The translations under genes were made by a program, and so were the position numbers. Of a DNA stretch of 64,000 nt, positions 1 through 64,000 are shown in pieces. Position 1 is the first letter of the stretch, and every line of letters starts with the position of its first letter. The notes under the pieces are model-generated. The model had not been told where the DNA came from and did no database searches. It saw only the letters and a program-made list of their open reading frames with translations. Source of the stretch: Fibrobacter sp. UWR2 (GTDB lineage: Bacteria > Fibrobacterota > Fibrobacteria > Fibrobacterales > Fibrobacteraceae); NCBI RefSeq assembly GCF_002210285.1, contig NZ_MWQE01000010.1:1-64000 (forward strand), given 5' to 3'.

Positions 1-78
1 AGTAAGGTTTTGGGTTATTGGGGGTGGATTGTGACACAGTTTATTTTACAGCCTCAAGGGAATAGGTAGAATAAATGG

Positions 79-630
79 TTATTCCTTATCTTTTTTTGAG
101 TTAAATGTTTTATCGGAGCATCGACCACTTATCTTTACGTTAAATATTTTTGTAAACTTGTATGAATGAGTTTCTCCAGCAGACCGCATCGGATTTTTTC
201 TTATTTCAAGAATGAATCTGCCTTTTAGTTCACGTCCATCAATTCGCTCTTCACTAATTTTACAATTATGTGAAACATTCTTTGGGAGTGTAGTTTTTTC
301 CTTGTTTCTAAAAAAATTTTGAAGTTCTTCGCATGTTTTGATATACCAAAGAGGCTCAAGAGTAGTACAATTCCATTCTTTAGGGAACGCAACTTCATAG
401 ACCTCATCCAAGTCTATTTGGGGATGCCACTTGTCTTCACATATCGTATATTTCTCTATTTCGGACAAAGGTAATTCGATATCTGCATTGCGTTCGATTT
501 TCAAGTCAAGAGAATTGTTCTTCGCGACCTGATAACAGAACTTCACCTCATTTTTTGTTGCAGAAATATTTGCAGCCCCAATACTAGCCGACAAAAGAAG
601 CATCAAGATTATAGTAAATACATACTTCAT
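79..630 (-). CDS. Small exported protein of unknown function
   Basis: Predicted 183-residue protein with an N-terminal signal peptide (hydrophobic stretch about residues 5-19, small residues before the mature part) followed by a Cys-containing, Lys/Glu-rich mature region. I do not recognise a family. The ATG at 630 is preferred over a GTG one codon upstream because it forms a TGATG stop-start overlap with the large gene upstream, which implies translational coupling. It is the last gene of the AT-rich operon that starts near 4285. Likely periplasmic or surface located; role unknown. Confidence 0.7.
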   Translation of the reverse strand: MKYVFTIILMLLLSASIGAANISATKNEVKFCYQVAKNNSLDLKIERNADIELPLSEIEKYTICEDKWHPQIDLDEVYEVAFPKEWNCTTLEPLWYIKTCEELQNFFRNKEKTTLPKNVSHNCKISEERIDGRELKGRFILEIRKNPMRSAGETHSYKFTKIFNVKISGRCSDKTFNSKKDKE

Positions 631-3551
631 CACTTTACAAGTTCACATCCAGTCAAATCATAGTTGTTGTTTAGCAACGTTTCCTTTGTCGGACATGTTA
701 ATGTTGCGGCATTTCCAGGCCCTCCAGGGCCATCGCTACGAGAAAATTCCCTATGATACCATCCGCACATTTTTTGCCATAAATTATTATTGTATTTGAC
801 CAGTTCATCTGTACCTGTTTCTTTCTGTTCTTCCAAAGTTGATCTAATGATTGATGCGATTCCCTCCAAAACACTATTTTTGTCACATTTGAAATCGCTC
901 TCACATATATTCGTCATTTCAAAAACATATTGAGTCTTGAACATATTATTCTTTTCAAGGCATGAATACGATTCCATATGTCCTTTCTCATGACGTTTTC
1001 CAGCGTTGTAATCTTCCTCTGTAACAAAGTTGTCACCCATTTTATACCCTACAGGAGCCACATAATATACATTTCCTCTCATTATCGTTGTAGTTGCAGA
1101 AATCTTAAAAGTAATCGTATATTTGGGATTGTTTACGCCACAGGCCCCTGTTTGCTCTTTACTTGTAATTTCTATTCTAGCAAATCCGTTTTCCGTATTC
1201 AATTTTGTGCAGGGGAATCCACAATAAACCCCAACATCATTTCCTACGCCATAGTCTTTCCCTAATTCTCCACATGTATAAGCGGGACATTCTGCACCTG
1301 TTTTGGCCAAAATATTTCGGGAGAGTCCCAAATTTTCAATGGGAATATTAATAACACTTCCAACATCAAATGCAAAGTCTAACGAAGATGTATTTTTTAT
1401 TTTGTTTGTTGTGAATATAATTTGATGCATACGTTTAGTTCCATTAAGACGACGTCCTAGCACATCAAAAGTTTTTGAAACAGGCGAGAAATCAATTGTA
1501 TAGTTTGTTATTCCGTATTGATTTTCATTTTCTGACACAGCGGATTTTTTTAACACAAATTCATCAGGACACTGCCCATCGAAATTTTCATCTTCAAATG
1601 GATTGTAACAATCAACTTCTTCATACCATGAGCCTATATTGTGTGTTCCAAAGTTATCACCCGTCCAAAGCCAGTCATAAGAGCAATTGACATAGTTATT
1701 CTCAGATTTACACCTATAGCATCTTCCATTGTATGCTATGCACGCCCGCTCTGGATTGTATGGAGTAGTTTCCATTGGGAAGCCTGGGCATTGTCCGATT
1801 CTGTTATTGTCTTTTCTTTCTCCACTAGCACAATCAATTTCCGTAAAGAAATACTTATCTGGGGTATAGGGGTAAATCCACATCCAATCTTCATCGCACT
1901 CATCTGCACGGCGTGCTGCATTACATCTGTAGCATTTGCCGTTGCTTTCAAAGCAGGTGTTCTTCGGGTCATTGGGAATGTAGCCAAATGGGATAGATTT
2001 GCATAAGCCAAATTCACTAGACGAACTTAATTCCTCAGACGAAGAAGATTCCTCAGAACTAGAACTTCCCTCTTCCGAAGATGAAGATTCTTCAAAACTA
2101 GAAGAACTATTCTCCTCGGACGAACTGGAATATTCCACAGCACTGGAATAGGGTTCGGCGGCCTCACATTCTCCGACAACACACCACCCACGATTCGAAA
2201 GTTCCGTTTCATAATGTGGAATTCCATAAGAAATGGCACATTCATCAGAAGAATCCTGTAAAGCGAGATTAACTTCATCTTCTGTTCCAAAACAATCATC
2301 ATCATGAGGAATCCATTCACCCATACAATAGGCAACAAGTTTATTCATATCGGGGAAAGTCGGAAGCGCTTCATGGACCATGTTTTCCAAATCGTAATAC
2401 AAAACATTCGTTGGAAGAAGATGTCTGATAGAGAACTGATGTGAGATAAAGCCATTGTGGTTAAGAAAAACTGTCTGCCAGTCAGTTTCTATCGGAAGAA
2501 CACTTCCTGAATTATCGAAATTTGCAGCCCCCCAAGAAAATCCTACTGATTCCGGAGAATCTGAATAGTATATTCTGGTTGTAACACCCGTATAATCACA
2601 CGCACCGTCCGATATTCCCCTACACCAATAACCTTCCCGGAGGCCGCACAGAGGCATCGATACGGGTTCATATCCTTGTACAAGTCCAAAATTTGCAAAA
2701 TCACATGCAACAGCCCGTGTCCCGGTACAATAGCAGTTCTGAAGATATGCATAGTCCCTATTTATCATGTAGGGGGCTTCAAAATAAATATCCCTATGTA
2801 TGTTGGGTAACCGGGATAGCGTTTCCCAATTGTCATCGTCAATTTGACAGTACGCACCTCCGCCACCCGAACCGCTCGAACCACCGCAATGGTCCCCACC
2901 TTCGCCGCAACCGCCCTCACTACTAGAACTATCTTCATCTTCCTCGCTAGAAGATGAATTTAAATCTTCTGAACTGGAGGATCCCATTTCATCTTCTGAA
3001 GAAGAACTTTCCAGTTCCGAACTAGACGACTCTACTGAAGAACTACTTTGAATTTCTGACGATGAAGATCGCTCACTTTCAGAGGAACTTGATTCTGAAC
3101 AATTTGGAAGAGTGGGATCAAACGCCCCACAATCACCACCATTAGGATTAATCTTAACTATTTCGCCACCCCAGCCAGTGGCCATTCTTCTACATGCAGT
3201 ATTTTTTGTTTTGCATTCTGCATTACAGATGCTTTCATCTATCTGTAATTGCAACTTTATATTAGCGCCATCACAAAATTCACATCTAGTATAGGATTTT
3301 ATATAGCCGTTTTTTGAACCTGATTGACCTTCACACGTATTCACCCATTCCCCAGAATAAAAGAAAACATCACTGGAACCTGTGGCTTCAAGACATTCTG
3401 CATAAAGGTCATTTTCTCGTGCCTCCAGAATGAGTTGTTTTGCTGTTTCTATTTCATAACCTTCATTAACAGCAATATCCAAATCATCACATATCGTAAA
3501 AGCTTTTGTTATCGATGATAGGAGTAATATTACGAGGAAATATTTTTTCAT
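630..3551 (-). CDS. Large secreted Cys-rich protein with two Ser/Glu linkers and an HExxH motif
   Basis: About 973 residues from the ATG at 3551, chosen because it begins a signal peptide (MKKYFLVILLLSS) and has a GGGAG ribosome site 8 bases upstream; a longer frame adds seven non-signal residues. The mature protein has many Cys residues, a poly-Ser/Glu linker at about 152-232, a second at about 467-514, and between about 517 and 661 two tandem Cys-rich repeats sharing the pattern NG(K/R)CYRC ... DW(M/L)W. Near the C-terminus, residues 854-858 read HEKGH, an HExxH-type zinc site in a setting that recalls DUF922-like putative proteases (tentative). Ser linkers of this kind are typical of Fibrobacter surface proteins. 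The start lies 1 base after the stop of the upstream lipoprotein gene. Substrate and role unknown. Confidence 0.75.
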   Translation of the reverse strand: MKKYFLVILLLSSITKAFTICDDLDIAVNEGYEIETAKQLILEARENDLYAECLEATGSSDVFFYSGEWVNTCEGQSGSKNGYIKSYTRCEFCDGANIKLQLQIDESICNAECKTKNTACRRMATGWGGEIVKINPNGGDCGAFDPTLPNCSESSSSESERSSSSEIQSSSSVESSSSELESSSSEDEMGSSSSEDLNSSSSEEDEDSSSSEGGCGEGGDHCGGSSGSGGGGAYCQIDDDNWETLSRLPNIHRDIYFEAPYMINRDYAYLQNCYCTGTRAVACDFANFGLVQGYEPVSMPLCGLREGYWCRGISDGACDYTGVTTRIYYSDSPESVGFSWGAANFDNSGSVLPIETDWQTVFLNHNGFISHQFSIRHLLPTNVLYYDLENMVHEALPTFPDMNKLVAYCMGEWIPHDDDCFGTEDEVNLALQDSSDECAISYGIPHYETELSNRGWCVVGECEAAEPYSSAVEYSSSSEENSSSSFEESSSSEEGSSSSEESSSSEELSSSSEFGLCKSIPFGYIPNDPKNTCFESNGKCYRCNAARRADECDEDWMWIYPYTPDKYFFTEIDCASGERKDNNRIGQCPGFPMETTPYNPERACIAYNGRCYRCKSENNYVNCSYDWLWTGDNFGTHNIGSWYEEVDCYNPFEDENFDGQCPDEFVLKKSAVSENENQYGITNYTIDFSPVSKTFDVLGRRLNGTKRMHQIIFTTNKIKNTSSLDFAFDVGSVINIPIENLGLSRNILAKTGAECPAYTCGELGKDYGVGNDVGVYCGFPCTKLNTENGFARIEITSKEQTGACGVNNPKYTITFKISATTTIMRGNVYYVAPVGYKMGDNFVTEEDYNAGKRHEKGHMESYSCLEKNNMFKTQYVFEMTNICESDFKCDKNSVLEGIASIIRSTLEEQKETGTDELVKYNNNLWQKMCGWYHREFSRSDGPGGPGNAATLTCPTKETLLNNNYDLTGCELVK
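2010..2153 (-). repeat. Poly-Ser/Glu linker 2 coding repeat
   Basis: Second imperfect tandem repeat in the same gene, coding for SSSSEE units, just before the two Cys-rich repeats. It uses mixed Ser codons, so the repeat is maintained at protein level rather than being a simple DNA microsatellite. Confidence 0.8.
2856..3098 (-). repeat. Poly-Ser/Glu linker 1 coding repeat
   Basis: Imperfect tandem repeat coding for runs of SSSSE separated by acidic residues, ending in a Gly/Cys-rich stretch. It joins the N-terminal Cys-rich part to the middle part of the large exported protein. Such tracts are prone to length change by slippage. Confidence 0.8.
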
Positions 3552-3552
3552 C

Positions 3553-4035
3553 TTATTTTTCTCCCAACACATTCTTTACTGCAATTAAACGAAAAAAACT
3601 TTCTGGTCCAGGTGGATTAGGCATTTTTCTTTCGGCTATTTGCTTTGCGTATTTTTTTTGTTCTTCAAGTTGTTTCTCTTTCATTTTACTAAACAATTCT
3701 GTTCGGGATAGGCTATCATATTTTATTTGAATTAGCGACTGCAAAGAATCCACACAATGCCCTTGAGGATAGTCCCCAGTTCTTTGACAAAAATCATTTA
3801 ATTTTTTTTCTTCTTTTTCTTTTAAATGCAACCATCCAGAGTATTGATTCTCTTTAAAACCAGAATCTGTTGCTTTTGTTTTTTTTAAATCTTTTTTTAA
3901 ATTTTCTAATTCAACCGTTTTTTTTTCTACATTATCTTTATTATTCTCATTTCTAGAATATTCTTGCCGATTGTCAGAACAATTTGGCAAAAAAAAGCAA
4001 AAAAACAAAAGAAATATAATTTTTGTTATTTTCAT
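3553..4035 (-). CDS. Lipoprotein, Lys/Glu-rich, unknown function
   Basis: About 160 residues from the ATG at 4035, chosen because it starts a short lipoprotein signal peptide ending in the lipobox LPNC and has a GAGGA ribosome site 5 bases upstream. The mature part is strongly Lys/Glu-rich and probably helical, with two Cys residues near the centre (NDFCQRTGDYPQGHCVD). It ends with a Pro/Gly-rich motif (NPPGPESFF). No family recognised. It sits 1 base before the large Cys-rich gene and 22 bases after the smaller lipoprotein gene, in an AT-rich operon. Probably anchored in a membrane facing the periplasm. Confidence 0.7.
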   Translation of the reverse strand: MKITKIIFLLFFCFFLPNCSDNRQEYSRNENNKDNVEKKTVELENLKKDLKKTKATDSGFKENQYSGWLHLKEKEEKKLNDFCQRTGDYPQGHCVDSLQSLIQIKYDSLSRTELFSKMKEKQLEEQKKYAKQIAERKMPNPPGPESFFRLIAVKNVLGEK

Positions 4036-4057
4036 ATTTTCCTCATTGACGAATATT

Positions 4058-4285
4058 TTACCCAACAAGAATCAAAAAAAACTTGAAACGAATGGAATTC
4101 TTAAGAATATCAACTTTTTGAGACTTAAAGCATTGGGCTTGTTTGTCGAATATTTCCTGGACGCTTTTTCCTCGCTTAGTCACATCACGATTGCCGGGAA
4201 TCGCACAAGACACGCCGCTTCTATCGGAGCATCCTGAAAATAATCCAAAGAAAACAGCAATCAGCAGTACACATTTAAACATCAT
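4058..4285 (-). CDS. Small lipoprotein
   Basis: 75 residues with a lipoprotein signal peptide (hydrophobic residues 4-17, lipobox FSGC) and a short mature part containing two more Cys residues. The start is one of two adjacent ATG codons, with no clear ribosome site upstream. It is the first gene of the AT-rich operon. No family recognised; the short mature chain could be a structural or entry-exclusion-like lipoprotein but nothing supports a specific role. Confidence 0.55.
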   Translation of the reverse strand: MMFKCVLLIAVFFGLFSGCSDRSGVSCAIPGNRDVTKRGKSVQEIFDKQAQCFKSQKVDILKNSIRFKFFLILVG

Positions 4286-4422
4286 AATGTTTTTACAAAA
4301 AATAATAAAAAAAGAAGTTTAATGGCCAACGAAACAAAAAATTTACAGACAAATGCGCATTTGAAAGCCTAATCGTTAATCAATTCTAAAAGCACCAACA
4401 TTTTTTGCGTTAGGGATAGTGA

Positions 4423-4535
4423 CCCCTTGGGGACAAGACTCGCGAAGCGAGGCTTGGTTGCAAGAGTCGCGCGGGCGTGCCGCAAGTGCGCACGGGTGGC
4501 CTTGCAATATAGCCCGACCGCACATATATGTGCGG
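4423..4535. repeat. Hairpin-rich element of unknown type
   Basis: Dense cluster of inverted repeats in the otherwise gene-free stretch 4286-4563: CCCC/GGGG (4423-4432), CTCGC-gaa-GCGAG (4439-4451), a long-range pair TTGCAAG (4458-4464) with CTTGCAA (4501-4507), and a perfect 18-base palindrome CCGCACATATATGTGCGG (4518-4535). It is GC-rich beside an AT-rich operon and ends about 30 bases before GH116 homology begins. It could be a REP-like or other mobile repeat, or a structured RNA. I see no promoter or terminator that would settle this. Confidence 0.45.
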
Positions 4536-5791
4536 GAACGCCCAAAAGATTTCTCCGTCATTACGTGAAGACGCAGGACATCGAAAACCTGAAGGATTGC
4601 AAGGAAGCCGTTTACGCCGCCATGCAGTACCTCGAAAAGATGGTGAACGAAGGCGAAAACTTCCCGCTCACCCACGGTACCGACGACACTTTCGACAACC
4701 TCTCCAGCCATGGCATTTCCGTGTACTGCGGTAGCCTCTGGATTGCAGGCCTCCGCGCCGCCGCCAAGATTGCCGAAATCCTCGGTGACAAGGCTCAGGC
4801 AGACACTTGGAACGCCAAGGCCGATGCCGCCAACAAGGAATTTGACGAAGCCCTGTGGGACGAAGCCGAAGGCTACTACCACTTCTTCGTGACTCCGATG
4901 GAAGCAAAGGACGTTGTGGCCGACAAGCTCCCGCAACTCGCCGACGCCATCAAGGAAACGCTCGTTATCGACGGTAACGATGTGAAGGCAGCTCTCAAGA
5001 CCATTAACGAATGGCTGAATTCCGGCGAGATCCCGAGCGACGTGGAACTTTCCAAGAACGAACTCCGCGGCCTCAAGAAGGCATGGCTCACCGCCCAGTG
5101 CAAGGAAGCCTTCACCGCCAGCTGGAACGCAAAGATTGCTAACGACTGCGATGACGTCTTCGCCGACACGATGCTCGCCGACACCTACCTCCGCCTGCTC
5201 GGCCTCAAGCCGATTAGCGACGAGAAGAAGGCGAAGGCCAACCTGTTGCGCGTTTTCAACACGAACTACAAGGCCAACAGCCCGCTCATCGGTGCCGCAA
5301 ACCTTGTTCGTAAGGACGGTTCTCCGCTGGATGAATTCAACTTCCAGGCTCACGACGTGTGGATCGGCATCCAGTACAGCATCATGTGCGCCATGATGCA
5401 CCACGGACTCGAAAAGCAGGCTGCCGACATGGGCGATTCCATGATCCGCAACCTCTACGAAGAAGCCCGCATCCCGTTCGCCGCACCGGAAGGATTCAAT
5501 GGTTCCTGCCGCCTGCACCCAGAAGCACTCGTAAAGGCTTTCGGCCTTAGCGCCACCGCCGCCGACAAGATGCACAAGGAACTCCTGAAGAAGGGCGCCC
5601 TCCTTGCCGACAGCCGCATCAGCCCGAAGCTCCCGCGCAACCTGCCCGCCTTTACCAAGGCATTCGGCAGCATCGCGAAGGCCAATAAGGTTGAAGCGAG
5701 CGCACTCTTCATGCTGCTCCACAGCACGGCTCTGAAGTACACCGCCGGCAAATACTTCCGCCCGGGCATGGTGTTCGCTCTGCTGTACTAA
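4427..5791 (+). pseudogene. GH116-type glycosidase, 5'-truncated remnant
   Basis: Open frame of 454 codons. From about residue 46 it matches the C-terminal (alpha/alpha)6 part of GH116 (glucosylceramidase/beta-glucosidase): HGTDDTFDNLSSHGISVYCG corresponds to the TYDxW...SAYCGGLWL block, FADTMLAD to the block holding the acid/base Asp, and HDVWIGIQYSIMCAMM to the EVWxGVxYxxAATM block. The N-terminal beta-sandwich and the segment with the nucleophile Glu are absent. The first ~45 residues are the translation of the hairpin-rich element and look unlike protein, so the ATG at 4427 is probably not a natural start. Family size is usually above 700 residues. Best read as the 3' end of a gene cut by insertion or recombination near 4560; a stand-alone domain is less likely. 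Confidence 0.7.
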
Positions 5792-5820
5792 AAGTCATCC
5801 TGTTTTAGGAATTTATTCAA

Positions 5821-5850
5821 AAAGGCCTGTCCATGGACAGGCCTTTTTTT
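5821..5850 (+). terminator. Rho-independent terminator
   Basis: Eleven-base-pair stem (AAAGGCCTGTC / GACAGGCCTTT) with a CATG loop and a run of seven T. It lies 30 bases after the GH116 remnant and before the phosphatase gene, so it would have ended the original GH116 transcript. Confidence 0.9.
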
Positions 5851-5876
5851 ATCTTTAAAAGTCAAGAGGCCTCATC

Positions 5877-7190
5877 ATGAAGAAGTTTTTAGCATTATTG
5901 CTTACTGTTACCATAGCGGTTTTCGCCCAAAAAGCCGACCAGATGGGAAGCAACTACTACGCCTACCCCACTCCTAGCGCCAAATACACCAAGGCCCCCG
6001 CAGGCTACAAGCCGTTCTACGTGAGCCATTACGGCAGGCACGGTAGCCGCTTTCACCAGCCTGCAGACCATTATCACATGCTCTACAACACGCTTGCACA
6101 AGCCGACTCCGCAGACAAGCTGACCGAACTCGGCAAGAGCCTGCTCGAGCGTGCGAAATTCCTGGACGAATACGCCGCCCCGCGCGCAGGCGACCTCACG
6201 CAGCTCGGCGTAGCACAGCACCAAGGAATCGCCAAGCGAATGGTGAAGAACTTCCCCGAGGTGTTCAAGAATGACGCCTACGTCGAGGCCTACGCGAGTA
6301 CGAGCGTACGCTGCGTGGTGAGCATGGCGGCCTTCCTCGAGGAACTGCGCGCGCAGAAGCCCAAGCTCGACATCCACCAAGAATCGGGCGGCTACCTGAT
6401 GGCTTTCATCAGCCCGCTAAACTTCGGCAAGATTATCGGGGAATCCAACACGCCCGCATGGCAAAAGGAAAACGAGAAACTCTACAGCCATGTGAACCCC
6501 GCACGCATGATGAATGCGATTTTCAACGATTCGACATACGTACAGAAGAATATCGACGCAGGCGACCTGTTCAGCAAGATATACGAAATCGGCAACAGCC
6601 TGCAGGGCAGCCCCGAAATCGAATTCAGCTTTGACGACCTGTGGACCGACGAGGATCTCGCCGCCCGCTGGCACGCACAGAACGCCTGGTGGTACAGCGT
6701 GCTGGGCAACAATCCCTTCGGCAAAAAGGAAGGCCTCGAGAATGCCCGTCCGCTGCTGAAGAACTTCCTCGATGTTGCAGACAAGGTAATCGCCGCCGAC
6801 ACCGCAAAGGCCGACAAGACGGCAAAACCTGCGAAAAAAGTTTCCGCGACGCTCCGTTTCGGGCACGATACCGTCATTTTCCCGTTCGCCGCATTGTTGC
6901 AAATGGAAAACGGCACGCAGAATACGGGCATCGAGACCGCCGACATGGAAAATCTGCACAAGGTCTGGCGCGATTACGAGATTAGCCCGATGGCGGCAAA
7001 CACGCAGTTTGTGTTCTACAAGTCCGCAAAGAAGGGCTCCCCCATCCTGGTGAAGGTAATGCACAACGAAATCGAGCAGAAATTGCCCGTGACCTGCGAT
7101 TCCGCAGCCGTCAAGAACTGCCCCGCCGCCCCCTACTACCGCTGGGACGATTTTCGCGATTTCTACGGCAAAATCGCCACAAATAAGTAA
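5877..7190 (+). CDS. Histidine acid phosphatase (branch 2, phytase/MINPP-like)
   Basis: 437 residues with a signal peptide (MKKFLALLLTVTIAVFAQ). The catalytic motif RHGSR is at residues 54-58 and the distal proton-donor motif HD is at 330-331 (FGHDTVIFPF), the order and spacing of branch 2 histidine phosphatases that remove phosphate from phytate, inositol phosphates or other monoesters. The usual RHGxRxP ends here in His rather than Pro, as in some bacterial MINPP-like enzymes. An AAGAGG ribosome site lies 8 bases before the ATG. Expected in the periplasm or outside the cell, releasing phosphate from plant material. Substrate not resolved from sequence. It appears monocistronic after the terminator. 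Confidence 0.85.
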   Translation: MKKFLALLLTVTIAVFAQKADQMGSNYYAYPTPSAKYTKAPAGYKPFYVSHYGRHGSRFHQPADHYHMLYNTLAQADSADKLTELGKSLLERAKFLDEYAAPRAGDLTQLGVAQHQGIAKRMVKNFPEVFKNDAYVEAYASTSVRCVVSMAAFLEELRAQKPKLDIHQESGGYLMAFISPLNFGKIIGESNTPAWQKENEKLYSHVNPARMMNAIFNDSTYVQKNIDAGDLFSKIYEIGNSLQGSPEIEFSFDDLWTDEDLAARWHAQNAWWYSVLGNNPFGKKEGLENARPLLKNFLDVADKVIAADTAKADKTAKPAKKVSATLRFGHDTVIFPFAALLQMENGTQNTGIETADMENLHKVWRDYEISPMAANTQFVFYKSAKKGSPILVKVMHNEIEQKLPVTCDSAAVKNCPAAPYYRWDDFRDFYGKIATNK

Positions 7191-7220
7191 AAAAATACAC
7201 CTCCTATCCCAAAGATTGTG

Positions 7221-7226
7221 TATATT
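7221..7226 (+). promoter_or_regulatory. Candidate -10/-7 element TATATT, start-proximal
   Basis: TATATT followed by 6 bases and the ATG at 7233. If used as a -10 element, transcription would begin at or next to the start codon (leaderless mRNA). No ribosome site is present. Confidence 0.45.
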
Positions 7227-7232
7227 CATAGC

Positions 7233-7898
7233 ATGGAGAAAATACTCTTGAAGCACATTCCTTTGGTTTTCAATGCGTTAACCCTAATCGCACTGGTCTT
7301 CTTATTTACAGGCTGCACTAACCCGACTCGGGCTCACCAACCGCTGGAGACTCCCCAGCGAAGCAAAGGCGAAATCGTCAAGTACGAAGGCGCCGACATG
7401 AAGGTCCAATCCACGAAGATTTCCTTCGAGTCCAAGACAGACGACAGTCAGACAATGTTCCAGGCAGACCGATTCTGCTACGACCAGAGAAACGACTACC
7501 TCGTATTCCCCACGAACAGGTCGCAGGAAGGCTACTACCTTATCGTCCCCAAGGATAGCGTGACACTCTGCAAGAACGGCTATGTCAGGAATAATTCCCA
7601 CTTCTCCAGAAACCACCTGTTACGTGGCTTTACAATCGGCGCAATCATTGGCGGAGGCATCGGAGCCCTAGCGGGACTACCGATGGCCGCATTCATCGCC
7701 CTCTTGGGCGACGGTTCGGCCTTCGAGGCGTTCTGGCTATTCTTTACAGGATTAGGAACGGCAACAGGGGCGGCAACCGGAGCATTTGTAGATCCGCTAA
7801 TCCATCAAAGTTTCATAGATGACATCCAGGAAACCTGTCCCTCCTACTTTACCGAAGAGGAACAGAAAGAATACCTCAACAAGAACCTGTGCTACTAG
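7233..7898 (+). CDS. Lipoprotein with glycine-zipper membrane segment
   Basis: About 221 residues from the ATG at 7233; a GTG five codons upstream is open but would put extra residues before the signal sequence. Lipoprotein signal peptide with lipobox FTGC. The C-terminal half has a long Gly/Ala-rich hydrophobic stretch (IIGGGIGALAGLPMAAF, then GLGTATGAATGAFV) resembling glycine-zipper segments of envelope proteins. No family assigned. It is followed after 9 bases by the barrel protein gene and probably co-transcribed with it. Likely an envelope protein. Confidence 0.7.
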   Translation: MEKILLKHIPLVFNALTLIALVFLFTGCTNPTRAHQPLETPQRSKGEIVKYEGADMKVQSTKISFESKTDDSQTMFQADRFCYDQRNDYLVFPTNRSQEGYYLIVPKDSVTLCKNGYVRNNSHFSRNHLLRGFTIGAIIGGGIGALAGLPMAAFIALLGDGSAFEAFWLFFTGLGTATGAATGAFVDPLIHQSFIDDIQETCPSYFTEEEQKEYLNKNLCY

Positions 7899-7907
7899 GA
7901 GAACATC

Positions 7908-8780
7908 ATGAAGCGCAATATTCTATGCATTCTCCTGCTCGCAACGACATTCATATTCGCACAGGAAACAGTCGACAACCAGCCCGCGCCCAAAGAACAG
8001 GCCAGCCCGGTTGAACAAGTCGCACCCGAAGAACAGACAAGCCCGGCCGAACAGGCCGAACCCGAGCGCACGCCCGAAGGGTTCCGCATCATCCGTATAC
8101 ACACCGAAGAGACAAAGATCTTTAGGGATAGCGTGCAAAAAGCAGAAAAGGAAGAAGCCGAAAAGAAACGTGAACCCGTCCCCTTCAAATTTTCCATCGG
8201 ACTCTCTGCATCTCTAGGATACAGGACTTTTGCAGGATTAAGCGACGACACCTATTACATCCCTTCAGATTCCGCCTACACCCTGTTCTCCGGAGCCGTT
8301 ACACAAATAGGCGTATCCGTACTGATTCCCCTGAACCAGTATAACTTCGCCATAAGAACAGGAGTTCTTTTGGAGCACGCAAGCCTCACCAGCATAGACG
8401 AAATTTTCGTTGAGGGAGAGAATGGTTCAACGGATCTTCTCACCGGAGATTTAACCGAGACTAGCCTGACAATTCCCCTACTGTTCGCCATGAAGACTAG
8501 GGTCAGTAACGCTATGTTTGAAATAGGTGCCCAGGTCTCATTCCCGCTTATTGACGAGTACATGGACGGCGATAAAACAGACTTTCTAGAGAACGGTTTC
8601 CGGTCGTCTCCAGACATAAGCCTGTTACTCGGGCTGGAGGTTTTCATCAATTCATATATTTCTCTCTATGGATTGGTTGACTTCCAGCTAAACGACGCAT
8701 ACAAAGACCATTCCTTCGCCGGATTAATCAATGTCTCGTACATGAACTTAAAATTCGGCATCATAGTCACGCCATTCTAG
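7908..8780 (+). CDS. Outer-membrane beta-barrel protein
   Basis: 290 residues: signal peptide (cleavage after about residue 18, IFAQ), then a Pro/Glu/Gln-rich low-complexity stretch (about 20-55), a charged helix, and from about residue 90 alternating amphipathic strands typical of an 8-stranded outer-membrane barrel (OMP_b-brl type, as PF13568). The last residues (FGIIVTPF) end in Phe, the usual outer-membrane assembly signal. An AGGAG ribosome site precedes the ATG, 9 bases after the lipoprotein stop. Role unknown; the Pro/Glu linker may reach across the periplasm. Confidence 0.75.
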   Translation: MKRNILCILLLATTFIFAQETVDNQPAPKEQASPVEQVAPEEQTSPAEQAEPERTPEGFRIIRIHTEETKIFRDSVQKAEKEEAEKKREPVPFKFSIGLSASLGYRTFAGLSDDTYYIPSDSAYTLFSGAVTQIGVSVLIPLNQYNFAIRTGVLLEHASLTSIDEIFVEGENGSTDLLTGDLTETSLTIPLLFAMKTRVSNAMFEIGAQVSFPLIDEYMDGDKTDFLENGFRSSPDISLLLGLEVFINSYISLYGLVDFQLNDAYKDHSFAGLINVSYMNLKFGIIVTPF

Positions 8781-8842
8781 ACAAGAATCCGCCATGAAAA
8801 AACTATTCCCGTTTATCCTTGCCTATCCGAGAGTCTATTTGA

Positions 8843-9883
8843 TTGAGTCTTGATTTAACGCAAAATATTCGCCGTCATGGTTTCAAGCGCCTACTGCTTG
8901 CAGTTTCGGGCGGATTAGACTCCATCTGCCTGGCACATTATTTTATTTGCAATAAAGAATCTTTGGACATTGAATGGCTCGGAATTGCGCACGTGCATCA
9001 CGGGCTGCGCGAAGGAACAGCCGACAGGGATGCGGAATTTGTCGAGGCGTTCGCCCGCAAGTATAACGTTCCGTTTTTCTTGAAGAAACTGGACGGCGAA
9101 GCGCTGAAAAATGCCGAGGGCTCGCTCGAAGAGAATGCAAGGGATGCGAGGTATCAGGCGCTAGCTGAAACATTCAACGAGACAGGAGATCCCCGCCTGC
9201 GCGGGGATGACAAGGCGAGAGCAATCGTGACGGCTCACCATGCGGGAGACCAGGCGGAAACCATGTACATGCGGCTCCGTCGCGGCACAACGCTTGCCGG
9301 ATTAAGGGGTATTCAGGCAACAAGGGAGATGCCCGAGCTTGGCATCACAATTTTCCGCCCGTTCCTGAACGTGACGCGCAGGGAACTGCTCGCCTATGCC
9401 CGCGAAAACAGGCTCGAATGGTGCGAGGACGAAAGCAATGACGATGTCAAGTTCGCGCGCAACAAGGCAAGACACGAACTGTTGCCCCACCTAGAACAGG
9501 AATGCCCCGGAGCAGGGGAACACCTCTGCCAGCTGGCAGGGCTTGCCGACAGGGCCTACACGAAGGTTATCGCTAGGTGCGAGGCACTATTTGCCGAAGC
9601 CCGTAACGACTCAACAACTCTCTCGCTGGACAAGAAAAGGCTCAACAAAATCCTGCGGGAGCACGCCGACGCGGACCTTTCGGAGATGTTCCGGCTGTGG
9701 CTTTCGGAGCAGGGACTGCGCTTTCCCATCGGATTCTTCTATAGCCAGAAAGAGCCCGCGCATGTGAAAATCCCTGTCCGCGCGGCCTATCGCAAGCGCT
9801 CCATCGCTAAAATCGGCCGTACTGTCCGGATTTGCGAGTTCAATAGCCCCGAGGAAGCGCAGAAATTTGTATCTTGCGAGTGA
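8843..9883 (+). CDS. tilS: tRNA(Ile)-lysidine synthase TilS
   Basis: 346 residues. The N-type ATP pyrophosphatase P-loop SGGLDS is at residues 23-28, followed by HVHHGLR and, after an insertion, the TAHHAGDQAETMYMRLRRG block, all diagnostic of TilS, which converts C34 of tRNA-Ile(CAU) to lysidine. The only in-frame start is a TTG at 8843 with no good ribosome site; it overlaps a 19-codon frame starting at 8794. A palindrome at 9189-9208 is inserted in frame, coding for DPRLRGDD between the helix ending ARYQALAETF and the strand leading to TAHH. The C-terminal substrate domain is short compared with the E. coli enzyme. It is followed by ftsH after 17 bases. Confidence 0.92.
   Translation: MSLDLTQNIRRHGFKRLLLAVSGGLDSICLAHYFICNKESLDIEWLGIAHVHHGLREGTADRDAEFVEAFARKYNVPFFLKKLDGEALKNAEGSLEENARDARYQALAETFNETGDPRLRGDDKARAIVTAHHAGDQAETMYMRLRRGTTLAGLRGIQATREMPELGITIFRPFLNVTRRELLAYARENRLEWCEDESNDDVKFARNKARHELLPHLEQECPGAGEHLCQLAGLADRAYTKVIARCEALFAEARNDSTTLSLDKKRLNKILREHADADLSEMFRLWLSEQGLRFPIGFFYSQKEPAHVKIPVRAAYRKRSIAKIGRTVRICEFNSPEEAQKFVSCE
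9189..9208. repeat. Palindrome inserted inside tilS
   Basis: ATCCCCGC-CTGC-GCGGGGAT, an 8-base-pair stem with a 4-base loop, followed by GACA. The same core is well known as a dispersed intergenic palindrome in unrelated bacteria. Here it is in frame and adds about 8-12 residues to a surface loop of TilS. Confidence 0.75.
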
Positions 9884-9900
9884 ATAGATAAAGGATTATA

Positions 9901-12015
9901 ATGAGCCAAAACAAGAAGCCCGCTTCGCCCTTTAAGAACAGGAATTTCATAATCGTTCTTGTCATGCTTGTCATGCTCTTTGCCATGTTCCTCACCGGCA
10001 ACGACAAGGAACAAAGCCTGACGCGCACCGAATTTCTGGCCATGATGGGAGACTCCACCAAGGTCATTACCGAACTTTCGCTCCAGAAGACCCCCGACGG
10101 CATCATCATCGAGGGGGCCTACAAGCTTTCCCCCGAAGAAATAGCCGAAGCGAACAAGAACAAGAGCCCCATAGCCAGGTTCACCCGTTCCGAAAACGAC
10201 GGTGATACACGCAAATTCACAAGCCACATGCTCGACATCTCTAACGAGCAGATTACCGCCTGGGAAATGTTCAAGGGTGTGAAGGTGAAGGTCATCCACG
10301 AATCGACAACGTGGATTGACACCATCATGGCATTCCTCCCGATTATCATCCTCATCGCATTCTTCTGGCTCATGTCGAGCCGCCAAATGGGCGGTGGCGG
10401 CAAGAATCCGTTTAGTTTTGGCAAGAGCCAAGCCAAGATTCTGGCAAACGACCCCAAGAAACGCACCACCTTCAACGACGTGGCTGGCTGTGACGAGGCC
10501 AAGCAGGACCTTCAGGAACTCGTAGAATTTCTGAAGGCCCCGAAAAAGTACGATGAACTCGGCGGGCGTATCCCGAAGGGAGCCTTGCTCGTCGGGCCTC
10601 CGGGTACCGGTAAGACGCTCCTCGCACGCGCCGTCGCTGGCGAAGCGGGAGTGCCATTCTTCAGCATGTCGGGTTCCGACTTCGTGGAGATGTTCGTGGG
10701 TGTGGGCGCAAGCCGCGTGCGAGACCTCTTCGAAACAGGCAAGAAGAATGCCCCATGCATACTGTTTATCGACGAAATTGACGCCGTAGGCCGCCAGCGT
10801 GGCGCAGGCCTCGGCGGCGGGCACGACGAACGCGAACAAACCTTGAACCAGTTGCTCGTCGAGATGGACGGCTTCGCTGCAAACGAAGGCGTCATCCTGA
10901 TTGCGGCCACAAACCGCCCCGACGTTCTCGACAAGGCGCTCCTGCGTCCGGGACGTTTCGACCGCCAGATCGTGGTGGGGCTCCCCGACCTCAAGGGCCG
11001 CGAAGAAATTTTGAAGGTGCACCTGAAAAAGAGAAAGGTCCCGCTCGACAAGGACGTGGACGTTTCCGCCATCGCGAAGGGCACTCCGGGCCTCGCCGGC
11101 GCCGACCTCGAGAACCTCGTGAACGAAGCGGCCCTCCTCGCTGCCAGGTTCAACAACAAGAAGGTCACGATGCTCGACTTCGAGGAAGCCCGCGACAAGC
11201 TCAGCATGGGTGCCGAGCGCCGCACGCTCCTGATGACCGACGAAGAAAAACGCCACACGGCCTACCACGAGGCGGGTCACGCCCTCATGACGCTTTTGTG
11301 CAAGCACTCTGACCCGCTCCACAAGATTACGATTATCCCGCGCGGCCGCGCTCTCGGTATCACGATGAGCCTCCCGGAACGCGACCAGGTAAGCTACAGC
11401 CGCGAATACGCCGAAGAACGCATCATGATCATGATGTCGGGTCGCCTCGCCGAACTCATCTTCTTCAACCACCAGAGCACGGGCGCCAGCAACGACATAC
11501 AGCGCGCTACGGAACTTGCCCGCAAGATGGTCACGGAATGGGGCTTCGACGAAGAAATCGGGCCGGTATGCTACAGCCGCGCCGACGGCGAAGTGTTCCT
11601 GGGCCGCGAAATTTCCAAGCCCAAGGAAATGTCCGAGATGATGGCCGAAAAAATCGACAACGCCATCAACAACCTCATCAAGCGCATGGACCAGGCCGCA
11701 CGCAAGCTCCTCGAAGAGAACAAGGAAAAACTTGTCGACCTCGCCGAAGCGCTGTTCGAATTCGAAGTCCTCGACCGCGAAGAAATCGACAAGGTCATGG
11801 CTGGCGAAAAACTCACCGGCACCAAGAAGAGCCGCCAGTACCAGGCTCTCGAGGAGATGGCCGAAAAGAAGAAGCGCGAAGAGACGCCCCCTCCTGACCC
11901 GGGAAGGCAACCGCCCGTAGCTCCAGTAGCAAGCGAGACGCCGGTCGTCTCGAAGCCCGAAGCCGCCGGTATATCGCCCTCCGCAGAAATTCCGCCCGAG
12001 GAGCCGCAGGCATAA
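9901..12015 (+). CDS. ftsH: ATP-dependent zinc metalloprotease FtsH
   Basis: 704 residues, a membrane-anchored AAA+ protease that degrades misfolded and regulatory membrane proteins. Two membrane segments (about 13-32 and 139-158) enclose a periplasmic loop. Walker A GPPGTGKT is at 232-239, followed by Walker B ([10 protein letters not shown]) and the second region of homology ([20 protein letters not shown]). The protease site HEAGH is at 456-460. A Gly-rich GGGG stretch links membrane and AAA parts, and a Pro-rich tail of about 50 residues ends the protein, unlike shorter homologs. Its stop shares one base with the folP start (TAATG). Confidence 0.97.
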
Positions 12016-12929
12016 TGCTCAAGGATTTCCTCGACATAAACCGCGCTAACCCGTGGAAAATCGGCAACGACACCATCGATGCAAGTTCGATGCCGCTCGT
12101 GATGGGAATCGTCAACACGACGCCCGACAGTTTCTTTGACGGTGGAAAGCATAATTCACCCGAAGCCGCCTACGATCATTCGGTCATGCTCCTGGAACAA
12201 GGCGCGACCATCCTCGACATCGGTGGCGAAAGCAGTCGTCCCGGCTCGGCACCCGTAAGTGTACAGGAAGAACTAGACCGCGTTTGCCCCGTAGTAGAAG
12301 CTCTCGCCCAGATGAGAAGCATCTCCGACGACCTCGAGAACCCCGGAAGCCGTAAGTTCTACATCTCGGTCGACACGGTCAAGGCGAAGGTCGCCCGCGA
12401 ATGCATGCGCCTGGGCGCCCACATCATCAACGATATCAGCGCCTGCTCGATGGACCCCGACATGCTTTCCGCAGTCGCACAGACCGGCGCCAGCGTGGTG
12501 CTCAACCACATGCGCGGTTCCTTCGGCAACATGCAGAACGATTTCAAGCCCTACGCGAACGTGGTGGAAGAAGTAAAAAGCGAACTTTTCGCGCAGGTCG
12601 ACAAGCTTCTCGCCCTGGGTGTCGAGAAAGCGAAAATCTGCATCGATCCCGGAATCGGGTTCGGCAAGACCGTGCAGGACAACATCGACCTGATGAAGGC
12701 CGTCGACGTGTTCGCGCAGACAGGCTACCCCGTACTCATCGGGACATCGCGAAAATCCTATATTGGGAAGATGTCTGGACTCGAAAAGAGTGACAGGCTC
12801 ATCCCGACGGTCACCGCAGGCATTGTCGCAGCCATTGGCGGGGCATCCGTCATCCGCGTGCACGACGTCCGCGAGGCAAAAGAATCTATACTTTACCTGG
12901 AGGCCCTGAAGTCCAATGGTACTGTTTAA
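12015..12929 (+). CDS. folP: Dihydropteroate synthase FolP
   Basis: 304 residues with the DHPS signatures MGIVNTTPDSFFDGG near the N-terminus and ILDIGGESSRPGS after it, then a GIGFGKT motif. It joins p-aminobenzoate to the pterin pyrophosphate in folate synthesis (cytoplasm). It overlaps ftsH by one base and the downstream cdaA by 14 bases, so all three are probably translated from one mRNA. An extra segment around residue 95-115 (after MRSISDDLENPGSRK) is slightly longer than in E. coli. Confidence 0.96.
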   Translation: MLKDFLDINRANPWKIGNDTIDASSMPLVMGIVNTTPDSFFDGGKHNSPEAAYDHSVMLLEQGATILDIGGESSRPGSAPVSVQEELDRVCPVVEALAQMRSISDDLENPGSRKFYISVDTVKAKVARECMRLGAHIINDISACSMDPDMLSAVAQTGASVVLNHMRGSFGNMQNDFKPYANVVEEVKSELFAQVDKLLALGVEKAKICIDPGIGFGKTVQDNIDLMKAVDVFAQTGYPVLIGTSRKSYIGKMSGLEKSDRLIPTVTAGIVAAIGGASVIRVHDVREAKESILYLEALKSNGTV

Positions 12930-13746
12930 ACTCTTCGATGTCATCGATGTCCGCATGGCCGACATCCTGGATATCCTCCTGGTATCCATAATCCTGTATT
13001 ACGTGTTCCTGCTATTCAGGGGCACCCGCGCCGTGCAGATGATCGTGGGCGGCCTCCTTCTGATTGTTGCATGGCTCATTGCGCAATGGTGGGAACTGCG
13101 AAGCATTACGTGGCTACTCAGCAACCTGACGGGTATCGGTATCGTGGCGCTAGTCATCTTGTTCCAGCCCGAAATCCGAAGCGCGCTCACCCGTATCGGC
13201 CAGATGATAAGTCGAGCGGACCTACGGCAACTATTCTTCCACTCTAGCGGCCTCGACGAGGTGACGGAATCCATCACTTCCGCGGTACAGGACCTCGCAA
13301 AGAACCGCGTCGGTGCTCTTATCGTGCTCGAGAAGCGCGTTGGCCTTCGCAACTACGAAGAGACTGGCGAAATCTTGAACGCAAGGATTAGTTCACGCCT
13401 CCTGCGCGCCCTATTCTTCCCGAATTCGGCACTCCATGACGGCGCCGTACTCCTCAACAGCCAGCATATTGTCGCCGCAGGGTGCATTCTTCCCATGCCC
13501 ACAGGCAACGCCGAAGGCGACGCAGGCTACGGCATGCGCCATCGCGCAGCAAAGGCTCTTGCCGCCGAATGCGACGCCATGGTTATCGTCGTCTCCGAAG
13601 AAACGGGCGGCATTTCCATTGCCTACAGGAATAGCCTACGCCGCAAGCTCAGCATCAAAGAACTCGAGGCTGAAATCAAGCGCCACTGGGCAGAACTCTA
13701 CCACGAAGAAACCGTCAACGCCGAAAAAATTGAAGTAGACGAATAA
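12916..13746 (+). CDS. cdaA: Diadenylate cyclase CdaA
   Basis: 276 residues. Three N-terminal membrane segments (about 15-90) precede a DAC domain with the motifs DGA (175-177, LHDGAVLL) and RHR (208-210, GMRHRAA), which bind and join two ATP into cyclic di-AMP. The layout is that of CdaA rather than DisA. Linkage folP-cdaA recurs in the FCB group and links folate and c-di-AMP genes by position only. The start overlaps the end of folP; an ATG further in (MADILDILL) is also possible. Cyclic di-AMP typically controls potassium, osmotic and wall homeostasis. Confidence 0.93.
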   Translation: MVLFKLFDVIDVRMADILDILLVSIILYYVFLLFRGTRAVQMIVGGLLLIVAWLIAQWWELRSITWLLSNLTGIGIVALVILFQPEIRSALTRIGQMISRADLRQLFFHSSGLDEVTESITSAVQDLAKNRVGALIVLEKRVGLRNYEETGEILNARISSRLLRALFFPNSALHDGAVLLNSQHIVAAGCILPMPTGNAEGDAGYGMRHRAAKALAAECDAMVIVVSEETGGISIAYRNSLRRKLSIKELEAEIKRHWAELYHEETVNAEKIEVDE

Positions 13747-13756
13747 ATAGGGTATC

Positions 13757-15016
13757 ATGAGCGAGAAAGAGAACAGCGAAACCGAAACCAACGCCACGCA
13801 GAACAAGGCCAGCAAACGGAAGAAGAAGAACATTGCCGTTCTGGTCATCATGTTCCTTTTGTTGCTGTGCCTTTTCATTGTACAGTGCCAGCTTGACAAG
13901 ATAAAGCAGGAAGCCTTGCAGAAGCAACAGGAAACCGAACTCGAGGCAAGGCAGAAGCACATCCTCGACAGTCTACGCCGCATCGAGAAGATGAAGGCCG
14001 ATAGCCTCGCCGACGCCGAGGCAGCCCGCATTGCCGACAGCATCGCTCAGGCAGATTCCATCCGCGCTGCCGACAGCATCGCCTCGCTCAAGCCCGAGAT
14101 AAACAAGGACAGCCTGCGCCATGTTCGCGATAGCCTAAAGCACGTACGCGATAGCATTGCTGCCGCAGACAAGGCCCGCAGCGATTCCCTCGCGGCAATC
14201 GCCGACAGCATCGCAAAACTCGAAAAGGCCAGGCTCGATTCACTCGAGAAAAAGCGCATACAGGACAGCATACGCTCTTCGGACAAGACCCCCCCAGGAG
14301 CCGAAATCACGCCGCCCGCGGGCCGCTACTACGACCCCATCAAGCTCAAGGTGAAGTGCGACGAAATCAAATGCAAGACATTCCTTTCCATCGGAGATAC
14401 GCTGAACCCGCAAGAAGCGGGCAAGGCAGTGGAATATAACAAGACTGGCAGCGTATTCTTCTATGCGGAAGACTCCGTCGGGAACCGCACCCCATGGGAA
14501 GAAGCCAAGTACGACATGGCATCGGACAATATCTGCGGGAAGAACGCCTACCCCGTCCCCGTCGGCGGTAAGACCGTTTGCGTGGACGCCTACGAATACC
14601 CGAACGAAGCCGATGCCAACCCGCGTGACATGGTGAGCCAGGAACAGGCGGTGGAACTCTGCAAGCAGGCCGGCAAGCACCTCTGCAGCATCGACGAATG
14701 GCAAGCGGCATGCCGTGGCAAGGACAAGACACGCTTCTCGTACGGCGACGGCTACAAGCAGAACAAGTGCAATACCAACACCAAGGCCATGAAGCGCAGC
14801 GGCCGCAAGGAACAGTGCCGCAGCTGGTTCGGAATGTACGACATGAACGGGAACCTCTGGGAATGGACAGCGACCAAGAGCAAGGACCACCCGAACATGT
14901 TCCTGGTGGCTGGCGGAGCATGGAACACGAACAACGAAAGCAAGTGCACCGACAGCAAGTTCAGTTTCTACCCGCAGAACCAGTACCCGAGCGTCGGTTT
15001 CCGCTGCTGCAAATAG
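13757..15016 (+). CDS. Membrane-anchored SUMF1/FGE-domain protein with coiled coil
   Basis: 419 residues. A charged N-terminus, one membrane segment (about 27-45), then a long helical region with repeated ADSIA/RDSL units (about 50-185) that looks like a coiled coil, a short beta domain that resembles the chitobiase/hexosaminidase C-terminal type (TPPGAEITPPAGRYY, about 190-255), and a C-terminal formylglycine-generating-enzyme-like domain with ELCKQAGKHLCSIDEWQAAC, MYDMNGNLWEWT and GFRCCK. In this family those motifs mark the fold; enzyme activity is not implied, and many Fibrobacter paralogs are structural or binding proteins. It sits 10 bases after cdaA with a weak ribosome site. Probably periplasm-facing. 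Confidence 0.8.
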   Translation: MSEKENSETETNATQNKASKRKKKNIAVLVIMFLLLLCLFIVQCQLDKIKQEALQKQQETELEARQKHILDSLRRIEKMKADSLADAEAARIADSIAQADSIRAADSIASLKPEINKDSLRHVRDSLKHVRDSIAAADKARSDSLAAIADSIAKLEKARLDSLEKKRIQDSIRSSDKTPPGAEITPPAGRYYDPIKLKVKCDEIKCKTFLSIGDTLNPQEAGKAVEYNKTGSVFFYAEDSVGNRTPWEEAKYDMASDNICGKNAYPVPVGGKTVCVDAYEYPNEADANPRDMVSQEQAVELCKQAGKHLCSIDEWQAACRGKDKTRFSYGDGYKQNKCNTNTKAMKRSGRKEQCRSWFGMYDMNGNLWEWTATKSKDHPNMFLVAGGAWNTNNESKCTDSKFSFYPQNQYPSVGFRCCK

Positions 15017-15544
15017 TTAGTCAAGCAACTCCACGTGCAGGTGTTCGGCTTCGCCCTTTTCCCACAGCACCCGAGCACGGCCTTCCAGGCGTTTTTGCGA
15101 CATCTCGATAACAGACCTGCGTTCCTCGGGCAGCAGTCCCTTCAAGCGGAAGTCTAGCGCCTTGTTCTCGTAATGTTTAGAATGACGGGCGTGGTACGGA
15201 TAGTCGTTCCCGCTGGTAATTATCGGCACGTACTCGAACCCCATGACATTGTGGAAAACGTTTATAATCTCCAGGGCGACAGAATCAAGCGCAGGTTCCA
15301 TGCTTTCCAGGTACACTCCCTGTTTCTGCCGTGTCCGCTGAAGCACCAGTCTGTGGACTCCACGTTCATTAAACGGCCGCTTCTGCAATTTTAAACTCCG
15401 CAAGTAGGCTTCGGCATCGAAAACAGGCTCCTCATAATGGATTTCGACATGCGGAACCGGCCTTGTATTTGTATAAATGAGCCAGCAGGCACTCCCGACA
15501 GCCAAAATAACAAGAATAAGCAGAATTATGGGCCAATATTTCAT
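15017..15544 (-). CDS. M15-like (D-Ala-D-Ala carboxypeptidase fold) membrane-anchored peptidase
   Basis: 175 residues with one N-terminal membrane segment (about 5-24) and an extracytoplasmic domain. Motifs SKHYENKALDFR (His then Asp) and EHLHVELLD (His-x-His) near the C-terminus fit the zinc ligands of M15/hedgehog-fold peptidases (SxHxxxxAxD ... HxH) that cut peptidoglycan cross-links. The family match is by motif only. It is convergent with, and directly abuts, the SUMF1-domain gene, and its start codon is only 32 bases from the divergent lipoprotein gene. Confidence 0.65.
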   Translation of the reverse strand: MKYWPIILLILVILAVGSACWLIYTNTRPVPHVEIHYEEPVFDAEAYLRSLKLQKRPFNERGVHRLVLQRTRQKQGVYLESMEPALDSVALEIINVFHNVMGFEYVPIITSGNDYPYHARHSKHYENKALDFRLKGLLPEERRSVIEMSQKRLEGRARVLWEKGEAEHLHVELLD

Positions 15545-15563
15545 TTCCGCGGAGAAAAATAAC

Positions 15564-15569
15564 TATTTT
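15564..15569 (+). promoter_or_regulatory. Candidate promoter element TATTTT, start-proximal
   Basis: TATTTT followed by 7 bases and the ATG at 15577. It lies in the 32-base gap between two divergent start codons, so promoter elements must overlap neighbouring coding sequence. Confidence 0.4.
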
Positions 15570-15576
15570 GAGAAAC

Positions 15577-15939
15577 ATGAAAAAGCTAATCTCTCTCGCC
15601 ATTCTTTCTATCGTTCCTATGATATTCACCGCCTGCGGTCAGAAAGCGGACAAGGATTCCTTTGTCGGCTACTGGCAAGGTGAAGCCAACACAATCTTCG
15701 AAGTGCTGACTGAAAACGGCCAGGACTTCATCATCCGCAACATTCACGGCGACCTCTCCGCCAAGATTGAAGACGGAGCCCTCCGCGGCAAGAACGATAT
15801 CGGCATGGACTACTCCATGAAAGTCAAGGGCGATTCCGCCTACTACCTGTTCGCCGATATCACGACCGGCTACAAGAGGATTTCCAAGGACGAATACGAG
15901 AAGATCTTTGCGACGCTTTCCAAGCCCGCAATCCAGTAA
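15577..15939 (+). CDS. Small lipoprotein
   Basis: 120 residues from the ATG at 15577; upstream in-frame TTG at 15568 is less likely because the signal peptide begins MKKLISL. Lipobox FTAC. The mature part starts with SFVGYWQGEANTIFEV, a short lipocalin-like opening seen in small bacterial lipoproteins that carry a beta-barrel or beta-sandwich, but I cannot assign a family. It stands alone between divergent and convergent neighbours. Confidence 0.7.
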   Translation: MKKLISLAILSIVPMIFTACGQKADKDSFVGYWQGEANTIFEVLTENGQDFIIRNIHGDLSAKIEDGALRGKNDIGMDYSMKVKGDSAYYLFADITTGYKRISKDEYEKIFATLSKPAIQ

Positions 15940-15962
15940 GTAACGCGGTGCAAAGCCGCCTG

Positions 15963-16730
15963 CTACTTTCCGTTCATCGTCTCGATGACAATCTGCTCGA
16001 GCGCCTTTTGGTTAGGCACTCCGCTCCATACGCCCTTAATATAGCCTTCGCTGTCTAGGAGCATCAGCGTGGGTACGGCCCGTATTCCATAACGACGCCA
16101 CAGTTCCTTCGTCGCATCGCGATAAAGCGGATACGGGGAGCGATGCTGTTTTTCATAAAAAGCGTTTAATGTCGACAGGTTCTCATCAGCAATGCCAATG
16201 ACCTCAAGTCCCTGGCCACCGAGTTTCGAATAAATGCTTTCAAGTATGGGAAGAGTCTGCCTGCACGGCCCACACCAGGTCGCCCAGAAGTCAAGGAGCG
16301 TGGCCTTCGGTTTCTGCTTGCGCTTTTCGCCATTCTGATAGAAATTCTTGCCGAATTCCGCCATCTTGCTTCCAATGGCAGATCCCGTAAGACTGCTGAT
16401 GTCATCTGGCCTATCCGTAAGTTTTACCTTGAGGTTCTTCTTTTTACCATCGCGCAGGATTTCGACCGCAACGGTAGCGCCAGCCTTGGAACTGGAAATG
16501 ACGGAAGTAATCTGCGACATGTCGGCAAGCGGCTTGCCCGCAAAACCGATGACCTTGTCGCCCGCGACGATACCCGCGGCAACACAGCCCGAACCGGGAT
16601 GCACGCCCTTCACGTCGAGCGCGAGGTGATTTTCGAATTCCGTCTTCTTGAAAATAAGCCCGAGCCACGGGCCCGCAAACGACGGAACGGCAACAAACAG
16701 GATAGCGACAAACGCAAGCAATCGAAGCAT
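15963..16730 (-). CDS. PDZ domain-thioredoxin (TlpA/ResA-like) fusion protein
   Basis: 255 residues: signal peptide (about 1-19), a PDZ domain at about 22-105 (GVHPGSGCVAAGIVAGDKV, then GKPLADMSQ), a short linker, and a thioredoxin-like domain with WCGPC at 152-156 and a cis-Pro (AVPTLML). The thioredoxin part has the order of TlpA/ResA/AhpC-type periplasmic disulfide reductases. PDZ modules are usually joined to proteases, so this pairing suggests a redox enzyme recruited to particular partner proteins. An AGGAAGG ribosome site precedes the ATG. Reducing partner unknown; probably acts in the periplasm on exported Cys-rich proteins or cytochromes. Confidence 0.85.
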   Translation of the reverse strand: MLRLLAFVAILFVAVPSFAGPWLGLIFKKTEFENHLALDVKGVHPGSGCVAAGIVAGDKVIGFAGKPLADMSQITSVISSSKAGATVAVEILRDGKKKNLKVKLTDRPDDISSLTGSAIGSKMAEFGKNFYQNGEKRKQKPKATLLDFWATWCGPCRQTLPILESIYSKLGGQGLEVIGIADENLSTLNAFYEKQHRSPYPLYRDATKELWRRYGIRAVPTLMLLDSEGYIKGVWSGVPNQKALEQIVIETMNGK

Positions 16731-16743
16731 CTATGCAACCTTC

Positions 16744-17313
16744 CTAAAAGAACAGGAGAGAAACTTTCAGATAAAGAAAAAAGCGTACAGGCTCGGTAAT
16801 GGGGAGCCTTTCATTTGGTTTTTCAACCGGATGGCCTATGACATAGCTCCCGAAGAATTCAAACCGGCCAAAGAGATCCGCCTTCTTGAAGAACAAGATG
16901 TCGCGACCGTAGCCGAACGACAGCGCCGGAGAAAAATACGTCTCGTCGTAATCGAGGTAGAACGTCGAAACCGCAAACTTGAGGAAGTCGTCGTGTCCGC
17001 TACGCATGAGCGAGCCCTTGAAATACCAATGCCAATCTAGGCCTAACTCCACAAAGTCCGCAACAATCGGGAGATTTCCGTACAATGCGAGCGAGTGATG
17101 CCTACCAAACCTGTATTCTGCATCGACATTCACCGTACCGTCGAACGTCTTGAGGTAATAAGCAAGCGAGCCTCCCCCGCCAAATACCCACGTAGGCAGA
17201 GGGCGTTCGTCCTTAGACGCCCCGTCCTCGATAGGGAGTCCCATGAAGTCGTCAGCCAACGCAAGGCCAACGGCAAGCACGAGAGCCACAGCGATTTTAC
17301 GCAGGAGATCCAT
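16744..17313 (-). CDS. Predicted outer-membrane protein
   Basis: 189 residues with a signal peptide (about 1-20, ending ALA) and a mature part of alternating polar and aromatic residues (for example FGGGGSLAYYLKTF, LGLDWHWYF, FSPALSFGYG) ending in aromatic residues (LKVSLLFF), all typical of a small outer-membrane beta-barrel. No family recognised. It follows pyrD by 21 bases and precedes the PDZ-thioredoxin gene by 13 bases, so the three may form one transcript. Confidence 0.65.
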   Translation of the reverse strand: MDLLRKIAVALVLAVGLALADDFMGLPIEDGASKDERPLPTWVFGGGGSLAYYLKTFDGTVNVDAEYRFGRHHSLALYGNLPIVADFVELGLDWHWYFKGSLMRSGHDDFLKFAVSTFYLDYDETYFSPALSFGYGRDILFFKKADLFGRFEFFGSYVIGHPVEKPNERLPITEPVRFFLYLKVSLLFF

Positions 17314-17334
17314 TACAAACTAATCCCAGACAAA

Positions 17335-18510
17335 CTACTTCTTCGGATTACGGTCGTCGTATTCGCCAAGCGACTTATAGCCATCATTCAGCATAGCGTC
17401 CATTAATTCATTGCGCATCGCATGGGCTGCCATCCAGCGGAAGGCCACAACGGAATAGCACTGCACTGCGTCGACACCCATCTTGATGAGGTCGTACACC
17501 TTATAGCCGTGGTCGATGCCGCCGCAAGCGATAATGCTCATCTGCGGGTAATGCTCGCGGATATACTTCACATTCCACACCATGTTCTCGAACAGTGGAC
17601 GGCCCGACATGCCGCCGCAGTCGCCGTCAGCACGGAGCGGCTTGAGGTCTTCGGGTTTCGCATTCACGGGCAGTTCACTCAATTTCGCGGTCGGGTAAGT
17701 ATTCCCGATAACCACGCCGTTCACGCCGGTACGCACAAGCATATCCATGATGGAAATCAGGTGGCGCTCCGAAAGATCCGGACTGAGTTTCGCATACACA
17801 GCCTTACGGAGTCCAAGCCCGTTGCGGAAGTTCATGATTTCGGTAAAGATGCGTTCCGAAAAACTCATGTCCAGGTCCACACGGGATTCACCCGTATTGG
17901 GGCAGCTCACGTTGATTTCGATGTAATCGCCTGCACGGTAGGCAATCGTGAAACTTTCGAGAATGTCCTTGAGTTTTTCTTCGGGGTCGGTAAGTCCCGG
18001 CGTCTCGGCAACCGAGATACCCACACAGAGTCCGGCCTTATGCGCCTTCACGAGTTGCGCGTCCACACGTTTTGCGATAACCTCGACACCTTCGTTATTA
18101 AGGCCCATACTATTGTGGATAGCACGGTCCTCTTCCAAGAAGCCGATGCGAGGCCTATGCGTATTGCCTTCGCGATAATGGCGCGTCGCCGTACCTACGG
18201 TAATGCCACCGAATCCGACATTCGCATAATCCTTGATGCGTTCCGCAGTCTTGTTTGCACCCGCTGCCAAAATAATCGGGCAGCCCAGATAAAGCGAATT
18301 GCTGTGGTCCGAAAAAGTGATAACGCGACGAAGCGGCTTAGTCAAGTCCGGGCGCCCACCCATGAACGGGATAAACGGAGCCAGGCGAGCTACATGCTTA
18401 AACGAGTCGTGACGGAATTCCGGCGAGTTGTGAAAAATCCGACGGATAAGAGCGAGAACCTTGTCACTAAAGCGCAAATAGTATTCGTGGTTGATACAAT
18501 CATTTCCCAT
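17335..18510 (-). CDS. pyrD: Dihydroorotate dehydrogenase (class 2-like with Cys at the base position)
   Basis: 391 residues from the ATG at 18510. A much longer open frame runs on to 19602 but that part is antisense to the M20 gene. FMN/substrate motifs include FGGITVGTAT, an RIGFLEEDRAIHNSMGLNN block typical of class 2 PyrD, and EINVSCPNTGES, with a late ACGGID. It oxidises dihydroorotate to orotate in pyrimidine synthesis, usually with quinone as acceptor. The general base at residue 203 is Cys, whereas class 2 enzymes have Ser in this motif. The N-terminus has a helical extension suited to membrane association. There is no ribosome site; TAATTT lies 4 bases upstream of the start. Confidence 0.85.
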   Translation of the reverse strand: MGNDCINHEYYLRFSDKVLALIRRIFHNSPEFRHDSFKHVARLAPFIPFMGGRPDLTKPLRRVITFSDHSNSLYLGCPIILAAGANKTAERIKDYANVGFGGITVGTATRHYREGNTHRPRIGFLEEDRAIHNSMGLNNEGVEVIAKRVDAQLVKAHKAGLCVGISVAETPGLTDPEEKLKDILESFTIAYRAGDYIEINVSCPNTGESRVDLDMSFSERIFTEIMNFRNGLGLRKAVYAKLSPDLSERHLISIMDMLVRTGVNGVVIGNTYPTAKLSELPVNAKPEDLKPLRADGDCGGMSGRPLFENMVWNVKYIREHYPQMSIIACGGIDHGYKVYDLIKMGVDAVQCYSVVAFRWMAAHAMRNELMDAMLNDGYKSLGEYDDRNPKK

Positions 18511-18546
18511 ATTATTTAAATTACAAAAAAAATGAGGCCAGAAAAA

Positions 18547-19923
18547 ATGAACAGCAACGTAGAAAACAGAATCCACGAGAATTTTCCTAAATACATCGAC
18601 GCGCTGAAGCAACTCGTACGCATTCCTTCCATCAGTTTCGACAATTTTGACCAGAAGTTCGTGATGGATAGCGCAGAAGCCGTAAAGGCGATGTTTGCCA
18701 AAGCGGGCTATACCAACATCCAGTTCCTGCTCCCGCCCAGCGGAAGGCCTACCGTCTATGCCGAAAGCCTTACCTCGCCCGACAAGCCCACGATACTCCT
18801 GTACGCCCACCACGACGTACAGCCCCCGATGCGCGAGGCCTTGTGGAACAGCGCTCCATTTGAACCCGAGACCCGCGGGGACAGGCTCTACGGGCGCGGA
18901 ACCGCCGACGACAAGGCGGGCATCATCACGCACATTGCCGCAGCGCAACAGGTGCGCGAACTGCTCGGCGACAAGGGGCCGAATCTGAAATTCATCATCG
19001 AGGGCGAAGAGGAATCCGGCAGTGCCGGGTTTGCCGAAATTCTCGAAAAGCATGCAGAACTCCTCAAGTGCGACGCGGTGATTGTCGCCGACCTCGGAAA
19101 CTTCGCGAAGGGTGTACCCTCCATCACGACGACACTGCGCGGGATGAGCGCCGTAAACGTGACTCTTCGGAGCACGAAGGCGCCCCTCCATTCCGGAAGC
19201 TGGTCCGGCCCGCTCCCCGACCCGGCACAGGCACTCTGCCGCATGATAGCATCGCTTGCCGATGCCGACGGAAAAATTCTCATCCCGAATTTCGAAGACG
19301 GGCTCGTGCCGCCTACCGCAGAAGAACTTGCATCTTACCGCAGTCTCGGTTACAGCGAGAAAACTTTCCGCTGCGAAAGCGGCGTCTTGGATAAAGTAAG
19401 TCTTACTGTTCCCGAAGGGGAAATCCTCGAATCGCTCTGGCGCAGGCCTTCCATCGTGGTAACCACGATGGAAGTGGGCAGCCGGACCAACGCGGGCAAC
19501 GTCTTGCAGGATTGCGCCTACGCCCGCATCGGCATCCGGCTGGCCCCCGGCATGAATGCCGACGCCTGCGCCGAAAAACTCGAGAAGTTCCTGCGCGATC
19601 AAACCCCGAACGGGCTCGAGATTTCAATCGACATCGAAGACGGAGCAAACCCGTTCGTGACAGACATCGCCCACCCCTTCTTCAAGAAGATGAGTGAAGC
19701 CATGAAGGAAGCCTACAAGACCGAGCCGAAATTCATCGGTTGCGGGGCAAGCATTCCCGGCGCAGAGCTTTTCCGCAAGACCTTCGGCGATATTCCCATC
19801 TTGCTCACCGGCCTCGAAGACCCGGAATGTGCGGCCCACGGCGAAAACGAAAGCCTCTACCTCCCCGATTTCGAGGCTGGCATTATTGCCGAGACGCTGT
19901 TCTTTATGTCGCTGGCAGATTAG
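18547..19923 (+). CDS. M20 family dipeptidase
   Basis: About 458 residues from the ATG at 18547, chosen because a GAGG ribosome site lies 11 bases upstream; an ATG at 18532 is also open. Zinc-peptidase motifs: YAHHDVQPP, GRGTADDKAG and EGEEESGS, the pattern of the M20 dipeptidase/ArgE-DapE superfamily, followed by a dimerisation domain and a final active-site His region (GCGASIPGAELF...AAHGENES). Cytoplasmic hydrolysis of dipeptides or acylated amino acids. Divergent from pyrD with 36 bases between start codons. It is followed by the first hairpin element. Confidence 0.9.
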   Translation: MNSNVENRIHENFPKYIDALKQLVRIPSISFDNFDQKFVMDSAEAVKAMFAKAGYTNIQFLLPPSGRPTVYAESLTSPDKPTILLYAHHDVQPPMREALWNSAPFEPETRGDRLYGRGTADDKAGIITHIAAAQQVRELLGDKGPNLKFIIEGEEESGSAGFAEILEKHAELLKCDAVIVADLGNFAKGVPSITTTLRGMSAVNVTLRSTKAPLHSGSWSGPLPDPAQALCRMIASLADADGKILIPNFEDGLVPPTAEELASYRSLGYSEKTFRCESGVLDKVSLTVPEGEILESLWRRPSIVVTTMEVGSRTNAGNVLQDCAYARIGIRLAPGMNADACAEKLEKFLRDQTPNGLEISIDIEDGANPFVTDIAHPFFKKMSEAMKEAYKTEPKFIGCGASIPGAELFRKTFGDIPILLTGLEDPECAAHGENESLYLPDFEAGIIAETLFFMSLAD

Positions 19924-19972
19924 CGAGCAAACGGGCGTCAATCGGCAAAAAGCAGGCCATTTTTCGCCTTCC

Positions 19973-20171
19973 TTACGGACTAAATCGCACTCAAGTCGAT
20001 TTTAGTCCGTAATTTTTCGAACAAATTAACACAAAGTCACTAAAAAAAACGGGCAAACGGCCCACTTTTCATTAAAATTTGGCTCCAAAATGGTCAAAAC
20101 ATGCACTTTTTATTGTATACAAGCTAATTTTTTACGGACTAAATGGGGGCCCCATAGTTTTTAGTCTGTAA
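19973..20171. repeat. Paired-hairpin element, copy 1
   Basis: A 199-base element in the gene-free stretch 19924-20255. It begins and ends with 40-base units, each a 12-base arm, a 16-base spacer and the complementary 12-base arm. Unit A: TTACGGACTAAA 19973-19984 with TTTAGTCCGTAA 20001-20012. Unit B: TTACGGACTAAA 20132-20143 with TTTAGTCTGTAA 20160-20171, with an inner ATGGGG/CCCCAT stem. The outer ends of the whole element are also complementary. It starts 50 bases after the M20 stop and ends 84 bases before the sirtuin gene. No target-site duplication is evident. Confidence 0.85.
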
Positions 20172-20241
20172 CATGCCCCATTTTCGACATAGAAAAGCAT
20201 GCTAGACCGCTACAGGCAGTACCCCCCGCACAAAGCATTGC

Positions 20242-20247
20242 TATATT
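20242..20247 (+). promoter_or_regulatory. Candidate promoter element TATATT, start-proximal
   Basis: TATATT followed by 8 bases and the ATG of the sirtuin gene at 20256; no ribosome site between them. Confidence 0.45.
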
Positions 20248-20255
20248 AAAAATGT

Positions 20256-20945
20256 ATGGAAAAGAAACTGGTTGTACTGACGGGCGCAGGAATTAGCGCT
20301 GAATCCGGGCTCCGCACCTTCCGCGGCAACGACGGGATGTGGGAACACGAGAACATCGAGGACGTATGCACGCCCGGAGCACTCAGACGCGACCCGAAGC
20401 GCGTCATGGACTTCTACAACTTCTTGCGCAAGGGGCTTCCCGAACACAAGCCGAATGCCGCACATATCGCCCTCGCCGAACTCGAGAAGCGCCTGGGCGA
20501 CCGTTTCTTGCTCGTCACGCAGAACGTAGACGACCTGCATGAACGTGCCGGCAGCAAGCGCATACTCCATATGCATGGCGACCTGATGAAGCTCCGCTGC
20601 ATGAAGGACGAACGCCACGAATTCATGTTCAACGGCGAAGAGACGCTTGAAACCAAGTGCCCGTTCTGTGGAGCCGGCACGCGCCCCGACATCGTATTCT
20701 TCGAAGAAGTTCCGCTGTACATGGACCTGATCCAGGATGCACTCCGCAACTGCGACGAGTTCGTCTACATCGGCACGAGCAGCGTGGTCTATCCCGCCGC
20801 CGGCTTCAAGAACTTCGCCAAACGCTTCGGCGCAAAGGTAACTTGCCTCAACCTCGAAATTCCGGCTCACGACCCGGATACCGACGTGTTCGTGCAGGGA
20901 AAAGCGACCGAAATCGTGCCCAAGTGGTGCGAACAGTTTAAATAA
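20256..20945 (+). CDS. cobB: NAD-dependent protein deacylase (sirtuin, CobB-like)
   Basis: 229 residues. Rossmann motif GAGISAESG (10-18), TQNVDDLH (89-95), catalytic His in HMHG (His107) and Cys residues for zinc (Cys115, then CPFC) place it in the Sir2 family close to E. coli CobB, class III. It removes acyl groups from lysine using NAD. The class III acyl-pocket Tyr is kept (Tyr54 in FYNFLRK), but the position three residues later, Arg in CobB, is Leu57, with Arg at 58. This may alter preference between acetyl and dicarboxylic acyl groups. It lies between the two hairpin elements with mqnE. Confidence 0.9.
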   Translation: MEKKLVVLTGAGISAESGLRTFRGNDGMWEHENIEDVCTPGALRRDPKRVMDFYNFLRKGLPEHKPNAAHIALAELEKRLGDRFLLVTQNVDDLHERAGSKRILHMHGDLMKLRCMKDERHEFMFNGEETLETKCPFCGAGTRPDIVFFEEVPLYMDLIQDALRNCDEFVYIGTSSVVYPAAGFKNFAKRFGAKVTCLNLEIPAHDPDTDVFVQGKATEIVPKWCEQFK

Positions 20946-20980
20946 TACGGGCATAGCGCCCGAATGTTAGTTTGTACAAA

Positions 20981-22021
20981 ATGCCGCGACTTAGCGAATC
21001 CGAAGCTTTAGACCTGTTTTTAAACGCCCCGCTAGACGAACTTTGCGCACGCGCAAATGCCGAGAAGGAACGTAGGCACGGGAAATCCGTGTACTGGGTG
21101 AACAACCGCCAGATCAACTACACGAACGTCTGCGTTTTGCACTGCAAGTTCTGCGCCTTCTCGAAAATCAAGAAGGACAGCCCGACCGCATACGACTGGG
21201 ATTACGATACCATTCGGAACAAGGCCGCAGAAGCGATTGCCGGCGGAGCGCGGGAACTGCACATCGTAGGCGGGCTCCACCCGGACCATCCCTTCGATTA
21301 CTACATCGAAATGTTGCGCAAACTGCGCATAGAATTCCCGAAGGTGAACCTGAAGGCCTTTACCGCGGTAGAGATTTGCCACTTCGCGAAAATCTCGGGC
21401 CAGACGCCCCTGCAGATCATGACCACGCTCAAGGAAGCGGGCCTGGACGCGCTGCCCGGCGGAGGCGCGGAAATACTCGTGCAGAGCGTGCGCGACCAGA
21501 TTTGCCCCGGCAAGGAGACCGGCGAGGAATGGCTCGACGTGCACCGCGCCGCACACAAAATCGGAATTCCGACTAACGCCACCATGCTTTTCGGGCATAT
21601 CGAAAAACCCGAGGACCGCATCGCCCACATGCGCATGCTGCGCGACCTGCAGGACGAGGCTCCCGGATTCTTCGCGTTCATCCCGCTCGTGTACCACCCG
21701 GAGCACAACGCGCTACACAAGATCGTCCCGAACATCACGAGCGAAGAAGACATACTGCGCACGGTCGCCGTCGCGCGCCTATTCCTGGACAACTTCCCGC
21801 ATATCAAGGCCTACTGGATTCAGATGGGCATCGAGACCGCGATGAAGGCGCTACACGCCGGAGCCTCCGACCTGGACGGCACGATTATCGAGGAAAAGAT
21901 TACGCACGCTGCCGGAGCCACCGTACCCGTGGGCATGAGCCCCGAACGCATGAAGACTCTCATTACGAACGAAGGCCTTATCCCCGTCGAGCGTGACGCA
22001 TTGTACGAGAGATTTTCCTAG
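20981..22021 (+). CDS. mqnE: Aminofutalosine synthase MqnE (radical SAM)
   Basis: About 346 residues from the ATG at 20981 (a TTG three codons upstream is also open). The radical-SAM cluster CxxxCxxC is Cys51, Cys55, Cys58 (CVLHCKFC), followed by KAFTAVEI and LPGGGAEI and a NATMLFGHIE block that match MqnE rather than the later enzyme MqnC. MqnE joins 3-enolpyruvylbenzoate to adenosine, giving aminofutalosine in the futalosine route to menaquinone, used in fumarate respiration. No ribosome site is evident. It is 35 bases after cobB and likely co-transcribed. Confidence 0.92.
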   Translation: MPRLSESEALDLFLNAPLDELCARANAEKERRHGKSVYWVNNRQINYTNVCVLHCKFCAFSKIKKDSPTAYDWDYDTIRNKAAEAIAGGARELHIVGGLHPDHPFDYYIEMLRKLRIEFPKVNLKAFTAVEICHFAKISGQTPLQIMTTLKEAGLDALPGGGAEILVQSVRDQICPGKETGEEWLDVHRAAHKIGIPTNATMLFGHIEKPEDRIAHMRMLRDLQDEAPGFFAFIPLVYHPEHNALHKIVPNITSEEDILRTVAVARLFLDNFPHIKAYWIQMGIETAMKALHAGASDLDGTIIEEKITHAAGATVPVGMSPERMKTLITNEGLIPVERDALYERFS

Positions 22022-22048
22022 CAATTTCCAAGCGTTTTTTTTTGAAAA

Positions 22049-22245
22049 TTACAGACTAAAGCAGCACAATGCATCATTTAGTCCGTAAAATTTTGCATAA
22101 ACTAACAAAATTAACGTCAAAAAGCGGCATTTTGTATTCAGAAAAGACAAATTCCACTTTTTTTATGTTTAAAACCGTCAAAAACACAACATACAACATA
22201 ATAAATTACAGACTAAACAACACAGAATGCACTTTTAGTCCGTAA
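22049..22245. repeat. Paired-hairpin element, copy 2
   Basis: A 197-base element between mqnE and the NfeD gene with the same plan as the copy at 19973. Unit C: TTACAGACTAAA 22049-22060 with TTTAGTCCGTAA 22077-22088. Unit D: TTACAGACTAAA 22206-22217 with TTTAGTCCGTAA 22234-22245. Both spacers are 16 bases. The 117 bases between units are AT-rich and share scattered matches with copy 1 (for example ATACAA..TAAT near the right end). It starts 27 bases after the mqnE stop and ends 61 bases before the next gene. Confidence 0.85.
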
Positions 22246-22294
22246 AAAGCGCATAATTCACGACAAATCCATCATTTTTTCTACAAAAACTTGA

Positions 22295-22300
22295 TATATT
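22295..22300 (+). promoter_or_regulatory. Candidate promoter element TATATT, start-proximal
   Basis: TATATT followed by 6 bases (AGGGGT) and the ATG at 22307. The AGGGG is too close to the ATG to act as a normal ribosome site. Confidence 0.45.
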
Positions 22301-22306
22301 AGGGGT

Positions 22307-23893
22307 ATGAAGTCTATGATACGCATATTATCCGCGCTCCTGTTGCTCGCCGCGTTCTCCTTCGCCAACACGGCGCAGGATTCCACCCCCATCGAGAAGG
22401 CCATCACCGACAATTCCGCCACCACGGCAACGGAAGTCGCAGTCCCCAAGCAAGGCAAGAAGCACGCCGTCTGGATTAAGCTCGAAGGCGATGTGGACCC
22501 CAGCATGTATGAATTCTGCGCACGTGCAATCAGCGAGGCCATCAAGGAAAATCCGGAATACATCGTATTTGAAATCAACACCTTCGGTGGTCGCCTCGAT
22601 GCCGCATTCGACCTGGTCGACACCATCATGGCAGTGAAAGGGCCGACAACTGTCGCTCTCGTAAAGAAAAAAGCCATCAGCGCAGGTAGCCTCATCGCGC
22701 TCGCCTGCAAAAAGCTCTACATGCTCGAAGCCACGACTATCGGCGACTGCGCTCCCATCGTGCAGAATGGCGACGGCACTCCGCAAATCGTCGGCGAAAA
22801 GATCCAGTCACCCCTGCGCGCCAAGTTCAGAAATCTTGCCCAGCAGAACGGCTATCCCGAGCTGCTCAGTTCTGCCTTCGTAACGCCCGAACTTGAAGTC
22901 CTCGAACTCCAGCGCACGCTCGACAAGGGCAAAAAGACCGAGCGCGACACGACGCTCATCATTGAAGGCAAAAAGTTCGCCGTTATGAGCAAGGAAGAAA
23001 AGGAATTCTGGGGCGCCCCCAAGATCCTCGTCAAGGAAGGCGAACTCCTGACCATGACCGACAAGGAAGCCATTGATCTCGGATTCTCGCAGGGTACATT
23101 CAAGAACCGCGAAGATTTCGAGACATCGCTCGCCATCGAAAGCCGCAGCGAAGTCGAAACAACCCTCGGCGAAGAAATCGCTGCTGCCATCGCAGCAATT
23201 TCGGGCATCCTGCTCATTCTCGGGTTCGGCGCCCTCTACATCGAATTCAAGACTCCCGGCTTCGGACTATTCGGGATTATCGGCATTATCCTTGTCGCCA
23301 TCGTGTTCCTCGGGCAGTTCGCCCCGCAACTCGACGGCTACATTCCGGCGATACTCCTCGTCATCGGCGTGGCCCTGTTCCTCGTAGAAATCTTCGTAAT
23401 GCCCGGGACATTCCTATTCGGCATCGGCGGTATCATCTGCATGATAATCGCACTCGCGATGTCATTCTCGCCTGCAGAAATGCCCGAGTTTGTTCCCGAG
23501 ACAGTGGAAACGACCTTCGACGCCACCCCATGGCTACTAGGGTTGCTCTACATGCTGACATGTGCGGCGATTGCGCTTGTATTCCCCATTGCCGCCAGCA
23601 AGTACCTTATCCCGCTTTTGCCGGAAGGCTGGACGCCCATGCTCAAGACGGACCTCGAGACGGCCGCCTCCCCCACGGAATCCGTGCAGGAAGTTTCTGT
23701 CGGTGATGAGGGTGTGGCAAAGACATTCCTCCGCCCGGTAGGCCAGGCAAGCTTCACCATGCCCGACGGCAGCACCAAGCTGTTCGACGTGCAGACGCAT
23801 GGCGAAATCATCGAATCCGGCACGAGCGTGAAAGTCACAGCCGTGCAGGAAGGCCACATCTGGGTGGGAGCCTCCAAACCGATAGAAGAATGA
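22307..23893 (+). CDS. NfeD-family membrane serine protease (ClpP-class)
   Basis: 528 residues: signal peptide or first membrane segment (about 5-20), a ClpP/SDH-type protease domain with INTFGGRLDAAFDL (about 90-103) and the nucleophile Ser125 in KAISAGSLIA, then several membrane segments (about 290-385 and 410-430) and a C-terminal OB-like NfeD soluble domain (about 455-528). The layout is that of long NfeD proteins that work with stomatin/flotillin-type proteins; floA lies nearby at 27563. Probably membrane quality control. Its last four bases (ATGA) form the start of the next gene. Confidence 0.88.
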   Translation: MKSMIRILSALLLLAAFSFANTAQDSTPIEKAITDNSATTATEVAVPKQGKKHAVWIKLEGDVDPSMYEFCARAISEAIKENPEYIVFEINTFGGRLDAAFDLVDTIMAVKGPTTVALVKKKAISAGSLIALACKKLYMLEATTIGDCAPIVQNGDGTPQIVGEKIQSPLRAKFRNLAQQNGYPELLSSAFVTPELEVLELQRTLDKGKKTERDTTLIIEGKKFAVMSKEEKEFWGAPKILVKEGELLTMTDKEAIDLGFSQGTFKNREDFETSLAIESRSEVETTLGEEIAAAIAAISGILLILGFGALYIEFKTPGFGLFGIIGIILVAIVFLGQFAPQLDGYIPAILLVIGVALFLVEIFVMPGTFLFGIGGIICMIIALAMSFSPAEMPEFVPETVETTFDATPWLLGLLYMLTCAAIALVFPIAASKYLIPLLPEGWTPMLKTDLETAASPTESVQEVSVGDEGVAKTFLRPVGQASFTMPDGSTKLFDVQTHGEIIESGTSVKVTAVQEGHIWVGASKPIEE

Positions 23894-24336
23894 GAAAGTT
23901 TCAAAACTGGAAATTTATTCTTTCATCAATGGGGGCATCCATTCTGCTCTCCATTATTCCCCTCTTTTCAGTGGCTTCGCTAGGTACGCGAAAGAGCGAA
24001 GATTTTTTCCAGCTATTCCTGTTTCTTTCAACATTTCCGATTTTATTAGGCGTTCCACTCAGTCTACTTCACCTATTAGCCTTTAAGAAAAATATCGCCA
24101 CGGACACTGCACGAAAGCTGATATTTTTCCCCTCTGTATGGGTACAAATATTCCTTATTCCGATCATAATTTCTGTAACTTGTTCAATACTTGAAGAACT
24201 ATTAAGCACGGGTTATTTCCATGTCAAATGGACCGTAATCGCCATTATCTTTGACATTCCCGCAATTTTTTATTTAATCTTCATTCCCAATATCCGCAAA
24301 AAGATCAAAGAATCTTTTTTTGACGAAGACGAATAA
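23890..24336 (+). CDS. Small four-helix membrane protein, unknown
   Basis: 148 residues with about four hydrophobic segments (about 11-28, 37-58, 74-100 and 118-138) and a charged C-terminus (FFDEDE). The start ATGA overlaps the stop of the NfeD-type gene, so the two are translationally coupled. Sequence is more AT-rich than its neighbours. No family recognised; a partner of the NfeD protease is possible from position only. Confidence 0.7.
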   Translation: MRKFQNWKFILSSMGASILLSIIPLFSVASLGTRKSEDFFQLFLFLSTFPILLGVPLSLLHLLAFKKNIATDTARKLIFFPSVWVQIFLIPIIISVTCSILEELLSTGYFHVKWTVIAIIFDIPAIFYLIFIPNIRKKIKESFFDEDE

Positions 24337-24357
24337 GCAGAAACGTTTCCTGCCGCC

Positions 24358-25992
24358 CTATTTATGCGGAGTTGACGACAAGTACGTCCGTATGATTTCC
24401 ATCTGCTGCGGTGTAAACGTCGCGTATTCGTAGGCAGTTGTTAGCTGCGGGAACATCATGTACCCATAGTCATCGCACTCACGCGCAATACTTGCCACAG
24501 GATATACTACGGAACAAGCCGGCGTATCACTCAATCCGTCCGTTCCATCCCCATTTAGGATTATCCCCGTAGGCGACGTATGCTTCAGCCCAAAGAAATG
24601 CCCGAGTTCATGCAAAGCCGTACTCGCGATATCCCTTGATGAAAACTGCTTATCGCCTTTTTTCCAATGAGTTACAAGGGATGCAGACATCATGCAATCC
24701 ACGACGTAATCCATAAGGTAGGTCACCTCGGCGCATGCTAGCGGTTTTGTATAATAGAAGAGGTTCCCCGGCTCTGGCGAAAAACCCGCCATTTCCGTTT
24801 CCTGATCATCGACATAATACCCCAGCACAAAGCTAAACTCGCCTATATGCCCATCCCACATAGCTAGGGAATCAATCGACACATGCCTCATTTTCATGTC
24901 CCGATAAAGCACTACTGGTTCAGATTCGGGGAAATCCGAACCATAGACAGGATGATCCTTGGCATAGAGAACATTTGCCTTACGGACCTTGATGCCGCCC
25001 GGATTAAGGGCAATATTCAATCTTTCCAAAATACGCTCTGCCAAGACATCTACAGAAACGCTATCGCTCGTGCCCATGTACTTTCCAACAACAATCAGGC
25101 TGATATCGAATTCCTGTGGATAACCCGTCCCATCATCGGACAATATGAAATTCGGCCAGCGCTGGTCATATAGCCTGCTTTTCATACCGTAGGTCAAGAC
25201 CAGCTTGACCGACTCCTTCGTGAAATGGAGCGAGTCCGCGTCCATCGGGTAATACCAACGGCCGTCCTTCGCAACTCCCGTAATTACAGCATACTTGTCC
25301 TGGCCATTCACCATGACTCTCAGGTATGGCATGGAATACCCTTCCCTAGGTTCAAAGCTCAACAGATAGCGTTTGGAAGCCGTCGGGTAAAAAAGGAAAA
25401 CGACATTCGGAGCCAATTCTTCGACAACGTTTATCGTTGTATAGAGTTCCTGCCTCCATTCCCAGTCGCTGTCATTGAATTCGTCAGCATCGAACCAGGT
25501 ATATTCCACAGAATTAAACACGGTTGCATCGTAATAGGGCGGCGTAGGATTTCTCGGGCCAAAAGACCATGGCACGGAGACATATTCATAATAGGGGTAC
25601 TCGGCGAGCCTCGGCTGGACTTTTTTACTTGACGAAGACAAAATCGCGGAACTGGAGGAACTCATCGAACTTGATGACGCGGCAGAACTGGAGGATTTTG
25701 CGGAACTTGAAGACTTGGCCGAACAGGATGATTCTTTCGAATTAGAGGATTTTTCTGAGTTCGAAGATTTAGTAGAACTCGACGTTTTTTCTGAGTTCGA
25801 AGATTTGACTGAACTCGATGACTTTCCCGAACTGGAAGACTTTGACGCCTTATGGGAACTCGAGGATTCCATGACCGCGATATCATCACTGTCCGTAGAT
25901 TCTTCGTCCTCAAGGGGCATCGAAACGACCTGCGAGCAGCCCGCCAAAAGGAGGACGCTCATAAGCCACGAAAACAAGGCAAATCTCTTCAT
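24358..25992 (-). CDS. M43-like metzincin metalloprotease, Ser-tethered lipoprotein
   Basis: 544 residues. Lipoprotein signal with lipobox LAGC, a Ser/Lys/Asn-rich tether at about 43-124, then a domain that ends in a zinc protease site: HELGHFFGLKH at 461-471 (HExxHxxGxxH) and a candidate Met-turn MMFP near 512. The residues following the site, with a DTPAC motif after a Gly/Asp loop, recall the pappalysin/cytophagalysin family M43. An AGGAGAC ribosome site and a TATATT about 60 bases upstream support the start. Likely displayed on the cell surface on a flexible stalk; substrate unknown. Confidence 0.82.
   Translation of the reverse strand: MKRFALFSWLMSVLLLAGCSQVVSMPLEDEESTDSDDIAVMESSSSHKASKSSSSGKSSSSVKSSNSEKTSSSTKSSNSEKSSNSKESSCSAKSSSSAKSSSSAASSSSMSSSSSAILSSSSKKVQPRLAEYPYYEYVSVPWSFGPRNPTPPYYDATVFNSVEYTWFDADEFNDSDWEWRQELYTTINVVEELAPNVVFLFYPTASKRYLLSFEPREGYSMPYLRVMVNGQDKYAVITGVAKDGRWYYPMDADSLHFTKESVKLVLTYGMKSRLYDQRWPNFILSDDGTGYPQEFDISLIVVGKYMGTSDSVSVDVLAERILERLNIALNPGGIKVRKANVLYAKDHPVYGSDFPESEPVVLYRDMKMRHVSIDSLAMWDGHIGEFSFVLGYYVDDQETEMAGFSPEPGNLFYYTKPLACAEVTYLMDYVVDCMMSASLVTHWKKGDKQFSSRDIASTALHELGHFFGLKHTSPTGIILNGDGTDGLSDTPACSVVYPVASIARECDDYGYMMFPQLTTAYEYATFTPQQMEIIRTYLSSTPHK
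25621..25866 (-). repeat. Ser/Lys linker coding repeat
   Basis: Imperfect tandem repeat coding for (S/N)S(S/N)xK-type units that form the tether of the metalloprotease. Several units are nearly identical at base level (repeated GAACTCGAAGA-like words), so replication slippage could change tether length. Confidence 0.75.
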
Positions 25993-26209
25993 CTGGCGTC
26001 TCCTGTTACCATCACGGAATCTCCTGCGGTCAATAGCCTTTATGGCAATATAAACTCTTTTTTCCCGAAAGGACCAAAATATGTAAAAATTTATTAATGT
26101 TTGTAATCTAGTTCATATCAGGCTCATTTTTCTCGTTACAGACCCCCAAATTATATATATTGCCCAATGATAACAAGCTATTGCAAATTCCCACAAAAAA
26201 ACACATTTT

Positions 26210-27529
26210 ATGAGATTTTTCAGCCTCCTCGAGAACAAAAGACTAACGCTAGTTTTAGCGAGTATCTTGATTATTCTCCATGTGGGAGCTTTCTCGTACA
26301 GGACCGTCATAGGGGCAAACGAGACAGCCGATTCAGCAGAATACCTCCTATGCGCGCAAAATGCCGCCAACGGACAAGGGTTTAACACGAACATCGAGGG
26401 CGAGCCCTTCAGCGAAGAGACCGTATCCAAGCGACCTTTCGGGTATCCGGCCATAATCCTTGCCATGGGGCAGTCGAAGATAGCCCTTATGGGGTTACAG
26501 ACGCTCTTCTCTCTGGGAACAATCTGCCTTTGCCTCTTTTTCGTACGCCGTTTTACCGGTTCAAACGCATCCATCAACTTCCTGCTAGCGGGATTCATTT
26601 TCACCCCCTCGCAGGTGATATACGCAACCTCGATAATGAGCGAGATTCCCTTCCAGTTCTTCTTGACCGCGGGAATACTATCCGCCATACTATTCTTCAA
26701 GGAAAACAGGATACGCTGGATACTCCTCTCGGCACTCGCATTCAGCATCGGGTTTACGATCAAGCCTGTTCTCTACCCCGCAGCCATCCTATTCTCTATC
26801 GTGGCGCTTCTCTTTGTCACTCGCAAGAGGCTGTTCAGAATTATCCCCATAGCCATCTTGCCTGCGCTATGCGTCCTTTCCATGGCCTGCTGGAATTACT
26901 CGCGCACCCAGGTGTTCGAGATTTCCAGCATACAGACAACCAACATGCTGGCAGTCAACATGAAACTGGTCCTTTACCAGGCAGATGGTCAGGAACGGGG
27001 TGAATTTGTCATCGATTCCCTAGAACGCGAGGCCGACAAGATTACAAACTACAAGGAGCGCCAGCAGTTCCGTTCCCGACACAGCCGCCAAATTTTCCTA
27101 GAACACCCGATTATCGCGACATACCAGTTCGCAAAAGGAATCATCCTGTTCTTCCTGGATCCTGGAAGGTTTGACTGCATCACCTATGCCGGAATCGAGA
27201 ACAGGCACGGATTCATGAACGCCCTAGCCGCACAGGATTCCGGAATCATCAAGAGAATCCTACAATCCATGCCCCTATGGCTGTGGCTTGTCCTTATCTG
27301 CGTACTCCTCTTCAACGTCATCAAGATTACATTCTACACGAAATTCCTAATCCAGGACAAGGAAAATCTACCCACCAGGATACTGCTTTCTTGCGGAATT
27401 GCCTGCATAGCGCTCGCCAGCGGCCCTCTCGGCTTCAGCCGATATGCATTACCGGTGGTCCCATTGATTTTAATAGGCGGTTCCTTGGCTTTCGCCTGTA
27501 AAAAGCCGTCTAATTCATCATTGAAATAA
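26210..27529 (+). CDS. Multi-pass membrane glycosyltransferase-like protein (GT39/ArnT/PMT type)
   Basis: 439 residues with about ten hydrophobic segments. After the first segment, the extracytoplasmic loop holds ANETADSAEYLLCAQN, with acidic residues where GT-C enzymes of the PMT/ArnT superfamily bind the lipid-linked sugar donor, and a later KRPFGYPAIILA. A C-terminal periplasmic loop and final segments follow. The call rests on topology and the first-loop pattern, not on a strong signature. It stands alone, divergent from the metalloprotease gene; its upstream region has TATATATTG near 26154. Confidence 0.6.
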   Translation: MRFFSLLENKRLTLVLASILIILHVGAFSYRTVIGANETADSAEYLLCAQNAANGQGFNTNIEGEPFSEETVSKRPFGYPAIILAMGQSKIALMGLQTLFSLGTICLCLFFVRRFTGSNASINFLLAGFIFTPSQVIYATSIMSEIPFQFFLTAGILSAILFFKENRIRWILLSALAFSIGFTIKPVLYPAAILFSIVALLFVTRKRLFRIIPIAILPALCVLSMACWNYSRTQVFEISSIQTTNMLAVNMKLVLYQADGQERGEFVIDSLEREADKITNYKERQQFRSRHSRQIFLEHPIIATYQFAKGIILFFLDPGRFDCITYAGIENRHGFMNALAAQDSGIIKRILQSMPLWLWLVLICVLLFNVIKITFYTKFLIQDKENLPTRILLSCGIACIALASGPLGFSRYALPVVPLILIGGSLAFACKKPSNSSLK

Positions 27530-27562
27530 GTATATTAAGAAAAACAAACCGGAGAACAACTC

Positions 27563-28534
27563 ATGGATACTCTCATTATCGTAGGAATCATCATCGCGGC
27601 GATTGCCGTCATCATCCTTCTCGCCTTCGTCGGCAAGTTCTTCAGCCTCTGGCTCCAGGCCTTGTTCTCCAGGGCGAACGTAAGCATTTTCCAGCTCATC
27701 GGTATGCGTCTGCGTAAGGTACCTCCGCAGGTCATCGTCGAAGCCCGCATTTTGAGCTGCAAGGCAGGACTCCCTGTCGACACGAACCTGCTCGAAGCCC
27801 ACTACCTTAGCCGCGGTAACGTGCTCCGCGTGATCCAGGCTCTCATCGCCGCCAACAAGGCGAACATCAAGCTCGACTTCAAGGAAGCCGCCGCCATCGA
27901 CCTCGCCGGCCGTAACGTGCTCGAAGCCGTGCAGATGTCCGTGAACCCGAAGGTCATCACGACCCCGAAGGTTTCCGCCGTGGCCCTCGACGGTATCCAG
28001 CTCCACGCCGTGACCCGTATTACCGTGCGCGCCAGCATCCAGAAGCTTGTCGGTGGTGCCGGCGAAGATACCGTTATTGCCCGTGTGGGTGAAGGCATCG
28101 TTTCTTCTATCGGCTCTGCAAAGAGCCACAAGGACGTGCTCGAAAACCCGAACATGATTTCCAAGAAGGTGCTCGCCTCCGGCCTCGATGCCGGTACCGC
28201 ATTCGAAATTCTCTCCATCGACATCGCCGACGTAGACGTGGGCCAGAACATCGGCGCCATCCTCGAAACCGACCGTGCCGAAGCCGACAAGAAGATTGCC
28301 CAGGCCAAGGCCGAAGAGCGCCGCGCCATGGCTTACGCCGCCGAACAGGAAATGAAGGCGAAGGTCATGGAAATGAAGGCCAAGCTCGTGGAAGCCGAAG
28401 CCCAGATCCCGATGGCCATGGCCACGGCTCTCCGCGACGGCAAGCTCGGCGTGATGGACTACTACAACCTCAAGAACATCGAAGCCGACACCCAGATGAG
28501 GAAGGAAATCGGAGCCGCTCCGGAGGCAAAGTAA
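27563..28534 (+). CDS. floA: Flotillin-like protein FloA
   Basis: 323 residues with one N-terminal membrane segment (about 3-25) and the SPFH-type core matching bacterial FloA/Yqf[37 protein letters not shown] and [16 protein letters not shown], then a helical Glu/Ala/Lys-rich region (about 235-290). FloA assembles into membrane scaffolds. A CGGAG ribosome site precedes the ATG. The downstream GTG gene begins 3 bases after its stop. The NfeD-type protease at 22307 is a plausible partner, since flotillin/stomatin and NfeD proteins often go together. Confidence 0.93.
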
Positions 28535-28537
28535 TCC

Positions 28538-33590
<5,053 letters not shown>

Positions 33591-33596
33591 ATAAAT

Positions 33597-33602
33597 AAAA
33601 TA
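33597..33602 (-). promoter_or_regulatory. Candidate promoter element TATTTT, start-proximal
   Basis: On the minus strand TATTTT is followed by 6 bases (ATTTAT) and the ATG of the FISUMP gene at 33590; no ribosome site is present. Confidence 0.4.
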
Positions 33603-33670
33603 AATACATTTTCCCCAAAACGGATAAGCCCCTCCCCTCAAAAAAAGCCCTCTAAACAGAAAAAACAAAA

Positions 33671-33692
33671 GAACCCACCGTAAGGTGAGTTC
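33671..33692 (-). terminator. Rho-independent terminator of the tRNA gene
   Basis: Stem GAACTCACC / GGTGGGTTC with a TTAC loop on the minus strand, then TTTTGTTTTTT. It starts 5 bases after the tRNA. One G-T pair in the stem. With flanking A runs it could also act on the plus strand. Confidence 0.85.
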
Positions 33693-33697
33693 TTTAG

Positions 33698-33770
33698 TAC
33701 CCCCAAGCGGACTCGAACCGCTGTTGCGGGAATGAGAATCCCGAGTCCTGGGCCACTAGACGATGGGGGC
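33698..33770 (-). tRNA. tRNA-Glu (anticodon CTC)
   Basis: 73 bases. Acceptor arms GCCCCCA and TGGGGGT (first pair G-U), D arm with TCTAGTGG, anticodon stem CGGGA/TCCCG around the loop TTCTCAT (anticodon CTC), and T arm with GGTTCGAGTCC. Discriminator base A. The CCA end is not encoded. A TAnnTTTG promoter lies upstream and a terminator directly downstream. Confidence 0.96.
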
Positions 33771-33782
33771 GTCAAGCGGGCT

Positions 33783-33790
33783 CAAATATA
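33783..33790 (-). promoter_or_regulatory. Promoter element TATATTTG of the tRNA gene
   Basis: Exact match to the Bacteroidota -7 consensus TAnnTTTG, 12 bases before the first base of the tRNA. This placement before a stable RNA makes it the best-supported promoter in the window and a reference for the TAnnTT elements at protein genes. Confidence 0.65.
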
Positions 33791-33809
33791 GCAAAGCCCG
33801 CCTAATTCG

Positions 33810-35753
33810 TCAATCCCTGTAGAACAGGTCGAGATTGCTTTCAACCGGAGTCGACTTCTCGATCTTGCTCACAAAATCATTGAACAATGCCGATGCAAAG
33901 AAGCGAGCACCGTTATCGTATTCTTGCTTCACGGCAGCAGCGACAGCAGCCTCTTCAGCAGGAGTCTTGCTGTTCACGCGCACCATCACGGCACCGAGAT
34001 CCGTTTCGATGACCGGACCCCATTCGCCAACCTTCTGGCCATTAAGAACCTTGTAGAGACCCGTGCTGCTGTAGCCGAATCCGTTCACATAACCTTCGGC
34101 AGAAGATTTCATGTTCTGGACAAGAACCTTTTCGATTGCAACCGGGGTAGCAGTAGAATCGCCTTCAGCAGGAGCCTTCCATTCCTTAACCTTGTCTGCA
34201 ACGGAATTCAGGTAGATGCCGGCAGCATTAGCAGACTTCTTCGTCTTCAAGGCAGTCTTGATGGATTCAAAGTACATGTCGAAGTCGCGATCGCCAGCCT
34301 TGAGTTCCTTGACCTTGTTGGCGAGCACGACAAACTTGCTGTTGCGGAGCACCGGAGAAACATTGCCTTCTTCTTCAGGAAGGTTTTCGTTGGGCCATGC
34401 GAAAGAAGTAAGTCCCTTGAGGTAACCGAGTTCAGGGATATTCTCGTTGCGGCCGACCCATCCGGATTCAGCAACTTCAAGATTCCTTTCCTTGGCGGCA
34501 GCGGCAAATTCCTTGCCGGCAGCCACTTCATTCTTGATGCCAGTCAGAATCTTCTCGAGGCTATCGACCGTCTCGGAAGAGGCGTTCACCACAAGCAGGA
34601 TATGGCCGACATTCGCGGTAACCTTGCCGGTAGAATCAGTAGACTTGCCAAAGCTCTTGATGATGTGGTAACCGAACTGAGACTTGACCGGTTCAGAAAC
34701 CGCACCGGAATCGAGAGCGAGAGCGGCCTTTTCGAATTCGGGAACGTAGACGCCGAGACCAGCAGGCTGAGAAAGGATACCGCCGTTTTCGGCGCTGCCC
34801 GGGTCTTCAGAAGAAATACGGGCCATTTCTTCGAAGGTAGCGGTAGAGGATGTATCCGCAAGCTGGAAGTAAATCGTCATCGCATATTCACGGACGCGTT
34901 CATCGTCGGCTGCAGTAGCGGCGACCGGAATAGACACGTACTGGAACTTGGCAGCATCGTTCTCAACGAAGAAACTATCGAGATGAGCATTGAAGTAACC
35001 CTTGACCATAGCGGTATCGACCACGTCTTCAGCCACGGCGAAATCGCTGGCAGAAGCAAAGGCCACATCGAGATCGAACTCGGTCATGCGGCGTTCGACG
35101 TTCCACTTGGCTTCAAGCGTAGTCGGATGGATGCCAGCGGAAACCAGAGTCTGGAGCTGATGCATCGGAATGTTCGTATTCTTCATTTCTTCTTCGAGCT
35201 GGAGCATCATGCCCCACTTGAAGGCTTCCGGCGTTTCGAGCCAGGCTTCGTAATCTTCCTGGGTGGCCGTCGTATCGGTAATGAACTTCGGGAGGCTTGC
35301 GATGTAGGCCTGGCTACGCTGCATCAGGTCTTCCTGCGAGGTAGCCTGCTGCTGGATAGCGTTGAGCCTGTACTGGGCTTCCTGAACCACGCGGCCGCGA
35401 ACCGCCTGGAAATTGTTCTTGAATTCGGCCTTGAGTTCGGCGACCGAGGCTGCCAGTCCGGCCTTCTCGAACTGTTCGTCCAGAAGAATCTGACGGACGA
35501 AAGAACGGAAGATGTCGTTACGGAGCTGGGAGTACTGTTCGTCTTCAAGGTGCTGACCCTGGAACTGGTTCTGCTGAATCATCTTGAAGCGAGAGTCAAA
35601 TTCCGCGTAAGAGATCTTGTGGTCATTCACAACACCGACAGGATAGCTTTGCGCAGTCTTCGGCACTCGGTCCATAGCCAGGAGACCCACGACAATACCT
35701 GCCGCGAAAATCACGATAATCCACTTGGCCTTTTCATTAATCCACGTTAACAT
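33810..35753 (-). CDS. PpiD/SurA-like periplasmic chaperone-peptidyl-prolyl isomerase
   Basis: 647 residues with one N-terminal membrane segment (about 11-28) and a large periplasmic part: a SurA_N-type helical chaperone domain (about 40-260) and a parvulin PPIC domain (about 290-370, with [10 protein letters not shown] and FGYHIIKS), followed by a second, degenerate-looking parvulin-like segment. Topology and order match PpiD, the membrane-bound helper of exported and outer-membrane protein folding. Family assignment is good; the split into domains is by eye. Confidence 0.87.
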
Positions 35754-35846
35754 AGAGTAGACTCCATTAAAATTTGTCGGAGCAAAATTTAGTAATAAAT
35801 TCCAAACTCATTTATTTTACGTTCAAATAATGCCGAAATAGCGCAT

Positions 35847-35872
35847 TTTTTCTATCTATGAACATAGAAAAA
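35847..35872. promoter_or_regulatory. Inverted repeat upstream of nadB
   Basis: Perfect 9-base arms TTTTTCTAT and ATAGAAAAA separated by 8 bases, ending 26 bases before the nadB ATG, in the 145-base divergent gap. It could be an operator for an NAD-synthesis regulator or a fortuitous AT-rich repeat; no second copy is evident. Confidence 0.35.
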
Positions 35873-35898
35873 TTAAAGATTCTCAACGGAGACATCGC

Positions 35899-37482
35899 AT
35901 GTACGATATTTTGGTCCTCGGTGCAGGAATTTCCGGCTTAAGCGCAGCCATACACGCCGCCGAAAAAGGCCTTTCTGTCGTCATTCTCACCAAGGGCGCC
36001 AAGCCAGACGGCTCTTCGAACTACGCCCAGGGCGGTATTGCAACCGTCACCGAGAAGACAGACAAGTTCAAATTCCATATCGACGACACGCTCGAAGCCG
36101 GAGCCGGGCTCTGCAAAAAAGAACCCGTGAACATCCTCACCAAGAGCGGGCCCGCAACCATCAAGCAGCTCGTGAAGTGGGGCGTGCAGTTCACTCCATC
36201 GCCTGCCGACAAGACGCAGTTCGACCTTCACCTCGAAGGCGGCCACAGCCACCACCGCATATTGCACGCGGCCGACCTCACCGGTAAAGAGATCATGCGC
36301 GCGCTCCTGTGCGAACTTCACAAGCACAAGAACATACACTATATAGAGAACTGCTACATCAAGGACCTCATTTGCAAGGGCGAAGGCAAGGCTAAGCGCT
36401 GCGTGGGTGCAAAGATTATCCACCAGAAGACGGGCATTGTCGAAGACCTCTACGCGAAGGCTTCCATCCTTTCTACCGGCGGCGCCGGACGCATCTGGCA
36501 GTACACCGTATGCCCGCCCGACAGCTGTGGCGACGGCATGGCAATTGCAGCCCGTGCCGGTGCTGCACTGCAAGATATCGAGTTCATGCAGTTCCACCCG
36601 ACCAGCCTCTACGCACCTAGCCTCAAGAAGCCGTTCCTGATTTCGGAAGCGGTACGCGGATTCGGCGGCATCCTCAAGAATTACAAGGGCGAAGAATTCA
36701 TGAACCAGGTGCACCCGCTGCACTCGCTTGCGCCCCGCGACATCGTGGCACGCGCCATCCACAGCGAAATGCAGCGACTCGGCAAGCCGAACATGTTTAT
36801 CGACCTCTCGGGCCGCACCCCGAAGGATATCAAGAGCCACTTCCCGAACATCTACGCGAAGTGCCTTGACGCTGGCATCGACATCACGAAGGAATGGATT
36901 CCCGTGGTGCCCGCAGCACACTACATGTGCGGAGGCGTACTGGTCGACACCTGGTCCCGCACCGAAATCAAGGGCCTGTACGCCTGCGGCGAAGTCGCCG
37001 CGACGGGCGTCCACGGAGCAAACAGGCTTGCATCGAACTCGCTCCTCGAAAGCGTGGTCTTTGCCGTACGTGCGGTAGACAACATCCTCGAAAGCGGGCT
37101 CCTGAAAGACAAGATTGCAGTAAGCAAGTCGCGCAAGCAGGAAGTCGTAAGTTTCGGCAAGGCCGCCTTCTGGAAAAAGCGCCGCGCCATGTTGCAAGAC
37201 ATGATGTGGACGCACTGCGGTATCGTCCGCACCGTCGCAGGCCTGAACCAAGGTCTCAAAATCATCGAGGACCTAGAAAAGGACATCCAGGCGGCCATCA
37301 AGAACAAGGAAACCGAGAACTTCCACTTCATCGAGTTCCAGAACGCATTGCAGGTTTCCAAGATGATCCTCATCGCGGCACTCCACCGCAAGGAATCTCG
37401 CGGCCTGCACTACATTCTTGATTACCCGAACCTCGACCCGAAAACAAAGCACCATACCATTTATCTGGACGATAAGAAGTAA
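35899..37482 (+). CDS. nadB: L-aspartate oxidase NadB
   Basis: 527 residues, FAD enzyme of the succinate dehydrogenase/fumarate reductase flavoprotein family that oxidises aspartate to iminoaspartate, the first step of de novo NAD synthesis. The dinucleotide motif LGAGISGLSAAIHAA starts at residue 7, SSNYAQGGIA follows, and the catalytic region includes QFHPTSLY and HYMCGGV, which distinguishes NadB within the family. A CGGAG ribosome site lies 8 bases before the ATG. nadA and nadC are not in the window. The kinase gene follows after 14 bases. Confidence 0.95.
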   Translation: MYDILVLGAGISGLSAAIHAAEKGLSVVILTKGAKPDGSSNYAQGGIATVTEKTDKFKFHIDDTLEAGAGLCKKEPVNILTKSGPATIKQLVKWGVQFTPSPADKTQFDLHLEGGHSHHRILHAADLTGKEIMRALLCELHKHKNIHYIENCYIKDLICKGEGKAKRCVGAKIIHQKTGIVEDLYAKASILSTGGAGRIWQYTVCPPDSCGDGMAIAARAGAALQDIEFMQFHPTSLYAPSLKKPFLISEAVRGFGGILKNYKGEEFMNQVHPLHSLAPRDIVARAIHSEMQRLGKPNMFIDLSGRTPKDIKSHFPNIYAKCLDAGIDITKEWIPVVPAAHYMCGGVLVDTWSRTEIKGLYACGEVAATGVHGANRLASNSLLESVVFAVRAVDNILESGLLKDKIAVSKSRKQEVVSFGKAAFWKKRRAMLQDMMWTHCGIVRTVAGLNQGLKIIEDLEKDIQAAIKNKETENFHFIEFQNALQVSKMILIAALHRKESRGLHYILDYPNLDPKTKHHTIYLDDKK

Positions 37483-37496
37483 GCGAGAAACCTAGT

Positions 37497-38543
37497 ATGG
37501 CCGAAGCGAAGACGAGCACAGCAAGGAAACCCCGCAAGGAAGCCCTCCCGAAAAAAATCGGGGGTTACACTCCGACGCAGATGCTCGGGCACGGCGCGAT
37601 GGGCAACGTATGGCTCTGTCACGACGAATCGCTCGACCGCATGGTCATCGTGAAACAGATGGTTCCGAAACTCTTGGACCAGGATTCGTTCATCCTGCGC
37701 TTCCAGCAAGAAGCAACCATTCTCGCCCACCTGAACCACCCCGCCATCGTGGTGCCCTACGCCCTCTGGAAGGAGAGCGACGGCCAGCTTTCGCTTTCCA
37801 TGGAATTCGTGATGGGCAAGAACCTTCGCGAGATTCTCGACGTGAACAAGCAGCCGCCCGTATGGGTCGTGATGGCCATTCTCCACGAGATTTTCCTCGC
37901 CCTGAGTGTCGTACACCGTGCAGGCATCGTGCACCGCGACTTGAAGCCCGCCAACATGATGGTCGACAAGGACGGGCGCATCCGCCTGCTCGATTTCGGC
38001 GTCGCGCACGTGGACAAGGAATACGAAGACGACCCGACGCTCACCATGGCCGGTTCACAAATCGGCACTGCCGCCTACATGAGCCCGGAACAGACCATCG
38101 GGAACGAGGCTACTCCGGCCTCCGACCTGTTCAGCATGGGCGTCATCGCAAGCGAAATGCTGCTGGGAGAGAACGTGTTCCGTGGCGAATCGCTCAACCA
38201 GACCCTGCAAAACATCCGCAGGCTAAAGATTGGCAAGCAGGCCTTCCCCGAAGGCACACCGAAGGCTCTCATAAAGTTGATAATGCGCCTCCTCGAAAAG
38301 AAGCCTTCCAAGCGTCCGCTTTCCGCCGCCGACGTGGCCGACGAACTCAGCCGCATGCTGCGCGCCTACCCACGCGACCTCTCGCCCTACCTCGCCGAAT
38401 GGGTCACCGCTACAGTGAAGGGTTCGATTCCCGCAATAGAACCGAAAACATACCCGAGCTGGTCGAAAAAAATGTTTATTATTGGGCTTGCGACCGGTAT
38501 TATCATTCCTTCGACAATATTCACCCTTTTGCACATACTCTAA
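37497..38543 (+). CDS. Membrane-anchored Ser/Thr protein kinase (Hanks type)
   Basis: 348 residues. Kinase domain with a Gly-rich loop GHGAMGNV (31-38), Lys53 in VIVKQM, HRDLKPANMM with catalytic Asp148, and DFG with Asp167, then a GTAAYMSPEQ activation segment. All catalytic residues are present. One C-terminal membrane segment (about 325-346) leaves nothing outside, so there is no sensor domain. Lies between nadB and a CvpA-family gene in a probable operon. Substrates unknown. Confidence 0.92.
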   Translation: MAEAKTSTARKPRKEALPKKIGGYTPTQMLGHGAMGNVWLCHDESLDRMVIVKQMVPKLLDQDSFILRFQQEATILAHLNHPAIVVPYALWKESDGQLSLSMEFVMGKNLREILDVNKQPPVWVVMAILHEIFLALSVVHRAGIVHRDLKPANMMVDKDGRIRLLDFGVAHVDKEYEDDPTLTMAGSQIGTAAYMSPEQTIGNEATPASDLFSMGVIASEMLLGENVFRGESLNQTLQNIRRLKIGKQAFPEGTPKALIKLIMRLLEKKPSKRPLSAADVADELSRMLRAYPRDLSPYLAEWVTATVKGSIPAIEPKTYPSWSKKMFIIGLATGIIIPSTIFTLLHIL

Positions 38544-38552
38544 CGGACTAAC

Positions 38553-39254
38553 ATGAATTGGATTGACATTGTTTGCCTCGTTTGCGTACTCGTATTGACC
38601 CTGATTGGCGTATGGCGCGGGTTCCTGAAGGACCTGTTCCGCCTCATCGCATGGGTTGCCGCCATTGCCGGCGCCTACTTTGCAAACGACCTCCTTGCCG
38701 ATACCATTTCAAAAAATCTCGATATCAGCGGATTCACCGTCACGCTCGTCTGTATCTGCATCGGGTTCCTCATTCCGTTTATTACACTGTTCATGATTGG
38801 GCACTTTGTACAAAAGTCCATCGAAAAGACTACCGTGGGCAAAGTGAACCGCATTTTTGGCGGGCTCTTCGGGGCATTCCAGGCTTGGATTATCTGCGCC
38901 ATATTCTTGTCCATTCTCCACATTTTGCCGGTCACAGGCAACCTGCAGGAATCGCGCAACGAATCTATCGCCTACAGTTTTTACAAGTTCAATCTCGAGA
39001 TACTCGGATTCTCTTCCGAAGAACCTGATTTGATTGGCATGGCCGAAAAGAAGGCGACGGAACTCAGCAAGGAAATTACGGACAAGGCCGTCGAAAAGGT
39101 CAAGGAGACCACGACGCAGGCCGCCGAGCAGGCCAAGGACGCCGCCATAAAGGCCGCTACACAAGCCAAGGATTCCCTAGCCAAGAAAGTCGAAGTAAAG
39201 GCTGACTCGGCCGTTTCGGCCGTCAAGGAAAAGGTCGAAAAAGCCACTAAGTAG
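38553..39254 (+). CDS. CvpA-family membrane protein with helical tail
   Basis: 233 residues. Four membrane segments (about 5-22, 28-48, 64-84, 105-125) with the CvpA features GVWRGFLKDLFRL and NRIFGGLFGAFQA. A C-terminal tail of about 75 residues is rich in Ala, Lys and Glu with repeating KxxxxxAxx(Q/E)A units, an LEA- or apolipoprotein-like amphipathic helix. CvpA proteins affect colicin V export and envelope or purine-related functions; the mechanism is unclear. Follows the kinase by 9 bases. Confidence 0.85.
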   Translation: MNWIDIVCLVCVLVLTLIGVWRGFLKDLFRLIAWVAAIAGAYFANDLLADTISKNLDISGFTVTLVCICIGFLIPFITLFMIGHFVQKSIEKTTVGKVNRIFGGLFGAFQAWIICAIFLSILHILPVTGNLQESRNESIAYSFYKFNLEILGFSSEEPDLIGMAEKKATELSKEITDKAVEKVKETTTQAAEQAKDAAIKAATQAKDSLAKKVEVKADSAVSAVKEKVEKATK

Positions 39255-39255
39255 T

Positions 39256-40515
39256 TTACGCAAGCCTTTTTGCGCAGGCTTCCGCATCGCGGACAATCTC
39301 TTCTTCGCCGTCCACGTGGCGGCCACGCATCACGAACTTTCCGTTACAGATAACCGAATCGATGCTGCTGCTGTCGGCGGCATACACCCAGTTGCTCACC
39401 AGATTGTGGCTAGGTACCATGCGTTCGTTCTTCAGGTCAACCAGCAGGCAATCTGCCAGGTAGCCTTCCCTGATTTCGCCGGCATCCATTAGCCCGTAGG
39501 CACGAGCCGCGTTCACCGTTGCCATTTTAAGCGCATCGTACGCAGGCAAAGTTTCGGCACCACCCTGCACCTTCGCAAGCAAAGCCGCAAGCTTCATCTC
39601 TTCGTGCATGTCGAGGTTGTTATTAGAAGAATCGCCGTCCGTACCGAGGGCGACCTTGGCGCCAGCACGCAACAGGCAGTCAATCGGCGGGATTCCGCTA
39701 GCCAGTTTCAGGTTCGAACACGGATTCAGTACAGCCGTTGCGCCGGATTCCACAAAAACCTTCATGTCATCGTCCGAAAAATGGACGCAGTGCGCCGCGG
39801 CAAGTTTTTCATCGAGCAGCCCGGCACGTTCCAGCAGGCGTACAGGGCTGCACCCATACTGCTTTTCGCAATCTTCCAGTTCCTTTACCGTTTCGGAAAG
39901 GTGCGTATGGACAAAGAAGTTTTCCGCACGCGCAAAGTCGGCACAACGCTTCAGCATCTTCTCGCCCACCGTATAAACGGAATGCGGAGCAACCGTAAGG
40001 CTTATGCGATCCGATTCACCCGTATGGGCAGCCAAAAACTTAAAATTGCCCTCTATCTGTTCTGCCGTCATGAGCGATTCCGCAAACGTCACGCCCACCG
40101 CAGCACGGATGCCCATTTCCTCAACTATCTTGATGGTACGTTCACGATGCCAGTACATGTCGGCAAAGAACACCGTCCCGGATTTTATCATCTCGAGAAC
40201 GGCAAGGCGGCAAGCCAACTCGATATCGCCACCCGTAAGTTTGGCCTCGAACGGCCAGATGTATTCCTGCAGCCACCTCTGCAGCGGCATATCGTCGGCA
40301 TACCCGCGCAAGAGCGACATGGCAGCATGCGTATGCCCGTTGTAAAATGCAGGAAAAACGGCAAAACGGGAGCAGTCCACGACTTCGGCACCCGCAGACT
40401 CTTCTGGCGAGACATTCCCAATGCGGGCAAAGCGATTCCCCGCAATCAAGATGTCGGCAACACGAGCCCCGTCCTGAGCAGGCAGGAATGCCGATTTCAA
40501 TAAAATCTTTTTCAT
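39256..40515 (-). CDS. MtaD-type amidohydrolase (S-adenosylhomocysteine/methylthioadenosine deaminase family)
   Basis: About 419 residues from the ATG at 40515, chosen for its GGAGGAG ribosome site; an upstream GTG start is open. Metal-binding HxH in NGHTHAAMS, then VAPHSVYTV, HTHLSET and GTDGDSSNNN with the active-site Asp, all of the MtaD/SsnA deaminase family. Substrates in the family include 5'-methylthioadenosine, S-adenosylhomocysteine and, in some futalosine-pathway organisms, aminofutalosine. As mqnE is present, the last is worth testing. Last gene of the long minus-strand run. Confidence 0.85.
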   Translation of the reverse strand: MKKILLKSAFLPAQDGARVADILIAGNRFARIGNVSPEESAGAEVVDCSRFAVFPAFYNGHTHAAMSLLRGYADDMPLQRWLQEYIWPFEAKLTGGDIELACRLAVLEMIKSGTVFFADMYWHRERTIKIVEEMGIRAAVGVTFAESLMTAEQIEGNFKFLAAHTGESDRISLTVAPHSVYTVGEKMLKRCADFARAENFFVHTHLSETVKELEDCEKQYGCSPVRLLERAGLLDEKLAAAHCVHFSDDDMKVFVESGATAVLNPCSNLKLASGIPPIDCLLRAGAKVALGTDGDSSNNNLDMHEEMKLAALLAKVQGGAETLPAYDALKMATVNAARAYGLMDAGEIREGYLADCLLVDLKNERMVPSHNLVSNWVYAADSSSIDSVICNGKFVMRGRHVDGEEEIVRDAEACAKRLA

Positions 40516-40538
40516 GGCTCCTCCAACCGTCAAGAGAA

Positions 40539-41969
40539 CTACTCGCGGTTTTCCAGCAGTTTCTGTACCGACTGCGCGTAGGCCTGCAAGCTCGGGTCAC
40601 GCGCGCCCATCAGCAAGATGGTGTCGCCGGGCTGGGCGCATTCCACCATCTTTTTCGCGCACTCGTCGCGGTTCTCGATGTAGATGGCCTCGCAGCCCTT
40701 CAGCAACAAGTCGTCGGCAAGGTCGCCCGCACTGATATCGCGCGTCACGGTACCGCCCGCATAGTAGATTTCGCTGAAGAACATCATGTCGTTGTCGCGG
40801 TCATCGTCAAAGTCCTTCGGGCGAAGCGTCTTCGCAATAAATTCCACAAGGTCCTTGCGCAAGAAGCGCGTGGGCCCGAAGCCATGCGGCTGGAACCAGG
40901 CAATCACGCGACCATCGGTAAAGTCCTGTGCGCTCCTGATGCTTGCGGCAATCTTTGCGGGGTTATGCGCGAAGTCATCGACGAGGGTGACGCCATTGAA
41001 CGTCCCCAGAATCTGGTGACGGCGGAACACGCCCGGGAACGTGGCTAGCGCGTCGGCACACGTATGGAGCGACACGCCCGCAAAGAGCGCCGCAGCCGTT
41101 GCCGCAAGGGCATTTTCCATGTTATGCTTGCCCGGGAGCGGCACTTCGAAATTCACGAGTTCCGCCTTATGGCGCACGCGGAACTTGATATGCGTACCAG
41201 CGGTCTTGAAGTCCGTGCCCTGCACGCCCACGTAGTTCTCGAACCCGAAATCGAATTCGCGGCCCGCGCTGAACTTCTTTGCCAGCGGGTGCGCGTCGTT
41301 CACGATGAGGATCTTGCCGTTGTCCAGAATGTTGTGGCTGAACTTGAGGAAGATTTCCTGCAGTTCGTTCATTTCCTTGTGGTCCTTGTCCACATTCAAA
41401 ATGAGCCCTATTTCCGGCTCGTAGCGCACGAGCGTTCCATCGCTTTCGTCGGCTTCCACAACGAGCCATTCGCCCTTGCCACTGACTGCGTTACCGATCT
41501 TGCCTTCCTTCTGCAGGTTCACGAGGCCAGCACCCGTCATCACGGAAGGTTGCAATCCGGCATACTGCAGAATGTGGTAAATCATCGCGGTCACGGTGCT
41601 TTTACCGCTTGTACCGCTCACGGCAATCGTGCGGGCTTCCTTCGAAATCTTCGCGAGCATTTCGCTGCGGTGCATTACGGGGACGCCGAGTTCCTTCGCG
41701 CGCTTCAAATCGGGGTTCGTGTCCTCGATGGCGGTACTCACCACCACGGCGGTCAAGCCGGCAACAACGCCCGAGCCGTCCTGCGCAAAGCACTTGATTC
41801 CGCAGTCCTCGAGCTGGCCCATCACGAGCGGCTTTTCACACTTGCCCGCCAGGAATTCACCGAACTGACGGTCGGAGCCACTCACCGCGACTCCCTTGCC
41901 CGCCAAGTACTGAGCGATGGCACTCATGCCCACGCCAGCAACACCGATAAAGAAGTAGGATTCAGCCAT
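40539..41969 (-). CDS. Mur ligase family protein (MurC/Mpl-like variant)
   Basis: 476 residues with the three Mur domains. The N-terminal UDP-binding motif FIGVAGVGMSAIAQY resembles MurC. The ATP loop reads GTSGKST (119-125) where MurC and Mpl have GTHGKTT. EADESDGTLVRY matches MurC, but the C-terminal domain motif is DDFAHNP instead of DDYAHHP. So it joins an amino acid or peptide to a nucleotide-sugar-like substrate in an ATP-dependent way, but the altered ATP loop and His-to-Asn change make plain MurC function uncertain. It could be a recycling ligase, a MurC paralog or something new. Located between rluD-type and mtaD-type genes. Confidence 0.75.
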   Translation of the reverse strand: MAESYFFIGVAGVGMSAIAQYLAGKGVAVSGSDRQFGEFLAGKCEKPLVMGQLEDCGIKCFAQDGSGVVAGLTAVVVSTAIEDTNPDLKRAKELGVPVMHRSEMLAKISKEARTIAVSGTSGKSTVTAMIYHILQYAGLQPSVMTGAGLVNLQKEGKIGNAVSGKGEWLVVEADESDGTLVRYEPEIGLILNVDKDHKEMNELQEIFLKFSHNILDNGKILIVNDAHPLAKKFSAGREFDFGFENYVGVQGTDFKTAGTHIKFRVRHKAELVNFEVPLPGKHNMENALAATAAALFAGVSLHTCADALATFPGVFRRHQILGTFNGVTLVDDFAHNPAKIAASIRSAQDFTDGRVIAWFQPHGFGPTRFLRKDLVEFIAKTLRPKDFDDDRDNDMMFFSEIYYAGGTVTRDISAGDLADDLLLKGCEAIYIENRDECAKKMVECAQPGDTILLMGARDPSLQAYAQSVQKLLENRE

Positions 41970-41986
41970 CGTTCAAAACCTCAAAA

Positions 41987-43264
41987 TCAAAGCAAGTCCG
42001 GGTCAATCGTGGGTTCGTAACCGGGTTCCACGAAGTCCTCGGTCGCAATTCCCTTCTTGCGCGCAGCCTTCATCTGCTTGATGAGTTTGCGTTCGGCTGC
42101 TTTCGCCTTGCGGTGTGCGGCCGTAGCCGCCTTCTCGGCATGGCGCTGGGCACGGGTCTTACGTTCCTTCAGTTCCGGGAAAACGCATTCGTCGAACTTG
42201 TCGAGCGAGCCCTCATCGATTTCCTCTTCGAAGCCTTCGTCAAAGCGGATGTCCGCATCGAAGTCGCGGAAGCCTTCCTCTTCGTCGAACACCGGCGCAT
42301 CTGCCGGGCATTCCTTCTTCAGGAACTTGAGCACCTTCGCGAACGGTTCTTCCAGCGGGACCTTGAACTTCATCTTCTTGCCCGTGCGCGGGTGGATGAG
42401 TTCAATCTTTACCGCCTGCAATAACTGAGCAGGAGCCATCTCGAGAACCTTCGCTGCGATATCCTTCATCAGGGGCGGCACGCGGTTCAGGCTTTCTTCA
42501 CGGCCATCGTAGAGCGGGTCGCCCACCACCGGGTGGCCCGTATAACGGCTATGCACGCGAATCTGGTGCGTACGGCCCGATTCGAGCTGGAGTTCGAGCA
42601 AAGTAGCAATCGCAAAGAACTGCTTGGCCACGAAATGCGTGCGGCTTTCCTTGCCACCCTTCACCACCGCCATCTTGAGGCGGTTCTTCGGATTGCGCCC
42701 GATAGGAGCGTCAATGCAGCCTTCCAAGTCACGCGGGCAGCCCCACACGAGCGCATTGTAGGTGCGGTGCAGCGTGCGGGTTTCGAGCTGGTGCGCCAAA
42801 AGCCTGTGGGCGGCATCGTTCTTGGCTACCACCATGAGGCCCGGCGTATCCTTGTCCAGGCGGTGCACGATACCCGGGCGAAGCGGGCCATTTACCTGCG
42901 ACAGGTTGTCCTTAAAATGATGCAGAAGGCCTGCGGCAAGCGTACCCCTGCTCACGCCGTTACCCGGATGCACCACCAGGTTGCGAGGCTTGTTCAGTAC
43001 GACAATGTCTTCGTCCTCGTACACGATGTCGAGCGGGATTTCTTCGGGCTCAAGCGTACTCGATTCTTTCTCGATGAGCTTTTCCACGACGACAACCATG
43101 CCTGTTTCCACGCGGAAATTCTTGGCGGCAGCAACGCCACCCACCTTCACCTCGCCTGCGGCAATCAATTTCTGCACGTCGGTGCGCGACACGTTTTCCA
43201 TCACGCCGACAAGGAACTTGTCTATGCGCTCGCCGTTATGCTGTTCTTTAACAATGTAATTCAT
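41987..43264 (-). CDS. RluD-family 23S rRNA pseudouridine synthase with charged tail
   Basis: 425 residues. S4 RNA-binding domain (about 10-60), then a pseudouridine synthase domain with the catalytic Asp137 in HRLDKDTPGL (Pro where most have Ser), and RTHQIRVH. After about residue 310 there is an extension of about 115 residues, first acidic (FDEEEGFRDFDADIRFDEG) and then Lys/Arg/Ala-rich, not part of the usual enzyme. lspA directly upstream (2 bases) is a common pairing. Position-specific function (rRNA U1911/1915/1917 for RluD proper) is not certain. Confidence 0.88.
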   Translation of the reverse strand: MNYIVKEQHNGERIDKFLVGVMENVSRTDVQKLIAAGEVKVGGVAAAKNFRVETGMVVVVEKLIEKESSTLEPEEIPLDIVYEDEDIVVLNKPRNLVVHPGNGVSRGTLAAGLLHHFKDNLSQVNGPLRPGIVHRLDKDTPGLMVVAKNDAAHRLLAHQLETRTLHRTYNALVWGCPRDLEGCIDAPIGRNPKNRLKMAVVKGGKESRTHFVAKQFFAIATLLELQLESGRTHQIRVHSRYTGHPVVGDPLYDGREESLNRVPPLMKDIAAKVLEMAPAQLLQAVKIELIHPRTGKKMKFKVPLEEPFAKVLKFLKKECPADAPVFDEEEGFRDFDADIRFDEGFEEEIDEGSLDKFDECVFPELKERKTRAQRHAEKAATAAHRKAKAAERKLIKQMKAARKKGIATEDFVEPGYEPTIDPDLL

Positions 43265-43266
43265 GC

Positions 43267-43896
43267 CTAATCCTTCGGCTCGGTTGCTTCAGACTCATTC
43301 GATTCCGGGTTCGCTTCGGTCGTCTTGGAATCGGCAAGTTTCTGCTTCTCTATTTCCTTTTCTTCCTTAATCTGCTTATGCACCTTCTTCAAGAGCACCG
43401 GGGAAAGGATAATTATCGCGACACCGACCGTTACGAACGAATCCGCAACATTGAACGTCGGGAAGCGAGTCATGATAAAGTCCGGCAAATCGCAGTCGAT
43501 AAAATCCACCACCATCTTGAGGCGCATGCGGTCGATAAAGTTGCCCACAGCACCACCAAGAATCATCACCACACCAAGACGGCTCATCCAGTCACGCTTG
43601 TCGATATTCCTGTAAAAGAAGAACATCACTACGCACGCCACGATAGAAATCAGTATGAAGAACACTGTCGGCGAAAGGAACGGCATCAGGTCCTGCGGGC
43701 GACTGCTAAATGCGGCCCCCTTGTTGAACACCAACTGGAATCGCACCAGTTCGCCAATCACGTTGATGATGTCGTGGTTCGGCGCTCCCGTCTCGTTCGT
43801 GAACCGAGCAAGCGCCCAGAGTTTGGTCAACTGGTCAGCGACAATGCTAAAGACAATAACGCCAATATGGAACGGCCACTTATTGTAGAATTTCAT
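43267..43896 (-). CDS. lspA: Lipoprotein signal peptidase LspA
   Basis: 209 residues with four membrane segments and the LspA motifs NKGAAF, GGAVGNFIDR (first catalytic Asp) and FNVADS (second catalytic Asp). It cleaves prolipoprotein signal peptides after lipidation, a needed activity with the many lipoproteins in this window. A tail of about 40 residues rich in Lys, Glu and Ser follows the last membrane segment and is longer than in E. coli. Upstream gene ends 14 bases before the start. Confidence 0.95.
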   Translation of the reverse strand: MKFYNKWPFHIGVIVFSIVADQLTKLWALARFTNETGAPNHDIINVIGELVRFQLVFNKGAAFSSRPQDLMPFLSPTVFFILISIVACVVMFFFYRNIDKRDWMSRLGVVMILGGAVGNFIDRMRLKMVVDFIDCDLPDFIMTRFPTFNVADSFVTVGVAIIILSPVLLKKVHKQIKEEKEIEKQKLADSKTTEANPESNESEATEPKD

Positions 43897-43910
43897 TCGT
43901 TACCGGGCGG

Positions 43911-45047
43911 CTAGATGCCCGCCTCCTTCTTCAAATTCGTATAGGTTTTCTCAATCCACTTGTCCGAATAGAAATGTGCAGTCGTTGACTTCACGATTTT
44001 CTTCACGGTATCGCGTGAAATCTTCACCTTCCTGTCGCTGGCAAAGAGGCTCGAACCGTCGCCAATGAGTTTCATGTTCTCTGCCGCCATAAAGAGCGGC
44101 CACAGGCAAAACAGGCGGGTGCGCATCTTCACGTTCGGCACGAGTTTCGTATAGGCGATGGCATCGTCCAGGTGTTTCCACGCCTTCGCCACAAGTTCCC
44201 CCATCACCGCAGCACGGCGGGCATTGAAGTCGGCACGGAATTCTACCGAAGCTCCATCCGAACCCGCAGCCGGCACGTCGAACATCTCGTACGAATGCGC
44301 GAAGCCGTGTCGACGGCAAATCTCTTCGGGAACAAAGCACACCCTGCGGGTAGAATCTTCTACGCAGTCCTTCACGATGTTCGCCACCTGGAGCGCAAGC
44401 CCAAAGCTCACGTCGAGTTTCTGCATCTCGGCCTTGCGTGCATCGCTGATGAGGCATGTATCCGCAGCAAACAGGTTTGTGAGCAACTTCCCGACAATGC
44501 CCGCCACATAATAGCAGTATTCATCCAGGTCGGCGACGCTTTCGAGCGTAAACCATCCCGAACTCAGCGCCGCTTCTTGCCTTTGCGCAAACTTCGCCAT
44601 ACCACCGCACATCTCGATGGTCACGTCGCGCACCGGAGCAGCATAGACCTCGGGCAGTTCCTTCAGGAGCGGCAGCACCACGTGCGTATGCAGGCAGAGG
44701 TTCATGTACGGGTGGTCAGACTTGCGCCAGCTTTCGGGCAGGGCGCCCTCGAACGCAGACACGGCCTCTTCCTTCAGGTCGGGCGTGCGGAATATGTCGG
44801 CAAAGAGCCCGAGCAAGGTTTCCTTTTCGGAGGCTTTCATGTCGGGATCGTCTTCCACCGTATCGGCGATACGCAGGTAAAGGTAGGCAAGCAAAATGCT
44901 CTTGTGCAACTTGCCCTTGAGCACATTGATGTTAAGCGCAAACGTCCTCGAAACCAGGAGAAGAATCTCTTCGGCGTACAGCCACGCCTTCTTCCCTTCG
45001 AGAACTTCCTCACCCATACCGAGCGTATCCAAGATATTCCTAGACAT
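43911..45047 (-). CDS. Squalene/phytoene synthase family protein
   Basis: About 378 residues from the ATG at 45047, which overlaps the upstream gene by 8 bases; a longer open frame lacks similarity. The two Asp-rich motifs, DTVEDD at about 62-67 and VKDCVED further on, together with YCYYVAGIVGKLL, match farnesyl-diphosphate farnesyltransferase (squalene synthase) of the eukaryote-like type more than phytoene synthase. It would join two farnesyl diphosphates to squalene at the inner membrane. No other hopanoid or carotenoid gene is in the window, so the final product cannot be told. Confidence 0.82.
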   Translation of the reverse strand: MSRNILDTLGMGEEVLEGKKAWLYAEEILLLVSRTFALNINVLKGKLHKSILLAYLYLRIADTVEDDPDMKASEKETLLGLFADIFRTPDLKEEAVSAFEGALPESWRKSDHPYMNLCLHTHVVLPLLKELPEVYAAPVRDVTIEMCGGMAKFAQRQEAALSSGWFTLESVADLDEYCYYVAGIVGKLLTNLFAADTCLISDARKAEMQKLDVSFGLALQVANIVKDCVEDSTRRVCFVPEEICRRHGFAHSYEMFDVPAAGSDGASVEFRADFNARRAAVMGELVAKAWKHLDDAIAYTKLVPNVKMRTRLFCLWPLFMAAENMKLIGDGSSLFASDRKVKISRDTVKKIVKSTTAHFYSDKWIEKTYTNLKKEAGI

Positions 45048-45621
45048 ACATCGTCTCCGCATAGATATCGGGCGGAATCTTCTTTGTTCTGGCCATTGCA
45101 TTCAGGTACTTCCAGAACCGGCCATGCGCCTCGGCGTTCCTAAGTTTCTTCGCGAAGCTCCATACCGTACGGTTATGGACATCGGTTTCGCTCTGGAAAT
45201 TGCCCTTCCTTTCGGACTGGTAGCGCACTTTGCGGTATTCCAGGAAATACGCCGTCTCGAATAGTGCCGAAATCCGGCGCATGGCTCCGCGGTAGAGCGC
45301 AAGTGCGAAAAGCAGGAACACAGGAATACCGGCAAACGCATACTCGGGCGGGCAAACGGCAAACTTGTGGAAAGCCCAGAAGAGCGTCACCGAAAGCGCA
45401 AGCGAGGCGACAAGCGAAAATACGAAGTTCTTCACTCGCAACTTGGCCACCCAACCGGGGGTCTTCGTGACCTTTTCTGGCAGGCAGGCCCATTTCTTCC
45501 CTTTTTTTACCATTTTTCGCAAATAGAGGGGGTACGAAAAGCGGTAGAACCAATAATAGAGGAGGGCCCAGAAAAGTACCGGGACCCAAAATGCATAATC
45601 CATAACTTGATAGAGATCCAT
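45040..45621 (-). CDS. Membrane protein linked to squalene synthase gene
   Basis: About 193 residues from the ATG at 45621; a longer frame to 45747 has no membrane-protein character before this point. Three hydrophobic segments (about 8-25, 66-88, 95-115) and a basic cytoplasmic tail. No family recognised. Its stop overlaps the start of the squalene-synthase-like gene, so the two are probably translated together. TATATT lies 10 bases upstream of the start on this strand. Confidence 0.65.
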   Translation of the reverse strand: MDLYQVMDYAFWVPVLFWALLYYWFYRFSYPLYLRKMVKKGKKWACLPEKVTKTPGWVAKLRVKNFVFSLVASLALSVTLFWAFHKFAVCPPEYAFAGIPVFLLFALALYRGAMRRISALFETAYFLEYRKVRYQSERKGNFQSETDVHNRTVWSFAKKLRNAEAHGRFWKYLNAMARTKKIPPDIYAETMYV

Positions 45622-45631
45622 ACTGCGCAAA

Positions 45632-45637
45632 AATATA
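45632..45637 (-). promoter_or_regulatory. Candidate promoter element TATATT for the 45621 operon
   Basis: TATATT on the minus strand followed by 10 bases and the ATG at 45621. It would drive the squalene-synthase to mtaD-type run. Confidence 0.35.
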
Positions 45638-45800
45638 GAAATTTCGGTAAGTCGGTCTCCCCCGACCCAGCCAGTCGCCACGCCGCACAATGCCGTTAAT
45701 TTGTTCACAATCAATGAAATACAGGCAGACACTCTCAGCCCCGCCAAAGGGCTTTTTCGCTAACACAATGAACATCAAGGACTTACACTGCCAGTCCGAC

Positions 45801-45890
45801 CCCTAAAAAAGGTCATTTTTAGGGTTATTCCGGCAGACTTATCAACACACCCACCCTTTTTTATTAAATTTCTTAATCGCCTGTTGATAG
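45801..45890. other. dnaA upstream region: hairpin, AT-rich stretch, candidate DnaA boxes
   Basis: In the 311-base divergent gap 45622-45932. A hairpin CCCTAAAAA (45801-45809) with TTTTTAGGG (45816-45824), then TTATCAACA at 45839-45847 and, in the opposite orientation, CTATCAACA at 45882-45890, each close to the DnaA box TTATCCACA, separated by an AT-rich tract (TTTTTTATTAAATTTCTTAAT). This may be part of oriC or only dnaA autoregulation. Two near-boxes are weak evidence for an origin. Confidence 0.4.
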
Positions 45891-45932
45891 ATTTGAAATT
45901 TACCGGGAACAAGCGCACGAGGATAGACCGAT

Positions 45933-47264
45933 ATGCAGATTGACTGGGAAAGATGCCTGAACTATTTACGCGGAATGCTCTCCGATTCCGTATTCAAGAC
46001 GTATTTCGCACAGACCAAGATGGTGAACCTAACCACCGGCCACGCCGTGATTTCCGTGCCCCCCGGACTGGACACTAAGGTCTACTCCGCTTACAAGGAA
46101 CTTATCAAGCTCGGTTGGAAAGAAGCAACCCACAGCGACACCCCGATGGAATTCGAGTTCCAGCCGCAGGAAGTCGTACTGCAGCAGGCCGCCGCCCCGA
46201 GCGTCGACAACAACTTCAAGGATTTTATCAAGCCGAGCGTTCCGCTTTCGAACAGCTTCCGCTTCGAGAACTTCGTCCCCGGAGACAAGGCCCAGCTTGC
46301 ATTCAACGCCGCCCTCGCCGTCGCGAAGAACCCGTACGGTACGCAGTACAACCCGCTTTTCATCTACGGACCTTCGGGCCTCGGCAAGACCCACCTGCTG
46401 CAGGCCATCGGCAACTACGTGCTCGAAGAAGACCCCGCCAAGCGCGTATGCTACCTCACCAGCGAAGACTTCTCACAGCAGTACATGAAGTGCCTGCGCG
46501 AAGGTCGCGTGACAGAAATGAGTGATTTCTATCGCAATGAAGTGGACATTCTCCTCATCGACGACATCCAAAATTGGACCGGCAAGTACGAGACGCAGAA
46601 CGAATTCTTCCTCATCTTCAACGCGCTGCACCAGGCCGGCAAGCAGATCGTGCTTACCTCCGATGCTCCCGCGGGCGAAGTGAAGAACCTCTCCGACCGT
46701 CTCGTGAGCCGCTTCTCCTGGGGTCTCACCGTCGACATCCAGCCGCCCGACGTAGAAACACGCGAAGCCATCCTCCACAAGAAGGCGGAAGAACGCCACC
46801 TCGACATCAGCGAAGACGTGCTCCACTTCCTCGCCGAAAAGATTGCAAGCAACGTGCGTAGCCTCGAAAGCGCCATCATCAAGCTCACGCTCCAGTCGAG
46901 CCTGATGAACCACGACATCGACATGAGCATCGCACAGAAGGTCGCCGCCGAAATAGCTCCGACACTGCGCCGCCGCGTAAGCCTCGACGCCGTTCTCCAC
47001 ACCGTGTCGCAGCATTACGAAGTTGCCGAATCCAAGCTCACCGAGCCCGGACGCGGCACCAAGGAAATCTCGAAGGCGCGCCAGGTGGCCATGTATCTCA
47101 TGCGCGAATGTTCGTCCATCAGTTTGCAGAGCATCGGTTCACGTTTTGGCGGCAAGGACCACTCCACCGTCGTTCACGCCATCAAGAGCGTGAAGAAGGA
47201 AATGGAAACCGACGCCGCTTTCGCCCGCCTCATCGAAGGCCTCAAGAACTCCATCCACGACTAA
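45933..47264 (+). CDS. dnaA: Chromosomal replication initiator DnaA
   Basis: 443 residues. Domain I (1-85), a short linker, then AAA+ domain III with Walker A GPSGLGKT (146-153) and Walker B ILLIDDIQ, and C-terminal domain IV with the DnaA signature IGSRFGGKDHSTVVHA. It binds DnaA boxes and opens the origin. A GAGGA ribosome site precedes the ATG. dnaN and recF are not next to it; instead a CapA-like gene follows by 10 bases. Confidence 0.97.
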   Translation: MQIDWERCLNYLRGMLSDSVFKTYFAQTKMVNLTTGHAVISVPPGLDTKVYSAYKELIKLGWKEATHSDTPMEFEFQPQEVVLQQAAAPSVDNNFKDFIKPSVPLSNSFRFENFVPGDKAQLAFNAALAVAKNPYGTQYNPLFIYGPSGLGKTHLLQAIGNYVLEEDPAKRVCYLTSEDFSQQYMKCLREGRVTEMSDFYRNEVDILLIDDIQNWTGKYETQNEFFLIFNALHQAGKQIVLTSDAPAGEVKNLSDRLVSRFSWGLTVDIQPPDVETREAILHKKAEERHLDISEDVLHFLAEKIASNVRSLESAIIKLTLQSSLMNHDIDMSIAQKVAAEIAPTLRRRVSLDAVLHTVSQHYEVAESKLTEPGRGTKEISKARQVAMYLMRECSSISLQSIGSRFGGKDHSTVVHAIKSVKKEMETDAAFARLIEGLKNSIHD

Positions 47265-47274
47265 CGGGATCAAG

Positions 47275-48375
47275 ATGAACTTCTCAAAATCCTTTGCCCT
47301 GTGCGCTGCCATCGCGGCAAGCGCAGTTTTCGCACAATCGCAAACAGCACCCGCAGCAGAACAAGCCGCCGGCGAATCGCTCACCATCATCGGCGTGGGC
47401 GACATCATGATGGGCCTCAACTACCCCGACGAAAAGCCCGCGCTCCCCACACAGGACGGCGAACTCACCTTCTCCGAAGTGAAGGATATCCTGCGCGATG
47501 CAGACCTCACTACCGGCAACCTCGAAGGAACTCTCCTGAACAAGGGCGGGCTACCGAAACCCTGCTGCCGCGTGACCAAGAAATCCGGCAACTGCTACTG
47601 CTTCCGTTCACCCGAGCACTACACGAAGCACTTGCTCGATGCGGGCTTCGACTACGTGAGCGTTTCGAACAACCACTCCGGCGACTTCGGCAACGAAGGC
47701 AAGATCGGCACGATGCGCGCCCTCAATGAGGCAAACCTCGCCTACGCTGGTTTCGAGAACAGCTGCGAACAGAGATTCCTCGAACTGAACGGCGTTCGCT
47801 ATGGGTTCGCCTCGTTCTCCGTAAGCAGCGGGACGCTGACCGTGTTCAATACCGAAAAGGCCAAGAAGACTATTGCCGCACTGCGTGACAGCGCCGACAT
47901 CGTCATCGTCACGATGCACGTGGGCGCAGAAGGATCCAAGTACACGCATGTCACGCGCGAGATGGAAGAATTCCTGGGCGACAAGCGCGGCAACCCCTAC
48001 GAATTCGCACGCCTCGCCATCGACGCAGGCGCCGACGTAGTGTTCGGTCACGGCCCGCACGTGCCGCGCGCCATCGACCTCTACAAGGGAAAATTTATCG
48101 CCTACAGCCTCGGGAACTTCGCGACATCGACCAGCGTGAACATCACTGGCGTCACGGGTTACGCCCCCATCGTGAAGATTACCGTCGACAAGAAGACAGG
48201 CAACTTCAAGGAAGGCCAGATTTACTCGTTCATTCAGAGGGGCAACAACGGCGACCGCAAGCCCACGCGTGACGACAAGGGCGCCTGCATCAAGCTCATG
48301 AAGGAACTGACCGAGCAGGACATTCCCGAAGCCGGCGTGAAGATTGCCGACGACGGAAAGATTACGCTCAAGTAA
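47275..48375 (+). CDS. CapA-family exported metallophosphoesterase-like protein
   Basis: 366 residues with a signal peptide (about 1-20, ending VFA). CapA/PgsA core: GVGDIMMG, TGNLEGTL, VSNNHSGDFG, MHVGAE and GHGPHVPRA, with Asp, Asn and His residues placed as in metallophosphatase-fold enzymes. Founding members take part in poly-gamma-glutamate capsule synthesis, but no partner pgs genes are here, so the role is open. It ends 17 bases before a convergent lipoprotein gene. Confidence 0.85.
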   Translation: MNFSKSFALCAAIAASAVFAQSQTAPAAEQAAGESLTIIGVGDIMMGLNYPDEKPALPTQDGELTFSEVKDILRDADLTTGNLEGTLLNKGGLPKPCCRVTKKSGNCYCFRSPEHYTKHLLDAGFDYVSVSNNHSGDFGNEGKIGTMRALNEANLAYAGFENSCEQRFLELNGVRYGFASFSVSSGTLTVFNTEKAKKTIAALRDSADIVIVTMHVGAEGSKYTHVTREMEEFLGDKRGNPYEFARLAIDAGADVVFGHGPHVPRAIDLYKGKFIAYSLGNFATSTSVNITGVTGYAPIVKITVDKKTGNFKEGQIYSFIQRGNNGDRKPTRDDKGACIKLMKELTEQDIPEAGVKIADDGKITLK

Positions 48376-48391
48376 GCAGTATTGCTCGAAA

Positions 48392-50158
48392 TTATTTCTC
48401 AGTTCGAAGAACCGGCCAGTAGCTTTCGGGTTTCTGGTTCAGGTAAGTCAGGCGCGTCCAGGTTTCATCGCGGAAGCAGCCGCCCACCATGAGTTCGTCG
48501 AGCTTGCCCGTAAAGCCGCCCACCTCGAAGTAGGCGCGGACACCGACAGAATCGCTTCTGTCGGAGGGCTCCAGCGAGAACGTCACCTTCGTATCATCCC
48601 AATCGGATTTTTCCGGCGAGGCCGAAACTTTAGCATCGTTCAGGTAGAACACCGTCTGTTCGAACGCACGCCTGCTGAACGCCACGTATGTCCATTCGCC
48701 CGCCTTGATTCCGTCCATGCCCGAAGCCCAGGAAACCTTGAAGCTTGCGGTATCGGCGCTATCTGCAGGATTCGCCACATGATATATTTCCACGACAAAG
48801 CCCTTTTCGGGAACATAGAGCAGCGCGTACTCCTTCGCCTTCTCGAAGATGGTCTGTTCCTTGTCGAGCGCATCGAGTTCCACCCACGTCGAGAAGCAGA
48901 AGTATCCGTCTTCATCAAAAGACATGTTCACTTCGCGCGTCGTATCCACCCTGGCGGAGCTCTTGACATAGAACGAGCCTGCGGAATCCATTTCTATTCC
49001 TATTCCGACAACGCCTTCGGTTATCGCATCAGCATCGACCGAGCCAAAAGCCGTGCCGTCAAAGTCCCCCATCTCGGCATAATCCGTCTGGGGAGAAACC
49101 GCATAGCCGAAATGCCACACCAGTGAGTAGCTTCGGTTCGTGGGGAACACATCGAATGCATAGGCCGGATTAAGCAGACCATCGTAGGAAAGTTCCAAGG
49201 AATCGGTCACGTTCAGCGAATCCACCCTCACCCAGAGCACGACTTGTTTGGTTTCCACACCGTAACCGGGGGTTGCCAACTCATGGTAGGATATCGGGAG
49301 TTTCTTGCTGCGGGAACCGTCCTTCGAAATGCGAACGGCCTCCCAGCGGCCCGTAATGTACTGCAGCGAATCGAAATTGCAGTTTTCTTCCGTAAGGCGA
49401 AGCGCAATCGGGATATCGGTCACGGAAGACGTCAGCGTATCGACCCCCTCGGGGAGCGAAAGCGGAGCCTTCCAGGTAAAGGAGACTGAATCGTGCGGAA
49501 TCACGACATCCGGTTCAATCGCGCTCGGAATCAAGATTGTTTGGGTATCGCCCGGAGCGACCTCGACTTCAAAAACAGACGACCAATATAAATCGTCAAA
49601 GTAAATCTGCAAATCAAGTTCACCTGCAGGCAAGCTATCCACAACCAATTCATGAAAATCACGAATCGACGTTTCCCTGCGGATGGTCGTTCCCGGAACA
49701 ACAACAACGACCTTGTGTTCATTATAAGAATCCACCAATTCAAGCTTTACCACGCCCGGCGCACGCAGCGTATCGCTCACGGCAACGGAATCGTCTTCGG
49801 CAACCTTCACACCCCGCACCAGCAGGCGCTTGCCCGACTGTGCGTGGAAGGCTTCAAGAGCATAAGTTCCATCAGGTACGGAATCCAGGCGGTAATGGCC
49901 CTTGTCGTCAGTTTCAGTGGAATATGCCGCAGGAAGTTCCGCATCGGTCATGGCGTCGTAGCCCTCGGGCACGCACTGCACATGCGCATTCACGGCCGGC
50001 TTGCCGCCGTCCAATACCAAGATACCTGCAAGTTCCGGGGAACCCGTCTCGGCACTGTTGCCGGCAACTTTGTCACTTGAAGAACATCCTGCAAAAAACG
50101 CCATAAAGGCCGCCAACAAGGCGACCGTTACTGATTTTATGTTTTTACAGGACTTCAT
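48392..50158 (-). CDS. Lipoprotein with carboxypeptidase-regulatory-like and LamG-like domains
   Basis: About 588 residues from the ATG at 50158 (a GTG three codons upstream is open). Lipobox FAGC. After a short linker comes a beta-sandwich typical of carboxypeptidase regulatory domains (LVLDGGKPAVNAHVQC...YRLDSVPDGTYALEAF), and the C-terminal part (about 380-580) resembles a concanavalin/LamG-like fold (FSTWVELDALDK, GEWTYVAFSRR, LDELMVGG). Probably a surface glycan-binding protein. It is 40 bases from the pectate lyase gene on the same strand, so both may share a transcript. Confidence 0.75.
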   Translation of the reverse strand: MKSCKNIKSVTVALLAAFMAFFAGCSSSDKVAGNSAETGSPELAGILVLDGGKPAVNAHVQCVPEGYDAMTDAELPAAYSTETDDKGHYRLDSVPDGTYALEAFHAQSGKRLLVRGVKVAEDDSVAVSDTLRAPGVVKLELVDSYNEHKVVVVVPGTTIRRETSIRDFHELVVDSLPAGELDLQIYFDDLYWSSVFEVEVAPGDTQTILIPSAIEPDVVIPHDSVSFTWKAPLSLPEGVDTLTSSVTDIPIALRLTEENCNFDSLQYITGRWEAVRISKDGSRSKKLPISYHELATPGYGVETKQVVLWVRVDSLNVTDSLELSYDGLLNPAYAFDVFPTNRSYSLVWHFGYAVSPQTDYAEMGDFDGTAFGSVDADAITEGVVGIGIEMDSAGSFYVKSSARVDTTREVNMSFDEDGYFCFSTWVELDALDKEQTIFEKAKEYALLYVPEKGFVVEIYHVANPADSADTASFKVSWASGMDGIKAGEWTYVAFSRRAFEQTVFYLNDAKVSASPEKSDWDDTKVTFSLEPSDRSDSVGVRAYFEVGGFTGKLDELMVGGCFRDETWTRLTYLNQKPESYWPVLRTEK

Positions 50159-50198
50159 CGATACCAATATAACTAAGAATTGGAAAAAAAAGGAATAT

Positions 50199-52751
50199 TT
50201 ATTGCAAATACCTGCATTTTATAGAGCCCGCCGTGGTGTATTCCACCACGATGACCCGCGCAGCGGGCATTTTCGCAGGCTTTTTATAGCCAGCGAACAA
50301 CGGGCGCCCTTGCATGTCGAACATGCGGTAGTAGGCGGTTTCGGCCTCGGTCGCCCTATTTACACGTTGAGCAATCGGGGTCATTCCGCTGCTCGATTCC
50401 ACGAATTCGCCCGAAGAAGATGCCGGTTTGGCACTCGAAGACGACGCGGGAGCATTCGGGTCGGTCACCACGATGCGGCCGCTCTTGACAAAAGTCGAAT
50501 CGTTGTTGGTGGCCGTGACGGTAAAGGCGAACTCGCCCGCTTCCGCAGGAGTCCCGCTGATGGATATCTTGCGGTTTGCCTTATCGATGCTGGTCGTAAC
50601 GCCCGTCGGGAAGCCCTCGGGCACGACCGTCTCGGCGCCGCTCCAGGTGTAGCAGAAATCTACAATCGGTTCGCCCAGATTGATGCTCTGGCTGCTGGAA
50701 CCCCCACCGCACTTTACAACCTCAGGGTAGGCAGTCCCTTCGACAGAGAAGGTCACGAACGCGGACATCTGCGAAAGACCCGAATTGTCCGTCACCACGG
50801 CAACCGCGGAATACACGCCCGGTTCAAGCCCGCTCGCGTCTACCTGGTAGGGAGCGCTTGTCGCAGAGCCAACCAAAGTATTGCCCACATAGAAGGCGAC
50901 GCTCTTCACGGAACCGTCGTTGTCCTTCGCATCGGCCTTCAAGGTCACCGTCGCACCGACATCAAACTTCGCGCCTGCCGCAGGGGCGGTCATAGAAACG
51001 CTAGCCGCCTTGTTGCTCAGGCCAAAAGCCTGGTTGTATTCGGGCATCTTGCCGTAGCGGCCACCCACGCCCACAAGTTTCGGGAGGTCGGTAGGAAGGC
51101 TTGAATTGCCGCGTAGTTCGTAAGAATAAGAAGGCGTAAAGACATTGTCGTTGAACGCCGACGCCTGAGATGTTCCATTGTTGTTATAGGGGGTGGAGCT
51201 CTTTGCTCCGGTGACCGTCGTATTCTTGAACTTGATCAAGGAATAGGCATCCTTTCCGGCCACCTGAATTTGCGGATTTTTCACATAGTTGTTTTCGTAA
51301 AGGACTTGCGTCTTCTTGTCGCTTTTCCCGGAGGCATCAATCACATGCCAGTGGTTGTAATCCACATAGGAATTGTAGATGTGGACCATCGAGGCGTAGG
51401 AACCATCCGCCTCGCTCGTCACCTTGGGAACGCGTCCGAAAGAATTGTGCCAATAGACATTCGCAAAAGTCAGCTGCGCCGTTTCAACCAGGTGCATATA
51501 CGGATCGTAATAGTAGCAGTTGTACTCGTTGCTGCCATCATAGTCTAGATACGAAACGGTGATGCCCTTGACATATTCCAAGTCCATGCCGTCGCTAATC
51601 CACTTGTAGCTGATGTGGTCGAACCACATATTTTCAACTTCCTTGCCGCCGCTGCCGCTCACTTCGAGACCATCGCCCCCCTCAATAAGGTGCGGGTTCA
51701 CATCGTAAAGGGCCAAGTTGCGATAAATGTTGTTCTTGGCACCTTCGTAGGAACGGTTTGACCACGAAACACCGCGCATATTTGCGCCACGGCCCATACC
51801 CACGAGGCTCTTGTTGCCCTTGGTCGTAATCCAGTTGCTCCAACTCTTGATTTCGCCCGCAGACACCATCGTGGTCTGTTCGCTAAGGCCGGAACAGCTG
51901 TTCTGCGTAAAGCTGATACGATAAAAGGTGTTGTTGGAATTGACAGTGTTGCCACAAGAAGACTTGCACCAAGTCCATCCCGAATTGGCGGCAGATGTGG
52001 CCGCATCTACGAACTTTCTGAAGTCGTAAGTACCTTCGGGCACAAGGATTGTCACCGCATCGTTACTCTGCATATGCTTACGGATAGTGGCGGTATCGCT
52101 CGCGATGACGATGTTACCCGCATCGCCGCCGGTGGTATTGGCGCCGAAGCCTTCGGCCTTCACGTTGAATGTGAAAAGCAGGACGGCCGTCGGGTCAGTT
52201 TCCGCGCCGCTCCAGATCCACTTGGCCTGCGTATTCGCGGCAAATCCCGTAAGGGCAGCCCCGCTCGGGAGCTTGTTGCTCGCATAGTTCAGGGTTGTCG
52301 CACCACCCCACTGGCTAAGATCGCGCCCCTTGTTCTTCCAGGAGTTGTTACCCACCGTAGGTTTCGCCTTCCAAGCGCTGCCGGAATAGTAGGACTTGTC
52401 GAGGTCATCAATCTGCACAAGAACACCGGGAGCGCCCTGGCCGTTCACGCCCACGACCGAAATCGCATTCTCGCCGGGCAGGAAAGTCATCGGAACAAAG
52501 CGCACGCGGCCCGCCTGGTTGTCTTCGGCAAGGAGCGCGCCATTGTGGTAGAGCCTGTAGCCGCCATCGGCCACAATCCAGATACCCGGACCTTCGCCCG
52601 CATTGTACGTCGCGGCCACCAGCTGCGAACCCACCTTGTCGCCACCACCGTAGGCGGCGTCGCCCGGAAGCGACACCACCTCGGAGGGGCTTATCGCCGC
52701 GGCGGCAATCCACACTCCGCACGCCACGGTTCCAAACATCCTTTTTATCAT
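50199..52751 (-). CDS. Pectate lyase (PL1-like), multi-domain, tagged
   Basis: About 850 residues from the ATG at 52751, chosen because it starts a signal sequence; the open frame upstream has none. N-terminal beta-sandwich region, then a parallel beta-helix with the PL1 patterns WFDHISYKWISDGMDLEYV and FGRVPKVTSE, which cleave polygalacturonate by beta-elimination with calcium. Two Ig-like modules follow (one starting SMTAPAAGAKFDVG), a Ser-rich linker and a C-terminal module (YRMFDMQGRPLF...) resembling a type IX secretion sorting domain. Divergent from a TIGR02147 gene, with 184 bases between starts. Confidence 0.85.
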   Translation of the reverse strand: MIKRMFGTVACGVWIAAAAISPSEVVSLPGDAAYGGGDKVGSQLVAATYNAGEGPGIWIVADGGYRLYHNGALLAEDNQAGRVRFVPMTFLPGENAISVVGVNGQGAPGVLVQIDDLDKSYYSGSAWKAKPTVGNNSWKNKGRDLSQWGGATTLNYASNKLPSGAALTGFAANTQAKWIWSGAETDPTAVLLFTFNVKAEGFGANTTGGDAGNIVIASDTATIRKHMQSNDAVTILVPEGTYDFRKFVDAATSAANSGWTWCKSSCGNTVNSNNTFYRISFTQNSCSGLSEQTTMVSAGEIKSWSNWITTKGNKSLVGMGRGANMRGVSWSNRSYEGAKNNIYRNLALYDVNPHLIEGGDGLEVSGSGGKEVENMWFDHISYKWISDGMDLEYVKGITVSYLDYDGSNEYNCYYYDPYMHLVETAQLTFANVYWHNSFGRVPKVTSEADGSYASMVHIYNSYVDYNHWHVIDASGKSDKKTQVLYENNYVKNPQIQVAGKDAYSLIKFKNTTVTGAKSSTPYNNNGTSQASAFNDNVFTPSYSYELRGNSSLPTDLPKLVGVGGRYGKMPEYNQAFGLSNKAASVSMTAPAAGAKFDVGATVTLKADAKDNDGSVKSVAFYVGNTLVGSATSAPYQVDASGLEPGVYSAVAVVTDNSGLSQMSAFVTFSVEGTAYPEVVKCGGGSSSQSINLGEPIVDFCYTWSGAETVVPEGFPTGVTTSIDKANRKISISGTPAEAGEFAFTVTATNNDSTFVKSGRIVVTDPNAPASSSSAKPASSSGEFVESSSGMTPIAQRVNRATEAETAYYRMFDMQGRPLFAGYKKPAKMPAARVIVVEYTTAGSIKCRYLQ

Positions 52752-52923
52752 AATACACCCTTTCCCGGACAACGCAAACATTTGCACAACTTTCGCGGGA
52801 ACTAGGTAAAATCTACCTTGTAAAAGTGATTTCGCCCACACTTTTCTTTTGACATCCCGATTTAGCGTTGTTTCTGGACAACGAGAAAACATGGCCGACG
52901 CATTCTCTTCCGAGCATTTTTCT

Positions 52924-52929
52924 TACATT
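52924..52929 (+). promoter_or_regulatory. Candidate promoter element TACATT, start-proximal
   Basis: TACATT followed by 6 bases (TAGGGC) and the ATG at 52936, the same geometry as other genes here. An inverted repeat CGTTGT/ACAACG lies further up at 52866-52883. Confidence 0.35.
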
Positions 52930-52935
52930 TAGGGC

Positions 52936-53787
52936 ATGGGCGAAAAGAAACCGTCAAAAAAAATCTTCGAATACCTGGACTACCGGGAATTTCTGAAAGA
53001 TTACTACAACGCCAAGAAGGAGGCGAATCCCGCCTTCTCTCTCCGTGTATTTTCGGACAAGATCGGTTTCAAGGCCAAGGATTTCATCAGCCGCGTGATG
53101 AACGGCGACAAGAACCTTTCGAGCCAGAGCATTTCCAAGGTCGCAAGCGGCCTTAGGCTCGGCAAACACGAGACAGAATTTTTCATAGTGCTCGTCAAGT
53201 TTACCCAGGCAGAAACCACCGAAGAACGCAACGGCGCATTCGAAGAAATGCAGGCCATACTCAAGGTGGTTCGCTTCGCCGAAAAGCAGCACGTTTTGGG
53301 ACACGCACAATACATGGTGTATTCGGACTGGAGACACCTCACCATCCGCAGCCTTATCGGCATGTACGGCTTTGACGGCAATTACGAAGCACTCGCGAAG
53401 CAAGTTCACCCGCACATCACCGCCGAAGAAGCGAAGAAGTCCGTAAAGTTGCTCGAAGACTGCCAGCTCATCAAGAAGGGCAAGGACGGCAAATACGAAT
53501 TGACAGAAAGCGCCATTACCACCGGAGACCGCACGTCGAGACTCGCGCTCCGAGGGTACCATCAGCAGTGCCTAAAGCTCGCCGCCGATTCCATCGACCG
53601 CGACCCGCCGGGCACACGCCATATTTCGGGGCTCACCCTCGGTATAAGCCAAGAAGGCTACGAGCGCATTGTAGAACGCATCAATGCCTTTCGCAAGGAG
53701 ATTGCGCTCATCGCCGAAGAGGACGAATCGAGCGACAAGGTTTTCCAGCTACAGTTTGCGCTGTTCCCTGTCGGCGGGAAAGACTAG
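52936..53787 (+). CDS. TIGR02147 (DUF4423) family protein
   Basis: 283 residues. Opening IFEYLDYREFLKDYYNAKK and a following helical segment (SLRVFSDKIGFKAKDFISRV...) are those of the Fibrobacter-amplified TIGR02147 family; the 30-80 region reads like a helix-turn-helix. The C-terminus ends in a conserved VFQLQFALFPV motif. Function unknown; it could be a DNA-binding regulator. It is divergent from the pectate lyase gene and its stop shares a CTAG with the stop of the convergent lipoprotein gene. Confidence 0.8.
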   Translation: MGEKKPSKKIFEYLDYREFLKDYYNAKKEANPAFSLRVFSDKIGFKAKDFISRVMNGDKNLSSQSISKVASGLRLGKHETEFFIVLVKFTQAETTEERNGAFEEMQAILKVVRFAEKQHVLGHAQYMVYSDWRHLTIRSLIGMYGFDGNYEALAKQVHPHITAEEAKKSVKLLEDCQLIKKGKDGKYELTESAITTGDRTSRLALRGYHQQCLKLAADSIDRDPPGTRHISGLTLGISQEGYERIVERINAFRKEIALIAEEDESSDKVFQLQFALFPVGGKD

Positions 53788-55046
53788 GGAGCAGGCACTC
53801 CAACCGTATCGATCCCCTCGAATACGATTTCGTCTATTTCCAGGTGGGAGCCATTATATATAAAGATGCTGAATATGCCAATCTCTTTCGAGATTTCGCC
53901 CCACGCGACCTGGTAATTCTTATCGTCCAACGTTTCATTTCCAGGCCGTAAGACCAACTCTGTCCATTCATCGCTTGCCTTTGCAAACCACAGCGCCTTA
54001 TTGTAGTTGTTGTTTGCTATTTCGCGGTAATGTTCAAGCGCAACAGCAAACATGCAGTCCCCGCGGACCTTCATACGGACTGCGGAAAGTGCGCTTAGAT
54101 CGTAATATCCGGTATCAAGCCCGAGATGCGTCCCGAGCATGACGTAGCCCGAATCGGCGATGGTGAACTTCATCGAAAGATACTTCCCGCGAGTACCATC
54201 ATCGACCAGCGCACTCGCAAAGCCGCCCGCACTGTCGGGGCTTTCAAAGGAAGCACCCTTGTGCGGCATGTAGTACCAGCCGTAATTCGGGTAGTCCTTC
54301 GTCATGTTGTTCAGGCTGTCGCCATCGTCGAAATCCTCGAAAACATATTCGCGGGTCAACTCCCAAATGTGCATGAGCGTATCGACGGTAGCACCCGCAT
54401 CGAGCGAGACATCGGCAACAGGATTGTCCCACATAACGACGGTATATTTTCCCGCCGGGACATGCGGAAACACGAACTCGTTCCCTTCTTGTCTTGCATA
54501 GTAGGGGGAAACGTCTAGCAAAACCGAACCTAGCGAACTTGCGGCAACCGAGTCAGCCGCACCGGTGCGCACCGTAAGCGAAACGGACGGCAGAAGTTCG
54601 ATTTCATTCATCGTAGAATCCGCAGCCTTGAGCCTTGTCCACACCATGAGCGAGGAGTCCTCGCCGGCAATTCCTTCGACATAGCACCTTGCATTCTGGC
54701 ACTCGTCCAGTCGAGTCTCGAACTGCACCATTCCGGAATCATCCGCAGTGGCGGTTTCAAGTGCGGAGACATAGGACGGGAGGAACTGCGTCACCTTCTG
54801 GTCCTCCACGTCTTCGGACGGGCTTTCTGCGCGAACGGCACCGGAACGCTGGTACAAAGTAACACGAGCCTGAGGAACCGGGTGACGATCCACGTCGTAC
54901 ACCGCGACGGCAATCCCGTTCGTCGTCTCGCTCGTGGCTCCCGCAGTCCCGGACCCGCTGTCGGAACAGCCCGAGAACGCGACCAGCGCAATGCCGAACG
55001 CGATGCAAAAAAGTGTATAACTCCTAAACTCCTGGGACAATCTCAT
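53784..55046 (-). CDS. Lipoprotein coupled to TIGR02147 gene
   Basis: About 420 residues from the ATG at 55046, chosen because it forms ATGA with the stop of the TIGR02147 gene and has an AGGAAG ribosome site; a longer frame is open. Lipobox FSGC. N-terminal part has a carboxypeptidase-regulatory-like beta-sandwich (AVAVYDVDRHPVPQARVTLY), and the C-terminal part (YVFEDFDDGDSLNNMT ... DYPNYGWYYM ... VAWGEISKEIGIFSIFIY) resembles carbohydrate-binding modules with an EDFDDG calcium-type start. Probably a surface sugar-binding protein controlled with its partner. Confidence 0.75.
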   Translation of the reverse strand: MRLSQEFRSYTLFCIAFGIALVAFSGCSDSGSGTAGATSETTNGIAVAVYDVDRHPVPQARVTLYQRSGAVRAESPSEDVEDQKVTQFLPSYVSALETATADDSGMVQFETRLDECQNARCYVEGIAGEDSSLMVWTRLKAADSTMNEIELLPSVSLTVRTGAADSVAASSLGSVLLDVSPYYARQEGNEFVFPHVPAGKYTVVMWDNPVADVSLDAGATVDTLMHIWELTREYVFEDFDDGDSLNNMTKDYPNYGWYYMPHKGASFESPDSAGGFASALVDDGTRGKYLSMKFTIADSGYVMLGTHLGLDTGYYDLSALSAVRMKVRGDCMFAVALEHYREIANNNYNKALWFAKASDEWTELVLRPGNETLDDKNYQVAWGEISKEIGIFSIFIYNGSHLEIDEIVFEGIDTVGVPAP

Positions 55047-55891
55047 CGTTCTTCCTTTTTCATCATCGGGAACAACTGGAAATTTAACTGATAAACGCTG
55101 TCGCATATCTGCGCGGGCATCGCATTGACCACATTTACGATGGCTTTTCGCGTTTCGGCAAGGATATCGCGGATTTTTTGGATTTGATTCGAGTCGAGCG
55201 CCATGGTAAGCGTACTGATATCGCGCTTTTCCTTGGGGGTATTTGCTATCGAATCACGAGCTAGTTCCGCAATACAGCCTTGATAATCGCTGATGGTGGC
55301 ACTCAGCCAGTGTTCCTGCGTGCGGAGGTGTGCCTCGGTGGGCTCCACACGACCGTTTTTGCAATGGCGGGCGAGCCCCAACTGAAGCAGGGCTTCAACG
55401 GCCTTCTCGACCTGAGAGGCGTTTAGCTTCGGAATGCAGGCTTCACCGAGTGCGTCGGCATCTTGCGGGCCACGATAATCGAACACATCTAGTGCCGAGC
55501 GAATCATCGGGTAGTACCACTGCTGAAAGTAACGGTAACGTGCCTCGTCAAGCTCGCGGCAACTGGCAGGGCGCATTTTCTGGAGTGCCTCGAAATGCTT
55601 GCGCACTTCTTCGTCGGTCTTTGCCTTGCCATAGGCGACCATCTCGCGAAAGTATTCCGCCTTCGCCTCCTTGAAACGGAAAAAATCAACAAACGTCTCA
55701 AGGCCTTTTGAGGACACATGACGTTTCCCCTGCAAAATCTTCACCAGGAGGCTTGCGTCAATACAGACCGCAGCAGCAAAGACCCGGTAACTGAAGGTCG
55801 TATCAAGCGACTTTTCGAACTCGTAGAAGTCCTGCAGGAACTTACGGTAGTCAGTGTAGTCGTATATGTTGATTTTGTTTCTTGCGAACAT
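55043..55891 (-). CDS. TIGR02147 (DUF4423) family protein
   Basis: 282 residues. Opens with INIYDYTDYRKFLQDFYEF, shares the HTH-like segment (SYRVFAAAVCIDASLLVKIL) and the final VYQLNFQLFPM motif with the paralog at 52936, but the middle is diverged. TTGATT-17 bases-TATATT upstream (55909-55937) gives a plausible promoter. It couples to the lipoprotein gene by ATGA. Divergent from the GH26 gene across 178 bases that hold a palindrome. Possible regulator of nearby CAZyme genes (inference). Confidence 0.8.
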   Translation of the reverse strand: MFARNKINIYDYTDYRKFLQDFYEFEKSLDTTFSYRVFAAAVCIDASLLVKILQGKRHVSSKGLETFVDFFRFKEAKAEYFREMVAYGKAKTDEEVRKHFEALQKMRPASCRELDEARYRYFQQWYYPMIRSALDVFDYRGPQDADALGEACIPKLNASQVEKAVEALLQLGLARHCKNGRVEPTEAHLRTQEHWLSATISDYQGCIAELARDSIANTPKEKRDISTLTMALDSNQIQKIRDILAETRKAIVNVVNAMPAQICDSVYQLNFQLFPMMKKEER

Positions 55892-55908
55892 GGTTTACCA
55901 ACCCCAAT

Positions 55909-55937
55909 AATATAGTTTCTATTGTCAAAATAATCAA
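55909..55937 (-). promoter_or_regulatory. Promoter for the TIGR02147-lipoprotein pair
   Basis: On the minus strand TTGATT, 17 bases, TATATT, ending 17 bases before the ATG at 55891. Confidence 0.5.
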
Positions 55938-55970
55938 TTTTTACGGCTATTTTTTGTTGATTTTTTACAG

Positions 55971-55996
55971 ATATGTTGACATTTTTGTCCACATAT
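55971..55996. promoter_or_regulatory. Palindrome (candidate operator) between TIGR02147 and GH26 genes
   Basis: ATATGTTGACA (55971-55981), 4 T, TGTCCACATAT (55986-55996): 11-base arms with one mismatch. About 74 bases before the GH26 ATG and 80 before the divergent TIGR02147 start, so one bound protein could act on both. Confidence 0.45.
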
Positions 55997-56069
55997 GATC
56001 GAAAAAAAACTCATTAAAATACCGCCTAGAACATAGATTAAGGGTACAATGGTGTATCAAGGAGTTCTA

Positions 56070-57725
56070 ATGTTTAAAAGAAAAACGGCCATTATTCTCG
56101 TGGCAACCCTCGCAACTGTAGCCTTCGCCACCAAATACGAGGCGGAATCCGCAACGCTCTCCGGAGGTTCTAAAAAAATCAACGCCTCGGGCGTCTCGGG
56201 CACGGGTTACGCCGACATGCAGGAAGGCAACATCACCTTTGAAGGGGTATCTGCCGAAACGGCAGGCAAGTACCAGGTGACCATCCGCTACAAGGCGGGC
56301 GATTTCAAAGCGAACTACATCGTAGTAAACGGCGCCACCTCGGGCACAGTCGATTTCGAGGCGACCACCGGTTGGTCCGACGTTTCAACCATCGTCACTC
56401 TCAAGGCGGGCACGAACACCATCTCGCTCGAAAAATACTGGGGCTGGATCAGCGTGGACTATATCGACGTAGAGCCCTACCAATCTGCGGCTTTCAAAAT
56501 CTCCGCTACCCCGGTCACCCCGAACGCCACCGAAAGTGCGGTAAAGCTCTACAGTTTCTTGCGCGAGAACTTCGGCAAGAAGACGATTAGCGGAATCATG
56601 ACCGGCGACATGAGCGGATACACGCTGGGCGCCGACTTCAAGACCCACGACGACGTGAAGTACATTTACACGCGCACGGGCAAGTACCCGGTACTCGTCG
56701 GCCTCGACTTCCTTTTTGCGACAGGCCCGAACGCTTCCGGCAGCTGGAACATGGAATACACCGACAAGGCCATCTCCATTGCAAAGGGCCTCTGGAAGGC
56801 TGGCGGCATTCCCGCATTCACCTGGCACTGGAAAGACCCGCTCGACAAGGATGACGCGTTCTATATCCAGGGCGCAGACAACGGCCAGGGATACACGACC
56901 TTCGATTTCGCGACCGCATTCAAGAGCGGCACCACCGAATGGAACACCGAAAGTGCCGCCTACAAGGGAATCGTTGCCGACATCGACCACATCGCAGACT
57001 ACTTCCTCGAACTGCAGAAAGAAGGCGTGGCGGGCATTTTCCGTCCCCTGCACGAAGCGGGTGGCAAGTGGTTCTGGTGGAGTATCAATTCGGGCGAGCA
57101 GTTCGCGGCTCTCTACCGCCTGGTATTTGACCGCATGGTGAAGGTGAAGGGCGTAAAGAACATGATCTGGGTGTTCAACCCCGAAGGTTCTACCGTCACC
57201 TCCTGGAATCCGGGCAGCGAATACTACGACGTGCTTTCCATCGACATATACAACAGCGCAAACGACCATTCCAGCAACGCGAGCGCATTCGACAAGTTCA
57301 AGAACGCATCGAATGCCACGAAGATTCTCGCTCTCAGCGAAAACGGCCCCATTCCCGACGTGAACAACATGCACACCGACGAAGCGGTATGGAGCTGGTG
57401 GATGCCGTGGTACAGCACCTGGAGCGGAACCTGGCCCGGCCAGACAAAGGACGCCGTGTGGAAGAGCAATATGGATGACGAGCGGGTCCTTTCGCTCGAA
57501 GACATGCCCGGCTGGGACAAGTACACGCCGACTACATCCACCGACACGTCAACAACGCGCCTCGTGAATGCACCGCAGTTCTACGGCACGGCCACAACCG
57601 TCGGTATTTTCGACATCAACGGCCACTTTGTGGGCAAGGACCAGAACACTCTCCCGCAAGGGCGCTACATCGTGCGCCAGCGAGTCCTGGGCCACACCAA
57701 AAGCACTCTATACGTCAAGAAATAA
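56070..57725 (+). CDS. Beta-mannanase, CBM35-GH26
   Basis: About 551 residues from the ATG at 56070, which has AAGGAG 6 bases upstream; a longer start is open. Signal peptide, CBM35 at about 22-135 (KYEAESATLSGG...), then a GH26 barrel with acid/base Glu329 in RPLHEAGGKWFWW and nucleophile Glu424 in ALSENG. It hydrolyses beta-1,4-mannan. The C-terminal ~45 residues (VGIFDINGHFVGKDQ ... LPQGRYIVRQ) look like a type IX secretion sorting domain. Followed after 100 bases by the SGNH esterase. Confidence 0.93.
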   Translation: MFKRKTAIILVATLATVAFATKYEAESATLSGGSKKINASGVSGTGYADMQEGNITFEGVSAETAGKYQVTIRYKAGDFKANYIVVNGATSGTVDFEATTGWSDVSTIVTLKAGTNTISLEKYWGWISVDYIDVEPYQSAAFKISATPVTPNATESAVKLYSFLRENFGKKTISGIMTGDMSGYTLGADFKTHDDVKYIYTRTGKYPVLVGLDFLFATGPNASGSWNMEYTDKAISIAKGLWKAGGIPAFTWHWKDPLDKDDAFYIQGADNGQGYTTFDFATAFKSGTTEWNTESAAYKGIVADIDHIADYFLELQKEGVAGIFRPLHEAGGKWFWWSINSGEQFAALYRLVFDRMVKVKGVKNMIWVFNPEGSTVTSWNPGSEYYDVLSIDIYNSANDHSSNASAFDKFKNASNATKILALSENGPIPDVNNMHTDEAVWSWWMPWYSTWSGTWPGQTKDAVWKSNMDDERVLSLEDMPGWDKYTPTTSTDTSTTRLVNAPQFYGTATTVGIFDINGHFVGKDQNTLPQGRYIVRQRVLGHTKSTLYVKK

Positions 57726-57825
57726 CTTGATGAGCATTTTTCAACGATTTGTTTTGAGCCCAGTTCTTTTTTGTTAAAAAAACGAGCTTCAAAGTATATC
57801 TTTAGAGCAATTCCTGGATTTGTGT

Positions 57826-59064
57826 ATGGAAAACAGAACTTTTTACATAATTGCAATTACATCGGTTATCGCCATATCGGCCTGGGGATTTGCGCATGCA
57901 ATTTCCCCGAACAAGCTAGTTTCAGGCGGGCTTCCCGCGCATACAGGTTCCGCGACCACCGACTACCTGACCGACGGCTACCTCACCAACTGGAAGAGCA
58001 GTAACGCCAAGGAAATCGCGATAAACGTAGGCAAAGGCCCAACTAGACTGCTCATCAACTGGGAATCCTACGGTGATTGCGCCTGGGCGACCAACTTCAC
58101 GAGCGGCTGCGGGCATAGCGGAGTCGCGCTTTCGAACTTCAAGATCATGACCTCCGCAAATTCAACCGACGGCACCGACGGTGACTGGGTAGAGGCGGCA
58201 AGCATCAAGAACAATCCCGTAATGGCTCGCGGTGTCGAAATCGAATTCGCAGACAAATCGTGGTTCAAGTTCGTGAGTGAAGGCGACGTTGGCCAGATTC
58301 TCGAGATCGAGGCCTTCGACATGAGCAACGGCGGCACTGACACGTGGTTCTTCATGGGCACAAGCATCAGCCAAATGGGCATCAAGCAGCAGGACACCGA
58401 TTCTACCACCGCGCAACTGATACACGCAAGACATCCTCATTTTACCCCTGCGATGTTGCGCGGTGGCATCGGCTGCATCAACAGCACCGAAGTCGTGGAA
58501 CACCTGAACGAATACCTGGAATACGCGGGCAACGTGAAGTTCTGGGCCATCGAGATGGGTACGAACGACGCCTGGGGTGGCGGCGACTGGAACCTGAATA
58601 CCTACGTGAGCAACATGCAAACGATTATCGATTCTGCAAAGGCCCACGGAATCACGCCCGTGATAGCTCGAATTATCGCGACCGATTCCACAAAGGCGGG
58701 TTGGCAAATCAATCCGGCATTTTTGAAAGCCGTTGACAAGCTCGTCGAAGATAACGGTCTGCCGCAGGGTCCCGATTTTTACGGTTATTTCAAGGAACAC
58801 CCCGAATTACTCGGTAGCGACGGAGTACACCCGAATGCAAACGGTGGCGGCCAAGCCATGCACCATCTTTGGGCGGAAGCGCTCTCCCCGCTATATGCCA
58901 CAGGGGATACCGCCTCGAACGGATCCGATACCACGACAATCATCCGAAATACTATTACAGCCAAGCATAGCAACGCAACCGCTATACGCATTCAAAAAAA
59001 AAGAAACCTGCTGTATATCGAAAAGGACGGCAAACGATTCGACCTGACAGGGCATCAATTCTAG
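57826..59064 (+). CDS. SGNH/GDSL esterase with N-terminal beta-sandwich
   Basis: About 412 residues from the ATG at 57826. N-terminal signal anchor, a jelly-roll-like region (about 30-165, F5/8-type pattern), then an SGNH domain: block I GTSISQMG with Ser180, block III GTND (Asn247) and block V SDGVHPN (Asp332, His335). SGNH esterases of this class remove acetyl groups from plant polysaccharides. Adjacent to the mannanase, it may deacetylate mannan, but the substrate is inferred. The C-terminal tail (LYIEKDGKRFDLTGHQF) is short and unlike the lyase tags. Confidence 0.85.
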   Translation: MENRTFYIIAITSVIAISAWGFAHAISPNKLVSGGLPAHTGSATTDYLTDGYLTNWKSSNAKEIAINVGKGPTRLLINWESYGDCAWATNFTSGCGHSGVALSNFKIMTSANSTDGTDGDWVEAASIKNNPVMARGVEIEFADKSWFKFVSEGDVGQILEIEAFDMSNGGTDTWFFMGTSISQMGIKQQDTDSTTAQLIHARHPHFTPAMLRGGIGCINSTEVVEHLNEYLEYAGNVKFWAIEMGTNDAWGGGDWNLNTYVSNMQTIIDSAKAHGITPVIARIIATDSTKAGWQINPAFLKAVDKLVEDNGLPQGPDFYGYFKEHPELLGSDGVHPNANGGGQAMHHLWAEALSPLYATGDTASNGSDTTTIIRNTITAKHSNATAIRIQKKRNLLYIEKDGKRFDLTGHQF

Positions 59065-59071
59065 TCTATAC

Positions 59072-60847
59072 CTAGAACAAAACCCTGTAGGGGATTTGCC
59101 TGTCGAAGCGGCGGCCCTTCAGGTCACGGTAATTTTTGTGCACAGGCCCGCGCATTTCGGCAGGGCGAGCGCGGCGAAAATCTCGAATCACGGTCGTCGA
59201 ATCCGTCGCCGTAGAATCACCGGCGACAACAGATGTCGTGTCGGTCGCGGAGGTATCGCGCGCAGTCGTGTCCTGCGGTTGCACGGTCGGATTATCCACA
59301 CCTGCAGATTTTTCCACCAGCACTTCAACACGGCCCGTATATTCGGTACCGTCGTTACCCTTCACGGTGTACTTGAACGAGGCAAGCCCGCTGAAATTCG
59401 CCTTGGGCGCAAAGCGCGCCGTATAGCCGTCACCCGCAAGTTCCACGGTTCCGTTTTCTGCAGCAGAGACGCTGTAGGTCGGCGATACGTCCTTGAACCC
59501 GCGCGTTATCGTGCGCAGGTCGAAATCGAGAGACTTCCCGCCCGCAGCCGTCGCGTGCATGGCACCCAGCCAGTTGATATACTTCTCGATGCGCACATAG
59601 CCATCGCTTTCCTTGGTCATCGCGTCATCTTTAGACTTGTCATAACCAAGAGCATCTTCGAAGTAATCCGGCATGCCGTCCTTGTCGGAATCGGTCGCGG
59701 CCTTCCCCGCAATCACCTCTCCCCAGCCGTTATTGGTCTTGAGCCCCATCGCGCCCACGCTCTTCACGAGCGCACCGGCCGTTCCAAGCGTATTCACCTG
59801 GTACCACACCAGCGAATCGATGTCGTCGTACGGAAGCACGCCACTCTGCGATGTCACATAGCGCCAAGCGCTTGCAGCAGAGAGCATCGGGCCCGATGTC
59901 GTGAGTTCGCTCCAGGGTTTCGCAAGTTCCTCGCCCACGCCCTGGTAGTAGTAAATGCTTGAAGGCCCGCCGTTCAGTTTTCCGTCGCGGTCCGTGTCAA
60001 TCATGTTGCCACTCGCGTAGATACTCTGGTTCTTGTCTACCTGGAACCACGGGTTACTCCCCTTCGGGCCATAGACAAAGTAATTGTTCACGATATCGTG
60101 ATTGAAGTGCGTGCTCGTATGCGTCGTGTAGCCCGCCTCGAAGTTGTAGAGGATGTTGTTCACGAACACGTCGTTAATCTTGTCAAGCGGGTTTCGGTTG
60201 TGCGTGTTCACGAAGGCGTTGTAGTACCAAGCCCAAGTGCCATCCACCGATTCGATATGCGCACCGAACTGTTGCCCGATAGGATTTGCAATCAGCGAGT
60301 TCTGCACCGTAATGCCCGTAACGCGGTAACTTGCATTGTCCGAAGAACCGCCGAAGTTGTTCCACGGTGCAAGTTCCACCGAGCAGTGGTCCACGATTAC
60401 GTTCTTGGAATCGTAAAGGTTGAGCGCATCGTCCTTTTCGGACGCGGTATTTTCGCCCGGACGGATTCGCAGGTAGCGGATGATGATGTTATTCTGCTTG
60501 CCAGTACTGAGCTTGCCACCGTGAATGGCGATTCCCTCGCCCGGAGCCGTCTGCCCCGCGATGGTAATGTTGCTCTTGATAGAAACTGCCGTCTTGATGT
60601 TGATGATGCCACCCACGTCAAAGACCACAATACGGTTGCCCTGGCTCACCGCATCGCGGAAGGAACCCGCACCGTCATCGTTCAGGTTCGTCACGTGATA
60701 AACGCTGCCGCCACGACCACCCGTGACCTGCGCACCAAAACCAAGCGCCTCCGGAAAAGCCAGCGGCTCGGCACCTGCCCCGATAAAACCAAACACTGTT
60801 AGGCAAAGCGCCGAAACCGGCAATCCCTTATGCAAACCAAAGCCCAT
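59072..60847 (-). CDS. Pectate lyase (PL1-like) with EF-hand-like segment and basic C-terminal tag
   Basis: About 591 residues from the ATG at 60847 (alternative ATG at 60856); AAAAGG upstream fits the inner start. Signal peptide, then a beta-helix with LGFGAQVTGGRGGSVYHVTNLNDDGAGS and IAGQTAPGEGI, the pattern of a Bacteroidota/Fibrobacter PL1 subgroup. A Ca-binding-like segment DSDKDGMPDYFED and DGYVRIEKY follows, then an Ig-like module and a tag with RPAEMRG ... NYRDLKGRRFDRQIPYRV. That tag is shared at base level with the 62135 gene. Faces the SGNH gene. Confidence 0.88.
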   Translation of the reverse strand: MGFGLHKGLPVSALCLTVFGFIGAGAEPLAFPEALGFGAQVTGGRGGSVYHVTNLNDDGAGSFRDAVSQGNRIVVFDVGGIINIKTAVSIKSNITIAGQTAPGEGIAIHGGKLSTGKQNNIIIRYLRIRPGENTASEKDDALNLYDSKNVIVDHCSVELAPWNNFGGSSDNASYRVTGITVQNSLIANPIGQQFGAHIESVDGTWAWYYNAFVNTHNRNPLDKINDVFVNNILYNFEAGYTTHTSTHFNHDIVNNYFVYGPKGSNPWFQVDKNQSIYASGNMIDTDRDGKLNGGPSSIYYYQGVGEELAKPWSELTTSGPMLSAASAWRYVTSQSGVLPYDDIDSLVWYQVNTLGTAGALVKSVGAMGLKTNNGWGEVIAGKAATDSDKDGMPDYFEDALGYDKSKDDAMTKESDGYVRIEKYINWLGAMHATAAGGKSLDFDLRTITRGFKDVSPTYSVSAAENGTVELAGDGYTARFAPKANFSGLASFKYTVKGNDGTEYTGRVEVLVEKSAGVDNPTVQPQDTTARDTSATDTTSVVAGDSTATDSTTVIRDFRRARPAEMRGPVHKNYRDLKGRRFDRQIPYRVLF

Positions 60848-61055
60848 ATTTCCCATACCTTTTCTAGGCAGGATTCCGAACCACCGGAATCCGCCGTACA
60901 TAAATATATACTAAAAGTTCCTGAAACGGGCCTACGAAAGCGCATTAACGTTGTCTACGGACTACGGCAGCATACCCGGAAACCATTCCATCTCTGCATT
61001 CTTGCACCTTGTCAGGCTATTTGCGAAACAGCGATCTGTGCAGCCCCTATTTTGT

Positions 61056-61061
61056 TATTTT
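61056..61061 (+). promoter_or_regulatory. Candidate promoter element TATTTT, start-proximal
   Basis: TATTTT followed by 6 bases (TCTGAT) and the ATG at 61068; no ribosome site. Confidence 0.4.
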
Positions 61062-61067
61062 TCTGAT

Positions 61068-62120
61068 ATGCACAAGAAAATCGCCATATTTTCAGCGACC
61101 GCAATCGTCGCTACCATCCTCGGGGCCTGTGACGCCAACGGGAACCTCATCCTCGTAGACGACGAAGGTCGCATTTTGGGAATGGATCCGGTCTACGACT
61201 ACTGCGATAACCATACCTGCCTCCCCGCAGCAGAAATGTTGCACCGTCCAACGACACTCCAGATTTCGTTCACCGCAACAGACTCCATCACAAACGTGTA
61301 CCTGGAAACGCTCGATTGCAAGCTGCTCGAGAACGAGAGCGCGGATTCGGTACACCCCGCATGCGTCACGAAAATCAAGGTGGGTGACAGCGATTCTATT
61401 AGAAACATGCCGCCTTTTGATTACTACAACAGGCATTACAATTACGGCATAAACTTTGCCCCCGATAGCGACAACCACTTACGATTCGCCCTCGTCGACA
61501 TAAAAGGCGAAGAGAAAAAGTTTGACATAGACCTTAATTTATACGCAAAGATATACCATAAGGTTTCTGCCGGCGACCACGATACGACCTACTTCTCGTT
61601 CCCCGAGGGGCTTGACACGCTAGAGGGCTACACGCTCGACACGAACTTCGACAGGTCGCAACTGCCAAGTGGCACCGAGTTCGAGACCATCGAGAAATGT
61701 TCTATCGCAGACTACGAATACGACTACGATCTCGACACTGCCTACAAATGCGTCTCGTGCCCCGATTGGATGGACGATTCTACCCGGCGCGAGGCCCTCA
61801 AGAACAACAACTGTTCTTTCCGCATGGCCGAATCGCCCGAGAAATGCAACGGGGACACGCTCTACATCCTCCCTAGAAGATGGGAGCAGAAGGACATAGG
61901 CTGCCTGCACTTCACGGCGACTGGCCTGCCCCAAGACGTCGCCATCGCCGACATGTTCTCGACTTCGCGCATCAAGAACAACTACGAAGCCGACAAAGCC
62001 TACCGCGACGCTAGTTTCTTGAACATATGGCAAGCAACGTTCCGTCTCGGGAACCAGGGCTCGTTCAAGACCGACAGCCTGGTCATCACCGTGCGCGCCC
62101 CGTACAGTTACGGCGAGTAA
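61068..62120 (+). CDS. Lipoprotein, Cys-containing, unknown function
   Basis: About 350 residues from the ATG at 61068; an open frame upstream to 60951 is not protein-like. Lipobox LGAC. The mature part has several Cys pairs (YCDNHTC, CKLL...C, CVSC, NCSF) and beta-rich segments, ending VITVRAPYSYGE. No family recognised. It sits between two pectate lyase genes that face away from and toward it, so a surface role in pectin use is possible by position only. Confidence 0.65.
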   Translation: MHKKIAIFSATAIVATILGACDANGNLILVDDEGRILGMDPVYDYCDNHTCLPAAEMLHRPTTLQISFTATDSITNVYLETLDCKLLENESADSVHPACVTKIKVGDSDSIRNMPPFDYYNRHYNYGINFAPDSDNHLRFALVDIKGEEKKFDIDLNLYAKIYHKVSAGDHDTTYFSFPEGLDTLEGYTLDTNFDRSQLPSGTEFETIEKCSIADYEYDYDLDTAYKCVSCPDWMDDSTRREALKNNNCSFRMAESPEKCNGDTLYILPRRWEQKDIGCLHFTATGLPQDVAIADMFSTSRIKNNYEADKAYRDASFLNIWQATFRLGNQGSFKTDSLVITVRAPYSYGE

Positions 62121-62134
62121 AAAAGGAACCGCAC

Positions 62135-64000
62135 CTAGAACATTACCCTGTAAGGGATTTGCCTGTCGAAACGGCGGCCCTTCAGGTCGCGATAATTTTT
62201 ATGCGCAGCCCCGCGCATATCGGCAGGGCGTGCACGACGGAGGTCCTGAATCAGGGTCGTAGAATCTCCTGTCGCAGTCGTATCGCCCGCGACAACAGAT
62301 GTTGTGTCGTTTTCGTCTTGTCCGCCCTGCGAAGCGTTCACGGCAAGTCCCTGCGTCACGCCGATGTAGCGGCTAAAGGTATCGCCCGCGTTGTCCTTCA
62401 GCGTAAACTGCACGTAGTCCGCACCTGCAAAGCTGTCGGCGAGTTTCACCGTCAACCTGGAACCGCTCACGGTCGCCGTCACGCCGCTCGGGGCCGACAC
62501 GGTGTAGGTTCCGCCGTCGTAACCGCGGGTAAACTGCGAAAGGTCTATCACTTGGGTTTCGCCCTTCGCGAAGGTGTAGTGCGCGCGGGCCATCCATTCC
62601 AGGTAGCGTTCCAGTTCCGTCCAGCCATCGCCCAGGCGGTCCCTGTTCGCTTCGCTAAAGTCACCGCTCTTCGACTTCGGATTGTACCCGTACATATTTT
62701 CCCACCAGTCCGGAAGCCCGTCCAAATCGCTATCGTAGTCGTCGGCCCGGATTTCGCTCGGGTAAGGCTCCCAGCCCTTGATGTTCGCCGTATCCTTCAC
62801 GTCGGTTTCGCGGTCGGGAATGCCCGCCATGCCGCCCACGGAACCCTTCATGCTGTAGGTTCCGTTCTTGGTTTCGTTTATCACGCGGGTGTCGTGATTG
62901 TCAAGTACCGGCATGCGCTGGCCCACATCGCTCAGCACATCCTTGTAGGCGGCCTTCGCGCTCTGGACAGTCGCATACGAGGCAAAGAAGGGCTTGCTGT
63001 TCCAGGGTTCCCAATCCAGCACCTGCCCGCCGGAAAGCGAATACTCGCGACCGCAATTGTCGTTGGTGCCGTCGCAGGTGAACGTGCCGCCCGCAGCCTC
63101 GAGAATATTGTTGTGGTAGTAATACGCCTGCGAGCCCTTGCCCGTACCTTCGAACTGCGCGCGCAATGTATAGCCGTGCAAGGTAGTGGCGGCGCCCTCC
63201 TTGTAGTAATTGCCCACGAAGTTCACCTCGTGCGCACCGCCATCGGTCACGCGACTCACCCAGTTATAGACAACGTTGTTGAATATGTCGAGGCGACCCG
63301 CGTAGTAGCCGTTCCCGTCGAGGCCACCGCCCAGGCTCCAGTTGCGGCCCGCATTATGCGCAAGCAGGTTGTGGTGGAAACTGCCGATATCACCGCCGAT
63401 AGTCGCCGCATACCCGTGTCCCGTCCCGACGGGATAATTCTGGTGGTCCGCAATGTTCAGCGCCTCCGAAATCAGTGTGCGCTGCAGCGTGAGGTTCTTG
63501 CCGCCTCGGCTACTGAAGGCTTCGTCAATCGTCCAGCTGATGCTCGCATGGTCCAATATGCTGTGGTCGCCGCCGGTGAGCCCCATGCCGTCGTAGGTGG
63601 CGCCGTAGCCCAGGCGCACGCGCATGAAGCGGATGACCATGTCCTTGCCCGTGAACCCAATGGGGGCACTCTTGATGGTAATACCCTTGCCGGGAGCCGT
63701 CTGCCCCGCAATCGTCACGTAATCCTGATTGCAGACCAAACGCGATTTCAGCTGGATCATTCCCGACACCTTGAACATGATGGTACGCGGGCCAATTTCT
63801 GCCGTGCACGCCTCGCGCAAGGAACCCGCACCGTCATCGTTCAGGTTCGTCACGTACACCACCTTGCCACCGCGGCCACCCAGGGCGTTGCGGCCATAAC
63901 CTTCGGCACCTTCGAACGCGACGCGGCCCGGCTTGAACGACCAGACATTCCCTGCTGTGACCGTTCCGTTCGCATCGACCTCATCTACGCGCCAGTAGTA
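62135..64000 (-). CDS. Pectate lyase (PL1-like), 5' end beyond window
   Basis: Open to the right edge; 621 residues visible, the N-terminus is missing. The first visible residues (YYWRVDEVDANG...VWSF) belong to an Fn3-like module, then comes the lyase beta-helix with GYGRNALGGRGGKVVYVTNLN and IAGQTAPGKGI. DSDLDGLPDWWEN with LERYLEW form an EF-hand-like segment, then an Ig-like module, a linker (DTTSVVAGDTTATGDST) and the basic tag RPADMRG ... RDLKGRRFDRQIPYRV shared with the 59072 gene. A GTG at 63862 is internal and not the start. Convergent with the Cys-containing lipoprotein gene. Confidence 0.88.
   Translation of the reverse strand, partial: YYWRVDEVDANGTVTAGNVWSFKPGRVAFEGAEGYGRNALGGRGGKVVYVTNLNDDGAGSLREACTAEIGPRTIMFKVSGMIQLKSRLVCNQDYVTIAGQTAPGKGITIKSAPIGFTGKDMVIRFMRVRLGYGATYDGMGLTGGDHSILDHASISWTIDEAFSSRGGKNLTLQRTLISEALNIADHQNYPVGTGHGYAATIGGDIGSFHHNLLAHNAGRNWSLGGGLDGNGYYAGRLDIFNNVVYNWVSRVTDGGAHEVNFVGNYYKEGAATTLHGYTLRAQFEGTGKGSQAYYYHNNILEAAGGTFTCDGTNDNCGREYSLSGGQVLDWEPWNSKPFFASYATVQSAKAAYKDVLSDVGQRMPVLDNHDTRVINETKNGTYSMKGSVGGMAGIPDRETDVKDTANIKGWEPYPSEIRADDYDSDLDGLPDWWENMYGYNPKSKSGDFSEANRDRLGDGWTELERYLEWMARAHYTFAKGETQVIDLSQFTRGYDGGTYTVSAPSGVTATVSGSRLTVKLADSFAGADYVQFTLKDNAGDTFSRYIGVTQGLAVNASQGGQDENDTTSVVAGDTTATGDSTTLIQDLRRARPADMRGAAHKNYRDLKGRRFDRQIPYRVMF

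Follow-up and report, generated by a model that had tools for sequence, protein, structure and literature searches.

Results

Paired palindromic elements flank cobB and an mqnE-like gene

In the window, by which we mean the whole 64-kb stretch of DNA that was analysed, cobB, encoding a SIR2-family deacetylase (20256..20945, plus strand; PF02146, E 7.7e-41), is followed by a gene for an mqnE-like radical SAM protein with a CofH/MqnC C-terminal region (20984..22021, plus strand; PF19288 and PF04055), both being neighbours outside the repeat system described here. Element A (19973..20171, 199 bp) lies between an M20 peptidase gene and cobB, and element B (22049..22245, 197 bp) between the mqnE-like gene and an NfeD-type gene, and each contains two palindrome units, neither elements nor units being assigned a strand. 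Element A is composed of unit 1 (TTACGGACTAAA-16-TTTAGTCCGTAA, 19973..20012), an interior assigned to the minus strand with ACAAATTA-like motifs adjoining the units (20013..20131), and unit 2 (TTACGGACTAAA-16-TTTAGTCTGTAA, 20132..20171). Element B carries unit 3 (22049..22088) and unit 4 (22206..22245), both of the form TTACAGACTAAA-16-TTTAGTCCGTAA.

All four units are 40-bp palindromes on a 12-16-12 plan, paired into two elements of ~198 bp. Start-to-start spacings of 159 (element A) and 157 (element B) bore out the first-pass annotation, which had placed two pairs 157-159 bases apart, one before cobB and one after the mqnE-like gene. With at most one mismatch, the arm TTACRGACTAAA occurs eight times in the window against 0.26 expected, and none of 100 shuffles reached eight, so that the positions and geometry originally reported (four units, 12-base arms, a constant 16-base gap) proved exact and far above chance. 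Only two other palindromes of unit grade were found in the 64 kb. The supposed terminal repeats of each element are the outer arms of its two palindromes.

The order M20 peptidase, cobB, mqnE-like gene is kept in seven relatives, where the gap before cobB measures 36-102 bp (332 bp in the window) and the gap after the mqnE-like gene, where readable, 43-181 bp (285 bp in the window). Since the gaps are far shorter in the relatives, elements A and B were most likely gained in this lineage, and the empty sites that the first-pass annotation had proposed to look for are represented by these short orthologous gaps. The nearest syntenic relatives are 84-90% identical at the sites, too diverged for a junction or a target-site duplication to be read. 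Some elements are common to species at orthologous sites (L029/L034 and L022/L043), which suggests that movement is slow and that elements are also inherited.

Copies of the unit across the host genome

The assembly containing the window (G000; 3.28 Mb, 20 contigs) holds 22 exact units of the 12-16-12 pattern and 37 with at most three mismatches, compared with 0 for a reversed-pattern control. These 37 units group into ~16 intergenic arrays of one to four units each. When the gap between arms was left free at 12-20, it was exactly 16 in 33 of 35 core matches, with one of 15 and one of 17. Full two-unit elements measure 197-209 bp, and several of them (contigs C13 and C2) have CGACAG/CTGTCG at their outer ends and TTACGG/CCGTAA at their inner ends. 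The interiors are homologous between copies, including that of element A (z ~4-6 when a window element is compared and as high as 33 between other copies), in agreement with the common ancestry that had been suspected for the inner sequences. The spacer had been described as variable; genome-wide it is not free sequence, its centre showing a GGGG consensus (6.9 bits vs 4.1 ± 0.26 for the null), although this is lacking or weak in the four window units.

Other features of the elements were also observed. The spacer centre looks like AAAA/TTTT in two other genomes (G048 and G049), as opposed to GGGG in the host, and such a lineage-specific dyad centre may be a point of cutting or bending. A motif resembling a relaxed arm (TTAGTTTGTMTGTA / TAATTTGTATGTAA) adjoins both units in element interiors (e.g. 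L029:4112-4240), and its keeping one direction beside both gives the element a polarity; a similar motif lies between units in an array of a spirochaete MAG (L040). The ends of contigs C6 (L027) and C3 (L016, start) overlap within an array, so these contigs are probably adjacent and the assembly was broken at the repeat.

Arrays of the same plan adjoin a gene for a 286-aa protein

On both sides of one gene of the host genome (G000:C3:435-1292, minus strand, 286 aa), arrays of the same unit with identical spacers were found; this partner gene has no other homologue in G000. Homologues are present in 41 of 61 Fibrobacter genomes, at one to seven each, and are mostly 34-68% identical. In nearly all of the first 30 homologue loci, palindromes of the same geometry adjoin the gene, and the arm sequence differs by lineage (TTACATACTAAA, GGGGCGTATAAA, CGTACCTATAAA, ATGCATATAAA, TTACGTACTAAA, GGTCATACTTTT, TTGTGGGTAAA, TATGCTACTAAA, AATAGAACTTTT and others), with the spacer fixed at 15-18 bp across arm families. 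Over 90 homologue loci, the 700 bp upstream of the gene contain a mean of 2.13 palindromes, compared with 0.05 in dinucleotide shuffles, 0.12 in the gene body and a background of 0.04 per 700 bp in unrelated Fibrobacter loci. At least two palindromes occur in the upstream 700 bp at 58 of the 90 loci, and at least two units on at least one side of the gene at 65 of 90 by tally, while in about a quarter of the loci neither side reaches two palindromes at the threshold that was applied. Arrays on both sides of the gene were seen at L050 (the host locus), L071, L085, L132 and L137.

Approximately 70 bp upstream of the ATG of the host nuclease-like gene lies a hairpin of another kind (AGCGTTGATAC-14-GTATCAGCGCT, ~-19 kcal/mol) followed by TTTTTTT, which resembles an attenuator or a terminator within the 5' leader; it is common to L050, L051, L052 and L054, and L061 has another hairpin and T-run at the corresponding leader position. 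Two-unit elements of ~201 bp stand in tandem upstream of the gene, three in G048:C4 (L087) and two in G075:C9 (L086). Up to seven homologue matches per genome were found in G024, G053 and G073, and because those that were read differ in their arms, one cell seems to house several systems that are independent of one another.

Where checked, scattered units carry the arm version of their own genome's gene

The exact 40-bp pattern was found on ten further contigs, so copies of the dispersed element, which the first-pass annotation had proposed to search for, exist both in the host genome and in relatives. Six of the ten contigs are labelled as other taxa, and each of those six genomes, which the exact pattern alone had brought to light, contains a homologue, whose adjoining arms equal those of the scattered units in four (G077, TACGGACT; G079, TTTACGGACTA; G080, ACGTACTAAA; G081, GTCCGACTA). 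In two Fibrobacter genomes, G048 and G075, the gene arrays carry ATAGGACTAAA with a spacer of 17, and nearly all core matches (29 and 10, respectively, gene-side units counted) also have a spacer of 17, with arms identical to those of the gene where read. In G049, TGGCTGACTAAA with a spacer of 16 occurs on both sides of the gene and in scattered units. Units without a detected cognate gene were found in two draft genomes, G044 (2 units) and G061 (9 units). Arms are more alike the closer their proteins are in identity, the matches increasing from 5 to 10.7 of 11. Every protein lineage comes with an arm sequence and a spacer length of its own, and, where checked, scattered elements carry the version of their own genome's gene.

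The association extends beyond Fibrobacter, with homologues flanked by arrays of the same plan also in Clostridia and in one spirochaete MAG (L040, subject to a binning caveat). In the class of a Ruminococcaceae MAG, 10 of 148 genomes have homologues (E below 1e-20), and clear arrays were seen at several of its loci (L199, L209, L210, L212, L213 and L217). The array and flank of L049, in a MAG labelled Treponema, match the Fibrobacter carB locus (L019); given this common flank, L049 is probably a misbinned Fibrobacter contig and was left out of the spirochaete evidence. A viral origin was rejected, neither units nor a homologue being found in IMG/VR; relatives did turn up on two short, unverified 'Bacteriophage sp.' contigs, which have no arrays. 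A plasmid link was likewise set aside, the plasmid matches covering just the nuclease domain of ATPases.

The partner protein has a predicted nuclease-like C-terminal half

Searches of Pfam, NCBIfam and PHROG returned no family for the 286-aa protein, and a PDB sequence search gave chance-level matches only. PADLOC models of PDC-S68 match 58 of 58 family members, via the last ~120 model positions only (~1100-1219). In an AF2 model of the protein (pLDDT 90.9), residues 165-284, the C-terminal half, are predicted to form a PD-(D/E)XK/Vsr-like domain, for which VIA-align gave the catalytic domain of I-Bth0305I as the best match (3r3p; Z 8.5, 91 aligned, rmsd 2.8), followed by Bax1 (Z 7.9), VRR_NUC (6.8) and Vsr (6.5), a fold Z below about 8 not being diagnostic. 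Foldseek placed Bax1 first, weakly. Among 58 diverse members, no variation was seen at R175-S-K-S-E179, E225 or H226, and hardly any at D210. The N-terminal half, modelled as a helix, a beta hairpin and a long helix, is presumably the DNA-reading and pairing part. Members of the family are stand-alone proteins of about 270-330 aa with their own N-terminal half.

Units are phased on the DNA helix

Neighbouring units in the host genome lie 74, 85, 95-96, 136, 157-159 or 167-169 bp apart, centre to centre. Circular concentration of these spacings peaks at 10.4-10.5 bp with a phase near zero (R 0.945), and 100 distinct spacings from many arm families gave R = 0.90 at 10.5 bp, against a largest jitter-null value of 0.39, so adjacent units are spaced by whole DNA turns. 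At arm position 5, the choice of G or A is independent on the two arms within G000 (GG 18, AG 8, GA 7, AA 2), and hence no compensatory change is seen inside its units. Helical phasing and independent arm changes speak for a protein that acts on double-stranded DNA. The constant geometry had been attributed to either a bound protein or a folded RNA; phasing favours the former, and the absence of compensatory change within units speaks against the latter. The arms do vary between lineages yet remain palindromic, so the co-variation that had been proposed as a check is seen between lineages and not inside the units of this genome.

Discussion

The scattered arrays are, in our assessment, probably satellite copies of putative binding sites for a cognate, trans-acting nuclease-like protein, forming a selfish system in the manner of REPIN/RAYT. 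Two subunits of the protein would recognise both 12-bp arms of one 40-bp unit as a dimer, and with units whole helical turns apart, neighbouring complexes would sit on one face of the DNA and could join into a larger nucleoprotein complex. Its most likely use would be selfish, with the protein cutting or nicking its own units and thereby carrying arrays into further intergenic positions; the nuclease-like gene may in addition be regulated by the array that precedes it. The units and arrays, their phasing, the association with the gene, the lineage-specific arms, the match of gene arms to dispersed arms and the empty sites are direct observations; binding, dimer formation, catalysis, mobilisation and autoregulation by the protein are what we infer from them, strong sequence evidence underlying the first steps, the binding and joining of units.

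The main rival, which we regard as unlikely, is that the protein acts chiefly as a regulator or DNA-architecture protein, with its own arrays as operators, the dispersed arrays as a regulon or chromosome-organising sites spread by ordinary duplication, and the nuclease fold as a relic or a minor activity. It would account for arrays lying mostly upstream of the gene's start codon and for helical phasing typical of cooperative repressors and looping, and elements can indeed be old and stable. However, the catalytic-type residues are invariant in 58 diverse members, entire 198-209-bp elements with related interiors are scattered, and at least some dispersed elements lie between convergent genes (L023 and L029) and so cannot be promoters. 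Nor do the genes adjoining arrays have a common function: an operator or regulon of one pathway was rejected on these functionally unrelated neighbours, and so was a link to sirtuin genes, suggestive at first from three arrays (window, L044 and L048).

A role in defence or self-recognition, in which the chromosomal arrays would retain the nuclease or serve it as a mark of self while it attacks invading DNA, and fast arm change would reflect an arms race, appears improbable. Paralogues are numerous and diverse, and the C-terminal domain of every member examined matches PDC-S68, a PADLOC candidate-defence family, but this match is restricted to the nuclease module, since there the domain ends a ~1200-aa protein, and dispersed whole elements would be left unexplained. 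Least credible of all is an RNA role, in which the units would be transcribed into stem-loops that regulate, terminate transcription or stabilise mRNA. Although every unit could form a hairpin with a stem of 12 bp and a loop of 16 nt, and several units are 3' of genes, a search of Rfam with 19800-22500 gave no match up to E 1, the units have no U-tract of their own, and the 10.5 bp phasing and lack of compensatory change within G000 units stand against it.

Taking the satellite reading further, we lean, with less assurance, towards a second, independent solution of the REPIN/RAYT type, in which a PD-(D/E)XK/Vsr-fold protein binds phased, lineage-specific palindrome arrays and spreads them intergenically, its target specificity having diversified on many occasions within Fibrobacterota and Clostridia and perhaps also in Spirochaetota. 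Ten or more different arm sequences were seen, each with a matched protein, which makes target recognition by an uncharacterised nuclease directly testable, and, if the reading is true, the pairs constitute a natural series of matched proteins and DNA sites. The persistence of short repeats in genomes could then be studied in a second system, and the findings suggest a function for a hypothetical protein of gut and rumen bacteria.

Comparison with known systems

To our knowledge, the RAYT transposase is the only partner of bacterial short palindromic repeats that is well described, and RAYT transposases are thought to spread REPINs to new sites. REP and REPIN sequences go with RAYT, the REP-associated tyrosine transposase (PMC2817692, PMC3116915), and a REP is defined by a GT(A/G)G head adjoining an imperfect hairpin (PMC2817692). 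The present elements resemble them in being extragenic palindromes that are often paired, in a gene flanked by the repeats, in dispersed copies that match the cognate gene, and in arm and protein changing together. In contrast, the units here are long full palindromes with a fixed 15-18-bp spacer and helical phase, they end in TTACGG or CGACAG and have no GT(A/G)G head, and their partner protein is PD-(D/E)XK/Vsr-like, belonging to an unrelated nuclease-like family named in no curated library searched. A search for PF01797 (Y1_Tnp) found 0 in G000, the control being positive in 5 of 14 genomes, so membership of REP/RAYT was rejected for want of the cognate Y1 (HUH) tyrosine transposase; with the hallmark enzyme of REPIN/RAYT missing and the units built differently, we did not file the system there. 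The BIMEs of enterobacteria are likewise mosaic clusters of extragenic palindromes, but they are REP units tied to RAYT (PMC2817692), an enzyme of a type absent here.

MITEs, too, are dispersed and non-coding, measure only ~200 bp and have symmetrical ends, but no parent transposase with matching ends was found in the present case, and it is entire palindrome arrays that stand on either side of the parent gene. A homing enzyme is located within its one target or next to it, whereas the arrays presumed to be recognised in our system occur around the gene and, by the dozen, in intergenic DNA, with lineage-specific arms. The likeness to I-Bth0305I, an EDxHD/Vsr-like free-standing homing endonuclease that is reported to dimerise on an exceptionally long target, close to 60 bp (PMC3943268), is one of fold only in the nuclease domain, together with a selfish spread by cutting that would apply here as well. 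PDC-S68 shares the C-terminal nuclease domain, but its models are ~1200 aa with no full-length match, as opposed to the stand-alone proteins described above. The open-access papers searched yielded no description of the system, and, as in the first-pass annotation, we found no named element with this unit plan. Collectively, because the 12-base arms match, genome by genome, the arrays flanking a nuclease-like gene, the elements look like a REP-like repeat system whose enzyme is unrelated to any known REP transposase.
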